Below, in pieces: positions 1-64,000 of a stretch of DNA of 64,000 nucleotides. Origin of the DNA: Chryseobacterium scophthalmum. Its GTDB lineage: Bacteria; Bacteroidota; Bacteroidia; Flavobacteriales; Weeksellaceae. Position 1 is the stretch's first letter; each line of letters begins with the position of its first letter. A program made the translations under genes and the position numbers. The stretch covers positions 310,001 to 374,000 of the forward strand of contig NZ_FSRQ01000001.1 in the NCBI RefSeq assembly GCF_900143185.1, read 5' to 3'. The notes under the pieces are model-generated. The model ran no database searches, had not been told where the DNA came from, and saw nothing but the letters and a program-made list of their open reading frames with translations.

Positions 1-231
1 GGAGATGTGAATGGAAACCTGATCATTAATGTTAGTGAAAAAGGCACAATAGAAATAACAAGAAACACCCTGAATTCTAGCGAAAGCTATCTTACAGGTT
101 TTATCAATGCATCTTTCAATACCACCAACAGAGCGCCATCAGGTTTTATGTTGATTGGTAATCTTAATTCGAAGATGGGGACTTGGGAAATGGGCAGCCT
201 TAAAGGAAATTGGACCGTTAAGAAGAACTGA
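1..231 (+). CDS. C-terminal part of an unrecognised protein
   Basis: The reading frame is open to the left edge of the window, so only about the last 76 residues of the gene are visible. The GTG at base 7 need not be the start. The fragment is rich in Thr, Ser, Asn and Gly with alternating hydrophobic residues, as in a beta-sandwich or lipocalin-like secreted protein, and ends in GNWTVKKN. I do not recognise the family. Its stop overlaps the 3' end of the convergent nhaA gene by 14 bases, so the two genes share their termination region. Confidence 0.55.
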   Translation, partial: GDVNGNLIINVSEKGTIEITRNTLNSSESYLTGFINASFNTTNRAPSGFMLIGNLNSKMGTWEMGSLKGNWTVKKN

Positions 232-1411
232 TCTTCCTGTGTTTTTTTACTCTCTTTTTCTTTGCACTGAAATTTAAAATCAAATATCCGGAAACTGCAG
301 CGATAAATGAAGCAATCAGAATGGCAAATTTAGCTTCATCCTGAAAAGATATTTCATGTTTAAAAGAAAGCAGGGCGATGAATATTGACATTGTGAAGCC
401 TATTCCCGCTAAAAGACCGACGCCGATCATCTGATTCCATGAAGAGCGTTGTGGAAGTGAACTGATTTTTAGTTTTATGGCAATTAATGAGAACAGATTA
501 ATTCCTATCAGTTTACCCAAAACAAGTCCGCCAATTATTCCCAATCCTAAACTGTTGAATAATCCATCGACCATACTGCTGTTAAAGGCAATATTAGTAT
601 TGGTCAATGCGAAAATCGGCATGATAATAAAGCTTACCGGGAAATGCAGCGAATGTTCAAGTTTTTCTAAAGGTGATATTTTTGTTTTAGAAACATTAGT
701 TGGAATCGTAAAAGCCAATAAAACTCCTGCAATCGTTGCGTGAATTCCTGAATGATGCAGGAAATACCATAAAAATATTCCCGGAACGATATAGAAAATC
801 AGTTTTGTAACTTTCAGGTAATTTAAAAGAAATAAAACCGCAACAATACCGAAAGAAAGCAAAAGATAGATCCAGTGAATTTGTTCGGTATAAAAAATCG
901 CAATCACCAAAATAGCACCCAAATCATCTACAATTGCCAAAGCTGCCAGAAAAATCTTTAGCGAAGCCGGAACTTTTTTTCCCAACATTGAAATAATGGC
1001 CAACGAAAAGGCAATATCGGTCGCCATCGGAATTCCCCATCCGTTGCCGTAATCCGTTCCGAAATTAAATGCAGTATAAATAACCGCAGGAACCAACATT
1101 CCACCGATTGCTGCGAAAATTGGTAGCGAAGCATTTTTAAAAGATGAAAGTTCGCCTTCTACCAATTCTCTTTTAATTTCCAATCCCACTAAAAGAAAGA
1201 AAACTGCCATCAAACCATCATTTATCCAAATACTTATAGGATATTTTAAATGTAAATCTTCAGAACCTAATTGAAAATCTAAAAATTGCTGAAAACCAGT
1301 TCCTAAGGATGAGTTTGCAATAATTAATGCAAAAACCACACATAAGATGAGTAAAACTCCGGATGATTGATTGCTTTGAAAAAATTTTTTAAAATACTGG
1401 GTCAGCATCAT
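218..1411 (-). CDS. nhaA: Na+/H+ antiporter NhaA
   Basis: Inner-membrane antiporter that expels Na+ in exchange for H+, used in pH and sodium homeostasis. The 397-residue length and about 12 hydrophobic segments match the family. The ion-binding aspartate pair is present in AIVDDLGAI (Asp162-Asp163), and Asp132 lies in MATDIAF, equivalent to Asp133 of the E. coli protein. A lysine in the late helix GLVLGKLIGI fits the functionally important Lys300 of E. coli. The C-terminus is a short basic tail. It sits 11 bases downstream of the rel gene on the same strand, so the two may be cotranscribed. The start could be either of two adjacent ATG codons. Confidence 0.96.
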   Translation of the reverse strand: MMLTQYFKKFFQSNQSSGVLLILCVVFALIIANSSLGTGFQQFLDFQLGSEDLHLKYPISIWINDGLMAVFFLLVGLEIKRELVEGELSSFKNASLPIFAAIGGMLVPAVIYTAFNFGTDYGNGWGIPMATDIAFSLAIISMLGKKVPASLKIFLAALAIVDDLGAILVIAIFYTEQIHWIYLLLSFGIVAVLFLLNYLKVTKLIFYIVPGIFLWYFLHHSGIHATIAGVLLAFTIPTNVSKTKISPLEKLEHSLHFPVSFIIMPIFALTNTNIAFNSSMVDGLFNSLGLGIIGGLVLGKLIGINLFSLIAIKLKISSLPQRSSWNQMIGVGLLAGIGFTMSIFIALLSFKHEISFQDEAKFAILIASFIAAVSGYLILNFSAKKKRVKKHRKISSS

Positions 1412-1422
1412 TTTTTTTATTT

Positions 1423-3627
1423 TTAAATACGTCTGATTCTTGAAATTCCGTCGATTGCCTTTAATTTTTTGAATGTTTCTTCAAGCTGACCTTTATGTTT
1501 TACTTCTAAGTTGATATTTCCTGTGAAAATTCCGTTGTTAGATTCAATCGACATACTTTTCATGTCCATTCCCATTGCACCACTAATTACGGTGGTGATG
1601 TCGTTGATCATTCCCATTCTGTCTAGACCCTCAATCTCAATTTTAATACGGTTTTTAAAGCTTTCTTCATTCACCCATTTTGCAGGAATTACACGATAAT
1701 CATATTGTGCACGAAGATTAATCGCATTCGGACAATTGTCGCTGTGAACTTTAATTCCGTCTGAAATCGTAATGAAACCGAAGATTTTGTCTCCAGGAAT
1801 TACCGTACAGCATTTTGCATAACTGTAATTGAGCTTTTCTTCATCTTTCCCAAAAACAATCATATCGAGATTGATTTCTTTCGGCTCTTCGTAATGCTGG
1901 TTTTTATTGGTATTTCTCTTAAATCTCGAAAGTAGATTATTGAAAACATTTTTACTTTCAATATATTTCCTTAAACTGCTTGCATCCAATTCGTTAGTTT
2001 GGAATTTTAAGAACAGTTCCTGAGAAGATTTAAGGTTGAAAAACTTCTGAAGTTTATTGATTTCCTCATCATTAAAATTAATTTTTGCATGACGAAGTTT
2101 TCTTTGTAAAATCTCTTTTCCTTCTTCTACGAATGAGTTTTTCTCAGAATTAAGATAACTTTTAATTTTTGATTTTGCCTTTGAAGTCACTACAAAATCA
2201 AGCCAGTCAAACTTTGGTTTTTGATTTTGAGATGAAAGAATGTCTACCTGATCACCGTTTTGAAGAACGTACGAAATAGGAACCAATTTTCCGTTGATTT
2301 TCGCTCCTAAACATTTCATTCCTAAATCCGAGTGCACAGAAAAAGCAAAATCTAAAGCCGTTGCATTGGTCGGAAGAATTTTAATCTCACCTTTTGGAGT
2401 AAATACAAAAACTTCTTTAGAATATAAATTGAGTTTAATATTATCTAAAAGTTCAGAAGTTGTAAGATTCTGCTGTTGCTCGAGTACATCACGTATTTCG
2501 GTAACCCATTTTTCAAAATTTCTGTCATCGTTACTTTGTTTGTAACCTTCTTTGTATTTGTAATGAGCGGCAACTCCTTTTTCGGCAATATCATCCATTC
2601 TTTCAGAACGGATCTGTACTTCAATCCACTTTCGATCAGGACCCAGAACAGTTAAATGTAAACTTTCATATCCTGTAGAACGGGGTTGCGTAATCCAGTC
2701 ACGCATTCTCGATGGATTACTGTGATAAACGTCTGTAACGATAGAATAAATTTTCCAAGCAAGGAACTTTTCATTCTTTGCATCAGATTTATAAATAATC
2801 CGGATTGCATAATTATCAAAAACCTCTTCAAAAGAAACGCCCTGTTTAAGCATTTTTCTGTAAATAGAAGAGATGGCTTTTGCACGGCCTTTTATACTTA
2901 CATTTAAACCTTCATCTTTTAATCTTTCAGAAACTTCTTTGGTAAACTCATCGATGTAGCGAATTCGGCTTTCTTTTTCCAATTCCAGTTTCTCGGTGAT
3001 TTCATTATAAACTTCAGGATTATTATATTTTAAAGATAAATCTTCAAGCTCAGATTTGATGTTGTACAATCCCAATCTGTGAGCCATCGGTGCATAAATG
3101 TAAACCGTTTCAGAAGCAATTTTTTTCTGTTTATCGGGCGCCATGCTTTGCAACGTTCGCATATTGTGAAGTCGGTCTGCAATTTTAATAAGAATCACAC
3201 GGAAATCTTCAGAAAGCGTCAATAGCAATTTTCTGTAGTTTTCAGACTGTACAGAAATATTCTGATGATTCATGATAGAAATCTTCGTCAATCCGTTGAC
3301 AACACCGGCGATTCTTTCTCCAAAAATCTTTTTCAGATCTTCGTAAGTGTATTCAGAATCTTCTATAACATCGTGTAAAAGCGCACAGGCAATTGATGAA
3401 GCTCCTAAACCGATTTCTGTCGCAACAATTTTAGCAACAGCAATAGGATGATAAATGTAGGGTTCACCAGATTTTCTTCTTTGATCTTTGTGAGCATCAA
3501 GAGCAATATCAAAAGCCTTTCGGATGAGTTTATTATTTTCTTCATCCAAAGTTCTATATGTATTAGAAATCAGGTCTTTATACCTCGCAGAGATTTCTTT
3601 ATTTTCTTGTTCCAAATCGTAACTCAT
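1423..3627 (-). CDS. rel: Bifunctional (p)ppGpp synthetase/hydrolase (RelA/SpoT family)
   Basis: Long Rel/SpoT enzyme (734 residues) that makes and degrades the alarmone (p)ppGpp in the stringent response. Domain order: N-terminal HD hydrolase with His60 in YIYHP and the His85-Asp86 pair in HDVIED, which suggests an active hydrolase; synthetase domain around residues 240-370 with the YESLH and EVQIRS motifs; TGS domain around 400-460; a zinc-finger/RIS-like region with YAKCC and HSDNC; and a C-terminal ACT domain from about residue 655. Intact hydrolase residues favour a bifunctional enzyme over a synthetase-only RelA. No second long Rel gene is visible in the window. Confidence 0.95.
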   Translation of the reverse strand: MSYDLEQENKEISARYKDLISNTYRTLDEENNKLIRKAFDIALDAHKDQRRKSGEPYIYHPIAVAKIVATEIGLGASSIACALLHDVIEDSEYTYEDLKKIFGERIAGVVNGLTKISIMNHQNISVQSENYRKLLLTLSEDFRVILIKIADRLHNMRTLQSMAPDKQKKIASETVYIYAPMAHRLGLYNIKSELEDLSLKYNNPEVYNEITEKLELEKESRIRYIDEFTKEVSERLKDEGLNVSIKGRAKAISSIYRKMLKQGVSFEEVFDNYAIRIIYKSDAKNEKFLAWKIYSIVTDVYHSNPSRMRDWITQPRSTGYESLHLTVLGPDRKWIEVQIRSERMDDIAEKGVAAHYKYKEGYKQSNDDRNFEKWVTEIRDVLEQQQNLTTSELLDNIKLNLYSKEVFVFTPKGEIKILPTNATALDFAFSVHSDLGMKCLGAKINGKLVPISYVLQNGDQVDILSSQNQKPKFDWLDFVVTSKAKSKIKSYLNSEKNSFVEEGKEILQRKLRHAKINFNDEEINKLQKFFNLKSSQELFLKFQTNELDASSLRKYIESKNVFNNLLSRFKRNTNKNQHYEEPKEINLDMIVFGKDEEKLNYSYAKCCTVIPGDKIFGFITISDGIKVHSDNCPNAINLRAQYDYRVIPAKWVNEESFKNRIKIEIEGLDRMGMINDITTVISGAMGMDMKSMSIESNNGIFTGNINLEVKHKGQLEETFKKLKAIDGISRIRRI

Positions 3628-3692
3628 CTGTGTAAAAGGCTTTGTTTAAACGAAAATACGAAAAATATTATGATTGGTCGATTTATAAAACT

Positions 3693-3722
3693 AAAAATCC
3701 GCAGAAATAAATTCCGCGGATT
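3693..3722 (-). terminator. Intrinsic terminator of the 121-residue gene
   Basis: A 7-base perfect stem (AATCCGC/GCGGATT) around a 13-base loop, followed on the minus strand by a run of Ts. It lies 27 bases beyond the stop of the upstream minus-strand gene and before the rel coding region, so it separates the two transcription units. Confidence 0.65.
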
Positions 3723-3748
3723 CGGTTATAAGTTTTTAGTTTTTAATG

Positions 3749-4114
3749 CTAAGCTTTCACTTCAGAATTTATTCCGTCGTGTTGTACTTTTATTCTTACA
3801 TCCGGACTGCTGTGAATTTCAGCTTTGCTCCGTGCCTCAATCAAACTTTTTAACTTCACGTAAGAAGCCTGGTCGATGCTCATATTTTCAAATAAATAGG
3901 TTTTATGTACATGGTTTTCATCAAAGATATGCCTCACTTTTTCGGTTAAATCTCTGTTTTTTATTTCTACACTCGCCAAGTATTGGGAGTTATGATGATC
4001 GTCACTAAGGTACACAATGTACTCGGAATCTAAGAATCCTAAACCTTCAATTTCCTTCTCGAGTTTTTTGTAATCACTGTGCGGTCCAAATAATCCTGCT
4101 AAGATGCTTGACAT
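3749..4114 (-). CDS. Unrecognised small cytoplasmic protein, 121 residues
   Basis: No family is recognised. The protein is soluble, with no signal peptide or membrane segment, and mixes charged alpha/beta stretches (IEGLGFLDSEYIVYLSDD) with a C-terminal part rich in Lys and Glu. The N-terminus MSSILAGLFGPHSDY is compact and well placed, and the gene has its own terminator downstream, so it looks like a real monocistronic gene. Upstream (4115-4274) is very AT-rich spacer. Function unknown. Confidence 0.7.
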   Translation of the reverse strand: MSSILAGLFGPHSDYKKLEKEIEGLGFLDSEYIVYLSDDHHNSQYLASVEIKNRDLTEKVRHIFDENHVHKTYLFENMSIDQASYVKLKSLIEARSKAEIHSSPDVRIKVQHDGINSEVKA

Positions 4115-4275
4115 AGTAATATTGTTTTGTATTTGTTATCTAAAGATAGAAATATTTTCAATATGTTTATTAAAAATTTAATAAAATTTATAATATTTTA
4201 TTTCATCTATAAAAATTTAATAAAAATTAAGATTTTGTCTATTTTAGAACAAACTGTTTTTATAAAACTTTAAGC

Positions 4276-4306
4276 ACAAAAAAACTCTGTAATAAATACA
4301 GAGTTT
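4276..4306 (-). terminator. Intrinsic terminator downstream of acs
   Basis: Perfect 10-base stem AAACTCTGTA/TACAGAGTTT with a 5-base loop, followed on the minus strand by a T run (read as TTTTTTTG). It lies about 25 bases past the acs stop codon and probably ends the long carboxylate operon. Confidence 0.8.
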
Positions 4307-4331
4307 CGTTTAGTATAGAAAATTTTTCAAT

Positions 4332-6239
4332 TTAAATTCTTTCATTCTTAATCTCCTCCACAATTTCAGGATTCAATAGAGTAGAAGTATCTCCAAAATT
4401 ACTGAAATCTCCTTCTGCAATTTTTCTTAAAATTCTACGCATAATTTTTCCGGAACGTGTTTTTGGAAGCCCTGAAACAAACTGAATCTTATCCAGTTTT
4501 GCAATCGGACCAATCTGATCGGAAATTAATTGATTAATTTCTTTAACCAAATTTTCCTGCTTTCTGTCGGAACCGGAATCTTTTAAAATTACAAAACCGT
4601 ATAAAGCGCTTCCTTTGATATCGTGAGGGAAACCTACGATTGCAGATTCTGCTACAGCCGGATGTTCATTGATGCTGTCTTCAATAGGTGCAGTTCCTAA
4701 ATTATGACCAGAAACAATCACCACATCATCTACACGACCTGTGATTCTGTAATATCCAACCTCATCTCTCAAAGCACCATCTCCCGTAAAATATTTTCCT
4801 GGAAATGCCGAAAAATAAGTTTCCTTATATCTTTGGTGATCACCCCAAATTGTTCTTGCAATTCCCGGCCATGGAAAACGGATACAAAGGTTTCCTGTAA
4901 CTTGGTTTCCTGTAATTTCGTTGCGTTTATCATCCATTAAAACGGGCTGGATTCCCGGTAATGGAAGTGTTGCGTAAGTCGGTTTTGTAGGTGTTACAAA
5001 TGGAATAGGAGAGATCATGATTCCACCAGTTTCTGTTTGCCACCAAGTATCTACAATCGGACATTTTTTTCTTCCTACATGATCATTAAACCAATGCCAA
5101 GCTTCGTCATTAATAGGTTCACCAACAGATCCGATTACTCGTAATGAACTTAAATCATGCTTGTCTACCCATTCTGTGCTTTCTTTTGCTAAAGAACGAA
5201 TGGCGGTTGGAGCAGTGTAAAATTGGGTTACTTTATGTTTTTCAATGACATCCCAAAATCTGTCTGGTTCAGGATAGGTTGGAACTCCTTCGAAAATTAC
5301 GGTTGTTGCACCATTTAATAATGGTCCGTAAAGAATGTAGGAGTGCCCTGTAATCCAGCCAATATCTGCAGTACACCAATAAATATCATTTTCCTGATAA
5401 TTGAAAACATTTTTGAAAGTATATGCTGAATATACCATATAACCTGCAGAAGTGTGAAGCATTCCTTTTGGTTTTCCTGTAGATCCTGAAGTGTATAAAA
5501 TAAACAAAGGATCTTCTGCATCCATAATTACGGTAACGAAATCTGCGGAAGCTTTTTCGTACAGATCATCCATCCAGAAATCTCTGCCTTCCTTCATTTT
5601 TACTTCGTTGTGGGTTCTTTTTACAACCAAAGTTTTTTCCACAGTCGGGCATTTTTCTAAAGCTTCATCAATAATCGATTTTAAATCTAAAACTTTGCTT
5701 CCTCTGTAACTTCCGTCTGAAGTAATCAACATTTTTGCGCCACAGTCATTTACTCTTGAGACCACGGCCGAAGCTGAAAATCCCGCAAAAATTACAGAAT
5801 GAACTGCTCCTAATTTAGCACAAGCTAACATAGTAACTGCCAATTCAGGAATCATAGGAAGATAAATGCAAACTCTGTCGCCTTTTTCAATACCCATTTC
5901 ACGCAGGATATTGGCTGTTTTGTTAACTCTTGTATATAAATCGTTGTAAGAAATGTGTTGTGCTTCTTCTTTCGGATCATTCGGTTCCCAAATGATAGCA
6001 GTTTTTTCTCCTCTTACCGATAAATGTCTGTCGAGGCAGTTTTTGGTGATATTTAATTTAGCATCTTTAAACCAAGTGATTTTCGCTTCATTCATATCAT
6101 ATTTTACCACCTTGCTCCATCTTTGGTACCATACAAAATTCTGATCGGCAACTTTATCCCAGAATTTTTTCGGGTTTTTGATTGATTTTTTGTACTCTTC
6201 AAAGTAGTGCGGTAAATCTTCTATCACGTAATTTCTCAT
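4332..6239 (-). CDS. acs: Acetyl-CoA synthetase (AMP-forming)
   Basis: Activates acetate to acetyl-CoA through acetyl-adenylate (ANL superfamily). At 635 residues it has the usual Acs length. It carries the P-loop-like motif YTSGSTGKPKG, the WWQTETGG adenylate-binding motif, the TGDGA hinge-region motif and the C-terminal PKTRSGKIMRR motif. Lys598 in that motif is the catalytic lysine, which is inactivated by acetylation in many bacteria. It lies 33 bases downstream of a paralogous acyl-CoA synthetase and at the end of a co-oriented set that includes a CrbS-like sensor, consistent with acetate scavenging. Confidence 0.95.
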   Translation of the reverse strand: MRNYVIEDLPHYFEEYKKSIKNPKKFWDKVADQNFVWYQRWSKVVKYDMNEAKITWFKDAKLNITKNCLDRHLSVRGEKTAIIWEPNDPKEEAQHISYNDLYTRVNKTANILREMGIEKGDRVCIYLPMIPELAVTMLACAKLGAVHSVIFAGFSASAVVSRVNDCGAKMLITSDGSYRGSKVLDLKSIIDEALEKCPTVEKTLVVKRTHNEVKMKEGRDFWMDDLYEKASADFVTVIMDAEDPLFILYTSGSTGKPKGMLHTSAGYMVYSAYTFKNVFNYQENDIYWCTADIGWITGHSYILYGPLLNGATTVIFEGVPTYPEPDRFWDVIEKHKVTQFYTAPTAIRSLAKESTEWVDKHDLSSLRVIGSVGEPINDEAWHWFNDHVGRKKCPIVDTWWQTETGGIMISPIPFVTPTKPTYATLPLPGIQPVLMDDKRNEITGNQVTGNLCIRFPWPGIARTIWGDHQRYKETYFSAFPGKYFTGDGALRDEVGYYRITGRVDDVVIVSGHNLGTAPIEDSINEHPAVAESAIVGFPHDIKGSALYGFVILKDSGSDRKQENLVKEINQLISDQIGPIAKLDKIQFVSGLPKTRSGKIMRRILRKIAEGDFSNFGDTSTLLNPEIVEEIKNERI

Positions 6240-6272
6240 ACTTTCTTTTTTTTAGAAATTATTTATTTTAAA

Positions 6273-8165
6273 TTATTTTTTGTCTTTGTAAGTCTTGAAT
6301 TTTTCTTGAATTTCATCAATGATGTTTTCATCATCGATCGTCGACGGAATTTGAAATTCTTTTCCATCAATAATTGTTCTGATGAGTTTTCTTAAAGTCT
6401 TTCCGGATCTTGTTTTTGGAAGTCTTTTTACGACCATCACGCTTTTTAAAAAAGCAACAGCGCCTATTTTTTCTCTAACTTTCAGAATAATTTCTTTTTC
6501 TACATTTTCTTCAGAAATTTCCGAACCATTTTTCAAAACGACGGTTGCAAAAGGAACTTGCCCACGCAGATCATCATCAATTCCTACAACTGCACATTCA
6601 GCAACATCTGGATGAGACGAAACAATTTCTTCCATTTCGGAAGTTGAAAGTCGGTGTCCTGCAACATTGATCACATCATCCACTCTTCCAGTAATGAAAA
6701 CATAGCCGTCTTCATCTTTTATCGCGCCGTCTCCTGAGAAATAATAACCTTTATATTGTGATAAATAACTTTTTTCAAAACGTTCATAATCATTCCAAAC
6801 CCCTAAAAGAGCGCCCGGAGGAAGTGGAAGTTTGATGACTAGATATCCTTCTTTGTGTTCGTCTAATTCGTAACCATTTTCATCAAAAATTTTAATATCA
6901 TATCCTGGAATCGGCTTTCCTGCAGCTGCTCTTTTAATTTTATAATTATCATTAAAAGTCATTAAACCCAACATTGGTGAACCAGATTCTGTTTGCCACC
7001 AATGATCAATTGCGGGAACTCGGATGTGTTCTGCAAACCAATCTAAAGTTGCAACGTCACACCTTTCACCCGCCAAAAACTGTTTTTTGAAATGGCTTAA
7101 ATCATATTTTTTAACCAATTCGCCATTCGGGTCTTCTTTTTTAATCGCTCTAATTGCAGTTGGAGCCGTAAACATTGCCGAAACTTTATGTTCCGAAATA
7201 ATTCTCCAAAAAGTTCCTGCATCGGGAGTCATAATTGGTTTTCCTTCAAAAATAATCGTTGTATTTCTGTTGATTAAAGGAGCGTAAACTGTGTAACTGT
7301 GACCAACTGCCCAACCGAAATCGGATGCAGCCCAAAAAGTTTCGCCTTGCTCAATTCCATAAATATATTTCATAGAAAACTTCAACGCGGTAGCGTAACC
7401 TCCGGTATCTCTGGTGATCCCTTTTGGTTTTCCAGTGGTTCCTGAAGTATATAATAAATACAAAGGATGATTGGATTCTACAGAAACACAATCTGCAGGA
7501 TCTGATGCTGAAACCAGTTCTTCGTAATCAATAATACCTTCGAACATTTCGTCCTTATTATCAGTCAGCTTTCTATTGAAAACAATGATGTTATCTACTT
7601 TATCCTTCGCCAATTCAATGGCTTTTTCTACTAAAGGCAGATAAGGAATTCTTTTAGCAATTTCAATTCCTGCGGTTGCAGTAATTAAAGCTTTTGGTTT
7701 GCAATCATCAATTCTCACAACCAATTCGTGTGGCGCAAAACCGCCAAAAACAACATTGTGAATCACGCCGATTCTCGCACAAGCCAACATTGCAAAAAGC
7801 GTCTGCGGAATCATCGGCATATAAATTACAGCGGTGTCGCTTTTTTTTAAACCTAAAGAAGCCAATCCACCGGCTAATTTTGAAACTTCTTCTTTTGCCT
7901 GATTAAAAGTATATTTTTTCTTTTGCCCTGTTACCGGAGAATCATAAATAATCGCAATTTCTTCGCCAAAGCCGTCTTCAATATGTTTGTCGATGCACAA
8001 ATAAGACATATTGAGTCTTCCATCTTCAAACCATTGAGTGTAGTCATTTTTATCTTTTGAAATAATCGTTTTGGGAAATTCAAACCACGAAATTTCCTGA
8101 GCCTGTTCTTTCCAGAATTGCTCTTTATTTTCTATGCTTTGTTTAAATAAATTATCTGTGTTCAT
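6273..8165 (-). CDS. Acyl-CoA synthetase, propionyl-CoA synthetase (PrpE)-like
   Basis: Second AMP-forming acyl-CoA synthetase (630 residues), clearly related to Acs but distinct: it has YTSGTTGKPKG, HWWQTESG, FSGDGA and the C-terminal PKTRSGKTLRK motif with catalytic Lys589. WWQTESG and TRDTGGY are typical of the PrpE/AcsA branch that prefers propionate or other short acids. Substrate preference cannot be proven from sequence. It lies between the two-component regulator and acs, so acetate and propionate activation appear to be expressed together. Confidence 0.85.
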   Translation of the reverse strand: MNTDNLFKQSIENKEQFWKEQAQEISWFEFPKTIISKDKNDYTQWFEDGRLNMSYLCIDKHIEDGFGEEIAIIYDSPVTGQKKKYTFNQAKEEVSKLAGGLASLGLKKSDTAVIYMPMIPQTLFAMLACARIGVIHNVVFGGFAPHELVVRIDDCKPKALITATAGIEIAKRIPYLPLVEKAIELAKDKVDNIIVFNRKLTDNKDEMFEGIIDYEELVSASDPADCVSVESNHPLYLLYTSGTTGKPKGITRDTGGYATALKFSMKYIYGIEQGETFWAASDFGWAVGHSYTVYAPLINRNTTIIFEGKPIMTPDAGTFWRIISEHKVSAMFTAPTAIRAIKKEDPNGELVKKYDLSHFKKQFLAGERCDVATLDWFAEHIRVPAIDHWWQTESGSPMLGLMTFNDNYKIKRAAAGKPIPGYDIKIFDENGYELDEHKEGYLVIKLPLPPGALLGVWNDYERFEKSYLSQYKGYYFSGDGAIKDEDGYVFITGRVDDVINVAGHRLSTSEMEEIVSSHPDVAECAVVGIDDDLRGQVPFATVVLKNGSEISEENVEKEIILKVREKIGAVAFLKSVMVVKRLPKTRSGKTLRKLIRTIIDGKEFQIPSTIDDENIIDEIQEKFKTYKDKK

Positions 8166-8250
8166 ATTTTCTGTGTTTGTTTTTTAAACACTAATTACAC
8201 TAAAGGATTTGTGTTATTTGTGTAATCCATTTGTAATATTTGTGTTTGAA

Positions 8251-8613
8251 TTATCCTAAAAGTTCCTCAATCTGCTGAATCAGTTTTTTAATAGAATAAG
8301 GTTTTGTAACATACGCATCAGCTCCCATTCCCAAGCCTTTTTCTATATCTTTTGGATTATTTTTAGCGCTTAAGAAAAGCACTTTTGTATTGTTTAAAGC
8401 TTCATTTTTTTTAATTTCCTCCAAAGTGCTGTATCCGTCAAGATTCGGCATCATAATATCCAATAGAATAACATCAGGAACAAGGGTTTTCAGGAATTCT
8501 AAAACCTCAGCTCCGTCTCTTGCAATGTATACTTCGTATCCTATTTTCCGGAAACTGTATTCCAGAGACATTAATATTTTATGTTCGTCATCTGCGATCA
8601 ATATTTTTTTCAT
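8251..8613 (-). CDS. Single-domain response regulator (CheY-like)
   Basis: Receiver domain only (120 residues): acidic pocket at Asp8-Asp9, phosphoacceptor Asp52 in LLDIMMP, the Ser/Thr switch position in LSAKN, and a conserved Lys in VTKPYS. It has no DNA-binding output domain, unlike CrbR of gamma-proteobacteria. It starts 12 bases after the transporter-histidine kinase stop, so the kinase is its probable partner. It must act by protein contact or pass phosphate onward; the target is not visible in this window. Confidence 0.92.
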   Translation of the reverse strand: MKKILIADDEHKILMSLEYSFRKIGYEVYIARDGAEVLEFLKTLVPDVILLDIMMPNLDGYSTLEEIKKNEALNNTKVLFLSAKNNPKDIEKGLGMGADAYVTKPYSIKKLIQQIEELLG

Positions 8614-8625
8614 TTTTGCACATCG

Positions 8626-11322
8626 TTAAGGTTCAACTTCATTACTTTTTATATTTTTTCGGGTGAAGGTAACGGTAAAAGTCACCCCTAATCCACTGTT
8701 TTCTGCTTTTATAGTTCCATTGTGGGCTTCTACGATTCTTCTTGAAATGGCAAGACCGAGACCGCTTCCTGTTGGTTTTATAATGTTTTGATTTTTAGAC
8801 TGGTAAAATTTATCGAAAATCACTTCCAGATCTTCTTCAGGAATGTTTTTTCCGGTATTGAATATTTTGATGATTAAAAAATTATCTTTTTCTGAAAATT
8901 TAGTCTGAATTGTACCTTGTTCTTCAGTAAATTTCAATGCATTTCCTAAGATATTTTGGAATAATTGAATCATTCTCGCTTCATCATATTCAAACAGATA
9001 ATTATGAAGTAGATCGACTTCGCTTACATGAATGAATTTCTGCTGAATCAAATGTAGAATAGGGTTTAAAGCTTTTTTGTAAGTTTCAATAATGTTGTTT
9101 TCCTGAATATTTAAAGCAATTTCTCCATGCTGAAGTTTATCCAAATAAAGAATATCGTTGATGATCTCACTTAAACGGTCAGATTCTGTGATGATATTGT
9201 TTAAAAATTCTCTTTTAATATCTAAAGGAATATCGTCATCGTCTGTTAAAATTTCTCCTGCAGAACGAATCGCTGTAATTGGAGTTCTGAGTTCGTGTGC
9301 AACTGAATCGAGAAAATCATCTTTCTGGCGGTCTTTTACAATTAAATTTTCATTCGCTGCGCTCAGATCATTTGAAAGTTGCTTCAGTTCTTCAGATTTT
9401 TCTGTAAGCTTTTTATTTAAAGTGATGTTTTCTTTAGATTCTTCCAGAATATTTAAAACTTCTTTTAATGAAATTTTATCTTCTTTGGTAACGCCTTCAA
9501 TTAAAATTTTCGCAGAAGCTGTCCCGATTCTTCCAGCCAAAAGGTTTTCGGAAAATTTTATAAATCTTGAATCTGCAGTTTCGGTTTGCGAATCGATATT
9601 GTATTTAATATTGAAGATCCGCATTGCCTGTTCGGTTTTCTTTTTGCCTAAAAAACGCTCCAGAATATTTTTGATATCAGAAACATAAGCGGTTCCTCTC
9701 CAGATAAATGCATTCTCATGATTTTGAATATACTTATCAATATCAACATATAATTCGGCAAAATTTCGCTCACGGTAATTTCCTTTCATGCTTACAGAAA
9801 GAATGGTGAATAATCCTGTATTCACTAAGATCGACCAAAAGAAAATTTCAGGAATTCTTCCTAAATACGGAATGCTGAAGAAGTCGAAAACATCATACAT
9901 GTCACGTAAAGCTCCTTTAATTTCTGAATTGTATGAAAAATAATATTGCGGAACAATCAATCCGAAATAACAAATAATTAATCCTGCAAAAAGCCCGATG
10001 ATTGCGCCTTTGTAGCTTCCTCTTCTCCAAAATATAGCTCCGAAAAATGCAGGAGCCAATTGCGCAATAATGACAAACGAAATTAAACCAACTGAATCTA
10101 ATGAAGTTTTTAAAATGAAATATTTATAAAAAGCAAACGCTACGATAATCAATCCAAAAATTGAAAATTTACGTACGTTGGTAATGTTTCTGGTATTTTG
10201 AGTTTCATTTTCAGCTTTAAATTTTCCTAATAAACCGTAAGGAATGATAAGATTGTTAGAAAGCATGATCGATAATGTAATTGCTGAAATAATGATCATT
10301 GAAATACACGAACTCAAGCCTCCTAAAAATACCAAAACTGTAATCAAAGTATTATCAAAATGTTGGGGAATGAGAATAGAGTAGAACTCCGGATTTACGT
10401 TTTGACCTTGAAATATTAATCTTCCACCCCAAGCGATCGGGAAGATAAAAATGGTAAATATTAAAAGATACAGCGGAAAAAACCAAATCGCTGTTTTGAT
10501 GTGTTTTTCCTGTCTGTTTTCGACAATTGCAGTGTGGAATTGTCTTGGTAAAATACAGATTGCAGTTCCCGAAATCAGGCAGAGAACCATCCAGTTCATA
10601 GCACCTTCAATTCCGTTAAAAGTGTTTTTTGCTTTAAAATCTGAAAACTTACTTGCCTTTTGATATAAATCTGAAAACCCATCAAAAGCATAGTAAATGA
10701 CAAATAATCCTAAAATAATAATGAAAAATAATTTAAGAAAGCTTTCTAATGCGATTGCCGAAATTATTCCTAAGCGTTTTTCGGAAGCGTCTACATATTT
10801 CGTTCCGTAATAAGATGAAAATACAGCGATCAAAACAACTACAAAGGTTCCACTGTCGGTAAAAATATTTTTAGAAACACTGGTTTCTGTCACTAAGTGA
10901 AATGTTTCTGAAATAGCTTTTATCTGCAATCCGATATAAGGAATGATTGCAAAAAGACAAACTAAAGTAATAATTGCACTGAAACTTCTGCTGTTTCCGT
11001 ATCGCAAAGAAATGAAATCCGCAAGACTGCTTATTTTATTAACTCTTGAAATACGAACAATTCTTGTATTAATGTAGATCCAAGCTGGAATGACCATTAT
11101 TGGTCCGATGTAAATTGGTAAATAATTGAGACCGCTTGTCGCTGCTACGCCGATACTTCCATAATACGTCCATGCAGTGCAATACACCGCAAGAGACAAT
11201 GCATAAATGTATGGGTTGTTAATCCAAAGCTTGCTCTTCTTCTTTTCTGCTAAATGAGCAACTAAGAACAAAAGTGCGAGATAAATCAAAACAACGATAA
11301 ATAATGCGAAACTACTCATCAT
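8626..11322 (-). CDS. Sodium/solute symporter-histidine kinase fusion (CrbS/CbrA-like)
   Basis: Inner-membrane sensor of 898 residues. Residues 1 to about 510 form an SSS-family transporter of roughly 13 membrane segments (YCTAWTYYGSIG, PRQFHTAIVEN and related motifs). A linker of about 130 residues and a coiled coil follow, then a HisKA domain with the H-box AHELRTP (His676) and an HATPase_c domain with NALKF and GSGLGLAISRRIVEAHNG. CrbS and CbrA proteins have this architecture; CrbS controls acs in Vibrio and Pseudomonas. The position just upstream of a receiver gene and two acyl-CoA synthetases supports a carboxylate-sensing role. Whether it transports, senses or both is unknown. Confidence 0.93.
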   Translation of the reverse strand: MMSSFALFIVVLIYLALLFLVAHLAEKKKSKLWINNPYIYALSLAVYCTAWTYYGSIGVAATSGLNYLPIYIGPIMVIPAWIYINTRIVRISRVNKISSLADFISLRYGNSRSFSAIITLVCLFAIIPYIGLQIKAISETFHLVTETSVSKNIFTDSGTFVVVLIAVFSSYYGTKYVDASEKRLGIISAIALESFLKLFFIIILGLFVIYYAFDGFSDLYQKASKFSDFKAKNTFNGIEGAMNWMVLCLISGTAICILPRQFHTAIVENRQEKHIKTAIWFFPLYLLIFTIFIFPIAWGGRLIFQGQNVNPEFYSILIPQHFDNTLITVLVFLGGLSSCISMIIISAITLSIMLSNNLIIPYGLLGKFKAENETQNTRNITNVRKFSIFGLIIVAFAFYKYFILKTSLDSVGLISFVIIAQLAPAFFGAIFWRRGSYKGAIIGLFAGLIICYFGLIVPQYYFSYNSEIKGALRDMYDVFDFFSIPYLGRIPEIFFWSILVNTGLFTILSVSMKGNYRERNFAELYVDIDKYIQNHENAFIWRGTAYVSDIKNILERFLGKKKTEQAMRIFNIKYNIDSQTETADSRFIKFSENLLAGRIGTASAKILIEGVTKEDKISLKEVLNILEESKENITLNKKLTEKSEELKQLSNDLSAANENLIVKDRQKDDFLDSVAHELRTPITAIRSAGEILTDDDDIPLDIKREFLNNIITESDRLSEIINDILYLDKLQHGEIALNIQENNIIETYKKALNPILHLIQQKFIHVSEVDLLHNYLFEYDEARMIQLFQNILGNALKFTEEQGTIQTKFSEKDNFLIIKIFNTGKNIPEEDLEVIFDKFYQSKNQNIIKPTGSGLGLAISRRIVEAHNGTIKAENSGLGVTFTVTFTRKNIKSNEVEP

Positions 11323-11506
11323 ATTTTTTTACGATTACAAAAGAAATAATGATGGAGATCATCCAGACTGCGAATAAGTAAACAAGAATCATCGGGTAAC
11401 CGAAAATTTCTCTTTCACTGTTAAAAAGCAATGAAACAGGAATGCTGAAAGCGATAAGTAAACCTACGCTCAGAATAATCAGTTTTTGTTCGTGTCGCTT
11501 TTTCAT
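11312..11506 (-). CDS. Small membrane protein, 64 residues
   Basis: Two hydrophobic segments (residues about 9-25 and 35-57) between a basic start MKKRHEQK and a short tail KKYDE, giving a two-helix inner-membrane topology. I chose the internal ATG at 11506 because the upstream in-frame extension overlaps an inverted repeat and looks non-coding. The 3' end overlaps the start of the transporter-kinase gene by 11 bases, which implies translational coupling. It may be an accessory subunit of that transporter module, comparable to the small DUF485/DUF4212-type partners of some SSS transporters; this is inference. Confidence 0.72.
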   Translation of the reverse strand: MKKRHEQKLIILSVGLLIAFSIPVSLLFNSEREIFGYPMILVYLFAVWMISIIISFVIVKKYDE

Positions 11507-11531
11507 GAATATTGAATAATTAATGATAAAA

Positions 11532-11565
11532 GATAATTGATGAACAAAATCATTCATCAATTATC
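11532..11565. repeat. 13-base perfect inverted repeat in an intergenic gap
   Basis: Arms GATAATTGATGAA and TTCATCAATTATC with an 8-base spacer. There is no T run after either arm, so it is not a typical terminator. It lies between two small membrane-protein genes of the putative carboxylate operon and could be an RNA stability or processing hairpin. Confidence 0.7.
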
Positions 11566-11581
11566 ATCTATCGTTTATAGT

Positions 11582-11809
11582 TTAAACTTTATCGTCCGAA
11601 TATTCTCCTGTTAAAGAATAATATCCGAAGATTGCCATTCCGCCTGTTACAATCGGTACCAATACAAAAAGTATGATGATGCCGAATACAAGGTCTTCCT
11701 GTTTTCCTGAAGTGATTTTAGGAACACCCATTACTGTAATTCCGAAGTAGGCAACAATTAAGGCGGCTAAGATCCAGACAATGCCTAATATTTTTTTTAA
11801 TCCGTTCAT
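11582..11809 (-). CDS. Small membrane protein, 75 residues (DUF6814-like)
   Basis: Two predicted membrane helices (about residues 7-27 and 43-65) separated by a polar segment KITSGKQEDLV, and an acidic C-terminal tail. Genes of this size and pattern commonly follow MHS-type transporters in flavobacteria, and here the gene lies 44 bases downstream of one. The family name is from memory and uncertain. It is probably part of the transporter operon. Confidence 0.72.
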   Translation of the reverse strand: MNGLKKILGIVWILAALIVAYFGITVMGVPKITSGKQEDLVFGIIILFVLVPIVTGGMAIFGYYSLTGEYSDDKV

Positions 11810-11853
11810 TTTAGTAGATTTAAAATTAATAAATTTTTAAGTGATTATCCCTA

Positions 11854-13434
11854 TTAATCGTGGATATTGTTATTCTTATTTTTAAGATAAATCAATCCGA
11901 TGACTAAACAGACTGCGGCAACCCCGATTGGATACCAAAGTCCTTCCAGATACCAGGTTGGATGTCCTGCATCTTTTCCTGAAGTTACGAGATAAGTGGC
12001 AACCGCGGGAAGTAATCCTCCAAAAACCCCATTACCAATGTGATACGGTAAAGACATCGAGGTGTAACGGATCCTCACAGGGAACATTTCAACTAAGAAT
12101 GCTGCAATCGGGCCGTAAACCATCGTTACAAAAATCACCTGAATAAACACCAAGAATACCAAATACCATCTTGTGTCGTCGTTCAAAGTAATAGCTGTGG
12201 AAACTTTCGGCTCTTCAGCTTTTCCATCTTTCATTACCGGACCTGTTGCAGACCAATGAACGATACTGTCTTTTTTGATTAAAGTTCCGTCTGTGAAAGT
12301 AGTTTCTTTATGGAAAGTAATTAAGCTGTCTGTTGCGATATCTTTATGAATTGCTGCAACTCTGGTTTCTTTAATGCCGTCACTCGCCATCGTTTTCGCT
12401 TCAATGTTTACACTTTTGTACATAGCATCGTAAATGGGTCTGTAGGCTAAAATAGCAACCAACATTCCGGTCATCATAATTGCTTTTCTACCGATTTTAT
12501 CTGAAAGCCAACCAAAAAATACGAAGAAAGGAGTTCCCATCAATAAAGCTGTTGCCATTAAATAGTCTACCTGCATTGAGTTGATATTCATTACTTTTTG
12601 GAGGAAACTCATGGCGTAAAATTGTCCTGTATACCAAATTACACCTTGTCCCATCGCAGCTCCGAATAATGCCAATAAAACAAATTTGAAGTTGAATTTA
12701 TTACCGAAACTTTCTTTTAAAGGATTTTTAGAAGTTTTCCCCTCGCTTTTAGCCTTTGCAAAAAGCGGAGACTCCTTCATGTTTTTTCTGATGAAATAAG
12801 AAACTCCCACCATTAAAATCGAGATCCAAAATGGAACTCTCCATCCCCAAGAATCAAAATCTTCAGCAGAAAGTGTATTTTTTGTAATTAAAATAACAAT
12901 TAAAGAAATGAAAAGTCCTGCAGTTGCGGTGGTTTGAATCCATGAAGTCCAGTAACCTCTTCTGTGTGGCTGTGAATATTCTGCAACATAGGTTGCTGCG
13001 CCGCCATATTCTCCTCCTAAAGCTAAACCTTGTAAAAGTCTTAAGATTAAAACTAAAACAGGCGCCAAATATCCTATGGTCTCATATCCCGGAATACATC
13101 CGATCAGAAATGTGGAGAATCCCATGATTAATAAAGTAACGAGAAAAGTATATTTCCTTCCGATAATATCTCCTAATCTTCCGAAAAATAACGCTCCGAA
13201 AGGTCTTACTACAAATCCTGCTGCAAAAGTTGCCAATGTAGATAAAAATGCTGCGGTAGGATTATCTGCAGGGAAAAATTTTGTTGCTAAAACGACGGCT
13301 AAACTTCCGAAAATATAGAAATCATACCATTCTATCAAAGTTCCGAGAGATGATGCAGTGATGACGCTCCAGATGGTGCGGTTTTTCTGCTTATCTGTCA
13401 TATTCTCGTAAGCATCGTGGTGTTGTTCGCTCAT
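11854..13434 (-). CDS. MFS transporter, metabolite:H+ symporter (MHS) type
   Basis: Inner-membrane permease of 526 residues with 12 predicted helices. MHS/ProP-like signatures are visible: LIEWYDFYIFGSLA in helix 1, FGRLGDIIGRKYTF between helices 2 and 3, LQGLALGGEYGGAATYVAEY in the helix 4 region, and WLSDKIGRK after helix 8. Related proteins carry proline/betaine, citrate, dicarboxylates or other organic acids. A polar insertion of roughly 80 residues (about 330-415) separates two late helices and makes the protein longer than the usual 430-450. Context with two acyl-CoA synthetases suggests a short-chain carboxylate substrate (inference). Confidence 0.88.
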   Translation of the reverse strand: MSEQHHDAYENMTDKQKNRTIWSVITASSLGTLIEWYDFYIFGSLAVVLATKFFPADNPTAAFLSTLATFAAGFVVRPFGALFFGRLGDIIGRKYTFLVTLLIMGFSTFLIGCIPGYETIGYLAPVLVLILRLLQGLALGGEYGGAATYVAEYSQPHRRGYWTSWIQTTATAGLFISLIVILITKNTLSAEDFDSWGWRVPFWISILMVGVSYFIRKNMKESPLFAKAKSEGKTSKNPLKESFGNKFNFKFVLLALFGAAMGQGVIWYTGQFYAMSFLQKVMNINSMQVDYLMATALLMGTPFFVFFGWLSDKIGRKAIMMTGMLVAILAYRPIYDAMYKSVNIEAKTMASDGIKETRVAAIHKDIATDSLITFHKETTFTDGTLIKKDSIVHWSATGPVMKDGKAEEPKVSTAITLNDDTRWYLVFLVFIQVIFVTMVYGPIAAFLVEMFPVRIRYTSMSLPYHIGNGVFGGLLPAVATYLVTSGKDAGHPTWYLEGLWYPIGVAAVCLVIGLIYLKNKNNNIHD

Positions 13435-13479
13435 ATCACTAGATTTTTTTGTTTAAATTATTATAATGGAAATTAATTT

Positions 13480-14859
13480 TTATAAATAGATCTGAAGTTG
13501 TACAATAAATTCTCCTTTAGATTTCGGGCTCTCGGTCGGGCTTGTGTACACTGGTCTTGTAGAATATTGAGTAGTGATTTTCGCATGATGACCGTCTAAA
13601 AACCAGTTGGCTCCCACATCAAACTGTGAAGATGGTTTGTCGAATGCTTCAAAATCTTTGTAAGTGTAAGCTGCAAAAGGCTGAATTCTGACTTTCGGCT
13701 TCTCTGCCTGATTAGGTAATAATAAACCTGCTTGAGCATAAACTACATTTCCTGTTCCAATCATTGGTTGAAGATTTCCAGGACCAGCCAAAGCTCTTTG
13801 TCCGACAAAATTCGGGTCGGTCGCTGCAATATTCATGGTGCCTAAATTCCTAACGTAATTGGGTCCGAAATTATAGTTGAAATATCCTGCATAAGCCGAA
13901 ACTGCCATTTTATTTTTTGCTTCACCTAAAGGAATGTCGGCAAAAGCATCTACGGAAAGTAGAGTGATGTCGTGCTTTTCAATATTTGAATTGACAGAAG
14001 TTCTCGTTCCTTCGGCTTGATGATAAAAACCTGCACCGACGTTGAAAACTTTTTTTGTACCTAAATAAGAACCTACTTTGAAAGGAAGAAGATTAGATTC
14101 TGTATCTAAAAATTGGTATTCAAAATAACCCGCTTTAGACCAATTTGGGTTTCCGTTGTTGTCAACTGCAACTTCATTTCCTGGAATTAAAGTATTTGGA
14201 GGAGTTAAATCTGTTGCGAATGGCTTGTTTAAACTCATTCGGTATTCAAACTTTCCATATTTACCTTTTGCGAAAACTCCCATTTGTCTTGCAAACTGGT
14301 CGGAATTATCAATTAAAGGCCAACTGAAAATAGGAGAATCTACTGTAAGAAAGTTTAATGTTGAAGCCATTGTCATGCGGGAAAGTCCCATGTAATAATG
14401 AAGTCCACCTCCTAAAGTTAAGCTGAATTTTCCTGCTTCACCCGGCATAATTACGGCATATTCATTCCAGGCATCATGAAAGAAAAGTTGTGTTTTTTTG
14501 CCGTTTCCGTAACCTCCCGTTCCGGTTGTTCCGGTTGCACCACCATTAATGAATGTCTGATTATTCATTCCGAAATGCAATAAAATCATATAACGTTTGG
14601 TTACTTGTGCGTAAGCCAAAATACGGGCTCTTCGGTTTCCTAAATTCCAGGTATTGTCAGTAGGTTCACCTCCAACCATACTTCCGGGATTCATTTCCGT
14701 GTTCCTGATCCAGAACTGATCCCATAAAATAAATCTAACATATTTATCTCCTTCAGGATTTAAATTTATTTTTAAACCATTTCCATAATCAGGAGAACCT
14801 TGACCGTATACAGAACTGCTAATTAAAGCTAATCCAATAAAACTTAATATTTTCTTCAT
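13480..14859 (-). CDS. Outer-membrane beta-barrel protein (porin-like)
   Basis: 459 residues with a clear signal peptide (MKKILSFIGLALISSSVYG, cleavage near YGQG). The mature part alternates hydrophobic and polar residues with many aromatics, as in a porin or phosphate/polyphosphate-porin-like barrel, and ends in an aromatic-rich strand EFIVQLQIYL, typical of outer-membrane insertion. It is the first gene of the co-oriented set that continues with the MHS permease, so it is a good candidate for the outer-membrane route of the same substrate. Substrate unknown. Confidence 0.82.
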   Translation of the reverse strand: MKKILSFIGLALISSSVYGQGSPDYGNGLKINLNPEGDKYVRFILWDQFWIRNTEMNPGSMVGGEPTDNTWNLGNRRARILAYAQVTKRYMILLHFGMNNQTFINGGATGTTGTGGYGNGKKTQLFFHDAWNEYAVIMPGEAGKFSLTLGGGLHYYMGLSRMTMASTLNFLTVDSPIFSWPLIDNSDQFARQMGVFAKGKYGKFEYRMSLNKPFATDLTPPNTLIPGNEVAVDNNGNPNWSKAGYFEYQFLDTESNLLPFKVGSYLGTKKVFNVGAGFYHQAEGTRTSVNSNIEKHDITLLSVDAFADIPLGEAKNKMAVSAYAGYFNYNFGPNYVRNLGTMNIAATDPNFVGQRALAGPGNLQPMIGTGNVVYAQAGLLLPNQAEKPKVRIQPFAAYTYKDFEAFDKPSSQFDVGANWFLDGHHAKITTQYSTRPVYTSPTESPKSKGEFIVQLQIYL

Positions 14860-14954
14860 AAATTATTAATTTTTTGGCTGTTATTTTGTGAAAGCCAAAT
14901 TGTAATTAATAATTTAGTTATAAAAATTTAATATATATTTATGCTGTGTATATA

Positions 14955-15080
14955 GTTATGAATTATAAATGATGAATTATGAGTTCGAAAGTTCTTTTTT
15001 ATTTTAAATTAAACTATTGATAATCATTGAATTGATTTTTTAAAAAAAACTCATAACTTATAATTCATAACTCATCATTC
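14955..15080. repeat. Large imperfect inverted repeat of ATGAGTTATGAATT units
   Basis: The left arm (14955-14985) and right arm (15048-15080) are built from the same degenerate units, such as TTATGAATTATAA and ATGAGTT, in opposite orientation, around an AT-rich centre of about 60 bases. It lies between the 5' end of the porin-like gene and the 3' end of the zinc-ribbon gene. It could form a long hairpin and end transcription of the latter. Confidence 0.65.
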
Positions 15081-15086
15081 AGAAAA

Positions 15087-15503
15087 TTATTTCTTAAAAC
15101 GCTCCCATTTGATCAACATATATTTATCTGCAAATTGGGTAATAATTAAACCGGAATCTTTAATGTTTTCTTCTTTGGCAATATATTCAATCAGCTCATT
15201 TTGTTTTAAAATTTTATAAACCGGATGAAAGCCAGAATGAGGGGGTCTTGTGATATTATATTTCTTGATCCATGAACTTATTGTTACATGAGAAACACCT
15301 ATAATTCGCTCTATTTCACGGAAACTTAATCCTTCAAGATATAGTTGCAAAGCTTTTGTTACGTAATAATCATTAATCTGTTTACCAAGTTTTTTTACCG
15401 TAAAATAATAGTTGCAATCCTTACAATGAAACCTTTGTTTTTCATTGATAATTCCGCTTTTTACAATATTTGTACTCTTACATTTCGGACAGTTATTTTC
15501 CAT
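15087..15503 (-). CDS. IS1/InsA-like zinc-ribbon and HTH protein, probably domesticated
   Basis: 138 residues. The N-terminal zinc ribbon has four cysteines in a CPKC...CKDC pattern, like the InsA/IS1 transposase N-terminal domain, and is followed by a helix-turn-helix (LSFREIERIIGVSHVTISSWIKKY, residues about 55-78). The C-terminal tail ends in ADKYMLIKWERFKK. There is no DDE catalytic domain, no partner insB frame and no terminal inverted repeats of an insertion sequence, so it is unlikely to be a mobile element. It is divergent from the arginine genes, with starts 160 bases apart, which fits a local transcription factor (inference). Confidence 0.75.
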   Translation of the reverse strand: MENNCPKCKSTNIVKSGIINEKQRFHCKDCNYYFTVKKLGKQINDYYVTKALQLYLEGLSFREIERIIGVSHVTISSWIKKYNITRPPHSGFHPVYKILKQNELIEYIAKEENIKDSGLIITQFADKYMLIKWERFKK

Positions 15504-15519
15504 AACTATATTTTTTTAG

Positions 15520-15527
15520 CAAATATA
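15520..15527 (-). promoter_or_regulatory. Possible -7 promoter box of the zinc-ribbon gene
   Basis: Read on the minus strand this is TATATTTG, matching the Bacteroidota TAnnTTTG box, 17 bases before the ATG. No convincing -33 TTTG box occurs at the usual 19-base spacing, so the call is tentative. Confidence 0.35.
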
Positions 15528-15663
15528 TAATAATTTAGCAAAATGTTAATTTACTGTAAAGATAAAATTACCTGTATATTAATTTAATTCAATAAAATTA
15601 TCTTTTTAATTTGGTTTTTAAAGTTATTATGTTTTAAATTTACCAAAAAATTCAGATAAATAA

Positions 15664-16263
15664 ATGGAAATAGAAATTTCCTCGTCCATGCATCTAATGT
15701 ATGTGAGTGAAATACAGCAGGAAATGTATGATTCTGCACAGCGAAGAGGGACGGGAATTGCAAAACGTTCTATAGAGTATTTAAGTAAAAAGATTTCAGA
15801 AGGCAATGCTGTTGTAGCCACTGAAAACGGAGAGTGGGTGGGTTTCTGTTATATTGAAACTTGGTCGCATGGTCAGTTTGTGGCTAACTCAGGATTAATT
15901 GTTTCTCCAAAATTCAGGCATGGAGGTATTGCAACCTTGATCAAAGATAGAGTGTTTGCTTTGTCAAGAGAGAAATTTCCCAATGCGAAAATATTTGGCT
16001 TGACAACCGGCCTTGCTGTGATGAAAATCAACAGTGATTTAGGGTACAAACCAGTAATTTATTCTGAATTGACACAAGATGAGGAATTTTGGAATGGTTG
16101 CAAGAACTGTGTGAATTATGAAATTTTAATGAAAAAGGAACGTAAAAACTGTCTTTGTACAGCAATGCTTTTCGTTCCCGATAATAATAAAGTAAATGAG
16201 GTTGTAAATAATCAACCCGAAAATCAATATCAAAATGAGCAAGAAAGTAATCTTAGCGTTTAG
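15664..16263 (+). CDS. GNAT acyltransferase, candidate N-acylglutamate synthase of arginine synthesis
   Basis: 199 residues with a GNAT acetyl-CoA fold: strands VAVVATENGEWVGFCYI and LIVSPKFRHGGIATLIKD, where RHGGIA is the acyl-CoA pyrophosphate loop. The C-terminal part has a four-cysteine cluster (CKNC ... CLC) unusual for GNATs. The last 29 bases overlap argG, which implies translational coupling, and all later arginine steps follow. No argA or argJ is seen, so this enzyme probably performs the first step, acylation of glutamate. Acetyl versus succinyl donor is not decidable from sequence. The tail after residue 175 is Asn/Gln-rich and probably disordered. Confidence 0.82.
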   Translation: MEIEISSSMHLMYVSEIQQEMYDSAQRRGTGIAKRSIEYLSKKISEGNAVVATENGEWVGFCYIETWSHGQFVANSGLIVSPKFRHGGIATLIKDRVFALSREKFPNAKIFGLTTGLAVMKINSDLGYKPVIYSELTQDEEFWNGCKNCVNYEILMKKERKNCLCTAMLFVPDNNKVNEVVNNQPENQYQNEQESNLSV

Positions 16264-17422
16264 CGGAGGTTTAGATACCTCTTACTGTGCCAAATATCTG
16301 AGTGAAACACTTGGGTATGAAGTGTATGCAGTGACTGTAAATACCGGAGGTTTTTCTAAAGAAGAAGAAAAAGAACTGCAGAAAAAAGCCTTCAATCTTG
16401 GGGTGAAAGAATACAGGTGCGTAGATGCTCAGGAAGATTATTATAATTCTTGCGTAAAGTATTTGATTTTTGGGAATGTCTTGAAAAACAATACATATCC
16501 ATTATCTGTAAGTGCAGAACGTACAATTCAGGCGCAGGAAATTGCAAAATATGCGATTGAAATCGGTGCAGATGCGATTGCTCACGGAAGTACAGGTGCG
16601 GGAAATGACCAGGTTCGTTTCGATTTAATTTTTCAGGTAATGTGCCCGAATGTGGAAATCATTACGCCGATTCGTGATATGGCTTTATCCCGTGAAGAAG
16701 AAATTGAGTTTTTGAAAAGCCACGGTTATGAAATGGAATTCCAAAAGGCGCAATATTCTGTAAATAAAGGACTTTGGGGGACCTCGGTTGGTGGAAAAGA
16801 AACCTTGACTTCAAGAAATTACCTTCCTGAAGAAGCCTTTCCTTCTCAAATTAAAGAAACTCAGCCTTCAGAACTGGAAATCGAGTTTAAAAATGGTGAA
16901 GTTGTAGCGGTAAACGGTGAAAATTTTGAACATTCGGTTTATGCTATTCAAAAGATTGAAGAATTAGCTTCGGCTTACGGAATTGGTCGTGATATTCACG
17001 TTGGAGATACGATTGTCGGAATCAAAGGAAGAGTGGGTTTTGAAGCAGCGGCGGCGTCTGTGATTATCAAAGCGCATCATTTATTGGAAAAACATACGCT
17101 TTCAAAATATCAGCAGATGATGAAATCTCAATTGTCTGATTGGTACGGAAACTGGCTTCACGAAGCACTTTTCTTAGATCCTGTGATGAGGAATATCGAG
17201 TCTTTCTTAGATGATTCTCAAAAAACAGTTAGCGGAAAAGTATTTGTAAGCCTTTATCCCTATAGATTTATCTTAAATGGAATTGAATCTAAACATGATT
17301 TAATGTCTGATAAATTCGGAAGCTATGGCGAAGCAAACAGAGCTTGGACAGGTGAAGATGTGAAAGGGTACACGAAAATTGTAAGCAATTCCTTAAATAT
17401 ATATCATCAGATCAATAAATAA
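16235..17422 (+). CDS. argG: Argininosuccinate synthase
   Basis: Joins citrulline and aspartate with ATP to make argininosuccinate. The N-terminal ATP-pyrophosphatase loop is LAFSGGLDTSYC. Later substrate-binding motifs are GSTGAGNDQVRFD and SVNKGLWGTSVGG. The length of 395 residues is normal for the family. The start is fixed by the N-terminal MSKKVILAFSGG and overlaps the preceding GNAT gene by 29 bases. It is followed by a repeat-containing spacer before argC. Confidence 0.97.
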   Translation: MSKKVILAFSGGLDTSYCAKYLSETLGYEVYAVTVNTGGFSKEEEKELQKKAFNLGVKEYRCVDAQEDYYNSCVKYLIFGNVLKNNTYPLSVSAERTIQAQEIAKYAIEIGADAIAHGSTGAGNDQVRFDLIFQVMCPNVEIITPIRDMALSREEEIEFLKSHGYEMEFQKAQYSVNKGLWGTSVGGKETLTSRNYLPEEAFPSQIKETQPSELEIEFKNGEVVAVNGENFEHSVYAIQKIEELASAYGIGRDIHVGDTIVGIKGRVGFEAAAASVIIKAHHLLEKHTLSKYQQMMKSQLSDWYGNWLHEALFLDPVMRNIESFLDDSQKTVSGKVFVSLYPYRFILNGIESKHDLMSDKFGSYGEANRAWTGEDVKGYTKIVSNSLNIYHQINK

Positions 17423-17426
17423 GATT

Positions 17427-17580
17427 TGGGCAGCTTTATCCGCCTTCCACTCCCAATCTTTTATTCGTCGTTCCTCCTTATAAAAGGATTTCCGCTCAAG
17501 TCGGGCTGCGTGCAATTCGCTGCAACAAAAGAGTCCCAAAGGGACGATTTAACAAAGGATAGGATGAAAATCCTATCAAT
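17427..17580. repeat. Intergenic repeat-like element between argG and argC
   Basis: Non-coding stretch of different base composition (more C and G) than the flanking genes. It holds a GTCCC-AAA-GGGAC hairpin (17533-17545) and a GATAGGA/TCCTATC hairpin (17558-17577). The look is that of the dispersed intergenic elements of Chryseobacterium genomes, though no second copy is in this window. It is open in the argC frame, which would give a falsely extended argC start at 17426. Confidence 0.55.
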
Positions 17581-17593
17581 AAAATTATCAAAA

Positions 17594-18574
17594 ATGATTA
17601 ATCAAAAAGAAATAAAAACAGCAGGAATCATCGGAGCCAACGGTTACACCGGAAGCGAACTGGTTCGTCTGTTGGCTTTTCATCCCAATGTGACTTTGAG
17701 TTTTTTATATAGTCGTTCAAATTCGGGGACAAAGATTTCAGATCTGTACCCGGATTTAGCGACGGTTTGTGAAATGGTTTTAACGGATAAGCCTGAAGAA
17801 GTAGATATTTTATTTTTATGTCTTCCTCATAAAGAAAGTCAGAATTGGCTGACTCAAAATCCTGTAAAAGATTCAACGTTAGTAATCGATCTAGGAAATG
17901 ATTTTCGTTTAGATGGAAATTTCGCAAACAGAGATTTTATCTACGGTCTGCCTGAGATCAACAAAAAACAACTTTCAGGAGCAAAAAGTATTGCAAATCC
18001 TGGATGTTTTGCAACGGCGATTCAACTGGCTTTGCTTCCATTAGCTCAAAAAGGTTTGTTGAATGAAGTGTACACAACGGGAATTACAGGTTCTACAGGA
18101 GCAGGTCAGTCTTTACAGGTAACGACACATTTTACCTGGAGGAATGATAATATTTCAGCCTATAAAACTTTGACACATCAGCATGTGGATGAGATCTTAC
18201 AGCAATTAGTTTCTTTTAATAAAAATGAGATCAGTCTAAATTTTGTTCCATGGAGAGGAGATTTTGCAAGAGGGATTTTTACGAGTTCCACGGTGAAAAC
18301 AGATTTAGAACTTTCAGATATCAATCAATTGTTTAGGGATTTTTATGCGAATGAGCCTTTTGTAAAGGTAAGTGAGAAAGCAATTGATTTAAAACAAGTT
18401 GTCAATACCAATCGCTGTGTGATTCATATAGAAAAGAGTGGAAATGTTGCCGTTATTCACTCAGCGATTGACAATTTGTTAAAAGGAGCTTCCGGACAGG
18501 CAGTTCAAAACATGAATCTTGCAATGGGTTGGGAGGAAAATTCAGGATTAAACTTAAAGCCGATTGCATTTTAA
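17594..18574 (+). CDS. argC: N-acetyl-gamma-glutamyl-phosphate reductase
   Basis: NADPH-dependent reduction of N-acylglutamyl phosphate to the semialdehyde. The Rossmann start is IIGANGYTGSELVRLL, the catalytic cysteine lies in NPGCFATA, and TGITGSTGAGQS and the late motif VNTNRCVIHIE also fit. I chose the ATG at 17594 (326 residues) because family members begin a few residues before the GxxGYTG motif and the upstream open frame is an intergenic repeat. Confidence 0.95.
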   Translation: MINQKEIKTAGIIGANGYTGSELVRLLAFHPNVTLSFLYSRSNSGTKISDLYPDLATVCEMVLTDKPEEVDILFLCLPHKESQNWLTQNPVKDSTLVIDLGNDFRLDGNFANRDFIYGLPEINKKQLSGAKSIANPGCFATAIQLALLPLAQKGLLNEVYTTGITGSTGAGQSLQVTTHFTWRNDNISAYKTLTHQHVDEILQQLVSFNKNEISLNFVPWRGDFARGIFTSSTVKTDLELSDINQLFRDFYANEPFVKVSEKAIDLKQVVNTNRCVIHIEKSGNVAVIHSAIDNLLKGASGQAVQNMNLAMGWEENSGLNLKPIAF

Positions 18575-18604
18575 AAGTCAATGTGAATTTTACAACTCCA
18601 TTCA

Positions 18605-18814
18605 AAAACGACTTAGGAAAATGAAGCGTTAAGAAAAATAATTTTGTGAACGTTAAGAAAATTCTACTGTTCGAAGCGCAAGAAAAATATCAAATCGAAG
18701 AATAAATATCGATTTCGCACAAGTTTTAGAATTTTTAGAGAACAAAAATATTTTTTAGCGAAAGTTTCCAGTCTTGAACTTTTGTTTCTTTTGTTTCAAG
18801 ACAAAAGAAAAATA
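18605..18814 (+). repeat. Dispersed 210-base repeat, copy 1
   Basis: Nearly the same sequence recurs at 23091-23299, also between two arg genes and in the same orientation. It begins AAAACGACTTAGGAAAATG and ends with a hairpin region GTCTTGAA (18771-18778)/TTCAAGAC (18795-18802) overlapping an alternative CTTTTGT/ACAAAAG hairpin. No coding potential. The gap between argC and argD (18575-18871) holds nothing else apart from a short CAACAA-rich stretch before argD. Confidence 0.85.
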
Positions 18815-18871
18815 TAAAAAAGATGAAGTTGTAGAATCAACAACTATCAACCAACAACAATCAACTACAAA

Positions 18872-20011
18872 ATGAATTTATTCAACGTATATCCATTATT
18901 CAACATAAATCCAGTAAAAGCTCAAGGTTCATTTCTTTGGGATGATAAAGGAGAAAAATATCTTGATTTTTACGGAGGTCATGCTGTGATTTCTATCGGA
19001 CACAACCATCCGCATTATCAAACTCAATTAAAAGAGCAGCTAGATAAAATTTCTTTCTATTCAAATTCGGTTCAGAATGAATTGCAGACTGAATTAGCTG
19101 AAAAATTAGGAAAACTTTCAGGCTTAGAAGATTATAATCTGTTTTTATGTAATTCAGGAGCTGAAGCAAACGAAAATGCTTTAAAATTGGCTTCTTTCCA
19201 CAATGGAAAAAGCAAAGTGCTGTATTTTTCAGGTTCGTTTCATGGAAGAACTTCAGCAGCTGTTTCTGTAACAGATAATCCAAAAATTGTAGCTCCGGTA
19301 AATTACGACGAAAGATTTATTAAATCTGAATGGAATAATATCGAACAGCTTGAAACCGTTTTTGAAAATCAGGGAAGCGAAATTTCATCTGTAATTATTG
19401 AAGGAATTCAGGGAGTCGGAGGAATTATGGTTCCAACGGTTGAATTTTTAACTAAAATCAAAGAGCTGTGCGGAAAATATGATGCGATTTTGATTTTAGA
19501 TGAAGTTCAATCAGGATATGGAAGAAGCGGATATTTCTTTGCGCATCAGGAATTTGGAATTGAAGCAGATATTATTACAACAGCAAAAGGAATGGGGAAC
19601 GGTTTCCCGATTGGCGGCGTTTTAATTCATCCGAAATTTCAGGCAAGTAACGGCTTGCTGGGAACAACTTTTGGTGGAAATCATTTGGCTTGTGTGGCTG
19701 CGATTGCAGTTCTGGACGTAATGAAAGATGAAAATCTTATTGCGAATGCGCAAAAAATGGGTGAGTATATTGAGGATGAAATTAAAGATCTTCCACATAT
19801 TAAAACGATCCGAAGGAAAGGTTTGATGATTGGGATTGAACTAGACAGGGATTGCTCAGAAGTAAGGAATAGCCTGTTGTACGATCATCATATTTTCACA
19901 GGAAACTCCAATGATAAGGCTGTGTTGAGGATTCTTCCGGCGCTTAACATTAAAAAAGAAGAAACTGATTTATTCATCAGTGCTTTGCAAGAAGTATTGG
20001 AGAGTATTTAA
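18872..20011 (+). CDS. argD: Acetylornithine/succinylornithine aminotransferase
   Basis: PLP-dependent class III aminotransferase converting the N-acylglutamate semialdehyde to N-acylornithine. At 379 residues it is of normal length. The PLP-binding lysine lies in TTAKGMGNGFPIGG, with the preceding LILDEVQSGYGRSG motif and the phosphate-binding NSGAEANENALK. It stands alone between two repeat-containing spacers but is co-oriented with the rest of the arg genes. Confidence 0.95.
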   Translation: MNLFNVYPLFNINPVKAQGSFLWDDKGEKYLDFYGGHAVISIGHNHPHYQTQLKEQLDKISFYSNSVQNELQTELAEKLGKLSGLEDYNLFLCNSGAEANENALKLASFHNGKSKVLYFSGSFHGRTSAAVSVTDNPKIVAPVNYDERFIKSEWNNIEQLETVFENQGSEISSVIIEGIQGVGGIMVPTVEFLTKIKELCGKYDAILILDEVQSGYGRSGYFFAHQEFGIEADIITTAKGMGNGFPIGGVLIHPKFQASNGLLGTTFGGNHLACVAAIAVLDVMKDENLIANAQKMGEYIEDEIKDLPHIKTIRRKGLMIGIELDRDCSEVRNSLLYDHHIFTGNSNDKAVLRILPALNIKKEETDLFISALQEVLESI

Positions 20012-20032
20012 TCTGTGAAAGTTACACGGTCT

Positions 20033-20109
20033 GTCATTCAGAACGAAGCAAAGTGGAGTGAAGAATCTCTTTTCATAATATTAATAGATTCTTCCTTCGT
20101 CAGAATGAC
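20033..20109. repeat. GTCATTC...GAATGAC palindromic element
   Basis: Long imperfect palindrome: arms GTCATTCAGAACGAAG and CTTCGTCAGAATGAC around an AGAATCT/AGATTCT inner stem. Elements of the same type are at 23306-23376 and, more divergent, at 24792-24874. It follows argD and may act as a transcription or RNA-stability element. Confidence 0.75.
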
Positions 20110-20127
20110 AAATGTAACTTTCAATTG

Positions 20128-20210
20128 CTGAGTGAAACGCCCTTGCGAACGAAAAATATTTTCAAGTTTAATTAAAAAAGCTTCGCGACCCTAGCGTTAA
20201 AAACTCAGAT
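20128..20210. repeat. Divergent member of the GAGTGAAA/GCGAAC/GCGTTAAAA repeat family
   Basis: Contains GCTGAGTGAAACGCCCTTGCG and a later GCGTTAAAAA motif in the same order as the repeats at 35129-35232 and 41022-41130, but more degraded. It fills the remaining spacer before argF'. Confidence 0.45.
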
Positions 20211-20247
20211 AATATGTAAGATAAAAAATCTTTAAAATTAATTCAAA

Positions 20248-21204
20248 ATGAAAAAATTCACCTCTGTAAGTGATGTTGAAAACTTACAGGAAATCATACA
20301 AAAAGCTTTACAAATTAAAGAAAATCCTCTTTCGGAAACCCAGAAAGGAAAAGGAAAAACCATCGGACTTGTCTTTTTAAATTCAAGTTTGAGAACACGT
20401 TTAAGCAGTCAGATTGCAGCGCAAAATTTAGGGTTAAATGTATTAACGTTAAACGCGGCTCAGGAAGCATGGAATTTAGAATTTGCGGATGGAGCCGTAA
20501 TGAACGGCGATACTGTAGAGCATATCAAAGATGCCATTGAAGTATTAAATCAATATTGTGATATCATCGCGGTTCGTTGTTTTGCAGGAATGAAAAGCAA
20601 GGAAGATGATGTTAATGAAAGTATTTTAAGCCAGTTCTTGCAACATGCAAAAGTTCCGGTTATTTCATTGGAATCCGCAACTCGTCACCCTTTACAAAGT
20701 TTGGCAGATTGCATCACGATTACTGAAAACTGGAAAAAAGAACATAAACCAAAAGTAGTGCTCACTTGGGCTCCTCATATCAAACCAATCGCTCATGCAG
20801 TGGGAAATTCTTTTGCAGAATGGATGCAGGAAATGGATGTTGAGTTGGTAATTGCGAATCCGGAAGGGTATGATTTGGATAAAAATTTCACAAAAGATGT
20901 AAAAGTAATTCATAATCAGGATGAAGCGTTGAAAGATGCAGATTTTATTTATGTGAAAAACTGGTCATCTTTTGATGATTATGCAGCAATGCCAGAAGTG
21001 AAAGAAAACTGGATGCTGACGAACGAAAAATTAGCCAATACCAATCAGGCAAAAGTAATGCACTGTCTTCCCGTTCGTCGTAATGTAGAATTGAGTGATG
21101 AGGTGATGGATGGTGAAAATTCCATCATTTATCAACAGGCAAAAAATCGAATTTTCTCCGCACAAGCTGTTTTCAGTGAAATTTTGGATGAATTGAATTC
21201 TTAA
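20248..21204 (+). CDS. argF': N-acetylornithine or N-succinylornithine carbamoyltransferase
   Basis: Transfers a carbamoyl group to N-acylornithine, the variant arginine route found in Bacteroidota and Xanthomonas. At 318 residues it carries the carbamoyl-phosphate loop as NSSLRTR (in place of STRT of ornithine transcarbamylase) and the C-terminal HCLPVRRN motif of this subgroup. By eye, the specificity position (Glu92 in Xanthomonas AOTCase, Pro90 in Bacteroides SOTCase) is Val90 in NGDTVEHIK, so the acyl group is uncertain. The carbamoyl phosphate probably comes from CarAB encoded downstream. Confidence 0.92.
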   Translation: MKKFTSVSDVENLQEIIQKALQIKENPLSETQKGKGKTIGLVFLNSSLRTRLSSQIAAQNLGLNVLTLNAAQEAWNLEFADGAVMNGDTVEHIKDAIEVLNQYCDIIAVRCFAGMKSKEDDVNESILSQFLQHAKVPVISLESATRHPLQSLADCITITENWKKEHKPKVVLTWAPHIKPIAHAVGNSFAEWMQEMDVELVIANPEGYDLDKNFTKDVKVIHNQDEALKDADFIYVKNWSSFDDYAAMPEVKENWMLTNEKLANTNQAKVMHCLPVRRNVELSDEVMDGENSIIYQQAKNRIFSAQAVFSEILDELNS

Positions 21205-21240
21205 CAACTAAACCTCATAGGTTCTCAAAAAAGGTTTGTA

Positions 21241-22035
21241 ATGAAAGAAAAATTATACATTATAAAAATCGGCGGTGCTTTAATTGATGATGAGGAATTA
21301 TTGAACGAATTTCTGGAGCAGTTTTCTGAAATTCAAGAAAAGAAAATTCTGGTTCATGGTGGCGGAAAATTAGCAACAACTTTAGCTGATAAATTAGGCG
21401 TTGAACAAAAAATGATTAACGGACGAAGAATCACGGATAAAGAAACGTTGGATATTGTAGCGATGGTTTATGCGGGAGGAATCAATAAAAATATTGTAGC
21501 AAAACTTCAGCATAAAAAATGCAAAGCAATGGGTTTTTCGGGAGCTGATGCCAATTTAATTAAAGCTAAAAAAAGAGAACATGCGGAAATAGATTTCGGA
21601 TTTGTGGGTGATATTACGGAGAAAAGTATTAATAAAAAATTGATTTCAAAATTGCTTAAACTGGAATTAGTTCCGGTATTTTCTGCAATTACTCACGATA
21701 AAAAAGGAAATCTGTTCAATACGAATGCAGATACTATCGCTTCAGTAATTGCGCAGGCTTTATCGATAAAATATGATGTTGAATTATTGTATTGTTTTGA
21801 TAAAGAAGGTGTTTTGGAAGATGTGAACAATTCTCAATCTGTTATAAAAAATATTTCTGAAGACGAATTTTCAACTTTAAAAGAAGAAGGGAAATTACAC
21901 AAAGGGATTCTTCCAAAGTTAGAAAATGCTCTTGGAGCAGTGAAAAATAAAGTTAATAAGGTATTCTTGATTAAGGAAACCGCACTAAAAAACCATATAG
22001 AAAATCATCATGCAGGAACTGAAATCTGTTTATAA
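21241..22035 (+). CDS. argB: Acetylglutamate kinase
   Basis: Phosphorylates N-acylglutamate. Amino-acid kinase fold, 264 residues: N-terminal IIKIGGALID, the glycine-rich VHGGGKLAT loop, and the later NTNADTIASVIAQAL motif. It lacks the N-terminal helix found in arginine-inhibited hexameric enzymes, which suggests a dimeric form not inhibited by arginine (inference from length). It lies 36 bases after argF' and overlaps argE by 26 bases. Confidence 0.94.
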   Translation: MKEKLYIIKIGGALIDDEELLNEFLEQFSEIQEKKILVHGGGKLATTLADKLGVEQKMINGRRITDKETLDIVAMVYAGGINKNIVAKLQHKKCKAMGFSGADANLIKAKKREHAEIDFGFVGDITEKSINKKLISKLLKLELVPVFSAITHDKKGNLFNTNADTIASVIAQALSIKYDVELLYCFDKEGVLEDVNNSQSVIKNISEDEFSTLKEEGKLHKGILPKLENALGAVKNKVNKVFLIKETALKNHIENHHAGTEICL

Positions 22036-23092
22036 TAAAGAAGAATTACTGAATAATGCAGTGGATTTGTTGAAAAAACTGATTGGAATTCCGTCATTCA
22101 GCAAAGATGAATTTAATACGTCTGTGGAAATTGAAAACTTTTTTAAAAAGAACAATATTCCGACAAAACGTTTTAAAAATAACATCTGGGCAGTGAATAA
22201 AAATTTTGATGTTTTCAAACCATCAATTTTGTTGAATACGCATCACGATACCGTAAAACCGAATAAAGCTTACACTTTAGACCCTTTTTTACCGATTGAA
22301 AAAGATGGAAAGTTATTCGGATTGGGAAGCAACGATGCGGGAGCTTCTCTAGTTTCGATGGCGCAGGTTTTTTTACATTTTTTTGATAAAGAAGATTTAA
22401 AATATAATTTAGTTATTGCTTTGACGGCAGAGGAGGAGATTTCAGGTTTTGACGGAATTGAAGCCTTATTTCCTCAGTTACCCAATGTCGAACTCGCCAT
22501 TGTAGGAGAGCCAACGCAGATGAATCTGGCGATTGCGGAAAAAGGACTTTTAGTCATTGACGGGGAAATGAAAGGCACTCCTTCTCACGCTGCTCATCCA
22601 AATGATGATAATTCGATTGTAAAATGCATGGAAGATTTGCAGCAAATTTTAAACTTCAAATTTCCAAAAGTTTCAGATTATTTAGGTGAAGTTAAAGTTA
22701 CACTTTCAGGAATTCATGCCGGAGTTCAGCATAATGTCGTTCCAGAATCGTGCGCTTTTACTTTGGATGTGAGAGTTACGGATGAATATTCGAATAAAGA
22801 AGCGTTTGAGATCATTCAATCGCAGATGAAATCGACTTTAACGGTAAGGTCTTTCAGGTTAAATTCATCAAAAATCGAAATGGAACATCCATTCGTACAG
22901 GCTGGTTTGGAAATCGGTAGGACAACATATGGCTCTCCAACTTCATCCGATCAGGCAATCATTCCTTGTACATCGGTAAAAATCGGTCCTGGTGACAGTA
23001 GGCGTTCTCACACAGCGGATGAATACATATATATAAATGAAATAAAAGAAGGGATTGATATTTATATTCAAATCCTTGAAAAAGTTTTATAA
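22010..23092 (+). CDS. argE: M20-family N-acetylornithine/N-acylcitrulline deacylase
   Basis: Zinc amidohydrolase (360 residues) removing the acyl group. Metal ligands are visible in NTHHDTVKP and GSNDAGASL, the catalytic glutamate in TAEEEISG, and the dimerisation-domain histidine in GTPSHAAHP. Because ArgF' acts on N-acylornithine, the true substrate is probably N-acylcitrulline. It starts inside argB (26-base overlap) and its stop overlaps the start of the second 210-base repeat. Confidence 0.93.
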   Translation: MQELKSVYNKEELLNNAVDLLKKLIGIPSFSKDEFNTSVEIENFFKKNNIPTKRFKNNIWAVNKNFDVFKPSILLNTHHDTVKPNKAYTLDPFLPIEKDGKLFGLGSNDAGASLVSMAQVFLHFFDKEDLKYNLVIALTAEEEISGFDGIEALFPQLPNVELAIVGEPTQMNLAIAEKGLLVIDGEMKGTPSHAAHPNDDNSIVKCMEDLQQILNFKFPKVSDYLGEVKVTLSGIHAGVQHNVVPESCAFTLDVRVTDEYSNKEAFEIIQSQMKSTLTVRSFRLNSSKIEMEHPFVQAGLEIGRTTYGSPTSSDQAIIPCTSVKIGPGDSRRSHTADEYIYINEIKEGIDIYIQILEKVL

Positions 23093-23299
23093 AACGACTT
23101 AGGAAAATGGAGCGTTAAGAAAAATAGTTTTATGAACGTTAAGAAAATCCAACTGTTTGAGTGCGAGACAAATATAGAATTGAAGAACCAATATTCAATT
23201 CGCACGAGTTTTGGGATTTTTAGAGAATAAAAATATTTTTTAGCGGAAGTTTCCAGTCTTGAATTTTTGTTTCTTTTGTTTCAAGACAAAAGAAAAATA
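23091..23299 (+). repeat. Dispersed 210-base repeat, copy 2
   Basis: Near-identical in order and length to 18605-18814, beginning AAAACGACTTAGGAAAATGG and ending with the same double hairpin GTCTTGAA/TTCAAGAC. Its first base pair overlaps the argE stop codon. The 368-base spacer between argE and argH consists of this repeat, the palindrome at 23306-23376 and a short CCAGCTTCC-rich stretch before argH. Confidence 0.85.
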
Positions 23300-23305
23300 G
23301 TAGGT

Positions 23306-23376
23306 TTTGTCATTCAGAAAGCGAAGTGAAAAATCTGCATTTTTAAAATAGATTCCTCCTTCGTCGGAATGACAAA
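23306..23376. repeat. TTTGTCATTC...GAATGACAAA palindromic element
   Basis: Imperfect palindrome with outer arms TTTGTCATTC and GAATGACAAA and inner GCGAAG/CTTCG pairing. It belongs to the same family as 20033-20109. Confidence 0.75.
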
Positions 23377-23460
23377 GCGAATAAAATAAAAAAGAAGATA
23401 AAGCGGTTGGTAGTGAACTTCCAGCACCCAGCTTCCATCTTCCAACAAAAAAGAAATTTT

Positions 23461-24765
23461 ATGAAAAAAATATGGCAAAAAGATGACAATGCCACCAATA
23501 TATTAGTCAACAAATTTACAGTCGGGAAAGATCTTGACTTTGATGAACGTCTGGCGAAATACGATGTTCAAGGTTCGATGGCGCATTGTAAAATGTTGGC
23601 AGAAGTGGGAATTATTTCCAGTGAAGAATCAAAGCAGATGTTATCTGTTTTGGGAGAGATTTTAGAAGATATCGAAAATGGAACTTTTGAAATCGATAAA
23701 ACTGCGGAAGACATTCACTCGCAGGTTGAATCTATCTTAATTGAAAAATTAGAAGATACAGGAAAGAAAATTCATACGGCGCGTTCTAGAAATGATCAGG
23801 TTTTATTAGATATTAAATTGTATTTGGTTGATGAAATTCGTGAAATTACAGCGTTGACAGACGAATTCTTTCAAATATTAATCAAACTGGCGGATCAGCA
23901 TAAAAATATTTTGCTTCCAGGTTATACGCATTTACAGATTGCGATGCCTTCATCGTTTGGATTATGGTTTGGAGCGTATGCAGAAGCGTTGTTAGATGAT
24001 ATCGAAATGCTATTTTCGGTTAAAAATATCATTAATAAAAATCCACTGGGTTCTGCTGCAGGATATGGTTCGTCTTTCCCGATTGACCGTGAGAGTACGA
24101 CTTATAATTTAGGTTTCCAGTCGATGAATTATAATTCGGTTTATGCTCAAATGACGCGTGGAAAGTCAGAGAAAATGTTGTCTATGGCAATGGCAAATTT
24201 GGCAGGAACGTTAGGTAAATTTTCTTATGATGTTTGTCTGTATTTAAGTCAGAATTTTGATTTTATCAGTTTTCCTAAAGAATTTACAACGGGAAGCAGC
24301 ATTATGCCTCACAAGAAAAATCCGGATATTTTTGAGCTGGTTCGTGCTCGTTGCAACAGAATTCAGTCGTTACCGAATGAGTTTATTTTGTTAACAACTA
24401 ATCTTCCATCAGGCTATCATCGAGATATGCAGCTGACGAAGGAAATTCTTTTCCCGGCAATCGATTCTTTGAAAGAATGTCTGGAGATTTTGGGTTATAC
24501 CTTACCGAATATTCAGGTGAAAGACGGAATTCTTGAAGACGAAAAGTATAAATATCTTTTCAGTGTAGAGAAAATTAATGAAGAAGTAAAAAATGGAAGT
24601 TCATTCCGTGATGCCTATGTAAAAGTAGGGCAGGAGATCGAAAACAATGAGTTCGATTTTGAAATAGGAAATCTAAATCATACCCATCAGGGAAGTATTG
24701 GGAATCTTTGTTTAGATAAGATAGAATATCAGTTTAATAAACTGAAAAACAAATTGTTGGGTTGA
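23461..24765 (+). CDS. argH: Argininosuccinate lyase
   Basis: Cleaves argininosuccinate to arginine and fumarate, the last step of the pathway. Fumarase/aspartase superfamily: signature GSSIMPHKKNPD, catalytic histidine in the GYTHLQIAMP motif, and EDIHSQVE early on. I start it at the ATG at 23461 (434 residues), since the family begins with MKxIWQK-like sequence; the longer upstream frame runs into the spacer. Confidence 0.95.
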   Translation: MKKIWQKDDNATNILVNKFTVGKDLDFDERLAKYDVQGSMAHCKMLAEVGIISSEESKQMLSVLGEILEDIENGTFEIDKTAEDIHSQVESILIEKLEDTGKKIHTARSRNDQVLLDIKLYLVDEIREITALTDEFFQILIKLADQHKNILLPGYTHLQIAMPSSFGLWFGAYAEALLDDIEMLFSVKNIINKNPLGSAAGYGSSFPIDRESTTYNLGFQSMNYNSVYAQMTRGKSEKMLSMAMANLAGTLGKFSYDVCLYLSQNFDFISFPKEFTTGSSIMPHKKNPDIFELVRARCNRIQSLPNEFILLTTNLPSGYHRDMQLTKEILFPAIDSLKECLEILGYTLPNIQVKDGILEDEKYKYLFSVEKINEEVKNGSSFRDAYVKVGQEIENNEFDFEIGNLNHTHQGSIGNLCLDKIEYQFNKLKNKLLG

Positions 24766-24791
24766 TAGTTTTAAACTAAAGTTATTCTTAG

Positions 24792-24874
24792 ATGCTTCGA
24801 CTCCGCTCAGCATAAAACCGCTAGAAAATGACTTTTAGTATTAGAAATGTCATGTTGAGCGAAGTCGGAAGCAT
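24792..24874. repeat. Palindrome between convergent argH and Lrp genes
   Basis: Arms ATGCTTCGACTCCGCTCAGCAT and its imperfect complement ending CGGAAGCAT, each about 22 bases, separated by about 38 bases. Sited between the 3' ends of two convergent genes, it probably works as a bidirectional terminator. Confidence 0.75.
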
Positions 24875-24895
24875 TTTCAAATAATTAAATATTTT

Positions 24896-25357
24896 TTAAC
24901 CGAGATCAATCTTAAACTTAGTAGATTTTTTAACTTCGTGAAGTACGATAGAACTATGATATTGTCCGATATTAGGAATATTTGAAATTACATTTACCGT
25001 AAAATTATTGTAAGAATTGATGTCTTTAGCGATAATTTTCAGCATATAATCATATTCGCCTGAAAGGCTGATGATTTCCTGAACTTCATCGTGTTGCATA
25101 ATGTTTTTCTCAAAAGTTTCAAGCACTTTTTTAGATTGTTCTTTCAAACGAACATTGCAATAAACAACAATATTTAAGCCCAGTTTTTCACGGTTCAAAA
25201 GACCTACGTATTTTTCGATGATTCCCTGTTTTTCCAGCTGTTTGATACGTTCATAAGTCGGAGTAAAGGTAAGACCAATCTTTTCTGAAATTTCTTTCAC
25301 AGAATAGGTAGAGTCTTCCTGAATGATGCTGAGAATCATTTTGTCTTTTAAATCCAT
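24896..25357 (-). CDS. Lrp/AsnC-family transcriptional regulator
   Basis: 153 residues from the ATG at 25357: N-terminal winged HTH (YSVKEISEKIGLTFTPTYERIKQLEKQGII) and C-terminal RAM/AsnC ligand-binding domain (NIVVYCNVRL...LSGEYDYMLKI). It is inserted between the arginine and pyrimidine genes and divergent from pyrB, about 125 bases from the pyr leader start. An amino-acid ligand and control of the neighbouring arg genes are plausible but unproven. Confidence 0.92.
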   Translation of the reverse strand: MDLKDKMILSIIQEDSTYSVKEISEKIGLTFTPTYERIKQLEKQGIIEKYVGLLNREKLGLNIVVYCNVRLKEQSKKVLETFEKNIMQHDEVQEIISLSGEYDYMLKIIAKDINSYNNFTVNVISNIPNIGQYHSSIVLHEVKKSTKFKIDLG

Positions 25358-25444
25358 AAAAATGATGTTGAGTTTTAACAAAAGTAGTATTTAAAAATGA
25401 AAATAAAGAGAGATTAAGATTTTTTAATTTTATAGGAATTTTGA

Positions 25445-25476
25445 TTTTGTCAGTTCGCCAAAATGTTATATCTTTG
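25445..25476 (+). promoter_or_regulatory. Promoter of the pyrB-carA-carB operon
   Basis: TTTTG at 25445-25449 and TATCTTTG at 25469-25476, separated by 19 bases. This matches the Bacteroidota housekeeping consensus (TTTG, about 19, TAnnTTTG). The same spacing is seen at the tRNA-Ser promoter. The transcription start should lie a few bases downstream, around 25480-25484. Confidence 0.75.
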
Positions 25477-25482
25477 CACCTA

Positions 25483-25554
25483 ATGAATAACACAGTATTT
25501 ATATCATTAGAATTACCGGGCGTAGACGCCCTTTACGATATTTATTTATTTTAA
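25483..25554 (+). CDS. Putative pyr leader peptide, 23 codons
   Basis: Short ORF between the pyr promoter and the attenuator. It begins MNNTVFISLELP and ends DIYLF. Its stop codon (25552-25554) overlaps the 5' arm of the terminator, so a ribosome reaching the end would block hairpin formation, as in E. coli pyrL. The last codons are very U-rich. Caveat: the predicted transcription start is at or just before the ATG, so translation would be leaderless, and the ORF could be fortuitous. Confidence 0.5.
   Translation: MNNTVFISLELPGVDALYDIYLF
25518..25531 (+). promoter_or_regulatory. Possible RNA polymerase pause hairpin in the pyr leader
   Basis: GGGCG-TAGA-CGCCC, a perfect 5-base stem with a 4-base loop, directly followed by a U-rich tract (TTTACGATATTTATTTATTTT). 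The order matches the pyrBI leader, where UTP shortage stalls polymerase in such a tract. Confidence 0.55.
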
Positions 25555-25582
25555 GCGAAGATATTTTCTTCGCTTTTTTTTT
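25553..25582 (+). terminator. Attenuator upstream of pyrB
   Basis: Perfect 9-base stem AAGCGAAGA/TCTTCGCTT with a 5-base loop and a run of nine Ts, 18 bases before the pyrB start. As an intrinsic terminator between the promoter and first structural gene, it implies conditional read-through. Confidence 0.85.
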
Positions 25583-25600
25583 GTAAAAAATTAAGATATT

Positions 25601-26491
25601 ATGTTTACGATTACAGAACTAAGTACCGAGAGAATCAACAGTATAGTAACAGAAGCACTGGCTTTTGCTAATGGAAAAACTGCCAAAATTGAAGGGGAAG
25701 TTTTTTGCTCAAATCTTTTCTTTGAAGACAGTACAAGAACGAAAACAAGTTTTGATATTGCCGAAAGAAAATTAGGTTTGCAGGTGGTTCCTTTTGATGC
25801 GGCAAACAGTTCGGTAAACAAAGGGGAAAGTCTTTATGATACGGTAAAAACGATTGAAAGTCTTGGTGTAAATCTGGTTGTAATCAGAGACAAGAAAGAC
25901 AGATATTTTGATGAATTAAAAAATATTACAATTCCCGTGATTAACGGAGGTGATGGAACTGGAAATCATCCATCTCAATGTATGTTAGACTTGATGACAA
26001 TCTATCAGGAATTTGGAAAATTTGAAGGCTTAAAAATAGGAATTGTAGGAGATGTAAAACACAGCCGAGTTGCTAATTCAAATGCAGAAGCATTAAGAAG
26101 GTTAGGCGCTAAAGTTTATTTCTCAGGACCAGAACAATGGTTTGATGAAGGAGCTTTAATTAATGGGACTTATTTATCTGTTGATGAATTAATTAAAGAA
26201 GTTGATGTTTTGATGTTATTGAGGATTCAACACGAAAGACATGATGCAAAAATGAGCTTCTCAGCGTCTGATTACCACAGAAAATATGGTTTGACGAAAG
26301 AAAGAGAAAAAGCGATGAAAAAAGAAGCGATTATCATGCATCCAGCTCCAATCAATAGAGGAGTAGAAATTGATACAGACTTGGTAGAATGCGAACGCTC
26401 AAGAATTTTCAAACAAATGCAAAACGGTGTTTTTGCGAGAATGGCAATTTTAAAAGAAGCTTTGGAAGGACAAGGATACACTTTTAAATAA
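25601..26491 (+). CDS. pyrB: Aspartate carbamoyltransferase catalytic subunit
   Basis: First committed step of pyrimidine synthesis: carbamoyl phosphate plus aspartate. Signature [20 protein letters not shown] with the phosphate-binding STRT, the flexible active-site loop with [10 protein letters not shown], and [11 protein letters not shown] near the end. At 296 residues it is a catalytic chain only; no regulatory pyrI follows, so control is more likely at the leader attenuator than by allostery. Confidence 0.96.
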
Positions 26492-26581
26492 GCCAATAGA
26501 ATTAAAGAAAAAATAAGAAGTAAAATAACAGAATGCGGAAGTCTAACTTCTAATTTCTAAAATCTAATATCTAATTTAAAA

Positions 26582-27655
26582 ATGAAGAAAAAGTTAATAC
26601 TGGAGTCCGGTGAAGTGTTTCATGGAGAAGGTTTCGGAGCAGAATTGGAAACTGCGGGAGAGGTGGTTTTCAATACCGGAATGACAGGGTACCAAGAACT
26701 GATCTCTGACCCGTCTTACTGCGGTCAGATTGTTTGTATGACCTATCCGCTTATCGGAAACTATGGGATTAATAGAGATGATTATGAGAGTATAGAGCCA
26801 GCTATCAAAGGGCTTATCGTAAAAGAACTTTGTGATTTGCCGTCAAATTTCCGTACTCAAATTACTTTAGATGAATTATTTAAAAAGAAAAAACTTTCAG
26901 GAATTTCAGGAATCGATACAAGAAGACTGACAAGAATTCTTCGTAACTCCGGAGTTGTGAAAGGAAAAATTGTAAACGCTGATGCTGACGAAAGTACAGT
27001 AGTTGCAGAGCTAAAAGAAACGACTTTCCCAACCAATCAGGTGGAGCAGGTCTCTACAAAAACACCTTATGCGAACCCAGGAAGAGGACTTAAAGTAGTA
27101 CTTGTGGATTTTGGTTCTAAATTAGGAATTATCAGAGAATTGTCTCAAAGAAATTGTGACATCACAGTAGTTTCACATGATACAACAGCAGAAGAAATTT
27201 TGTTGATGAATCCTGACGGAATTATGTTATCAAACGGTCCTGGAGATCCTGAAGATAATCAGGGAGCTTTAGAAATGATTCGTGGATTATTAGGAAAAGT
27301 CCCAATCTTCGGAATCTGTTTAGGGCACCAATTAATCGGTTTGGCTTGCGGAGCAAAAACTTTCAAGCTAAAATTCGGACACAGAGGAGGAAATCACCCG
27401 GTTTTGGATTTAGAGAAAAACAAAGTAGCAATTACTTCTCAAAATCACGGCTATGCAGTAGACCAGGAAAGTCTTAAAGAAACAGATTTAATTGAAACGC
27501 ACATCGCATTGAACGACAGAACAAACGAAGGTCTGAAACACAAAATTCACCCTTGTTTCTCAGTTCAGTATCACCCGGAAGCAAGTCCAGGTCCTGAAGA
27601 TGCAAACTACTTGTTTGATGATTTCATTGAATTAATGGAAAACTTCAAAAAGTAA
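26582..27655 (+). CDS. carA: Carbamoyl-phosphate synthase small subunit (glutamine amidotransferase)
   Basis: Supplies ammonia from glutamine to CarB. The N-terminal CarA domain (FGAELETAGEVVFNTGMTGYQE) is followed by a class I amidotransferase domain with the nucleophile cysteine in FGICLGHQL and the His-Glu pair in QYHPEASPGP. 357 residues. The gap to pyrB is 90 bases, with a simple repeat unit before the start. Confidence 0.96.
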   Translation: MKKKLILESGEVFHGEGFGAELETAGEVVFNTGMTGYQELISDPSYCGQIVCMTYPLIGNYGINRDDYESIEPAIKGLIVKELCDLPSNFRTQITLDELFKKKKLSGISGIDTRRLTRILRNSGVVKGKIVNADADESTVVAELKETTFPTNQVEQVSTKTPYANPGRGLKVVLVDFGSKLGIIRELSQRNCDITVVSHDTTAEEILLMNPDGIMLSNGPGDPEDNQGALEMIRGLLGKVPIFGICLGHQLIGLACGAKTFKLKFGHRGGNHPVLDLEKNKVAITSQNHGYAVDQESLKETDLIETHIALNDRTNEGLKHKIHPCFSVQYHPEASPGPEDANYLFDDFIELMENFKK

Positions 27656-27695
27656 TTTAGATTTCAGATATTAGACATCAGATAAAAGACTTTAC

Positions 27696-28049
27696 ATGCA
27701 TAATTTTGAGAAATTACTTTTCTGGCAGAAATCAATAGAACTTGCGAAAGAAGTTTATATTATTTGTGCAGATTTACCGAAAGATGAAAAATTTGGTTTG
27801 ATTTCTCAGATTAAAAGGTCGGTAATTTCAATTCCGTCAAATATTGCGGAAGGAGCAGGAAGAAATAATGACAGAGAATTTTATCATTTTCTTGGAATTG
27901 CAAATGCTTCTTCTTTTGAGCTACAGACACAATTAATTCTAACAAGAGAATTAAATTTATTAAATGCAGAAAAAGTTAACAGTTTAATATCAAATCTGAA
28001 CGAAATTCAAAGAATGATTTACTCATTTAAATCTAATCTAAAAAAGTAA
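27696..28049 (+). CDS. Four-helix-bundle protein (S23/23S rRNA intervening-sequence protein family)
   Basis: 117 residues, all helical: FEKLLFWQKSIELAKEVY, the highly conserved QIKRSVISIPSNIAEGAGR, FYHFLGIANASSFELQTQL. Members occur in rRNA intervening sequences and as stand-alone genes in many Bacteroidota, where they form pentamers of unknown function. Here it is inserted between carA and carB, flanked on both sides by the same short repeat unit, which looks like a late insertion into an otherwise conserved gene pair. Confidence 0.9.
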   Translation: MHNFEKLLFWQKSIELAKEVYIICADLPKDEKFGLISQIKRSVISIPSNIAEGAGRNNDREFYHFLGIANASSFELQTQLILTRELNLLNAEKVNSLISNLNEIQRMIYSFKSNLKK

Positions 28050-28061
28050 AACACAACACTG

Positions 28062-28098
28062 GAAGTCTAGAATCTGAAATCTGACATCTAGTATCTAA
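28062..28098 (+). repeat. Simple repeat unit before carB
   Basis: GAAGTCTAGAATCTGAAATC followed by more CATCTAGTATCTAA-type units. A related unit precedes carA (26538-26575), and an inverted one follows carA (about 27657-27685). Confidence 0.6.
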
Positions 28099-28108
28099 CA
28101 ACAAAAAA

Positions 28109-31100
28109 ATGGCAAAACGTACAGATATAAAAACAATTTTAGTAATCGGTTCAGGACCTATCATCATTGGTCAGGCTGCAGAATTTGATTACGCAGGAAC
28201 GCAGGCTTGTCTGTCTTTAAGAGAAGAAGGCTACAAGGTAATTTTGATTAACTCAAATCCTGCAACGATTATGACGGATGTTGAAATCGCGGATAAAGTA
28301 TATATCGAGCCGATTTCACTTCAGTTTGTAAGTCACATCATCAGAAAAGAGCGTCCGGATGCACTTTTACCAACTCTTGGTGGGCAAACAGGTTTGAACA
28401 TGGCGGTAGAATTGGAAAAATCAGGAATTCTTGAAGAATGTAAAGTTGAAGTTCTGGGAACTACGCTTTCAGCCATCAACAGAGCGGAAGACAGAGATTT
28501 GTTCCGTGAATTGATGAGAGAATTAAACGAACCGGTTCCTGAATCTGATATCGTAAATACGGTGGAAGGAGCAATTAATTTTGCTAACGAAATTGGTTAT
28601 CCGGTAATTGTTCGTCCTGCTTTCACAATGGGAGGAACAGGTGGTGGAATCGCTGCTACTGAAGCTGAATTGAAAGAAATTGCAGAATTAGGATTAAAAT
28701 ATAGTCCTGTTACACAGTGTCTTATCGAGAGATCAATTGCAGGTTTCAAAGAAATTGAATATGAAGTAATGCGTGATGCAAACGACAACGCGATTGTGGT
28801 TTGTAACATGGAAAATATAGATCCGGTTGGAGTTCACACAGGAGATTCAATCGTTGTGGCACCTTCTCAGACGCTTTCTGACAGAGAGTATCAGTTGTTG
28901 AGAAATGCTTCATTAAAAATCATCAGAGCTTTAGGAATTGAAGGTGGATGTAACGTACAGTTGGCTTTAGACCCACATTCATTCGATTATTATATCATCG
29001 AGGTTAACCCGAGAGTTTCGCGTTCATCAGCTTTAGCATCAAAAGCAACAGGTTATCCGATTGCGAAAATTGCTGCAAAAATCGCTGTAGGATTAACTTT
29101 AGATGAAATTATGAATCCGGTTACCGGAACGTCTTACGCTTGTTTTGAACCGGCTTTGGATTATGTAGTAACTAAATTCCCAAGATTCCCATTCGATAAA
29201 TTCGAAACAGCGGACAGAAGATTATCAACGCAGATGAAAGCAACAGGTGAAGTAATGGCAATCGGAAGAAATTTCGAGGAGTCTTTACAAAAAGCAATCC
29301 GTTCTTTGGAAACTGGAATCAAACATATCGGTTTAAAAACTAAGCAAGCTGCAGCTTTAACGGCAGAAGAAATCGAAAGAAGAATCAGAGTTTGTGATGA
29401 CGAAAGATTATTCATTATCGGGGATGCTTTAAGAAGAGGATACGACTGGGAACAAATCGTAGAATGGAGCAAAATTGATAAATTCTTCATCTGGAAAATC
29501 AAGAAATTAATTGATTTCGAAAAGGTGATCGCTGAAAATAAATTCAATAAAGACATTTTATTAGAAGCTAAAAAATTAGGTTTCGCAGATATAAATATTG
29601 CAGTTCTTTGGGATGTAAAAGAACGTGAAATCTTCAATTTCAGAAAAGAAAACGGAGTAATGCCGGTTTACAAAATGGTAGATACTTGCGCCGCTGAATT
29701 TGAATCTGAAACACCATATTTCTACGGAACTTACGAAGAGGAAAACGAAAGTGTAGCTTCAGACAAAGAAAAAATCATTGTTTTAGGTTCTGGACCAATC
29801 AGAATCGGACAAGGTGTTGAGTTTGATTACGCAACAGTTCACTCGGTTTGGGCGATCAAAGAAATGGGGTATGAAGCGATTATCATCAACAACAATCCTG
29901 AAACAGTTTCTACAGACTTCTCAATTTCAGATAAATTATACTTCGAGCCTTTAACGGAAGAAGATGTAATGAATATCATCGAATTAGAAAAACCAAAAGG
30001 TGTTGTGGTACAGTTTGGTGGACAAACAGCCATCAACTTAGCTGATAAATTAGCAGCTCACGGAGTTCAGATTTTAGGAACTTCTTTGGAAGATTTAGAT
30101 AGAGCTGAAAACAGAGATAAATTCGAAAAAGCTCTTCAGGAAATGGGAATTCCTCAACCTTTAGGAAAAACATCCACTTCAAAAGAAGAAGCAATAAAAA
30201 TTGCCAACGAAATCGGTTATCCGGTTTTGGTTCGTCCAAGTTACGTTTTGGGAGGTAGAGCAATGGAAATTGTTTATACCGAATCAGAATTAGCTCATTA
30301 TATGGAATTTGCGGTAGATGCAAGTCCTGAACACCCTGTCTTAGTTGACAGATATATGGTCGGAAAAGAAATTGAAGTTGATGCAATCTGCGACGGTGAA
30401 ACGGTAATTATTCCGGGAATTATGGAGCACATCGAAAGAGCAGGAGTTCATTCTGGAGACTCGATCGCGGTGTATCCTCCACAAAATATTTCACAAAGCG
30501 AAGTTGATACTTTGGTAGATTATACTCAAAGGTTAGCTAAAGGTTTGAAAGTAATTGGTTTAATGAATATTCAATACGTTCTTTTTGAAGGAAATGTATA
30601 TGTAATTGAAGTGAATCCACGTTCATCTAGAACGGTTCCTTTCTTATCTAAAATTACGGAAGTTCCGATGGCAAATCTTGCTACAAAAGCAATTTTAGGT
30701 CAAAAACTGACTGATTTAGGTTACAAAAACGGACTAGTTCCGAATAAAGAAGGTGTTTTCGTAAAAGTTCCTGTATTCTCTTTCTCAAAATTAACGAAAG
30801 TTGATATCTCTTTAGGCCCAGAAATGAAGTCTACAGGAGAAGTTATGGGGAAAGATACGACTTTAGAAAAAGCGCTTTATAAAGGATTGGTTGCAGCTGG
30901 AAGAAAAGTTCCGATGCATGGTTCAATCTTATTCACGGTAGCTGATAAACATAAGCAAGAAGCGGCAGATTTAGCTGTAAGATTCCATGAAGTTGGTTTC
31001 AGAATCTGGGCAACGGAAGGAACTGCAAAATTCTTCGGAGAACAAGGTATTCCTTGTAAAATTGGCTACAAAATAGGAGAGGAAAGCGTCAACTTAATCG

Positions 31101-31291
31101 ATTTGATTCAAAAAGGAAAAGTACAATACGTTGTAAACACCATGACGAAAGGAAAACAGTCTGAAAGAGACGGTTTCCAAATCAGAAGAATGAGTGTGGA
31201 AAACGGTGTTCCTTGTTTAACATCGATGGATACAGTTGAAGCAATATTGAAAGTTATCGAAAGCATGAGTTTCAAAATGGAAACGATGTAA
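28109..31291 (+). CDS. carB: Carbamoyl-phosphate synthase large subunit
   Basis: Makes carbamoyl phosphate from bicarbonate, ammonia and two ATP. The 1060-residue protein has two homologous ATP-grasp halves, each starting with a GSGPI(I/R)IGQ motif (residues about 12 and 560), an oligomerisation domain between them, and a C-terminal MGS-like allosteric domain (from about 930: [17 protein letters not shown]). The product serves both PyrB and ArgF', whose genes are in the same region. Confidence 0.97.
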
Positions 31292-31324
31292 TTTTTAAAT
31301 AAAATTTGAACGAAACTTTTCGTC

Positions 31325-31360
31325 AAACCTAACAGGTTTTTAAAACCTGTTAGGTTTTTT
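31325..31360 (+). terminator. Terminator after carB
   Basis: Near-perfect palindrome AAACCTAACAGGTTTT/AAAACCTGTTAGGTTT with almost no loop, then a T run. It lies 34 bases past the carB stop and ends the pyr operon. Confidence 0.8.
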
Positions 31361-31486
31361 GTTTATGAACAATTAAATAATTTGTTGATTGATTGAAAAT
31401 TGGTTACTTTAGAAAAATCATAAACGAGCTTAAAGTATTGCTTTGATTTGGGTTTTTGGCGGAAATTTTATCTAAACAGTGAAAAA

Positions 31487-32161
31487 ATGAAAAACAATTC
31501 AAATTTTATTTTTAAATTATCAATTGCTTTTTTATTGGTTTTCTCAAGTTCATTTTTGTACGGGCAGCAAATTATTAATAACAATCAGACAGAAACAATA
31601 AAATTGCCTGTAAAAAAAATTCTACAATATTTTAATGATTTTAACTATCATTATCTGAGTGAATATAAGTTGAATGAAACGAAAATAGATTCTATAACTC
31701 AAAATAATAATATTACCACACTTTATCTTACGGAAAACAAAAATTACGAATCCGCTATAATCCTAACGGATTTGAATAAATATCAGAAAATAATCAAACA
31801 GAAATCTTTTGAAACTAATATATTAATGCTATTCAAAGGAGAATACAATGCAGAAACACTTAAATATCCAATAAAACCAAGTATCAACGAATCTTTTTCT
31901 AAAAACGGAATACTTAAATGGAAGATTAAAATTGAAAAAGCAGACGAAAATTCAACAAAATTGACATTTATTTTTGATTCTTTTGACAAGAAAAATAAAC
32001 AAAAATTTATCTCAACTTTTTCTAAAGGGATTGATAAACATTTTAAGTATACAATTCAACAGATATTTATAACAGAGAATTTTAAACGTCAAGTATTAAA
32101 TTATTTAGCAAATAGTTCCAAATCTGATGCTTCAGATGCTGTTCCTACCAAAGGCAATTGA
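31487..32161 (+). CDS. Secreted protein of unknown function, 224 residues
   Basis: Signal peptide MKNNSNFIFKLSIAFLLVFSSSFLYGQ at the chosen ATG (31487). The mature part is hydrophilic, rich in Lys, Asn, Ile and Thr, with a pattern of beta strands and one long amphipathic C-terminal helix (KGIDKHFKYTIQQIF). It ends DAVPTKGN. No family recognised. AT-rich relative to carB, and the first gene of a stretch of separately spaced small accessory genes. Confidence 0.7.
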   Translation: MKNNSNFIFKLSIAFLLVFSSSFLYGQQIINNNQTETIKLPVKKILQYFNDFNYHYLSEYKLNETKIDSITQNNNITTLYLTENKNYESAIILTDLNKYQKIIKQKSFETNILMLFKGEYNAETLKYPIKPSINESFSKNGILKWKIKIEKADENSTKLTFIFDSFDKKNKQKFISTFSKGIDKHFKYTIQQIFITENFKRQVLNYLANSSKSDASDAVPTKGN

Positions 32162-32340
32162 AAAAACTTCTGCCAACATCGGCTTGGTAATATGATGGTT
32201 TTCTGCTAAACTTAACGACAATTCTTCAATTGAAACATTGTGTAAAACAGAACATTTATACTTAGATTTCCGCCACATCGCAAAGCTTTGAAATGTTGTG
32301 CGATACGCTAAACAATAAAGATAAAAATGAAACACAAAAA

Positions 32341-32907
32341 ATGAATAAATTATCCATAAAACACATGCTTTTTCTATTGTTTTTAATGAGTCTTCTATCT
32401 TCTTCGTACGCACAGACGGAAAAAAAAACATTTTATACAACTGGTCAAATTAAGGAAGTCGCTCAATATGACAAGAATGGAAAACTAATAGGAGAGGCAA
32501 AAGCTTATCACCCAAACGGAAAATTGGAACGGATTGGTCAATATCAAAACGGAAAACAAATTGGAGAATGGAAACAATATTTTAAAAACGGAAAATTATC
32601 AATTATTGGAATATTTGAGGATGGAAAGCAAAAAGATTATTGGACTTATTATTGGCCTAATGGACAATTAAGAGGAAAAGTAAACTTTAAAGAAGGTAAA
32701 CAGACAGGGGAATTGAAAGAATATCACGAAAATGGAATATTGGCAAAAATTGGAAACTATGAAAACGGTGTAAAAATAGGTGAATGGAAGGCTTATTATG
32801 AAAATGAACAGTTGATAAGCATAGGAAACTATGTGAATGGGGAACACGTGGGTGAATGGAAGTATTATGATAAAGAAGGTAAGTTATTAGAAATGGAAAA
32901 ATACTAA
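32341..32907 (+). CDS. MORN-like repeat (YwqK-type) secreted protein
   Basis: 188 residues with a signal peptide (MLFLLFLMSLLSSSYAQ). The mature protein is six to seven tandem repeats of about 23 residues with the core pattern NGK..G.W..Y..NG.L, such as QIGEWKQYFKNGKLSIIG and KIGEWKAYYENEQLISIG. This is the MORN-2 variant seen in YwqK-type toxin-antitoxin-associated proteins and in many flavobacterial exported proteins. Function unknown. Confidence 0.85.
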   Translation: MNKLSIKHMLFLLFLMSLLSSSYAQTEKKTFYTTGQIKEVAQYDKNGKLIGEAKAYHPNGKLERIGQYQNGKQIGEWKQYFKNGKLSIIGIFEDGKQKDYWTYYWPNGQLRGKVNFKEGKQTGELKEYHENGILAKIGNYENGVKIGEWKAYYENEQLISIGNYVNGEHVGEWKYYDKEGKLLEMEKY

Positions 32908-33072
32908 AAAGTACAATTGTAAAACAAAGGCTTAAAAATAGCGAGACGAAACTTTAAAACCCAAAGTTTGCATTCGATTGAATTTCTGTGCTAAAAATCC
33001 ACCATTGCAATGTCTCGGAACGCTATACAATATGCCAAATCAACATTCTGCATAAATTGCTGACAAAAAAAG

Positions 33073-33321
33073 ATGAAAAAACTTATAATAATCATTTCTA
33101 TTTTGAATTTGCAATCCTGTAAAAACAAATACAATTTAGAAAATACTTTTTGGAAACATTGTGGAGATTATCCAATATCAGACGTGATTGTTATTGGGAA
33201 AGAACGCGCTGTATATGTAAGAAACGACAGTATATATTTTAACAAAAACGATTCATTATTTGGGGTTATCGACACCATAAAATACTACTATGGAGAAAGA
33301 AGTTCGAGATTTGAAGGGTAA
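33073..33321 (+). CDS. Small lipoprotein, probably frameshifted at its end
   Basis: Begins MKKLIIIISILNLQSC, a lipoprotein signal with the lipobox LQSC. The rest (SDVIVIGKERAVYVRNDSIYFNKND) looks like a short beta-rich periplasmic protein. The frame stops after RFEG, but another frame continues as LKGNVGRFCEK and stops at 33344-33346, which looks like the natural end. A one-base indel near 33310 would explain this. Confidence 0.55.
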   Translation: MKKLIIIISILNLQSCKNKYNLENTFWKHCGDYPISDVIVIGKERAVYVRNDSIYFNKNDSLFGVIDTIKYYYGERSSRFEG

Positions 33322-33419
33322 TGTGGGAAGATTTTGTGAAAAATGAATGCATCGGAAATAAAAAATATTCCTACTTTTAATTTTTTTGCAATGGACAAAA
33401 AACAAAAACTACAATCAAA

Positions 33420-33875
33420 ATGGAAATAAATAAAATTGTATTTAGATTTTGGGGAAGCAATTTGTTGATTAGCATCATATTATTTGTTATTTATAGAATT
33501 GTGATTTCTCAAACAAAGTTGATTGATGGAAGTTCATTTGAAAAATGGATGCAGATTTTAGAACTTATATTAAATTTAGGATTTTCATTGGTGTACCTTG
33601 TTGCTATGCTTATCTCTTCTTTTGCAGTTCTTCTAAATTTGATAAAAAAAATTAGGATCAATTTCTATCTGTCACTCTTCACATTTTTGGGATTACCAGC
33701 ATTTTGTGTTATTTTTGTCGTAATCACACTATTAATAGATATTTGCACCACAGATTTAACCGTTCTTACAACACTTGCAATTTTTTCAATAATTTATTTA
33801 TTCCTGACGACAATGCAATTTTTATGGTTCAGAAAAAGAATCAACAAAGTAGAGTTGAACAAATTAAGACCTTAA
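33420..33875 (+). CDS. Membrane protein of unknown function, 151 residues
   Basis: Four predicted transmembrane helices (about residues 12-30, 50-72, 82-104, 110-136) with a basic C-terminal tail RKRINKVELNKLRP. No family recognised. It stands alone between gene-poor spacers in an AT-rich accessory stretch. Confidence 0.62.
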   Translation: MEINKIVFRFWGSNLLISIILFVIYRIVISQTKLIDGSSFEKWMQILELILNLGFSLVYLVAMLISSFAVLLNLIKKIRINFYLSLFTFLGLPAFCVIFVVITLLIDICTTDLTVLTTLAIFSIIYLFLTTMQFLWFRKRINKVELNKLRP

Positions 33876-34039
33876 AAAACAATTTTTTTGTATCAGGAGT
33901 GCTGAAGTATAAAATTTAACAGTATTTTAAATTGAACTTTTGTATTTCGTTTTCCTGCCTAACATAGTAAATATATTGGTCATATCACAAATTCAGAAAA
34001 AAAATATTACAAACCAACAACCACCTAACATAACAGAAT

Positions 34040-34423
34040 ATGGACAAAACAAAAATCACCAGAGAAAACGTTGTTGAAGCAGAAAACAAACTTTTTTCGG
34101 CTCAACTTGTAAGCAATGTGGAAATACTTGACCAATTATTGCACGATGATTTGCTTGCAGTAGCACCGACGGGAGAAATTATAACGAAAGAAATGGATTT
34201 GAACTCGCATAAAGCGAAAACAATGATTATTGAAAACGCTTCAATAGAAATTGATAACATTAAAATAATGGATGACACTGCGCTTTCTATTGTTACAATG
34301 ACAGCGAAAGGAAAAGTGATGGGAACTCCATTAGAAGGAAGGTTTAGATATTTTAGAGTTTGGAAACTATTTGATGACGAATTGAAAATTATCGGAGCAA
34401 GTTTTATGCAATTACCTGATTAA
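34040..34423 (+). CDS. NTF2-like protein (SnoaL/DUF4440 type)
   Basis: 127 residues with an NTF2-like fold: N-terminal helix ENKLFSAQLVSNVEILDQLL, then LHDDLLAVAPTGEIITKE and strands through the C-terminus ending FRVWKLFDDELKIIGASFMQL. No signal peptide. Such proteins bind or transform small ligands; the substrate is unknown. Confidence 0.78.
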   Translation: MDKTKITRENVVEAENKLFSAQLVSNVEILDQLLHDDLLAVAPTGEIITKEMDLNSHKAKTMIIENASIEIDNIKIMDDTALSIVTMTAKGKVMGTPLEGRFRYFRVWKLFDDELKIIGASFMQLPD

Positions 34424-34468
34424 AAACACTGTTGTATTGAACAAAGTAATGTAAGTCTTCGTAAGTTT

Positions 34469-34756
34469 TTATGGATATTTTTCAGGATTTTGAGAAGTGT
34501 GAAAAACTCTGAAAATTTTGATAGTTTCTTTTTCAATTTTATAAATAATGATGAAAGGAAAAATTTTCAGGGGTAAACGATGAAAATCATTATGGATTTT
34601 TTGAAAGTAAACAAATTTCTTAAGTTTGTTCACAGTAAATTTAAAGTCTTTAAAGAAACTGTTTGCTACTTTTTTTCCAGCAACATTTTTGTAATATTCG
34701 AAAGAATTGACAATGTCTCTATTAGCTTCAGGATTGGTTATGATTTTATACGCCAT
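34469..34756 (-). CDS. ParE/RelE-superfamily toxin
   Basis: 95 residues with the ParE-like pattern: N-terminal YKIITNPEANRDIVNSFEYY, central hydrophobic strands PFIIIYKIEKETIKIFRVFHTSQNPEKY. The final FHTSQNP matches the conserved end of this family. It starts inside the antitoxin gene (11-base overlap), the usual toxin-antitoxin arrangement. Whether it targets gyrase or ribosomes is not clear. Confidence 0.85.
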   Translation of the reverse strand: MAYKIITNPEANRDIVNSFEYYKNVAGKKVANSFFKDFKFTVNKLKKFVYFQKIHNDFHRLPLKIFPFIIIYKIEKETIKIFRVFHTSQNPEKYP

Positions 34757-35000
34757 ACTTAGCTTTCATTTCAGCAAAAAAATCTTCAATAGGCATAAAA
34801 TCTTCATCCCTCAAATTTTCCATTGCATCCAATTCACGTTTTTGCGCATCTGTTAACTGGTAATTTAGATTATGTTCATACCAATCTTTTTGAGATTTTT
34901 TTTCAAGAATTCCGTCTAAATATCCCAAAACCTGCTTCAGGATTTCCTCCGGTTCATCTTTTAATTTTTGATTAATGATATGTAAAGTGTTAGAATTCAT
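34746..35000 (-). CDS. Antitoxin of the ParE-like pair
   Basis: 84 residues from the ATG at 35000 (an upstream ATG in frame at 35018 is possible). The protein is acidic with a helical N-terminus (LHIINQKLKDEPEEILKQVLGYLDGIL) that should dimerise and a C-terminal tail rich in Glu, Asp, Met and Phe (DEDFMPIEDFFAEMKAKYGV) that should wrap the toxin. It is the upstream gene and overlaps the toxin. Confidence 0.75.
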   Translation of the reverse strand: MNSNTLHIINQKLKDEPEEILKQVLGYLDGILEKKSQKDWYEHNLNYQLTDAQKRELDAMENLRDEDFMPIEDFFAEMKAKYGV

Positions 35001-35128
35001 TTTATTTATTTTTATCAAAGTTAATGAAATTTAGATTTGAGATAAAAATTATTTATCTGATAAAGTTTAAGGTTAATAAAATTAGAAAATGATTGTCCGT
35101 AATGTATAATAATCAAAATTATCCATAA

Positions 35129-35232
35129 ACCTTTGTTGAGTGAAATCGAAGATTCGATGAAATCAAACGCCTTTGCGAACCTTAAAAGCAGTTAATATTT
35201 AAAAAACCTTTGTGGACTTTGCGTTAAAAACA
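35129..35232 (+). repeat. Dispersed repeat of about 105 bases, copy 1
   Basis: ACCTTTGTTGAGTGAAATCG, then AAGATTCGAT, CAAACGCCTTTGCGAAC and a final GCGTTAAAAACA. The same order recurs at 41022-41130. The 336-base gap between the antitoxin start and the next gene contains this repeat and otherwise only AT-rich sequence. Confidence 0.8.
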
Positions 35233-35336
35233 GCATTATTAGTAAAAGCGGACAATCATAAATTGGAATAAATAAAATGACGTATTTTAAAAAAGATTAA
35301 ATTTAGAACTTGTTACAATTTTAAAAAACACACACA

Positions 35337-35828
35337 ATGGAATATCAAGCTATCGCAGAAAAATATACCAATTTTAAAGTATCAAAAGACGGAAACCCAG
35401 TCGGGCAATTGAATTATAAAAGCTGGTTTAAATTCAATGCTGAAATTGAAATTTTAAACTCAAAATATCAGGTTGAGCCGAAAGGTTTTTGGGGAACAAC
35501 TGTTGAAGTTCTTGATGGGAAAATAGTTCTTCTCAAATTTGCCATGAATTGGGACGGAAATATCGTAATGAACACCTATTTCAATGATATCGAGAAAAAA
35601 TATACGCTTAGTCACAAAGGCTTTTTCAAAGAATATTTTGTTTTAAGTGATGTAAAAGGAACAGAACTTCTGATGATGAAACCCCATGTTCAGTGGCGAA
35701 GTTTGAATTATGAATACCAAATAAATACTTCGGAAATTTTAGAAACATTTGCGGAAAAAAATATTCTTCTGCTTATATCTTTACACTGCGCCAATTATTA
35801 TATGTCGATGATGGCAGGAATGGGTTAA
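35337..35828 (+). CDS. Hypothetical protein, 163 residues
   Basis: Soluble beta-rich protein (KDGNPVGQLNYKSWFKFNAEIE, EPKGFWGTTVEVLDGKIVLLKFAMNWDG) whose pattern resembles the tubby-like or phospholipid-scramblase-like small proteins of Bacteroidota. It ends with a hydrophobic segment (NILLLISLHCANYYMSMMAGMG) that could be a membrane anchor. I do not assign a function. Its stop overlaps the convergent next gene by 4 bases. Confidence 0.68.
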   Translation: MEYQAIAEKYTNFKVSKDGNPVGQLNYKSWFKFNAEIEILNSKYQVEPKGFWGTTVEVLDGKIVLLKFAMNWDGNIVMNTYFNDIEKKYTLSHKGFFKEYFVLSDVKGTELLMMKPHVQWRSLNYEYQINTSEILETFAEKNILLLISLHCANYYMSMMAGMG

Positions 35829-36673
35829 TTTATTTTATAATAAGGTTCATTAAAATATTTACTCGGTTTTACATAAACCATCTTTCTGTCTTTGTCAAAA
35901 ATCCAGTTGAATCTGCGCATCACATCGGCTGCAAAATAATTGGCGTGTTGAGTTTTGAGATCTCCAGTGAAAAATCCGGCTGTAAGATTTTTTAAAACAA
36001 TATTTCCAAGCTTTAGAAAAGGTAAAACTCCCTGTTTTGTTGTAATGATTTGTCCGGCAGAATTTTTCATTGATTTTTCGCCTGTAATTTTCAGCTTTTC
36101 ATTCAGATTATTAGCTTCTGCAAACTCGTTACTGTAAAGCAAACCTCCCGAATAACCAGACTGAAGAAGGAAATAAGCTTCCTGTTGTTTATCTTCAATC
36201 ACGTTGTCTGCAACGATAAAAAATTGCCCATTTTTTACATAAAGATTCATCGGTTGATAATCCTTTAAATCCGGCTCTTTATCATAAGAAACAAACTGAC
36301 TGTTGTCGTAATCGATTTTAAAATATTGGTCTTTAAAAATCCCGGTTCCTATTTTTCCATCGGCTTCGTGACCGGTCAATTCATTATCGAAAAATCTGAT
36401 GTTCCCATATTTTTTATTGCCGATTTTTACCGTATTTCCGTCACTTATTTCATCTTTAAACGTGATATGGTCTGCTTTTCTGATTCTATCTGGCGAAATT
36501 GATGCATCTTCCATCGCAATCTGAAACATCAGATGAAGCGAATCTTTATCATTAACCAAAGTTTTTACAATGATATTATTGTGTTTCGTTAATCTGAATG
36601 GAATCTTTTCCTGAGCTTTGAAAGAGGTTAAACTCAATAATACAATGGCTAAACAGCTAAACTTCTTAAACAT
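35825..36673 (-). CDS. Exported retropepsin-like protein, probably inactive
   Basis: 282 residues with a signal peptide (MFKKFSCLAIVLLSLTSFKAQ). The overall pattern is that of the aspartyl-protease-like proteins of Bacteroidota: a first strand pair PFRLTKHNNIIVKTLVN, a DGKIGTGIFKDQYFKIDYD motif, and a second lobe ending MRRFNWIFDKDRKMVYVKP. The catalytic D(T/S)G is missing at both expected positions (FQIAMEDAS; LLQSGYSGGLL), so it is likely a non-catalytic relative. Confidence 0.7.
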   Translation of the reverse strand: MFKKFSCLAIVLLSLTSFKAQEKIPFRLTKHNNIIVKTLVNDKDSLHLMFQIAMEDASISPDRIRKADHITFKDEISDGNTVKIGNKKYGNIRFFDNELTGHEADGKIGTGIFKDQYFKIDYDNSQFVSYDKEPDLKDYQPMNLYVKNGQFFIVADNVIEDKQQEAYFLLQSGYSGGLLYSNEFAEANNLNEKLKITGEKSMKNSAGQIITTKQGVLPFLKLGNIVLKNLTAGFFTGDLKTQHANYFAADVMRRFNWIFDKDRKMVYVKPSKYFNEPYYKIN

Positions 36674-36777
36674 TTTTCGATTCTTAAAATATCCCCAAAT
36701 ATAGAATAATTTTTTCTCACCATTTAGATATAACTTGTCTTAAAAATAATTATCTTCGGTTAAATTAAATAAACCAA

Positions 36778-37929
36778 ATGACGAAACATCAGCAAAGAGT
36801 CGCCGAAGTCTACCATTTTTTTGATAATAAAGACACCGTTTTAGGGTTCAGAAAGCTGTTAGATTGCGCTATTGACACTCAGGATATGTCGATTTATAAA
36901 GAAGCGATTGAATTAACCGACTGGAAAGAAACTCACAATCACGCCATTGACGAATTAATCGAAAAATCAAAAACTCTTCTCGGCAAAATTGAAAAAGTTC
37001 AGGTAAAAGAACATATTTCTGAACAGTCTGTTTTGAAAGCAAAAGATATTGTAAAATCTTACGGAAGCAACCGTTTTTCGCTCGGTCCGGTTTCTGTGGA
37101 AATCAATAAAGGACAGGTTTATGGCTTGGTTGGAGAGAACGGAAACGGGAAAACAACTTTGCTGAGAATTTTGGCGAATGAAATTTCATTTAATGATGGA
37201 AGTTTAAACTATTCTTTCAACGAAAAATCAAAAAATGAATATGATTTGAGAACGAAGTTGGTTTATATTCCGCAACGAACCGAAAAATGGTATGGAAGTC
37301 TGAAAGATAATCTGAAATTTGTGCTTTCAAATCATGGCGTTTCTCCTGAAGAAAATGAAACCAGAACCTTGATGATGATTGCCCGTCTCGGATTATGGAA
37401 TTATAAACACCTGAAATGGAGCGAACTTTCATCCGGTTACAAAATGCGTTTTGAACTGGCGAGAATTCTTTTAAGAAAACCTGAAATTCTTTTATTGGAT
37501 GAGCCTTTAGCAAACCTTGATGTTTTGGCGCAACAGGTCATTTTGGAAGATTTAAAATCGATTGCCAATTCGGTAAATCATCCGATTGCTTTGATTTTAA
37601 GCTCGCAGCAATTGTACGAAGTAGAAAAGATTTCAGACAAGGTAATCTTTCTGAAAAACGGAAAATACAAAGATAATTCTGAGGTAAATGATGATGACGA
37701 AAACCAATTGATTATAGAAATTGATACTAATGAAAGTCGCGATAAACTTCTCGAAGTTTTTAAGGATTTCAATATGGAAAAGCTGAACTTCAATGGTGGA
37801 GTTTATGTTGCTTATTTCTCATCAGAAACCCAGTTTTATGAAGTGATTTCTGCTTTAGGAAATGCAAAAGCAGAAATTATTTACATCAGAAATATCTCGT
37901 CTTCTACGAGAAGGTTTTTCGTTAATTAA
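36778..37929 (+). CDS. ABC transporter ATP-binding protein with N-terminal extension
   Basis: 383 residues. The first ~85 form an extra helical domain; the ATPase follows: Walker A GENGNGKTTLLR (Lys125), Q-loop in VYIPQRTEKW, signature LSSGY (217-221, in place of LSGGQ), Walker B ILLLDEP and D-loop LANLD. The H-loop histidine position is Gln277 (SSQQLYEVE). After residue 300 comes an accessory domain of about 80 residues. It is 21 bases from a large membrane protein that is the obvious permease partner, together forming an exporter-like system of unknown substrate. Confidence 0.88.
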   Translation: MTKHQQRVAEVYHFFDNKDTVLGFRKLLDCAIDTQDMSIYKEAIELTDWKETHNHAIDELIEKSKTLLGKIEKVQVKEHISEQSVLKAKDIVKSYGSNRFSLGPVSVEINKGQVYGLVGENGNGKTTLLRILANEISFNDGSLNYSFNEKSKNEYDLRTKLVYIPQRTEKWYGSLKDNLKFVLSNHGVSPEENETRTLMMIARLGLWNYKHLKWSELSSGYKMRFELARILLRKPEILLLDEPLANLDVLAQQVILEDLKSIANSVNHPIALILSSQQLYEVEKISDKVIFLKNGKYKDNSEVNDDDENQLIIEIDTNESRDKLLEVFKDFNMEKLNFNGGVYVAYFSSETQFYEVISALGNAKAEIIYIRNISSSTRRFFVN

Positions 37930-37950
37930 TCTTTTTTAATTCAAATCAAA

Positions 37951-39828
37951 ATGCAAAAACTCAATAAATTCAACCAATATTTGCTCGAAAGATATCCTAC
38001 AGTCTGGAATACTAAAATTGTATGGATGCTTTTGGCAGCTCTTGTTTTTCATATCGTCTTTTTTATCATCGGTTATGTTTCGCATATCGATCCTGTTTCG
38101 CTTCAGAAATATTCTGTAAAAGATGATTATTTCAGAAATGGTGTTATTTTCGTTCATCTTATTATTTCTATTTTACTGATTGTAGGATGGCTTTTGATGA
38201 TGCTTAAAAACAATGCATTCAAGAATTTTTACCCTACTTCTAAAGGAAAACTGTTTGGTCAGTTTGTACAATATTTTATTATTATTTTTTCGTGTACCAC
38301 GTTTTATTTCTCGTACATGACGGGTTTTAGAATGTTTATCAATAATAAATATCCTGATCAGGAAATGGCTAAAAATGTTGATATCATCAACCGAACTGTG
38401 CCTTTTCTTTCTCAAAATATAGAATCTTATACTTTAGAAAACAGATTGTTTCCAAAACCTTTTTATGATCTGTATTGTGAAAATGATATTGAAAAAATAG
38501 ACCGAAACAAAAAGTTTTTTGTGTATTACAACAGAGTTTATCAGTATTATACTCTTTATTCTAAAAAATCTTATCAAAAAGATAAGCGAGGAAATTTCAT
38601 TCCTCCAAATCCTGAATATTCGAACAAGATACAGCCCGCTTATTCAGACGAGGAAGAAAAATTTGAAACATTTTATTACAAAAAAGATGTTGTAGATCTT
38701 TCATCACAGATTCAAACGACTCAACCAAGTTTTTATAATTTTTCCCAAGTTTTTTATGATTATGATTTAAAAGGTTTTAATGACAGAGTAAAAGTTGCAG
38801 AAACTAATTACTATAATAAAAACTCGCCTAATAATATTCTTAAAAATAAAAAAGCAATCATTAATCAGAAAACCACAACGCTTTTAAATTCTAAAAACCC
38901 GGCAGAGCTTGAGAAACTTTTTGAAGATTTTCTTTCGATTTCTAAAACCTATAGAATTAAAAATAATCTAAATGCTAAAAAATGGGTTTCTATGATTTAC
39001 TCAAAAGACAACCCCAATTTTGAAATCCGTTATTTTATCAAAGATTACGAAGGGAAAATGAGAACTGATGAAGATGCGTATTACGAAGAAACAGTTGCCG
39101 TAGATTCTGTTGTTGCAACTACTGATTATCCTAATGAAAATGATATCAGAGACAGTATAAAAATAAGAGAATTTAATCCTGAAATCAATCAACAGCTTGC
39201 TCCGGATAAATATGTGAAAAACAACATGACGGAATATTATTATCTGTCTGAAAACATGACCGATTTATTGACAAGTGTAGATTCTGTGAAGAAAGATGAT
39301 TTCTTTTCAGAAAACATTCATATTTACATCTGGGTTGCATTTTTCCTTTCTACTTTTATTTTCAGTTTCAGAATTACCGGGCTTCGGTCGTTGCTTTTCA
39401 GTGTGATTAGCGCAGGAGTTTTAACTTTAACCGTTACTTTGATTACGGTATTTTACGGACTTACTTTCAGAGGTCAGGAACAGTTTTTTGTTGCCTATTT
39501 TGTTTTGTTTATCGGTCTTATTATTCTGTTGATTCCGTTACTGAAAATGAATATGGTTAACAAAATGGTATCATCTATTTTGGTAAATTTTTCAATTAAT
39601 GGATTTGTACTCTTTGTACTTTTAATTTTTGCAATTATCAATATTCATCAAAAAGCAGCTTGTGAGGGTGTCGTAATGAGTATTGAAGGCGGTTACCCTT
39701 ATTATGGCTGCCCAAATATTTTTGAAGATTTAGGCTTTATGCTAAGTTATATCATCTTGGTAATAGGTTTTGTATTTATGTATTTTTATACTGCTATTTT
39801 GCAAAAATGGAAGGCAATGCCGGAATAA
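37951..39828 (+). CDS. Large membrane protein, probable ABC permease
   Basis: 625 residues. Two or three N-terminal helices (about 27-50, 70-88, 105-125), a large hydrophilic domain of around 320 residues (130-450) full of Tyr, Lys and Asn, then five or six C-terminal helices (455 onward). This one-extracytoplasmic-domain layout and the adjacent ATPase suggest an ABC-2-like permease. No known family is recognised with confidence. It is followed by a terminator, so the two genes form a two-gene operon. Confidence 0.75.
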   Translation: MQKLNKFNQYLLERYPTVWNTKIVWMLLAALVFHIVFFIIGYVSHIDPVSLQKYSVKDDYFRNGVIFVHLIISILLIVGWLLMMLKNNAFKNFYPTSKGKLFGQFVQYFIIIFSCTTFYFSYMTGFRMFINNKYPDQEMAKNVDIINRTVPFLSQNIESYTLENRLFPKPFYDLYCENDIEKIDRNKKFFVYYNRVYQYYTLYSKKSYQKDKRGNFIPPNPEYSNKIQPAYSDEEEKFETFYYKKDVVDLSSQIQTTQPSFYNFSQVFYDYDLKGFNDRVKVAETNYYNKNSPNNILKNKKAIINQKTTTLLNSKNPAELEKLFEDFLSISKTYRIKNNLNAKKWVSMIYSKDNPNFEIRYFIKDYEGKMRTDEDAYYEETVAVDSVVATTDYPNENDIRDSIKIREFNPEINQQLAPDKYVKNNMTEYYYLSENMTDLLTSVDSVKKDDFFSENIHIYIWVAFFLSTFIFSFRITGLRSLLFSVISAGVLTLTVTLITVFYGLTFRGQEQFFVAYFVLFIGLIILLIPLLKMNMVNKMVSSILVNFSINGFVLFVLLIFAIINIHQKAACEGVVMSIEGGYPYYGCPNIFEDLGFMLSYIILVIGFVFMYFYTAILQKWKAMPE

Positions 39829-39844
39829 TTTTTTCTAATATTTT

Positions 39845-39872
39845 AAAGCCTCATATTTTTATGGGGTTTTTG
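39845..39872 (+). terminator. Terminator after the ABC permease
   Basis: Stem AAAGCCTCAT/ATGGGGTTTT (one wobble region) with a 6-base loop and a T run. It ends the ATPase-permease operon about 17 bases past the stop. Confidence 0.65.
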
Positions 39873-39892
39873 TTTCATTAAAACTTAAGAAT

Positions 39893-40417
39893 GTGAATAT
39901 TATTCAGACGTTACTCGATGCAGATTTGTTTCAAAAAAAGAAAGTAATCGACAGGCATTCTTTTCTGACTTTGGAAGGCGATATCGACAGCAATATTTAT
40001 TATGTTGAAAAAGGAAGTTTACGCATTTTTATCAGAGACGAAGATCAGGAAAGGACTATTCGTTTTGGATATAAAGAAAATATAATTGTCTGTCTCGACT
40101 CTTTTTTATCTGAAAAGCCGACCGATTTTTATATTCAGGCAATTAAGAAAACCGAAATTAAAGTGGCTTCCAAAAAAGATTTTAATGAATTTATAAAGTC
40201 TTCTGACGATAATCTGAAATTATGGACTGTGATTTTGGAAGATTTAGTTTTACAACAAATTGAAAGAGAAAAGGATTTGCTAATAAATTCTCCAAGAGAG
40301 CGTTATGAAAGGGTTTTAAAAAGAAGTCCGAAACTTTTTCAGGAAATTCCCAATAAACATATTGCCAATTATTTAAGAATGAGCCCCGAAACTTTATCAA
40401 GACTCAAAAAATCTTGA
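39893..40417 (+). CDS. Crp/Fnr-family regulator
   Basis: 174 residues starting at GTG (an overlapping ATGTGA offers no alternative in frame). It has an N-terminal cyclic-nucleotide-binding-like beta roll (HSFLTLEGDIDSNIYYVEKGSLRIFIRDEDQERTIRFGY), a dimer helix, and a short C-terminal HTH (PNKHIANYLRMSPETLSRLKK). The phosphate-binding cassette for cAMP is not clearly conserved, so the ligand is unknown. Such regulators are common in Bacteroidota and often orphan. Confidence 0.85.
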   Translation: MNIIQTLLDADLFQKKKVIDRHSFLTLEGDIDSNIYYVEKGSLRIFIRDEDQERTIRFGYKENIIVCLDSFLSEKPTDFYIQAIKKTEIKVASKKDFNEFIKSSDDNLKLWTVILEDLVLQQIEREKDLLINSPRERYERVLKRSPKLFQEIPNKHIANYLRMSPETLSRLKKS

Positions 40418-40471
40418 CTGTAATCAAGATTTATCATTTGAGAAAACTGGAAATTTGCAATAAAAATTGAC

Positions 40472-41011
40472 ATGAAAATTCCAACGCTTCAACTGATTGA
40501 TGAATTGCAAAAAATTACTGAAGAAAATATACAGTTTGCTGAAAATCTTTTTAATCAACCAGATGAAAAACTCAATTTCAGACTTTCAGAAAATAGTTGG
40601 AGCATTCTGGAATGTCTCGAACATTTGAATCGATACGGAAATTTTTATATTCCTGAAATCAGGAAAAGAATTGAAAATTCAGATACAAAATCAACAGAGA
40701 TTTTCAGTTCGGGAATTTTAGGAAATTATTTCGCAAACAGCATGCTTCCAAAGGAAAAACTGAATACAATGAAGACTTTCAAATCGATGAATCCTATTCA
40801 CAGCAAACTTGATAAAAATGTTTTAAATGAATTTATTGTTCAGCAAAAACAAATGCTTCATCTTTTAAAGGAAGCTAAAAATATAGATTTAAATAAAGTA
40901 AAAACCAGCATCAGTATTTCAAATTTAATTAAATTAAAACTGGGTGATACTTTCCGTTTTGTAATCTATCATAATCTAAGACATATCAAACAAGCAAAAA
41001 GAAATCTTTAA
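40472..41011 (+). CDS. DinB-family protein
   Basis: 179 residues, four-helix bundle of the DinB/YfiT superfamily: SENSWSILECLEHLNRYGNFY contains the first conserved histidine of the metal site, and the C-terminal YHNLRHIKQAKRNL supplies the HxxxH-like pair. Probable metal-dependent thiol-transferase-like or hydrolase role; the specific reaction is unknown. Confidence 0.85.
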   Translation: MKIPTLQLIDELQKITEENIQFAENLFNQPDEKLNFRLSENSWSILECLEHLNRYGNFYIPEIRKRIENSDTKSTEIFSSGILGNYFANSMLPKEKLNTMKTFKSMNPIHSKLDKNVLNEFIVQQKQMLHLLKEAKNIDLNKVKTSISISNLIKLKLGDTFRFVIYHNLRHIKQAKRNL

Positions 41012-41021
41012 CTAATCTGTG

Positions 41022-41130
41022 ACCTTTGCTGAGTGAAATCGAAGATTCGACGTAGTCAAACGCCTTTGCGAACTTAAAAACAATTAGTAGTTAAAAAAAT
41101 CCTTGCGCTCTTTGCGCTAAAATAAAAACA
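41022..41130 (+). repeat. Dispersed repeat of about 105 bases, copy 2
   Basis: Matches 35129-35232 in the same orientation: ACCTTTGCTGAGTGAAATCG, AAGATTCGAC, CAAACGCCTTTGCGAAC, then CCTTGCGCTCTTTGCGCTAA. It lies just after the DinB gene. Confidence 0.8.
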
Positions 41131-41227
41131 GAATCATTTTTTTTCATCAATTTAATTTAACAAAATTTATCAATCTCAAAAAGTGATTTATGAACTCGAT
41201 TTTGTAATTTTAGACAAAATTTTAAAA

Positions 41228-41833
41228 GTGAAAAAATTATTATTTGCAGTTTGCATATCAGCTTCAGCTTTAAACTTCGCACAAGATTATTCGGTACCTG
41301 CAGCAAGTCCGCGTCAGAAAGTAGAACAGCAGTTTTCAATGTCAAAAATCTCTGTAGATTACGGAAGACCGGGAGTAAAAGGAAGAAAAATCTTCGGAGA
41401 ACTGGTTCCTTACGGACAGGTTTGGAGAGCGGGTGCAAACTCTTCTACAAAAATTACATTCGGACAGTCTGTTAATTTTGGTGGAAAAACTGTTCCAGCA
41501 GGAACTTACGGTTTGTTCATCGTACCAACAGAAAAAGAATGGAAAGTTATTTTAAATAAAGATTTTCAACAATGGGGAGCTTACACATATGATCCAAAAC
41601 AGGATGTTGTAGACGTAACGGTTCCGGTTAATAAATTAGCAGATAAACAAGAATGGTTTGAGATTACCTTAAACCCGACTGATGAAAATTCAGGAAATCT
41701 TGTGATCAAATGGGATATGGCTCAAGCTGAAGTAGCTTTAAAACCTGCAAAACCTGAAGCAGTAACTAAAATTGCTGAGAAATTAAGAGAAATCAAAAAA
41801 ATAGAATCTGACGCTGCAAAAGCAAAAGGCTAA
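41228..41833 (+). CDS. DUF2911-family exported protein
   Basis: 201 residues. I start at the GTG at 41228, which gives a clean signal peptide (KKLLFAVCISASALNFAQ); the longer upstream frame adds a non-signal N-terminus. The DUF2911 domain follows: VDYGRPGVKGRKIFGELVPYG, QVWRAGANSSTKITF, VPAGTYGLFIVPTEKEW. The C-terminal helix is Lys/Glu/Ala-rich. Periplasmic or secreted; function unknown. Confidence 0.88.
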   Translation: MKKLLFAVCISASALNFAQDYSVPAASPRQKVEQQFSMSKISVDYGRPGVKGRKIFGELVPYGQVWRAGANSSTKITFGQSVNFGGKTVPAGTYGLFIVPTEKEWKVILNKDFQQWGAYTYDPKQDVVDVTVPVNKLADKQEWFEITLNPTDENSGNLVIKWDMAQAEVALKPAKPEAVTKIAEKLREIKKIESDAAKAKG

Positions 41834-41851
41834 GATTCAAATTTATAAAAG

Positions 41852-42388
41852 ATGAATTTTTCTATTCAACCTGTTTTAGAAAACGAAGAATATCAATTAA
41901 TCCCCTTACAACAAGGGGATTTTGAGTTGTTGTACGAAGTGGCTTCAGATCCTAAAGTTTGGGAGCAGCATCCTAATAAAGACCGCTACAAAAGAGAAGT
42001 TTTTGAAAACTTTTTTAAAGGAGCCATGGAAAGTCAGGGCGCTTTTAAAATCGTAGAAAAATCTACCGGAGATATTTTAGGAAGTACCCGGTTTTATGAT
42101 TTTGATGAATCCAAAAACAGCATTTTCATTGGCTATACTTTTTACGGAACAAATTCCTGGGGAAAAGGGATCAATCCACAGATTAAAAAAGTGATGCTGG
42201 ATTACGTTTTTCAATTTGTAGATAAGGTTTATTTCCATATTGGAAAAGAAAATTTCCGTTCTCAGATTGCATTAGAAAGATTGGGTGGACAGAAAATTGC
42301 CGAAGAAGAAGTCGCTTATTTTGGAGAACCGACCAGAACCAATTTTGTGTACGAAATAGCAAAAGAAAATCATTTTAAAGTTGATTAA
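41852..42388 (+). CDS. GNAT N-acetyltransferase (RimJ/RimL type)
   Basis: 178 residues: N-terminal strand EYQLIPLQQGDFELLYEVASDPKVWEQHP typical of ribosomal-protein-type acetyltransferases, then SIFIGYTFYGTNSWGKGIN with the acyl-CoA loop (GKGIN), and the C-terminal HIGKENFRSQIALERLGG. It lies 18 bases after the DUF2911 gene. Substrate unknown. Confidence 0.88.
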   Translation: MNFSIQPVLENEEYQLIPLQQGDFELLYEVASDPKVWEQHPNKDRYKREVFENFFKGAMESQGAFKIVEKSTGDILGSTRFYDFDESKNSIFIGYTFYGTNSWGKGINPQIKKVMLDYVFQFVDKVYFHIGKENFRSQIALERLGGQKIAEEEVAYFGEPTRTNFVYEIAKENHFKVD

Positions 42389-42402
42389 ACTTAAATAAAT
42401 TT

Positions 42403-42475
42403 TCTCGTAGATTTAGTCGATTACGCTGATTAATTTTAGGAATTAAAATCTGCTCAATCAGCTAAATCTGCGAGA
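42403..42475. repeat. Palindrome of TCTCGCAGATTTAGCTGATT type
   Basis: Left arm TCTCGTAGATTTAGTCGATT and right arm AATCAGCTAAATCTGCGAGA pair at 17 of 20 positions, with a 33-base centre. Non-coding spacer between the GNAT and cupin genes. Confidence 0.75.
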
Positions 42476-42499
42476 GAATAATTAAATAAAAATATAATC

Positions 42500-42868
42500 G
42501 TGAAAAAATATAAAATTCAGAAATCACCATTTGTAGTTCCTACAACCGATGGAAAATTAATTGAAGAACATTGGGGAAATTCAACCCAGAATTCAAACAT
42601 TTCTATTGCACACATGGTTGCTCCGCCAGATTGGAGTGAACCTCATCAAACTCCGGAATTTGATGAATTTACTATCATTATTTCAGGTAAAAAACAATTT
42701 GAAATTGACGGAGAAGAGGTGATTTTAGAAAAAGGACAAAGTATTTTGATTGAAAAAGGAGCAAGGATCCGTTACAGCAATCCGTTTTCAGAACCTTGCG
42801 AATATATTGCAATTTGTCTTCCGGCATTTTCGATGGATTTGGTGAATAGAGAAGAAGAAATAATTTAA
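42500..42868 (+). CDS. Cupin-domain protein
   Basis: 122 residues starting at GTG. Single small beta-barrel: HMVAPPDWSEPHQTPEFDEFTIIISGKKQFEIDGEEVILEKGQSILIEKGARIRYSNP, with His/Glu residues in the places of the cupin metal site (EPHQTPEFDE). Reaction not predictable; it is followed after 2 bases by a zinc-ribbon gene, so the two are cotranscribed. Confidence 0.85.
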   Translation: MKKYKIQKSPFVVPTTDGKLIEEHWGNSTQNSNISIAHMVAPPDWSEPHQTPEFDEFTIIISGKKQFEIDGEEVILEKGQSILIEKGARIRYSNPFSEPCEYIAICLPAFSMDLVNREEEII

Positions 42869-42870
42869 AT

Positions 42871-43101
42871 ATGGCGTTACAAATTTGCCCAAAGTGTAAA
42901 GAAAACTCTTTTACATGGTTTATCAACGGAAAGACTAATTTAATAAGTTGGAGTTGTTTTAATTGCGATTACGAAGCAAAAGAAGACGAAAGTGATGAAT
43001 GTGTCTGTGAAAATTGTGAAGAGAAAACAAAAAAGAAATTGAAAGATAAAGAATCAGAATACTGGTGGTGTTCTAATTGTAATACGATCAGTGATTTATA
43101 A
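42871..43101 (+). CDS. Small zinc-ribbon protein, 76 residues
   Basis: Three CxxC pairs and more cysteines: CPKCKENS, CFNCDYEAKED, CVCENCEEK, CSNC. This implies two or three zinc-binding knuckles. The middle is acidic, and no other domain is present. It directly follows the cupin gene and precedes a terminator. Function unknown. Confidence 0.78.
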   Translation: MALQICPKCKENSFTWFINGKTNLISWSCFNCDYEAKEDESDECVCENCEEKTKKKLKDKESEYWWCSNCNTISDL

Positions 43102-43106
43102 ACAGA

Positions 43107-43135
43107 AACAACCTCAGTAAATGAGGTTGTTTTTT
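43107..43135 (+). terminator. Terminator after the cupin/zinc-ribbon pair
   Basis: Perfect 10-base stem AACAACCTCA/TGAGGTTGTT (positions 43107-43131) with loop GTAAA, then TTTT. Confidence 0.85.
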
Positions 43136-43152
43136 AATTTATTGGAGTTCAA

Positions 43153-43896
43153 TTATTTCAAAATTTCTTTCAAAAATAAAAGCGTATGATTCCAGGCTCT
43201 TTTTGCCATCACAGGATTATAATCGGCTGATTTTGGGTCAGTAAAAGTATGTTTTGAATTAGCATACGTAATGATTTGCCAATCTGCTTTGCCGTCATTC
43301 ATTTCTTTAACTAGATTATTGTAATCTTCCGGCGTCACACTTTTATCTTCTGCAGGATTTTCTACTAAGATTTTAGTTGAAATAGCTTCATTCGGCCTCG
43401 ATTGGTCTTTTCCAATACTTCCATGAATGGAAACAACGCCTACAACAGGCAATTTTTCTCTCGCAGATTCCAAAGCACCGGTTCCGCCAAAACAATAACC
43501 GATTACCGCAATTTTATCTGAAATCGCTCCGTTTTTCTTCAATTGTTCTAAAGCTAAAGAAATTCTTTTCTGATAAGCTACATAATCTTTCTTGTAAAAT
43601 CCGGCAGTTTTTGCAGCAGAAGCATTGTCAGTCGGAATATTTCCTTCTCCATAAATATCTGCTATAAATGCGATGTAGCCTTGTTTTTCTAAATCTGCTG
43701 CTGCAGTTTTTGCTTCGTCATCAATTCCTTTCCAGGCTGGAAGAATCAAAACTCCGGGAAGTTTTTTTCCGGCATTGGAGGTTACCAAACCATTCAGTTT
43801 TTGCGAACCATCCTGATAAGACACAGGTTTTAAATTCTGACTGAAAATAGTTCCTGAAGTCATAAGAAATGTTGATAATAATATTGAACGTATCAT
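43153..43896 (-). CDS. Exported dienelactone-hydrolase-family protein
   Basis: 247 residues with a signal peptide (MIRSILLSTFLMTSGTIFSQ). Alpha/beta-hydrolase of the DLH type: nucleophile motif GYCFGG (Cys in place of Ser), the conserved FAGFxG-like start at YQDGSQKLNGLVTSN, and catalytic Asp and His (NSKHTFTDP). The Cys nucleophile and HTFTDP agree with the family. Substrate unknown. Confidence 0.87.
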   Translation of the reverse strand: MIRSILLSTFLMTSGTIFSQNLKPVSYQDGSQKLNGLVTSNAGKKLPGVLILPAWKGIDDEAKTAAADLEKQGYIAFIADIYGEGNIPTDNASAAKTAGFYKKDYVAYQKRISLALEQLKKNGAISDKIAVIGYCFGGTGALESAREKLPVVGVVSIHGSIGKDQSRPNEAISTKILVENPAEDKSVTPEDYNNLVKEMNDGKADWQIITYANSKHTFTDPKSADYNPVMAKRAWNHTLLFLKEILK

Positions 43897-44004
43897 ATTT
43901 TGTAATTTAATTGAAACCCAAATTATCCTAATGTTTTTTCATAAATATCACGAATAATGTCTGTGTAATTAGTGAAAATATTTGTGATATTAGTGTTTGA
44001 AAAT

Positions 44005-44619
44005 TTAATCAAATTTTACGCCTAAATTATTCAGCTCAGTTTTCAAATCTGTTTCAGGTTGAATATGAATCGTTTTAAAGCCCAAAGTTTTCGCCATCTC
44101 AATATTTTTGAAATTATCATCAATGAAAACCGATTCATTGGCTTCCAACTGGTATCTTTCCAATAAAACATTCCAGATTTTAGGGTCAGGTTTAATCAAT
44201 TTTTCTGTTCCTGAAACCACAATTTTCCCATCAAATATTTGAAAGAAATCATAGTTTTCCAAGGCATAAGGAAAGGTTTCTTCAGACCAATTGGTTAATC
44301 CAAATAATTGATAGGAAGTATTTCCCAGTTTTCTCAGAATTTCTACATTTTGAGGAATGTCGCTTTTCAGCATAACCGTCCAGTTATCATAATAGGCTCT
44401 GAGTTCTTTTTCCCATTCCGGAAATTTTTTGATCTGAACTTCGGTTCCTTCTGCTAAAGTTCTTCCTCTGTCTTGCTCGATATTCCATTCATCCTGAGCA
44501 ATATTTTCAAGGAAATATTCCATTTTTTCATCATCATTAAAATAAGTTTTGAAAAAATATCTTGGATTCCAATCCATCAAAACACCTCCAAAATCGAATA
44601 CTATATTTTTAATTTCCAT
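44005..44619 (-). CDS. HAD-superfamily hydrolase
   Basis: 204 residues from the ATG at 44619 (an upstream ATG gives 211). HAD motif I is FDFGGVLMDWNP, motif II LTNWSEETF, the lysine of motif III lies in EKLIKPDPKIW, and motif IV is FIDDN. The cap is alpha-helical, as in YihX-like or haloacid-dehalogenase-like phosphatases. Probable sugar-phosphate or nucleotide phosphatase; substrate unknown. Confidence 0.88.
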   Translation of the reverse strand: MEIKNIVFDFGGVLMDWNPRYFFKTYFNDDEKMEYFLENIAQDEWNIEQDRGRTLAEGTEVQIKKFPEWEKELRAYYDNWTVMLKSDIPQNVEILRKLGNTSYQLFGLTNWSEETFPYALENYDFFQIFDGKIVVSGTEKLIKPDPKIWNVLLERYQLEANESVFIDDNFKNIEMAKTLGFKTIHIQPETDLKTELNNLGVKFD

Positions 44620-44733
44620 ACTGATATTTAAATTTATCATACAAAAATCACAAAACTTTTTTACTTAAACACCCTAAAACAGATAAGTTTATAAAAGTTT
44701 AACATTCAAAAATAATTGATTATTAAATTGAAA

Positions 44734-45165
44734 TTATTCAGGCTTATAAAACTGGTATTGTTCGTTTTCGTAATAGGCATTAATGTGTTGCAAACCGTTC
44801 GTTAAAATAATTTCAGAAGCGCCGATAACAGAATTGTATCTTGCAGTCTGCTCAAATGTTTTTTCGGTCAATTTGATTTGTGGCGCTTTACATTCAATTA
44901 AAATTTTTGGTTGCGCTTTTTCTGTGATTAAAAGGTCAATACGCTTCGTTAAACCATTCAGAACAATTTTTTTTTCGGTAATTAACGCAGAAGTAGAGTA
45001 GGATTTCACGGTGAGATAATAGTGAACCCAATGCTGACGAACCCACTCTTCGGGAGTGAGCAAAAGGTAAGTTTTACGAACCAAGTCATAAATAAAAAAC
45101 TTATCTTTGTCTTTCTTGAATTTAAAATCAAAAGTTTCCTGAAAGTTCAGTTTTGGAAGTTCCAT
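44734..45165 (-). CDS. HsdR N-terminal-like nuclease-domain protein
   Basis: 143 residues with a PD-(D/E)xK-like core: KRIDLLITEKAQPKILIECKAP has the Asp and the ExK catalytic residues, and the conserved LTPEEWVRQHWVHYYL lies upstream. It matches the N-terminal nuclease subdomain of type I restriction HsdR but has no motor domain or methylase partner, so it is not a restriction system. Its start is 4 bases from the divergent holA start. Confidence 0.82.
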   Translation of the reverse strand: MELPKLNFQETFDFKFKKDKDKFFIYDLVRKTYLLLTPEEWVRQHWVHYYLTVKSYSTSALITEKKIVLNGLTKRIDLLITEKAQPKILIECKAPQIKLTEKTFEQTARYNSVIGASEIILTNGLQHINAYYENEQYQFYKPE

Positions 45166-45169
45166 TTAT

Positions 45170-46210
45170 ATGATGAAAGAATTAGATTTAATCCTCAAAA
45201 ATATTAAAAATAAAGAAGTTTTACCGATTTATTTTTTCCACGGAGAAGAACCTTACTTTATTGATGTTGCTGTAAAAGCCCTTGAACACGACTTTCTGGA
45301 GGAAGACGAAAAAGCTTTTAACCAAACAGTCACTTACGGAAAAGATACAACGTATCAGGAAATTCTTTCTTTGGCGCGACAGTTTCCGATGATGGGTGAT
45401 AAGCAGGTGATTATTGTAAAAGAGGCGCAGGATTTGAAATTTAATGATGAAGAAAGCAAAGCTTTAGATGCGTATGCAGAAAATCCGGTTGCGTCAACAG
45501 TTTTGGTTTTTGCCCATAAGCATAAGAAGCTGGACAGCCGAAAAAAGGTTACCAAAACTTTAACAAAGCTAAATGCGCTTTTTCTGAGCGAATCTTTAAA
45601 AGACCATACGCTTCCCAAATGGATTGCTGATGAATGTCTCAGATTAAAGATAAAAACAGCCCCGAATATTTCTAACCTTTTGGCAGAATATCTTGGAAAT
45701 GACCTTTCCAGAATCTCAAATGAGTTAGGAAAACTTAAAATTATTTTAAAAGAAGGTCAACTTTTAGACGGTACCATCGTTGAAAACCACATCGGAATAA
45801 GCAAAGAATTCAATGTTTTTGAGCTTCAGAAAGCTTTAGGATCGAAAAACGCCAATGCTGCGTTCAGAATTGCCTATTTTATGGGAAAAAATCCTAAAAA
45901 CAATCCTTTTGTAATGCTTCTTTCCAGTTTGTATAATTATTTTTCTAATGTAATTATTTACAATACAATGATTGGGCAACCGCAACAAGTAATTGCTACG
46001 CAAATGGGTATCAATCCTTATTTTATTAAAGATTATGCAGAAGCGGCGAGATTGTATCCGCTAAAACATTCTACCCGTGTTATTTCTATTTTAAGAGAAT
46101 TTGATATGAAAGGAAAAGGTTTGGGAGCCGTAAATATGGATGATGCAGAATTGATCAAAGAATTGGTTTACAAAATTATCAATGTAGATAAAATTAAGAT
46201 GAAAGTGTAG
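45170..46210 (+). CDS. holA: DNA polymerase III delta subunit
   Basis: Clamp-loader subunit (346 residues). N-terminal LPIYFFHGEEPYFIDVAVKAL, the FPMMGDKQVIIVKEAQDLKF motif and the later LAEYLGNDLSRISNELGKL are typical HolA features. Divergent from the HsdR-like gene with only 4 bases between starts, so its promoter must lie inside that gene. Two adjacent ATGs (45170, 45173) are possible starts. Confidence 0.93.
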   Translation: MMKELDLILKNIKNKEVLPIYFFHGEEPYFIDVAVKALEHDFLEEDEKAFNQTVTYGKDTTYQEILSLARQFPMMGDKQVIIVKEAQDLKFNDEESKALDAYAENPVASTVLVFAHKHKKLDSRKKVTKTLTKLNALFLSESLKDHTLPKWIADECLRLKIKTAPNISNLLAEYLGNDLSRISNELGKLKIILKEGQLLDGTIVENHIGISKEFNVFELQKALGSKNANAAFRIAYFMGKNPKNNPFVMLLSSLYNYFSNVIIYNTMIGQPQQVIATQMGINPYFIKDYAEAARLYPLKHSTRVISILREFDMKGKGLGAVNMDDAELIKELVYKIINVDKIKMKV

Positions 46211-46384
46211 TTTTTGTTGTTGGTTGAAAGTTCTTAGTTGCTGGTGTAAAATCTGTCAACCAAAGAATAGCAACGATTAACAATTGAATATTCACATATT
46301 AAACATTGACAAGTATCATTAAATTTACTTTAATAAAACATTAAAAATTCCGAAATTAGCATCCTTGAAATTGATAAATAAATT

Positions 46385-47326
46385 ATGGAAGAAAATATTT
46401 TAGATTGTGTGATCGTTGGGTCTGGGCCTTCTGGTTTTACAGCAGCAATTTATGCAGCAAGAGCAGACTTAAAACCTGAATTATATACAGGTTTGGAACC
46501 AGGTGGACAATTAACTACAACAACAGAAGTTGATAATTTCCCGGGATATCCTGCAGGAATTACCGGTCCAGAAATGATGATGGATTTGCAGAAACAAGCT
46601 GAAAGATTCGATACCAAAGTACATTACGAAATGATTACCAAAGCTGAATTTTCAAAAGAAGTTGGCGGTATTCACAAATTGTATGCAGGAAATAAAGAAA
46701 TTTTAGCTAAATCTGTAATTATTTCTACCGGAGCTACTGCAAAATATTTGGGTCTTGATGATGAGAAAAAATACAATGGAGGAGGAGTTTCTGCATGTGC
46801 AACGTGCGATGGATTCTTCTACAGAGGAAAAGATGTTGTGGTTGTTGGAGCAGGTGATACCGCAGCTGAAGAAGCTACTTATCTTGCAAAATTGGTGAAT
46901 AAAGTTACGATGTTGGTAAGAAAAGGTGAGTTCAGAGCTTCAAAAGCAATGATCCACAGAGTAGAAAACACACCGAATATTGAAGTGAAATTTTACCATG
47001 AATTAATTGGTATTGAAGGCGAAAATAATCTTGTAGAAAGAGCAGTTGTCATCAACAATCAGACTCAGGAAAAATCTACTGTAGATGTTCACGGAATTTT
47101 CATTGCAATCGGACACAAGCCAAATACAGATATTTTTGCTGGTCAAATCGATTTGGATGAGAATGGATATATTGCTACTGAAAAAGGCTCTACAAGAACA
47201 AATCTTCCGGGAGTTTTTGCCGCAGGAGATGTTCAGGATCACATCTACAGACAAGCGATCACAGCTGCAGGAAGCGGTTGTATGGCGGCAATGGATGCAG
47301 AAAAGTATCTTGCTGAATTACATTAA
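46385..47326 (+). CDS. trxB: Thioredoxin-disulfide reductase
   Basis: Flavoenzyme of 313 residues that reduces thioredoxin with NADPH. FAD-binding motif GSGPSGFTAAIYAARA, redox cysteines Cys138-Ala-Thr-Cys141 in ACATCDGFF, NADPH motif VVGAGDTAAEEA, and the C-terminal FAD motif GVFAAGDVQD. Length and all motifs are normal. Confidence 0.96.
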   Translation: MEENILDCVIVGSGPSGFTAAIYAARADLKPELYTGLEPGGQLTTTTEVDNFPGYPAGITGPEMMMDLQKQAERFDTKVHYEMITKAEFSKEVGGIHKLYAGNKEILAKSVIISTGATAKYLGLDDEKKYNGGGVSACATCDGFFYRGKDVVVVGAGDTAAEEATYLAKLVNKVTMLVRKGEFRASKAMIHRVENTPNIEVKFYHELIGIEGENNLVERAVVINNQTQEKSTVDVHGIFIAIGHKPNTDIFAGQIDLDENGYIATEKGSTRTNLPGVFAAGDVQDHIYRQAITAAGSGCMAAMDAEKYLAELH

Positions 47327-47344
47327 TTATTAAAATTAATTTAT

Positions 47345-47387
47345 AAAACAAAAAAACGTACTTCTATGAGGTGCGTTTTTTTGTTTT
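47345..47387 (+). terminator. Terminator after trxB
   Basis: Stem of about 17 pairs: AAAACAAAAAAACGTAC against GTGCGTTTTTTTGTTTT, with one G-T wobble and a 9-base loop; the T run is inside the 3' arm. Confidence 0.8.
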
Positions 47388-47485
47388 CAATCTGTGTTTT
47401 TCTTTGTGTTAATCAATGTTTGAGAAAATAATTGCTCTGATTTTTAGTTGATTATTAATTTTTGTTAAAATTTGTAGTAAAAATA

Positions 47486-47517
47486 TTTTGACATAATTGA
47501 AAAACGTTCTATATTTG
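47486..47517 (+). promoter_or_regulatory. Promoter of tRNA-Ser
   Basis: TTTTG at 47486-47490 and TATATTTG at 47510-47517, 19 bases apart, the same spacing as the pyr promoter. It lies 34 bases upstream of the tRNA. Confidence 0.75.
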
Positions 47518-47551
47518 CACCACTGAAAACAACGATACAATCGGAGTTTAA

Positions 47552-47636
47552 GGAGAGATGGCAGAGTGGTCGATTGCGATAGTCTTGAAAACTATTGACT
47601 GTAACAGGTCCGGGGGTTCGAATCCCTCTCTCTCCG
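47552..47636 (+). tRNA. tRNA-Ser (anticodon UGA)
   Basis: Class II tRNA of 85 bases: acceptor stem GGAGAGA/TCTCTCC, D-arm with GCAGAGTGGTCGATTGC, anticodon loop CTTGAAA with TGA at 47586-47588, long variable arm GACTGTAACAGGTC, and T-arm GGGGGTTCGAATCCCTC. Discriminator G; no CCA is encoded. It is followed by a strong terminator at 47685-47715. Confidence 0.95.
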
Positions 47637-47684
47637 CAGAGTAGGAAAACCAAATTTTTCAAAAACGCTCAAAAATCTATTAAG

Positions 47685-47715
47685 AAGCTGTAATTTAATT
47701 AATTACAGCTTTTTT
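47685..47715 (+). terminator. Terminator after tRNA-Ser
   Basis: Perfect 11-base stem AAGCTGTAATT/AATTACAGCTT with a 5-base loop, then TTTTT. Confidence 0.85.
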
Positions 47716-48600
47716 GTTTTTTTGTGATCATCGCAAAATTTACATAAATGCATGTATTTAAGTAGTGATAAACATGGCAAAGTATTTTTTACAAAAAATG
47801 AGTGCCACATTTAATTTAATTAACTGTATATTAGATGGTTAATTATTTTAACATCTCGCCATGACCACACATTATTCCCATCCTATCCTAGTTTGCTATA
47901 TAAATTTCGTGTTATTTCCCAACCATTTATTGGGTCAAGATTTCTTTAAATTCAAAGAAGTATCACAGTTTTTAGGATTCTGCTTGAATTTTAAAAGTTT
48001 TACCAGCTTTTTCATAAGTGGAAGCTTATCTTTTCCCGAAGTCGAAAGATCAAAAACTGATGAGCTTTGTACGAAGGACAAAGCTTGCTATCATTAGTAA
48101 ACTTCAGAGCGAAAGAAGTGGGGAAAAGTACGGTTTTTATAAAGCCTCAGCTTCTGATTAAAAGAAGTTCCCGTAACCCATTTGCCATTACGCGAAATCT
48201 GAATTTTTACAGACAATCTATTCCTGCTATTTCTTTTTGTAAATTTTATTTTATCATTTTATAGACTGAAGTTTATTTTTTAATCATAAAAGATGTCGTT
48301 ATAAGAGCTTCCGAATGTTCGTCTTCGTACGCTCCTGTAGTTTAAATCTGAATTTTTATGTTCCTCTCAATATTCGTCTTATTTAACCATGTATTTCTCA
48401 TTTATATGATAAAATGTGTGGTTAAATCAAAATTTATGTTTAATTTTAATTTATATATATAATTCCCGTTTTCATGATAAATACGATTTTTTATAATGAA
48501 GAAGAAATAAAACATATTAATAAAAAAACACTGTCAATTCTTTATTAAAGGAAATATTCTTTGTAATATCTCTAAAGTTGAGGATTAATCTAACACAACC
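47716..48600. other. Gene-free decayed region downstream of tRNA-Ser
   Basis: About 0.9 kb with no convincing ORF. A small inverted repeat AGCTTTGT-ACGAAGG-ACAAAGCT lies at 48063-48085. The surrounding bases are reminiscent, to my memory, of sequence near mobilisation regions of Bacteroidota conjugative elements, but this is weak. Short open frames here look like remnants. Confidence 0.4.
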
Positions 48601-48706
48601 ATGAAAATTAAACTGTACCTGTTGATGCTAATGTAAGTTTCATTACACTTCTGCACAAAAATTAGCCACCAATGATAATGTCTTAAGCTATTTCAATACA
48701 TACTAG
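48601..48706 (+). pseudogene. Remnant of an exported-protein gene
   Basis: ATG at 48601 gives MKIKLYLLMLM and stops. In another frame the sequence goes on as KFHYTSAQKLATNDNVLSYF before stop codons in quick succession. A signal-peptide start followed by an SAQK cleavage site split across two frames suggests a decayed gene of a small secreted protein. The remaining 230 bases before 48936 contain nothing I can identify. Confidence 0.45.
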
Positions 48707-48935
48707 AAGAAATAAATAGCGTTTATTACAATATTTGAATTTTAAATTCAAAAAAAAATTTTCAAAAGAAATTATACGTCACTGAGAAATTGATTTAGAA
48801 AAGTTAGCAAATAGCGACTTCTGAGAAATTAGAAATAATCAAAATGCTGCTATAAAATAATTCAGTAAAGGTATAATCCAATAAAACCAAGATAGAAAAG
48901 AAATTTATTTAATATTTAAAAACAATTACAATTTC

Positions 48936-50189
48936 ATGTCATCACTCTACGAAGTCGGTGTTATAAAACGCCAAGAATCAAAAATTAAAATCAGTGTTCA
49001 GGTTATTCATCCCGATAGCAATTACATTACTGATTCGCCGGGATTCGCATTAATGTTGCTTTACCATAATGTTAATAACGATTCTCCTATAAAAAAGGAA
49101 GTTGATTTTGATGATACGCTTGATGAAGTATGGATGAAAAAAAATGCATACGCTTTTATTAAGTCAGTGGATTTGAAAATGAATAATCCAAATAAAAAAG
49201 GATGGAAAAAAGGAGTTCTAGATATTACGGTAACGCATCCAGCTTGGTTAGAACATCTGAAAGATATTGATCATTGGGATTCGGCAGCATTTGATCCGAC
49301 AGATGACTATATTATTTGCGAGCCCATACTTCCCATTGAAGAAGAAGTTATTTCCATTGACAATTTAGATCTGACTTCAAAAAAAGGTTTTATGCCCATC
49401 TGGAAATATATGATACCAGATTCCCTGCTTAAAACCCAGAAAGATATTTTGTGGTTTCCCACATTGGGAGAAAAATATTACAAAGAGTCTGATAGGGTGA
49501 TTTCCGATCTGTCTGATGAAAATCTGCAAAAGTGGGAGGGAACTCTTGTGAGAACAGCAAAATCGTGTGGTATTTTATTCAAACGTGAAACGGATTGGGG
49601 AATCATAAGTTGTAGCCGAGGAAGTATGGCATCTTCATATATAGACGGCGAAATGACTCAAATGGTTTTGAATCCAAAGAAAAAGAATGGTTATACAAGC
49701 TCTCCCAAATCTATTCTGATCTGGGGCCGGCCTGTTGTTTATGAAATACTAATCAATGGTGATACTATTTCTTTTAAATTAATGATCATGAGCGAAGATA
49801 ATGACCGCATATTTCTGGAAACAAAAATGAGTGTGTTGAAGTTTATGCTAAAGCGATTCGAATCCTTTTCTGGTAATGAATACAATATAGTGAGCCCTTT
49901 GTGTGAAAAAATGAACACTATTATGAAAGAAAAAAACATTAAAGATACTCATACGCTTTATCTCAGACACAAAGAGATTGCCGAACAGTTCATTGTGAGC
50001 TCAAGAATAGACAAAATCAGGGATGTACCTTATCCGGAATTTTACCAATTGAAGAATGAAGAAATTATGGATCTGTATTCTTTTGAAAAGTGGCCAGCTT
50101 ATGAAATATCGGTTAAGATAACAGATGCAAAATGGCTTGAACAATATCCAAAAGAGCCATTTTCTTATATCTTTAGTGAATATGATTAA
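48936..50189 (+). CDS. Unrecognised protein, 417 residues (first gene of the array)
   Basis: No family recognised. Soluble, no signal peptide. Some segments look beta-rich (KIKISVQVIHPDSNYI, ITVTHPAWLEHLKDIDHW), others helical (SVLKFMLKRFESFSGNEYN). An internal repetition of the theme DITVTHPAWLEHL near the start and VKITDAKWLEQYPKEPF at the end hints at two related modules. It heads a run of same-strand genes with very short gaps. Confidence 0.7.
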   Translation: MSSLYEVGVIKRQESKIKISVQVIHPDSNYITDSPGFALMLLYHNVNNDSPIKKEVDFDDTLDEVWMKKNAYAFIKSVDLKMNNPNKKGWKKGVLDITVTHPAWLEHLKDIDHWDSAAFDPTDDYIICEPILPIEEEVISIDNLDLTSKKGFMPIWKYMIPDSLLKTQKDILWFPTLGEKYYKESDRVISDLSDENLQKWEGTLVRTAKSCGILFKRETDWGIISCSRGSMASSYIDGEMTQMVLNPKKKNGYTSSPKSILIWGRPVVYEILINGDTISFKLMIMSEDNDRIFLETKMSVLKFMLKRFESFSGNEYNIVSPLCEKMNTIMKEKNIKDTHTLYLRHKEIAEQFIVSSRIDKIRDVPYPEFYQLKNEEIMDLYSFEKWPAYEISVKITDAKWLEQYPKEPFSYIFSEYD

Positions 50190-50219
50190 TAATAACTAAA
50201 ACTTAGCAAAAAAATAAAC

Positions 50220-50528
50220 ATGGAAAAAGCAGAAAAACTATCAGGCGATCAGCTTAAGGAAGTAAAAGAAATCCTCGCCAATACAGCAGTATCGGAACTG
50301 GAAGATGGAGAAGATTTTGTTGATTTGGCCTACACTAAAGTAGAATTTGGATATATTTATCTGAGAGAAGATCATTATGAATCACTATTCAAAATAGTAA
50401 CAGATAGGAAGACCGCATTTTTTGCAGCACAGCGTGGAAGTCTCATGCGTTTACAAGATACATTTACAGAAGAACAGTTTCAAGGTATGACTCAGCAGAT
50501 GAAGCAATTTCATGGGGACTGGCTATAA
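50220..50528 (+). CDS. Unrecognised protein, 102 residues
   Basis: Small acidic helical protein (MEKAEKLSGDQLKEVKEILANTAV, GEDFVDLAYTKVEFGYIYL), without signal or membrane segments. It is 30 bases after the previous gene and 13 before the next. Function unknown; size and setting fit an immunity or partner protein (inference). Confidence 0.66.
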   Translation: MEKAEKLSGDQLKEVKEILANTAVSELEDGEDFVDLAYTKVEFGYIYLREDHYESLFKIVTDRKTAFFAAQRGSLMRLQDTFTEEQFQGMTQQMKQFHGDWL

Positions 50529-50541
50529 AATAAATTAAAAA

Positions 50542-51045
50542 ATGCAGAAAAAATTCGAAAAAGATACAAATGGCGTTTTGCTTATTTGTTCTAAAAAAGG
50601 TCTAAAAAAGTACTTTTCAAAGAATACATTTAATTACAACTATCCGGACGGGATTCTTCCTCTCATCAATAATGGTTCGGTCATCGCATTAACAACGGAA
50701 AGCAGCGAAGATATAAAGGGAGAACTGATTAATCTTTCCATGAATGATTATAAAGGATACAAATTATACGGAGAACAAAATTTCTTCATTGAAGAGGAAG
50801 ATGAAATTTACATACTGTCGCACTCCGAGTTTACACAAATATGCAGTAATCATCATGGAGAAATTGATGCGTTTAATTTTTGGGATAAAAAAATCGTGGT
50901 CGATAATCTGAGAGCAGGTTGGGCAACTGCTTTCATACATTGCAAAATGCGTAGTGACAGTATGTATTTGCGAACAATTATTCAACTTATTTATACGAAA
51001 GAACGTTTCCCATATCCGGAAATATCATCTATTCCAAGATTTTAA
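50542..51045 (+). CDS. Unrecognised protein, 167 residues
   Basis: Mixed alpha/beta soluble protein; motifs such as KRFEK-like openings, NNGSVIALTTESSEDIKGEL and a tail FPYPEISSIPRF are not matched to a known family. It lies 13 bases after its neighbour and 7 before the SUFU gene, so it is cotranscribed with it. Confidence 0.66.
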   Translation: MQKKFEKDTNGVLLICSKKGLKKYFSKNTFNYNYPDGILPLINNGSVIALTTESSEDIKGELINLSMNDYKGYKLYGEQNFFIEEEDEIYILSHSEFTQICSNHHGEIDAFNFWDKKIVVDNLRAGWATAFIHCKMRSDSMYLRTIIQLIYTKERFPYPEISSIPRF

Positions 51046-51052
51046 TAAAACT

Positions 51053-52549
51053 ATGAAAAACAACTATTTAAGCTCAAAAGAAGCTCAGGAAATGATTGCT
51101 GAACTTTCTGAACAAATGGCCGAATTACCGGTTGAAGGACGTAACTATCATTACGAGTCTTTCAAAAATGAATATGGAAGCTCTTCCACCAGCGGCATTT
51201 ATTTTTACGAAAATGGAGTATATCATAATGACTTTCATGTAGGCAAATACGATAAGGAAGAAATTAGCGAACATCTTGATAAATTTCAGGACTACGAATT
51301 TTCGGATCTGTTAGACTTTTTTCCGGTACATTCTAAAATAAAATTTACGTTTAAAAAAGGTGAACCTATTAATGCTGAAAGATACAGCGTTCCTATGTTG
51401 CTTGAAGACATTAAAAAGGAAATTGAAGACACATACCCGAAGTATAGAGAGAATGATAATGTTTTTGTGAAATCGGAAGCTTTGATTTATTTTAAAAAAG
51501 AGGCAGATGAAATCGGAATGTTTATAGATTCAACATATCATTACAACGACAAAATGAGATCTTTTGGGCATTTTGCAGGTCGTGATGAGATGCTTTCAAT
51601 ATATCATCAGCTAAACGAAAAAATAGAAAGTTTATACCTTATCTATGAAAATAGTACGATAAAAGTACAGTCGCATCCTGCATTCGAGGAATATGGATTT
51701 GAGCCTTTAACGGTATCTAAAATTGAATTAGATCCGCAATATAAAAGACAAAAAGAAACTTCGGCAGAATGCAAAAAGCTGAGACATGATTTTTTCAGCT
51801 CTTTAGGGAAATTGGATGAAGGTATTATTTATCTAAGAGTGGGCGGATTTAGAAACCATTCATGGCCGCAAGGTAGATCAGGACATAATTCATGTAAAAT
51901 GAGAGTTATTCATGCTCCTGAATCTACTATTCTCATTACAGATGGGCTTTCAGATACTTACAAAGATTTTTATTATGGTAAAAATTCTGAATATAATGGA
52001 ATCGGGGCAGAATTTTATATGGAATTTCATGGCAATATTCCGTATGACATTATTCATAAACATTTTGCTGTTGCACTTGTCAATAGTGTTTCTCAGATTG
52101 CAATCGGACATGGTGATTTTAAGGTATTAATGGAAAACCACGGAGAAACCACTGTAGAATTTACTGAAGAAAATATAGAACTTTGGATCAACAGAGAAAA
52201 TAAAGCCAATCACAATGTATCAAGCTTTTTGAACGCAAAAGATTTTATGAAAAATGATAGTTTCGGAGTTTTGTTGGGTTCGGAATCAAAGACTGTTCCT
52301 CAAAAGCTGAAACTGAACTTAGAAGAAATTTTGTTGATTTCAATTAAACCTATTGAAAATAAGTGGTTAAAAACAACAAAAGTTAGAAGTAAAAACGAAG
52401 CAATTGCAAAAGTAGCAAGAGAAGAAATCATACAGGAATGGAAAGAAAGTGGAGAAATGAATTTGGTTCCATTGACTTATCAAAAAGAATATATTGAAAC
52501 TTCACCAGGATCAGGAGGAATGAAGCTTGTTCCTATATTTCCTTTTTAA
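51053..52549 (+). CDS. SUFU-domain protein
   Basis: 498 residues from the ATG at 51053; the longer frame upstream overlaps the previous gene. The N-terminal half is unassigned. The C-terminal half carries a suppressor-of-fused fold: ESTILITDGLSDTYKDF, GAEFYMEFHGNIP, SFGVLLGSESKTVPQKLKL, and KLNLEEILLISIKPIENKWL near the end. SUFU proteins are among the immunity families associated with polymorphic toxins. It shares this setting with further immunity-like genes. Confidence 0.82.
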   Translation: MKNNYLSSKEAQEMIAELSEQMAELPVEGRNYHYESFKNEYGSSSTSGIYFYENGVYHNDFHVGKYDKEEISEHLDKFQDYEFSDLLDFFPVHSKIKFTFKKGEPINAERYSVPMLLEDIKKEIEDTYPKYRENDNVFVKSEALIYFKKEADEIGMFIDSTYHYNDKMRSFGHFAGRDEMLSIYHQLNEKIESLYLIYENSTIKVQSHPAFEEYGFEPLTVSKIELDPQYKRQKETSAECKKLRHDFFSSLGKLDEGIIYLRVGGFRNHSWPQGRSGHNSCKMRVIHAPESTILITDGLSDTYKDFYYGKNSEYNGIGAEFYMEFHGNIPYDIIHKHFAVALVNSVSQIAIGHGDFKVLMENHGETTVEFTEENIELWINRENKANHNVSSFLNAKDFMKNDSFGVLLGSESKTVPQKLKLNLEEILLISIKPIENKWLKTTKVRSKNEAIAKVAREEIIQEWKESGEMNLVPLTYQKEYIETSPGSGGMKLVPIFPF

Positions 52550-52587
52550 AAACAATTAATCATTCAAGCCTATTCTGATTTTTTGGA

Positions 52588-53217
52588 ATGGACTTCATTA
52601 TGAATTCAAATTCAAATTCAAAACAAAAAATCGTGAACATAGAAAATCAAATTAACCAAGAGCTAGAAAGAAAAATTGATGAGGTTTTAATCTCGTTAGA
52701 AGAACAAGAAGAACGGAAATTTTATGATAGCTTAGACTTTCTTGGTGATGTAAAATACGAGACAAAATTGTCTACAAAAACCATCAATCAAATTATTGAA
52801 GCTATAAAGTATGGTCTAAACCGAGATTATAAAATATTTAAGCCTTATCGAGCAATCTATATTTTGATTAGAGAATTAGCTCCTTTACATGCAAAAGAAA
52901 TTGCTTCCATTCAGGAAGAGATCACTAATTATCTGAATGATGATATTGTGGAGTACGAAGATTTTACATCTGCCTTGTACTTTTTCAGCCAAGCATGGGA
53001 AGATTTAAAATCTGATTGGAATGCAGAAAATAAAGCTGCTATTATCAAAAATCTTATTGAAATTATTGAAGACGAATACGAATCGGATGGACGTTTTGAT
53101 GCATTTGTTGCCGATGATGTTTTGCGTGCCCTCATCATTATAGGAAAAGATGATCTTAAAGCACAGGAAACAATAAAATGGGTTGAAAAAGTCTTGGACG
53201 AAGATGAATGGGAATAA
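52588..53217 (+). CDS. Unrecognised helical protein, 209 residues
   Basis: Acidic, mostly helical protein (VNIENQINQELERKIDEVLI, HAKEIASIQEEITNYL, ALIIIGKDDLKAQETIKWVEKVL), possibly a short HEAT-like array. The start may be at 52588 or at the ATG at 52600. Its stop abuts the next ATG (TAAATG), which implies coupling. Confidence 0.65.
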   Translation: MDFIMNSNSNSKQKIVNIENQINQELERKIDEVLISLEEQEERKFYDSLDFLGDVKYETKLSTKTINQIIEAIKYGLNRDYKIFKPYRAIYILIRELAPLHAKEIASIQEEITNYLNDDIVEYEDFTSALYFFSQAWEDLKSDWNAENKAAIIKNLIEIIEDEYESDGRFDAFVADDVLRALIIIGKDDLKAQETIKWVEKVLDEDEWE

Positions 53218-53745
53218 ATGTTAAATAATAAAATAATGCAATACTATTTTATAAAACACTCTATCAATCCCGGAGATAAATATGTAAGCTTTGAAGCTGA
53301 TGGTAATTTAGAATTAGCATTAGAAGGAAAACCTTTTAGAAAAATTTTTTATCATGGTGAATTTGAGACAGATTTTATTTCAGGTTATTACGGATTTTCA
53401 GGCAAAGCCAAAGATTTTTTCCTGTCTTTACATATTCCGCATTTAGAATTTGTAGCTGTAACGGTGCACCACATCAAATGGGAAGAATCGATGGAAATTT
53501 ATCTGATGAAAATAAATAAAGAAATTGATGCAGTAGATTATGAACAATCAGACTTATTTCAATTAAGTGACAAACATATTCGTGGAATAGATAAGTTGGT
53601 ATTTGTAAAAGATATTAACGAGTCTGTTTTTAAATTGAAAAACCTTCATCACAGTATAACAGTTAGCGAAACTATTAAAAACAAAATAACAGAACAGGGA
53701 TTAAAAGGATTTGAATTTATTCCCGTTGAAAAATACAGATTTTAA
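53218..53745 (+). CDS. Unrecognised protein, 175 residues
   Basis: Beta-rich soluble protein (YYFIKHSINPGDKYVSFEAD, DFISGYYGFSGKAKDFFLSLHIP). The true start may be the internal ATG at 53236, giving a more usual N-terminus MQYYFIKH. It is immediately adjacent to its neighbours (0 and 3 bases). No family recognised. Confidence 0.65.
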   Translation: MLNNKIMQYYFIKHSINPGDKYVSFEADGNLELALEGKPFRKIFYHGEFETDFISGYYGFSGKAKDFFLSLHIPHLEFVAVTVHHIKWEESMEIYLMKINKEIDAVDYEQSDLFQLSDKHIRGIDKLVFVKDINESVFKLKNLHHSITVSETIKNKITEQGLKGFEFIPVEKYRF

Positions 53746-53748
53746 AAT

Positions 53749-54297
53749 ATGGAACAAATAAAAGAGCTTCAAGAGTTGAATGTATTCTTGAAGACAACAT
53801 TAGAGTCATTAAGTACCAAAATTACCGGAGAACTTGTGCAGATTCTCAACGGAACAGCAATTAAAATGCTATCTGGTTATGATAAAAATGATATTGCGAC
53901 TTTCAATTTTGAATATCGTAATGAATGGTTGTCAATTGTATTTTTCGGCTCTAACTCTCGTGGTGTAACAATTACGGAAGACATTAGCCTTTTGTTCCAC
54001 GAAATAAACGAATACACTGCAAAATTGCAAAATGTTATGGATGAGGTGGATGAGATGGAAGAAGATTTTGAAGGCGATACAGAAGAATGGGAAGATATGA
54101 TGGAAGAATACCGTGAGGAACAATCAAGTATTTATGACGATTGGTTCATCAACTGCTGGAAAGAAGCACAAAATCTGACGCAAAACGTTACTCCTACTTA
54201 TTGGTCTGATGAAGTGGATTTAGGTTTGGAGCTCCAGATTTTCGAAATTGTAGAAATCAACAAGAATCAGTCGAATATTCGATATTATTCACACTAA
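53749..54297 (+). CDS. Unrecognised acidic protein, 182 residues
   Basis: N-terminal helix MEQIKELQELNVFLKTTLES, then strand-rich NEWLSIVFFGSNSRG, and a very acidic middle (DEVDEMEEDFEGDTEEWEDM). Such acidity is common among immunity proteins that mimic nucleic acid or bind basic toxins (inference). It is 3 bases from the gene before. Confidence 0.65.
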   Translation: MEQIKELQELNVFLKTTLESLSTKITGELVQILNGTAIKMLSGYDKNDIATFNFEYRNEWLSIVFFGSNSRGVTITEDISLLFHEINEYTAKLQNVMDEVDEMEEDFEGDTEEWEDMMEEYREEQSSIYDDWFINCWKEAQNLTQNVTPTYWSDEVDLGLELQIFEIVEINKNQSNIRYYSH

Positions 54298-54337
54298 AAA
54301 ACTAAACAAATAACAATCATAAAAACTATTTAAAGCA

Positions 54338-55120
54338 ATGGGATTATTTAAAAAGAAAGCAAAAAAGGAAGAAGCACCTAAAAGCAATTTGCTGTTGGCA
54401 ATGCCGATGTTTAATAACGGAGAAACATTTGACACAGATAAAGTTATAGAATATCTTTTAGCTGATTGGGGAATTGAAGCTACAGATATCGATGGCTCTT
54501 CAGGAACAGTTAGTTTCACTGTTGAAGGAGAAATGGTTATACTGGCAACTGTGTCTGCACATATTCCATGGGGTGATATTGAGGGAACGGCAAAATACGC
54601 ATACAATTGGTCAACCGCAATAGCAGATTTGGAAAATCATAATTCACACGCTATTGTAACAATAATGTCTAGTAACACCAGTACCAAAGAACGTTTTGCA
54701 ATTTTAACGAAAGTTTTAACAGCCATTCTTGCGACAAGCAATTGTATTGGGATATACCAAGGCACTCAATCTTTGCTAATTCCAAAAGACCAATACCTCG
54801 ACAGTGCAGAAGCATTAAAATCAGATTTGGTTCCGCTGGATTTGTGGGTTTACATTGGTATACGAAGAGGAGAAGGGAGCAATAGTGCTTATTCGTACGG
54901 ATTAAAGGCTTTTGATAAACTTGAAATGGAGTTTGTAAACGCTCCGCTTGATTTGAGAGAGTTGCACACTTTTTTAAGTCAGATTTGCGGTTATGTCGTC
55001 AAAAGTAATGTAACCTTTAAAAATGGCGAGACCTTAGGTTTTACTGCTGATCAGAAAATTAAAATTGTGCAATCAAAAGGGATATTTGTAGAAGGAGAAT
55101 CATTTAAATTAGAATTGTAA
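54338..55120 (+). CDS. DUF4261-domain protein
   Basis: 260 residues: basic N-terminus MGLFKKKAKKEEAPK, then the DUF4261 pattern: NLLLAMPMFNNGETFDTDKV, GEMVILATVSAHIPWGDIEG, and GIYQGTQSLLIPKDQYLD. DUF4261 proteins appear in loci of polymorphic toxin immunity and secretion-linked genes. Function otherwise unknown. Confidence 0.78.
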   Translation: MGLFKKKAKKEEAPKSNLLLAMPMFNNGETFDTDKVIEYLLADWGIEATDIDGSSGTVSFTVEGEMVILATVSAHIPWGDIEGTAKYAYNWSTAIADLENHNSHAIVTIMSSNTSTKERFAILTKVLTAILATSNCIGIYQGTQSLLIPKDQYLDSAEALKSDLVPLDLWVYIGIRRGEGSNSAYSYGLKAFDKLEMEFVNAPLDLRELHTFLSQICGYVVKSNVTFKNGETLGFTADQKIKIVQSKGIFVEGESFKLEL

Positions 55121-55155
55121 GTTTTTAATAATATTTTTTTAAACTAATTAAAATT

Positions 55156-55330
55156 TAACCGCAAAAGATTCAAAAGCAATTATTGATTCAGAAATTCATG
55201 CGATTTAGAGAACAAGGTTTAGCAAAAGAATAAAAATCAAAGATTTTAAAAAAACTTAGGTGTTCTTATTAGCAGATTGTTAATAAACTTAAAATTCTAA
55301 TCTGTTAATCTTTTGTCACTTTTGTGGTTA
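55156..55330. repeat. Long palindromic element in the array
   Basis: Arms TAACCGCAAAAGATTCAAAAG (55156-55176) and CTTTTGTCACTTTTGTGGTTA (55310-55330) pair at 17 of 21 positions, with 133 bases between. It fills most of the 289-base gap after the DUF4261 gene and divides the array into two parts. Confidence 0.65.
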
Positions 55331-55409
55331 AAAAAATTAAACAAGTTCAATTTAAAGAAAAGTGTAATGCATTGAAATAACTACTAATCAAGAAACTAAA
55401 AAAAATAAA

Positions 55410-55844
55410 ATGACAATCCTGAAAAAAATAATATGGTACAATATGTTTGACCTTGAAATAAGAGGAAAGGATGTACAGCTTGCCAAAAAAGGAACTTCTA
55501 TGGTACTTGCAGCAACGGTTCTAATATTTATTATAGATTATATTTTATGGAATTTAAAGTTCATAAGCAAAAGCCTTTCTGATGACGCGTTCGAAACAAT
55601 GAATTTTTTTGGAGCAAGCTTCTTAGGTAAACTACTAGGACTTTTATCGATCGGATTATTTTACCTTTTTATTTTTGTAATGATGGGCAGAAAAAGTTTT
55701 TTTGAACAAACACTGCAGGAATACGAAGAAATGTCCATGATACAAAAAGACGAAGTCGCAAAGAAGGGAAAATATTTGATTGTAGTACCCATGTTATTAT
55801 CTATATTATTGCTAATCTATATCATCTTTTTTAAACTAAAATAA
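55410..55844 (+). CDS. Membrane protein, 144 residues
   Basis: Three predicted helices (about residues 31-50, 70-95, 120-142) separated by an amphipathic segment with EQTLQEYEEMSMIQKDE. No family recognised. The stop overlaps the start of the next gene by one base. It could be a membrane-bound immunity protein for a pore-forming toxin (speculative). Confidence 0.68.
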   Translation: MTILKKIIWYNMFDLEIRGKDVQLAKKGTSMVLAATVLIFIIDYILWNLKFISKSLSDDAFETMNFFGASFLGKLLGLLSIGLFYLFIFVMMGRKSFFEQTLQEYEEMSMIQKDEVAKKGKYLIVVPMLLSILLLIYIIFFKLK

Positions 55845-56182
55845 TGGAAAAAGCAAAAGAATTTATTTTAGAATTTTTAGATAAAGAAGCTGAATGTTGG
55901 ACAAGATTAAATTCAAATGAGCTTGATGCTTTCAATCAGGCGGTAAGAGAATTTCGAAGTATGGTAATAGAGGGAGTTGAAAAAGGAATGGGAATTTCCG
56001 AAAGGATTGATTTTGGAATTTTTAAGAGAACTGAAAAAGAAATCGCGGAAAATCCTTTAATCAATAAATCCCGTCATTTATACAAGCTCAGTGCTTACAA
56101 AAATAAAATGTATGTTGAGATCTGGGTAGGTATGTTTCTACTAAAAATCCTATTGGTGAGCCAAATAAAAGTGTTTTTCTAA
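55844..56182 (+). CDS. NTF2-fold immunity-like protein, frameshifted near its end
   Basis: The first ~90 residues (EKAKEFILEFLDKEAECWTRL ... KSRHLYKLSAYKNKMYVEIWVG) look like NTF2-fold immunity proteins. After WVG the open frame becomes meaningless (MFLLKILL). Another frame continues as RYVSTKNPIGEPNKSVFLMA and stops at 56194-56196, where the stop overlaps the next ATG in the classic ATGA arrangement. A short indel in the GTAGGTA region (about 56125-56134) explains this. Confidence 0.7.
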   Translation: MEKAKEFILEFLDKEAECWTRLNSNELDAFNQAVREFRSMVIEGVEKGMGISERIDFGIFKRTEKEIAENPLINKSRHLYKLSAYKNKMYVEIWVGMFLLKILLVSQIKVFF

Positions 56183-56192
56183 TGGCTTCATT

Positions 56193-56405
56193 ATGAGTGA
56201 AATTGATAATGAATTTAAAATTATCGGAATAATGGGTGTGAAATTGAATAATTTAACAATGAATGTGACAGGCTGGAAAGGAAATATTTATAATCATTCA
56301 GGTTTAGATATTAAGAAGCGAGGCAAATTTGTTTCTACAGAGCGCTATTCTGAGCCGGATAACCGAGATGATTTTTCATTGAATGAGTATTTGAAAGATA
56401 AATAA
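56193..56405 (+). CDS. Unrecognised small protein, 70 residues
   Basis: Short soluble protein (NEFKIIGIMGVKLNNLTMNVTG ...) with a basic middle and acidic tail NRDDFSLNEYLKDK. Its ATG overlaps the corrected stop of the NTF2-like gene. No family recognised. Confidence 0.58.
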   Translation: MSEIDNEFKIIGIMGVKLNNLTMNVTGWKGNIYNHSGLDIKKRGKFVSTERYSEPDNRDDFSLNEYLKDK

Positions 56406-56432
56406 GAAGTTCTAATTAAAAAAAATCTATCA

Positions 56433-56927
56433 ATGATTATGGAAATTGAATTACAAAGAAAATTAGGAGCGATGATTCGTGCCGTTAAAGATATTAGTAA
56501 TGTCATTAAAACGCTTGATGAATACCCAACAGAAATAAATTTGGTTGGTGGCACGCCATTAAACCATGCAATAAATCGTGGCAGGTATGAAATTGTAAAA
56601 TATATAGTAGAAAGAGGGGCGAATGTTAATGATTTATATGACAAAAATTATTCTCCCTTAATGTCTGCAGTAAATGGAAAAAACATAGAAATGGTTAAAT
56701 TATTATTAGAGAATGGAGCTGATGTTAATCTAAAAGATAAATATGGTAATGATGCTTTATGGAAAGCAGTATTTAACTATAACTTTGAGATTGTAAAATT
56801 ACTGGTTGAAGCGGGAGCAGATCCTTTCAAAGCAGATAGTCATGAAAATTACAGTAATTATGATGGTGCAAAAGACCTTATGCCCGTAACAGGTGAAATT
56901 ATTAATTATTTTGACAGTTTAAAATAG
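56433..56927 (+). CDS. Ankyrin-repeat protein
   Basis: 164 residues; after an N-terminal helix come three to four ankyrin repeats: GGTPLNHAINRGRYEIVKYI, NYSPLMSAVNGKNIEMVKLL, YGNDALWKAVFNYNFEIVKL. Consensus G-TPL-A...G..E.VK.L is clear. Protein-protein interaction role. Ankyrin proteins are frequent in immunity gene arrays. The start may be at 56433 or 56439. Confidence 0.88.
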   Translation: MIMEIELQRKLGAMIRAVKDISNVIKTLDEYPTEINLVGGTPLNHAINRGRYEIVKYIVERGANVNDLYDKNYSPLMSAVNGKNIEMVKLLLENGADVNLKDKYGNDALWKAVFNYNFEIVKLLVEAGADPFKADSHENYSNYDGAKDLMPVTGEIINYFDSLK

Positions 56928-56963
56928 TTCTTAACTCCTTAGATATTAATTAAAATTAAAATC

Positions 56964-57563
56964 ATGAATTATACCTTAGAAGACGTTAAGAATTTTATTT
57001 TAGAGTTTACGGAATTGGAATATCAGTTTAGATTAGGTCAATTTGATAACTCAATAACAGACGAAGAATGGTATGTCTTAGTTGCAAAATTGGAAAATTG
57101 TTACAGTGAAGAATTTGGCTATTACGCAATTATAACTGCATATAGAGATGAATCTTTAATGACCAAAGAATTATATAATAATAATAAGAAGAATCTTAAA
57201 AAAAGAAGATTGTTTTTAATTAGAAAATATGAAAATCCTAAATTTGGAAAAGGTATATATAATGCGGATTCTGGTTTAGTTTTTTCTGCTTTATTAGGTG
57301 CAGAATCAAATAATATTAGGTCGGAAATATATCAGAGTAATTTGAGTGTTGGGATTGTTAATGGGGAATTAAAAATAATAACCGAAAGAGATCTAAATTC
57401 TGAAAAGAGAAGAAAAGAAGAAGTTATCGAATGGATTTATAATAAAAGATCCAATGTTTATACAGAAGGCATCACAATAAAAAAAGACGGTACATTAATA
57501 GAAACACTAAGAATTGTCGAACCGGAACATCCAACTTGGATAGCAGATTACAATCAAGGATAA
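56964..57563 (+). CDS. Unrecognised protein, 199 residues
   Basis: The N-terminal part (YTLEDVKNFILEFTELEYQFRL) resembles the helix of NTF2-fold immunity proteins, but the body is Lys/Asn-rich (KKNLKKRRLFLIRKYENPKFG) and not identifiable. It ends TWIADYNQG. Same-strand, 36 bases after the ankyrin gene. Confidence 0.65.
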   Translation: MNYTLEDVKNFILEFTELEYQFRLGQFDNSITDEEWYVLVAKLENCYSEEFGYYAIITAYRDESLMTKELYNNNKKNLKKRRLFLIRKYENPKFGKGIYNADSGLVFSALLGAESNNIRSEIYQSNLSVGIVNGELKIITERDLNSEKRRKEEVIEWIYNKRSNVYTEGITIKKDGTLIETLRIVEPEHPTWIADYNQG

Positions 57564-57579
57564 TTTATATAATTGTTTA

Positions 57580-58693
57580 ATGGGAATATATTACGGACTT
57601 ACAGCAAAAACAAAAGAAGAATTCAACACCAACCTTGAAAATCTGGTGAAGGTAATACAAAAACGAAAACACACGCTATCTGAAATTACGGATTTTGAAG
57701 GTTTTTTTAATTTCCTGCGTGCTTTTATAGCAGATGCAGATTATAGAAATCCTTTCTGGATTGACAATGAAACTACCGTTACCTCTGCAGAAATAGATAA
57801 TCTCAGAAAGCACAATTACCCTTGAAGAGTATATTGAGTGGTGCGAAAAATACGGGCAATACAGTATAGGATTAGGTATAACATTGTCTTCTGTATCGGA
57901 TGTTCTGAAGAATATTGCCAATGAATACTATGGTCTACAGGTAAAAAACAATTATGTATATTTTGCAACAGATGGATCCGGGAATGATTTTGCATTTGAT
58001 GTTAATGAGCCCGGAAACAAAATACGAATCTTTGATCATGAAGGATATATTACCCCCGAATGGATTTCAAATATTTACAGTGAAGTTTTTGATTTTTACT
58101 TTGATGATGAAACAAACGAATATGTAAATCCTGAAAACCTTGACATTTCCATTATTTTTGATGAAAATGGTGAATATAGAGCTGATGCAATTTATATAAA
58201 AAACTATTTACAAACCGACGAAGCCAGTCAAATAGTTGGTACAAAAGGATTATTACCTTTTATGCTGGAAAAAGCCGCTGAAGGTATGGATGAGGTTATT
58301 AACTACTATTGTTTTGATATTGAAAAATTGGCTCTTTCCTATCAGGAGAAAGGTGAGCTAGAGGAAGCTTTTTTATTATATGATGCAATTTTAGAATCTC
58401 ATACTCAAAAAGCATTAGCTTATAATAATCGGGCATATGAATTACGTACAGCAGGCATTCTGGATAAAAGCCTTGAATATATCGATAAAGCTTTAGTCCT
58501 TGAGCCCGAAAACGGTTTGTATAATGGCACAAAAGCGGAAATACTTTTCGACATGGGTAATGAAGATCTCTTTTTTCAAAGCCTGGAGCTTGCCCTTAAA
58601 TTTGGAATGGAAGCAAACCTTATAGATGATGCTATGAAAGTAAAATACAAAAACGACAGCAGGTTTACGACAATCTTATCTCAATACGAATAA
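57580..58693 (+). pseudogene. SMI1/KNR4-like plus TPR protein, split by a frameshift
   Basis: Two frames join to one protein of about 370 residues. The first frame ends near LRKHN (stop 57823-57825); the second carries TITLEEYIEWCEKYGQYSIG and continues through NNYVYFATDGSGNDFAFDV and GYITPEWISNIYSEVFDFYF, an SMI1/KNR4-like beta-rich region, to a C-terminal TPR set (EKLALSYQEKGELEEAFLLY, NNRAYELRTAGILDKSLEY). A one-base shift near 57811-57820 breaks the gene. Confidence 0.7.
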
Positions 58694-58894
58694 TAATATG
58701 TTGTTTTTAACAAATATTCTATTACGGATAATGGGGTTAAAGAAAATAAAAGTTGTGCAAAAACTAAATTGCATTAAATCTAGAGGCGAAAGTTATCTGG
58801 TTTTTTATTGTAAATAATTTTAAAGATACTAGGATTAAATTAAAATCATTAGCAAAACAAATATGGAAAAATCACATTATTTAAAAACAGATTT

Positions 58895-60025
58895 ATGAGA
58901 CTAAATAAAATACATCAGGATTTAAAAGAATTGTATAAAGGCAAAGAAAGATTAAATACAATTTTAGGTGTTGAATTTAGTCATCAGGAAGAAGCTAAAC
59001 TTTATACCAGAATATTACAGGTTGGACAATGGTATGTAGCTCCATTTTCTTTTGAAACCTATGATAGCTATGCTGTTAAATTAACGCCAAATAAAAGATT
59101 GTTAGACTCTCCTGTTTATTCAAGAAGCAGATGGGATCACTCTATTTTTTCTAATAATTTAGCAAATTTTTTGCCGATGAGACAGTTAAGAATGTTGGAT
59201 ACTTCAGATTTTGTCCAATATATTTTGGATGATTGGCAATTGCTTGAAGAACTTTCATTACCGTTCAGAGAATATACAGATAGTTTAGATTCTTTAGAAT
59301 TTTTAAAGGAATATTTACATAACGAGGATAAATTGAAGTATCTGGAAAACCCTTCGGAATTTTACACCAAAGTATATATAGATTTTTGGAATCATTATTA
59401 TAATACTCCTCAACAGAAAGAATATGTCGAATTAATGAATTCAATGGTAAAAGATAAGTCTTATCTTCCTGGTTTTGAAATAAAAGATTATGGTGTTTGG
59501 AATGCAAGAGTTTACAATGCTATTGGGCAAAAAGCTTATTCATATGATTTAATAGATTTGAGCGAACAAAACAAGATTCAATTTTATTGGCAAAGCTTTA
59601 TTCAATCTCATGGCTTTGATGCTTCAGGCTATTCGTTTGAGATATTGCCCAATACAAATGCTAGAACTAATTTAGAATTTGATCTTATGTTAAGCCATTC
59701 TGATAATATTTATCTATTGCCTGAGAAAATACAAAGTCATCCATTATTTCTGCCATTAGAGAGAATAATAAAATCCTCAAAGTCATACAATGGAGACGCC
59801 CATATAGAAGCCGCAAAAACAATAGATGAAGAATTAAACGATCCTCTTATGGCATGGGATGCTTTAGTAAGTGCAGGATATTGGAGCGGTGTAAATTTTG
59901 GAATTCCTAATATGGACGCCTGGAAAGCAGCTATAGATTTATCTGAGAAGCATGACTGGAAAGAGATTCATGAGGTTTTAACCGATCAGTTAGAATTTTA
60001 TAATCATTATAAAGATAAGGTTTAA
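58895..60025 (+). CDS. Unrecognised protein, 376 residues
   Basis: Large soluble protein with no signal peptide. Helical N-terminus (MRLNKIHQDLKELYKGKERL), aromatic-rich middle (IQFYWQSFIQSHGFDASGYSF), and a C-terminal part ending EVLTDQLEFYNHYKDKV. No family assigned. It lies 201 bases after the broken SMI1-like gene; that gap holds nothing identifiable. Confidence 0.68.
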   Translation: MRLNKIHQDLKELYKGKERLNTILGVEFSHQEEAKLYTRILQVGQWYVAPFSFETYDSYAVKLTPNKRLLDSPVYSRSRWDHSIFSNNLANFLPMRQLRMLDTSDFVQYILDDWQLLEELSLPFREYTDSLDSLEFLKEYLHNEDKLKYLENPSEFYTKVYIDFWNHYYNTPQQKEYVELMNSMVKDKSYLPGFEIKDYGVWNARVYNAIGQKAYSYDLIDLSEQNKIQFYWQSFIQSHGFDASGYSFEILPNTNARTNLEFDLMLSHSDNIYLLPEKIQSHPLFLPLERIIKSSKSYNGDAHIEAAKTIDEELNDPLMAWDALVSAGYWSGVNFGIPNMDAWKAAIDLSEKHDWKEIHEVLTDQLEFYNHYKDKV

Positions 60026-60092
60026 CGGAGCTTAGAAATATATTTAAAGAACATTTGAAAACTATTACAAAACAACATAATAAAATAAACCC

Positions 60093-60773
60093 ATGGAATT
60101 TAAAATCACAGAATTATTTAAAAATTTAGAAATAGCAACCCAATCAGATTATTTTGAAGAGGTAGATATTAATTCTAATATTTTAGAAACTAATGAAGAA
60201 GAAGCTAACTTTGTGATTAATAAGTTTACTAAATTAGATTATGAGCAAGTAGCCAATAGATATTTGGATATTTTAAATATAGACAAATTTCATTTTCACT
60301 CTTGGTTTGAAATAGATGATTTTGCTTCTCAGGTAGAATTTTATATAGAAAATCTTTATCCAGGATTGTCACTATTAGATTATGATGCAAAACTTTGGTT
60401 TAAAGGTCAAACGCCTGAAGAAATAGCGCTGTGGAAGACCTTTCGTATTTTAGATACCCGACCGGAGATTGGTGATGGCAAATTAGCCGTTTACAGTATT
60501 CAAAATGGAATCGCTCCGCCTAATGAACCCGCTATTTATTATATTAACAAAGCATTAGCTTATAAAACCAACCTTACTTTTAATGGATATTTTGAAGCCG
60601 TTGCAGATATGCTGGGTATAGCAGATTGGCAATATCTTTTTACGGAAGTTTCATTAGAAGATTTAAAGGCGGATGGCATCTATAAGAATTTAAAAGAGTC
60701 ATTGGAAGCATTGCAAAAAGCTTTTCCGGATAAAGACTACAGCCGTTATTTTAAACTTTTAGAAGAAAGGTAA
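60093..60773 (+). CDS. Unrecognised protein, 226 residues (last gene of the array)
   Basis: Acidic alpha/beta protein (MEFKITELFKNLEIATQSDYFEEV, FTKLDYEQVANRYLDILNIDKF, ISLEEL-like helices near the end). No signal peptide, no recognised domain. The gap to the next feature (60774-61034) holds a short ATACGAA/TTCGTAT hairpin near 60772-60800 and nothing else I recognise. Confidence 0.68.
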   Translation: MEFKITELFKNLEIATQSDYFEEVDINSNILETNEEEANFVINKFTKLDYEQVANRYLDILNIDKFHFHSWFEIDDFASQVEFYIENLYPGLSLLDYDAKLWFKGQTPEEIALWKTFRILDTRPEIGDGKLAVYSIQNGIAPPNEPAIYYINKALAYKTNLTFNGYFEAVADMLGIADWQYLFTEVSLEDLKADGIYKNLKESLEALQKAFPDKDYSRYFKLLEER

Positions 60774-61034
60774 TACGAATCTATATCTTGTTTCGTATCC
60801 AGACAACACGAAATGAGAATAATTCTTTATACAAGACATTTGCTTTGTGAAAAATTAAATTTATTAGTTGAATAATTAATAAAGGCAATAGTTGAAATTA
60901 TCAGTTGATATCCTTACCGATAATTTTCAAATGAAATAGAATTAATAATCAAACTTTTATTGAATGGTCTGTTTTATGCTATTGTATCTCTATCAAGAAA
61001 TTAATAGAAAACAATTACACTAATAATATTTATC

Positions 61035-61196
61035 ATGAAAAACTCTAATAACCCCGAAAGTATTCCAGGTATTAATAAAGAAATAGAGCGTCAGAAAGCT
61101 CTGAAGGCATTAGAAAAAGCCAAGTCTTTAAATAGGAAGGTGGTGTTTCTTGCGAAAGGAGCATCAGGTAATTTAAATCCTAATAATCTCTTTTAA
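61035..61196 (+). CDS. Small protein, 53 residues
   Basis: Clean ORF with ATG at 61035 and TAA at 61194. The peptide begins MKNSNNPESIPGINKEIERQ, has a basic helix (KALKALEKAKSLNRKVVFLAKG) and ends NLNPNNLF. It is too short to identify, but a terminator follows about 70 bases later, supporting a real gene. Function unknown. Confidence 0.5.
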   Translation: MKNSNNPESIPGINKEIERQKALKALEKAKSLNRKVVFLAKGASGNLNPNNLF

Positions 61197-61265
61197 GATA
61201 TTCCACTTTAATCTTTTTAAGGATAAGAATTATTTATGAAGAAAATTTTTGTCTTAATATAAATT

Positions 61266-61290
61266 AAAAGCCCTGTATTGCAGGGTTTTT
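61266..61290. terminator. Bidirectional terminator
   Basis: CCCTG-TATTG-CAGGG with A's before and T's after. It separates the 53-residue ORF (plus strand) from the convergent EF-Tu-like gene. Confidence 0.6.
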
Positions 61291-61374
61291 AATTTAATCA
61301 GAAGTTATTTTAATAAGGACTGAATTCCTAAATAAATGCTCAAACATAACTATATCTGATCGGAATTCATCTTT

Positions 61375-61677
61375 TTAGAAAAGGGTAGTAATGGTTCCGT
61401 CGCCTATTATTCCCGAATTATCTGAAATTACAAAATCCATTCCTGTATATAATTTTCTCAAGAATAAATCCGCGTTAATCAATGTAACATCAATCTTTTC
61501 AGAATCGCCTGGAAAAATGAGTTCCGTATGGGTAAATTCCTGAACTCCTATATACGCTACTAATTCAAAAGGAAACTTGAAAGAGGCACGGAAACCCGAT
61601 GAGACAGGAGTAACCAATCCTCCTTTTTCTGTTGTATAATAATTAATCAATGCGGTAAAATGTACAATCTTTTTCAT
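61375..61677 (-). CDS. Stand-alone EF-Tu domain-3-like protein
   Basis: 100 residues. The pattern GGLVTPVSSGFRASFKF ... GVQEFTHTELIFPGDSEKIDV ... ISDNSGIIGDGTITTLF follows the C-terminal beta-barrel (domain 3) of elongation factor Tu: GGR.TP...GY.P.F, the PGD turn, and the final G.G.VT. There is no GTPase domain and no second barrel. It is not an intact EF-Tu and not a fragment of a nearby tuf. Function unknown. Confidence 0.7.
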   Translation of the reverse strand: MKKIVHFTALINYYTTEKGGLVTPVSSGFRASFKFPFELVAYIGVQEFTHTELIFPGDSEKIDVTLINADLFLRKLYTGMDFVISDNSGIIGDGTITTLF

Positions 61678-61803
61678 AATAATTTAGATCAGACAAAAGT
61701 AGAAAAAACGATTGAGAACAGTTTTAAGCAGAAACTTAGAACTTTAATAGTAATGAATAATTTACATATATTTAATAGAAAATATATTGCTATTGTCTCA
61801 ACA

Positions 61804-62169
61804 CTAGACTGAAAGTAGTTTTTCTACTCCTGAAGAAACATCATCCATATCAAAAGGTTTTGCGATGAACATATCTGCACCGGCACTGTTTGCTATTTCC
61901 TTACCATCAACGCTTGCAGATAGAATAATAACAGGCAGGTCTTTCAACTCATCAGTTGTTCTTATCGTTCTAAGCAATTGATCACCTGAAAGAACCGGCA
62001 TCCAAAGATCCATGAGTAAAATATCAGGGTTAATGTTGCTTATTTGTTTAATAAGATTGGTACTGTTGTTTTCTAAAAAAACAGTATGGCCGTCAATCTC
62101 AAGCATCATTTGAAGAACCTCCAAGATGCTGTCATCATCATCACAGATCATTATTTTTTTACCTTGCAT
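61804..62169 (-). CDS. Single-domain response regulator
   Basis: 121-residue receiver: acidic residues Asp10-Asp11, phosphoacceptor Asp54 in LLMDLWMP, Ser in ILSASV, Lys in FIAKPFD. No output domain. It lies 2 bases after the LOV histidine kinase stop, so the kinase is its natural partner. Output must be through another protein. Confidence 0.92.
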   Translation of the reverse strand: MQGKKIMICDDDDSILEVLQMMLEIDGHTVFLENNSTNLIKQISNINPDILLMDLWMPVLSGDQLLRTIRTTDELKDLPVIILSASVDGKEIANSAGADMFIAKPFDMDDVSSGVEKLLSV

Positions 62170-62171
62170 TT

Positions 62172-63710
62172 CTATTCTTTTTTCTTCTTAATAATTGGTA
62201 ACGTAAAGTTAAAAGTTGATCCTGCACCAATTTCACTTTCAACCCAAAGTGTCCCATTGTGTTTGGCGATAATCTCGCGACATATATAAAGGCCTATTCC
62301 CATTCCGGGGAATTTTTTCTGAATATCTCTTGCCCTGAAAAATCTTTCAAATATTTTAGAATGATCCTGTTGACTGATTCCCATTCCATAATCTGTTACT
62401 GAAACTTTTACAAAATTTCCGACCCTGTTACAGTAGATATCAATTTTATCGGAGCCCGGTGAATATTTGATGGCATTCGAAATCAAATTATTGATGACTT
62501 GGGAGATCTGAAGTTCGTCACCAAAAATGGTAGCCTTCGTATTGCTGCTGATATTGATCGTGTAGTCTGTTGCAAGAGAAATATTCTCTACTGTATCATA
62601 AATAAGCGTATCAATCTGAAACTGTTCATTATGGATTTCTATATTCCCGGACTGTATTTTGGAAGTATCCAACAGTTCAGAAATCAGGTTATTAAGTCTG
62701 TTAACATTAAGGGAGACTTTTTCTAGAGTTGTCAAGAATTTTTCAGAGGCTTCTTCCGGAGCCATTCGAGTAAGAAGCTGTACAAATCCTTTAATTGTAG
62801 TTAAAGGTGTTTTTAATTCATGACTTGCAATAGAGAGAAAATCATCTTTTCTACGGTCAATTTCTTTTTTTTCTGTAATATCTTCAATAGCGATTAATAT
62901 TCTGTCTTTATACTGCCCTTCAAACTCTATTCGGTAGGCGTTAACAAGCATAATTTTTCTTCCGATATATGGGAAATCGTGTTCTACTTCAAAATCGATA
63001 ACGGGATTATTGGTAGGAAGAATTTTCATTAACAGTTCTTTTAAGGCCTCAATATTCCATTGGTGATTTCCCAATTCAAACAATATTTTCCCTACAGTAT
63101 CTTCTTGTGTTACTTTAAATGAATTCAGGAAGTGAGTATTGGCACTTAAAACCCGGTAATCGGCATCAAGAACTAAAAGAGATTCTCTCACGGTTTGAAT
63201 AATACTTGAAAGAAATGCTTCATTATCATGAAGTTCCTTGGTTCGTTCGAGGATTTTTTTTTCAGCCGATGCCTTTTCATCTCTTAATTCGTTTTCTGCT
63301 TTTTTCCGGTCACTGATATCATTTTGAACCCCAATGAAATGAGTAACATTTCCTTCATTATTCTTTACGGGAGATATAATAAGTTCATTCCAAAATAATT
63401 TACCATCTTTCCTGTAGTTTCTGATTTCCAAATGACATTCTTTACCGTTCTTTACAGCGTCCTTTATTTGTTCTCTTTCAGGCTGTGTGCGATCTTTTGC
63501 CTGTAGAAAACGACAATTGTGTCCGATAATTTCGTTATGAGCATATCCTGTAATGTCCTCAAAAGCTTTATTGCAATAGATAATAGGGTTGTCAGGCTGT
63601 TTGTTATCAGTAATTATTATTCCTGATTTTGCGGAGTTTAATGCCTGAAGATAAATGTTATTATCGAGATTGTCATTGATAGAGTTTAGGTGGTCGTATA
63701 TTGTTTCCAA
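62172..63710 (-). CDS. LOV-domain blue-light histidine kinase
   Basis: 512 residues, no membrane segment. Residues about 20-135 form a LOV domain: GHNCRFLQ with the photo-adduct Cys66, and the flavin contacts Asn98 (RNYRKDG), Asn108 (FWNEL) and Gln129 (GVQND). A coiled coil follows, then a second PAS-like domain (about 160-270), a HisKA domain with ASHELKTP (His297), and HATPase_c with NAIKYSPGS and GMGIGLYICREIIAKHNG. All four LOV key residues are present, so it should sense blue light. Partner: the adjacent receiver gene. Confidence 0.9.
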   Translation of the reverse strand: METIYDHLNSINDNLDNNIYLQALNSAKSGIIITDNKQPDNPIIYCNKAFEDITGYAHNEIIGHNCRFLQAKDRTQPEREQIKDAVKNGKECHLEIRNYRKDGKLFWNELIISPVKNNEGNVTHFIGVQNDISDRKKAENELRDEKASAEKKILERTKELHDNEAFLSSIIQTVRESLLVLDADYRVLSANTHFLNSFKVTQEDTVGKILFELGNHQWNIEALKELLMKILPTNNPVIDFEVEHDFPYIGRKIMLVNAYRIEFEGQYKDRILIAIEDITEKKEIDRRKDDFLSIASHELKTPLTTIKGFVQLLTRMAPEEASEKFLTTLEKVSLNVNRLNNLISELLDTSKIQSGNIEIHNEQFQIDTLIYDTVENISLATDYTINISSNTKATIFGDELQISQVINNLISNAIKYSPGSDKIDIYCNRVGNFVKVSVTDYGMGISQQDHSKIFERFFRARDIQKKFPGMGIGLYICREIIAKHNGTLWVESEIGAGSTFNFTLPIIKKKKE

Positions 63711-64000
63711 ATCTTCCTATTTTAATTAAATAATTGAAAAGCACAGCTGCATGTCTGATTTCATTTTATTTAAAGTTTATTCCAAACTTAACCAAAATTT
63801 AAGCCATATATAAAAACTAAAAGTAAAGAAATTCATCATTTTTCAATTTTATTACCTATTTATATTGTTCCTCAACCTCTATAAAGAATTATAATTTAAT
63901 TAATAAAAACCTTAATTATAAATTATTCTGTTAATGAAAAGAACTTTTCTGGTCTGGGTTAAAAGAAAATATAATAAATTTGCAATTAATACGTTATAGT
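63711..64000. other. Spacer upstream of the LOV kinase
   Basis: About 290 bases of AT-rich DNA to the window end. A TAAATTTG box, as in Bacteroidota promoters, is at 63975-63982 on the plus strand, suggesting a divergent gene beyond the window, but the -33 box is not convincing. Nothing else recognised. Confidence 0.35.

Follow-up and report, generated by a model that had tools for sequence, protein, structure and literature searches.

A probable translation-coupled attenuator in front of pyrB in Chryseobacterium scophthalmum and other Weeksellaceae

Our comparative analyses suggest that pyrB of Chryseobacterium scophthalmum, and with it carA and carB, is probably controlled by a translation-coupled transcription attenuator working in the manner of E. 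coli pyrBI, where pausing of RNA polymerase (RNAP) at low UTP lets the leader ribosome prevent the terminator. The predicted promoter, leader ORF, central hairpin, U-rich tract and terminator are shown to be kept as one unit across the family Weeksellaceae while their sequences change. We consider pyrBI-type logic, already put forward in a preliminary description of this DNA, to be the best reading because these elements are kept across the family, there is little sign of an antiterminator, and PyrR does not appear over its cut-off. The conserved order of the elements, the absence of an antiterminator signal in 22 of 24 genera and the missing PyrR all agree with that proposal; what does not carry over from E. 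coli is the end of the ORF, which mostly stops at the terminator.

The pyrB locus and its leader

In the window, that is, the whole stretch of 64,000 nucleotides analysed, pyrB encodes the aspartate carbamoyltransferase catalytic subunit (25601..26491, + strand; NF002032, 356 bits versus a cut-off of 263). It is followed on the same strand by carA, for the carbamoyl-phosphate synthase small subunit (26582..27655; NF009475, 490 bits), probably co-transcribed with it, and by carB, for the large subunit (28109..31291; NF003671, 1621 bits). The nearest named relatives of this pyrB, C. balustinum first, show 99% identity over 296 residues. The interval between carA and carB holds a gene for a protein of the 23S rRNA-intervening-sequence type (27696-28049; PF05635, 117 aa). 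Arginine-biosynthesis-like genes (amino-acid kinase, M20 peptidase and argH) adjoin the pyrB-carA-carB group just on its 5' side, at 21241-24765, and carbamoyl phosphate feeds arginine too.

All elements of the leader lie on the + strand between pyrB and a divergent gene for an Lrp/AsnC-family regulator (24896-25381, − strand). The promoter originally described, TTTTG-N19-TATCTTTG, is in place, with a −33-like element (25445..25449) located 19 nt before a −7 element (25469..25476) of the Bacteroidota type TAnnTTTG, which is kept in relatives; a sigma-70 scan of 24800-28200 was uninformative, with 11 sites versus 12.9 expected. The leader ORF, MNNTVFISLELPGVDALYDIYLF*, comprises, as had been reported, 23 codons followed by TAA (25483..25554; ATG at 25483, TAA at 25552-25554), and is kept open in all genus representatives. 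Hairpin 2, the GGGCG-TAGA-CGCCC structure of the preliminary description (25518..25531, arms 25518-25522 and 25527-25531) and our candidate pause hairpin, ends 6 nt before ATATTT and is followed by the AU-only U-rich tract ATATTTATTTATTTT (25538..25552), marked by T enrichment before the terminator stem. The intrinsic terminator (25553..25582) indeed consists of a perfect 9-bp stem (25553-25561/25567-25575) with a 5-nt loop and nine Ts (25574-25582), 18 nt before the pyrB ATG at 25601, and the leader stop overlaps its 5' arm, sharing 2 nt with the stem. Folded as RNA, the leader reaches −27.9 kcal/mol, whereas 200 dinucleotide-shuffled versions average −11.9 (z −6.7; none of the 200 does as well). 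The terminator is the only such site on either strand of 24800-28200 and would be unremarkable alone, because shuffles average 2.0 terminator-like sites.

A further element, absent from the earlier account, is hairpin 1 (25480..25510, + strand), recognised in the fold and as an inverted repeat, in which CTAATGA (25480-25486) is perfectly complementary to TCATTAG (25504-25510) and encloses an inner 4-bp helix. Because these arms pair, the leader ATG lies within the hairpin, together with the predicted transcription start, which is base 25481 and precedes the ATG by 2 nt. This position results from applying to TATCTTTG the spacing of F. psychrophilum sigma-A promoters, in which TAnnTTTG is located at −12 to −5 (PMC9723704). 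The base at −2 from the ATG forms a U-A pair in some genera and a C-G pair in others; such a change on both sides suggests that this base is part of the transcript. The leader message had been thought to be leaderless; a start very near the ATG is retained, and the predicted start two bases before it, together with the pairing of base −2, makes the pyrB message probably almost, not strictly, leaderless. For comparison, leaderless messages represent 5.5% in F. psychrophilum (PMC9723704), and 5' UTRs shorter than 10 nt about 3.7% in B. thetaiotaomicron (PMC7366714).

Conservation of the leader across the family

We detected a pyrB match, in some cases weak, in 117 of 148 Weeksellaceae genomes and fetched the loci of 88 of them in addition to that of the window. 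The comparison covered the 26 genera having a strong match and included 170 regions: the window, 80 named loci and 89 regions from the 88 further genomes. A region was parsed when a terminator (stem of at least 5, six Ts, at most 110 nt from pyrB) and a promoter separated from the ATG by 0 to 11 nt could be recognised; 161 regions from 24 genera were kept. As the named and further sets overlap, the safer count is 98 distinct leaders, 55 of them outside Chryseobacterium. Nine regions were dropped: L126 (g4), whose leader is visible by eye but is displaced beyond the 110-nt limit by an insertion between terminator and pyrB, and eight regions of g17, seven without a promoter match and one (L187) without a terminator. 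In 31 of the 148 genomes, including those of genera g10, g19, g28 and g29, pyrB gave no match at E 0.001, and a few others (g21) have weak matches only; these genomes may belong to pyrimidine auxotrophs or to users of another enzyme.

The comparison of leader ORF, hairpin and terminator across Chryseobacterium and its relatives, which had been proposed as the check on the initial reading, finds all three kept, and this comparison of 170 regions makes a chance origin of the leader unlikely. The parser found the terminator in 168 of these regions. The leader ATG lies 5-7 nt past TAnnTTTG in 161 of the 170 regions (24 of 26 genera), the gap being 6 nt in 154, 5 nt in six and 7 nt in one. Starting from this ATG, the ORF extends through the terminator stem or ends at most 12 nt short of it in 24/24 genera, versus 6.6 expected from dinucleotide shuffles (one leader per genus); the product of the chances would be 1.5e-14 if genera were independent, which, being related, they are not. 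The length from ATG to terminator equals 1 modulo 3 in 16 of the 24 (p 0.0009 if independent). In 87/98 distinct leaders, the stop codon begins 1-11 nt ahead of the stem (1 nt in 67); the ORFs of the other 11 enter the terminator or continue beyond it, as E. coli pyrL does. Because ORF placement is kept while the peptide varies between genera, except for the end encoded by the U tract and some FPLD-like starts, selection acts on the position of the ORF and apparently not on its product.

Hairpin 2 folds inside the ORF in 24/24 genus representatives, with a sequence that differs among genera, and 12-33 nt (median 20) separate its outermost 3' base from the terminator stem. Compared with shuffles, it reaches a combined Fisher p of 1.2e-9, which, like all p values combined here over the first leader of each genus, overstates independence because genera are related; singly, 7 of the 24 have p <0.05, and the signal is unclear in g6 (0.78), g16 (0.32) and g14 (0.29). 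The last 18 nt before the stem contain 51.6% T versus 29.2% in the rest of the ORF, with a higher value in 23 of 24 genera. An [A/G]T[A/T]TTT motif precedes the stem by 15 nt in 11 genera, by 12-16 nt in eight more and by 22 nt in g25; it was not found in the leaders of g2, g3, g15 and g18. By anatomy, the leaders carry the candidate pause hairpin and U-rich tract expected of pyrBI-type attenuation, several genera being weak when taken singly.

The end of the ORF codes for NIYFI- or DIYLF-like residues, and a stall of the leader ribosome on these codons is possible. This bears on an alternative to which we attribute a small probability, namely a translation-coupled attenuator sensing a signal other than UTP, either the supply of charged tRNA for the final Asn/Asp, Ile and Tyr/Phe codons or the overall rate of translation. 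Leader ORFs do often end in NNNIYFI-, NNNIFYI- or DIYLF-like residues, and in the representatives of g9, g13 and g24 no run is longer than NNN. However, the genera have no residue run in common, their longest runs consisting variously of N, K, F, T, D, L and other residues, the Ile, Tyr and Phe codons are accounted for by the AU-only tract, and the product of pyrB makes pyrimidines. Moreover, a classical amino-acid attenuator needs an antiterminator, and for the 24 genera together the complementarity between the 5' arm of the terminator and the leader stays at chance level (Fisher p 0.24; without signal in 22), although g24 (p 0.007) and g7 (p 0.023) do show such complementarity.

The fold itself was examined in an alignment of 32 leaders. 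Its three helices pair in 86.9% of cells, versus 28-51% when partners are slid by 1-3 columns and 81.7% when partners are dealt out. All letter-bearing cells of the nine terminator pairs do pair (100%), with five pairs changed on both sides, and the arms of hairpin 2 are conserved at 90% or more. Covariation is moderate: nine pairs changed on both sides versus 6.0 in shuffles (12/500 reach nine), and the number of further pair types (26 versus 24.3; 117/500) is not unusual. Invariant columns are restricted to AATG, ATA in the U tract, parts of the terminator with its T run and two lone Ts. Within Chryseobacterium, the leader is almost invariant in the 80 named loci, silent codon positions included, which shows constraint, of a kind that near-invariance alone leaves unspecified. 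Such invariance and the presence of three well-formed hairpins would suit a riboswitch or a protein-bound leader RNA in which the ORF is incidental. We nevertheless hold this improbable, as the genera share few conserved unpaired positions that could form a core, all 24 keep the ORF open, and PyrR is missing. The leader also lacks any Rfam family at the gathering threshold, at which a tRNA is the only match in the window, and a permissive search of 25440-25620 returned 16 matches, all below their cut-offs.

Hairpin 1 is more variable. In the 24 genus representatives, the AUG has a mean unpaired probability of 0.30 versus 0.54 in shuffles (Fisher p 1.9e-6), and the free energy of the same first 45 nt gives a far weaker signal (p 0.017). 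It is the weakest helix of the alignment (74% pairing), partly from a differing register in Chryseobacterium. The distance between its arms ranges from 4 nt (g12, g23, g24) to 17 nt (window). CTAATGA/TCATTAG was also considered as a DNA operator bound, for example, by the divergent Lrp-like regulator, and rejected because this spacing is too variable among genera, unlike that of a dimer operator. The Lrp/AsnC-family gene stands beside pyrB in the window and was found by tblastn in the fetched loci of g1, g32, g7 and g9, but this amounts to just 4 of 26 genera (with 0.5-2.5 kb of upstream sequence), and neither an operator nor a plain terminator fixing the level of expression would explain the ORF, so we judge these two possibilities very improbable.

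The regions of g17, whose pyrB is the most divergent in the Weeksellaceae (51-53%), deserve separate description. In seven of the eight (L149-L151, L186, L188-L190), a different terminator, AACATCTT..AAGATGTT-like, precedes pyrB, and one frame, delimited by its stop codons alone, stays open from 158-190 nt upstream until beyond the terminator; no promoter was recognised in these seven. They possibly represent a second form of the attenuator, by anatomy nearer to E. coli pyrL, and are left out of the counts.

PyrR and the distribution of the leader

In B. subtilis, PyrR exerts an attenuation-type control on pyr operons. Control of this type over the same pathway is what the Weeksellaceae leader would share with PyrR-dependent operons, and in other Flavobacteriales families pyrR indeed sits directly upstream of pyrB. 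By contrast, PyrR (NF003549) exceeds the cut-off in none of the 148 Weeksellaceae genomes, and their leader has no Rfam match at threshold. In a set of 196 Flavobacteriales genomes, NF003549 scored over the cut-off in 118, with none among the 29 Weeksellaceae. In a separate count, 118 of 167 genomes of other families have a pyrB match at E <1e-40, and 117 of these carry pyrR directly upstream of pyrB on the same strand, with a median of 149 nt between the matched stretches. Inspection by eye of 19 loci from other families revealed no ORF-hairpin-terminator leader before pyrR; in one locus (L171), a terminator is located close before pyrR.

The pyrB genes of Weeksellaceae form a separate lineage, with at most 47% identity to matches outside the family, among the matches listed. 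In a likely candidate scenario, an older pyrB was lost together with its control by PyrR, and the present pyrB either brought the attenuator along or acquired it in place. PyrR is below the cut-off elsewhere in the phylum too (it is over it in 175 of the 296 genomes of a phylum draw), and none of 12 pyrB upstream regions from outside the order shows such a leader by eye, the terminators found there seeming to follow an upstream gene. Because 11 of these 12 regions come without a strong PyrR match (G423 has one), loss of PyrR alone does not bring the attenuator.

A covariance model of the leader, R1, has one match in its own genome, at pyrB. Searched against 296 Flavobacteriales genomes, it gave 47 matches at E <=2.9e-4, one per genome and all in Weeksellaceae; 38 of them were checked against the position of pyrB and all lie just upstream of it. 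Among 26 weaker matches (E 0.004 to 0.1), at least 15 are in other families, and two Weeksellaceae genomes (G015 and G029) have no strong match.

Proposed mechanism, known systems and significance

According to the pyrBI-type reading, transcription would start about 2 nt before the ATG, and a ribosome would load on the end of the nascent RNA. At hairpin 2 and the AU-only tract, RNAP would pause longer when UTP is scarce, allowing the ribosome to close up; while reading up to, or terminating at, the stop that abuts the terminator, it would mask the 5' arm, and RNAP would proceed into pyrB. With plentiful UTP, RNAP would outrun the ribosome and the terminator would form. A ribosome reportedly covers up to 12 nt after the stop codon (PMC4833913), so that, as the arm begins at the stop, a ribosome positioned there would cover most of it. 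In E. coli, preventing the terminator requires coupling across pyrL (PMC5021804).

More tentatively, hairpin 1 may act as a kinetic gate that gives this almost leaderless message, from a family lacking PyrR, a second and earlier sensor; we find this possible, though doubtful. Since its far arm is made some 10-30 nt later, a ribosome could load only before that arm is released from RNAP; slow transcription at low UTP would keep this loading window open and fast transcription would shut it. RNAP speed would then set both the presence of the leader ribosome and its ability to keep pace. Such a timing gate would be an addition to the attenuator and not its core, because hairpin 1 is clear in 13 of 24 genera (AUG unpaired probability <0.2) and clearly absent in six (>=0.60; g2, g3, g16, g22, g25, g33), five others having values of 0.39-0.54.

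Like E. coli pyrBI, the Weeksellaceae leader places an ORF, a hairpin, a U-rich tract and an intrinsic terminator in the same order before pyrB, with the ORF extending into the terminator region. The details differ in many respects. E. coli pyrL has 44 codons versus 23 in the window, and its stop is located 3 nt before pyrB, whereas the Weeksellaceae ORF stops at the terminator in most of the distinct leaders; reading through to just before pyrB is a trait of pyrL that is inessential to the mechanism. Its ATG lies 25 nt past TATAAT, compared with 6 nt past the −7 element in the window, and its hairpin ends 10 nt before a T5 tract, compared with 6 nt before ATATTT. Unlike E. coli pyrBI, part of the Weeksellaceae have a hairpin at the start codon, the start in the window is devoid of the T run that reiterative transcription would need, and the gene after pyrB is carA instead of pyrI. 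The leader peptide looks unrelated to that of pyrL. We do not claim descent from pyrL, and the pyrBI logic was probably arrived at separately.

Leader-peptide attenuators have been reported in another flavobacterium, F. psychrophilum, before amino-acid biosynthesis operons (PMC9723704); they share with our leader the combination of leader peptide and attenuation and differ in the operons concerned, with no pyrB case seen in the part of that source consulted. Short ORFs in long 5' UTRs are known from B. thetaiotaomicron (PMC7366714), and a term search of the main text of a survey of premature terminators (PMC2965389) returned neither Bacteroidetes nor Flavobacteri-. In the literature searched, from which most subscription papers fell outside, we recognised no pyrB attenuator in Bacteroidota.

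If the proposed mechanism is true, close ribosome-RNAP coupling would be a regulatory device in flavobacteria, whose messages are without Shine-Dalgarno sequences (PMC9723704), and the leader would offer a compact reporter for testing this coupling. It would also provide a natural example of an almost leaderless regulatory ORF with its start codon inside a 5'-terminal hairpin. Finally, with PyrR missing in this family and pyrR found beside pyrB in neighbouring ones, it would probably represent an independent origin of the logic of E. coli pyrBI.
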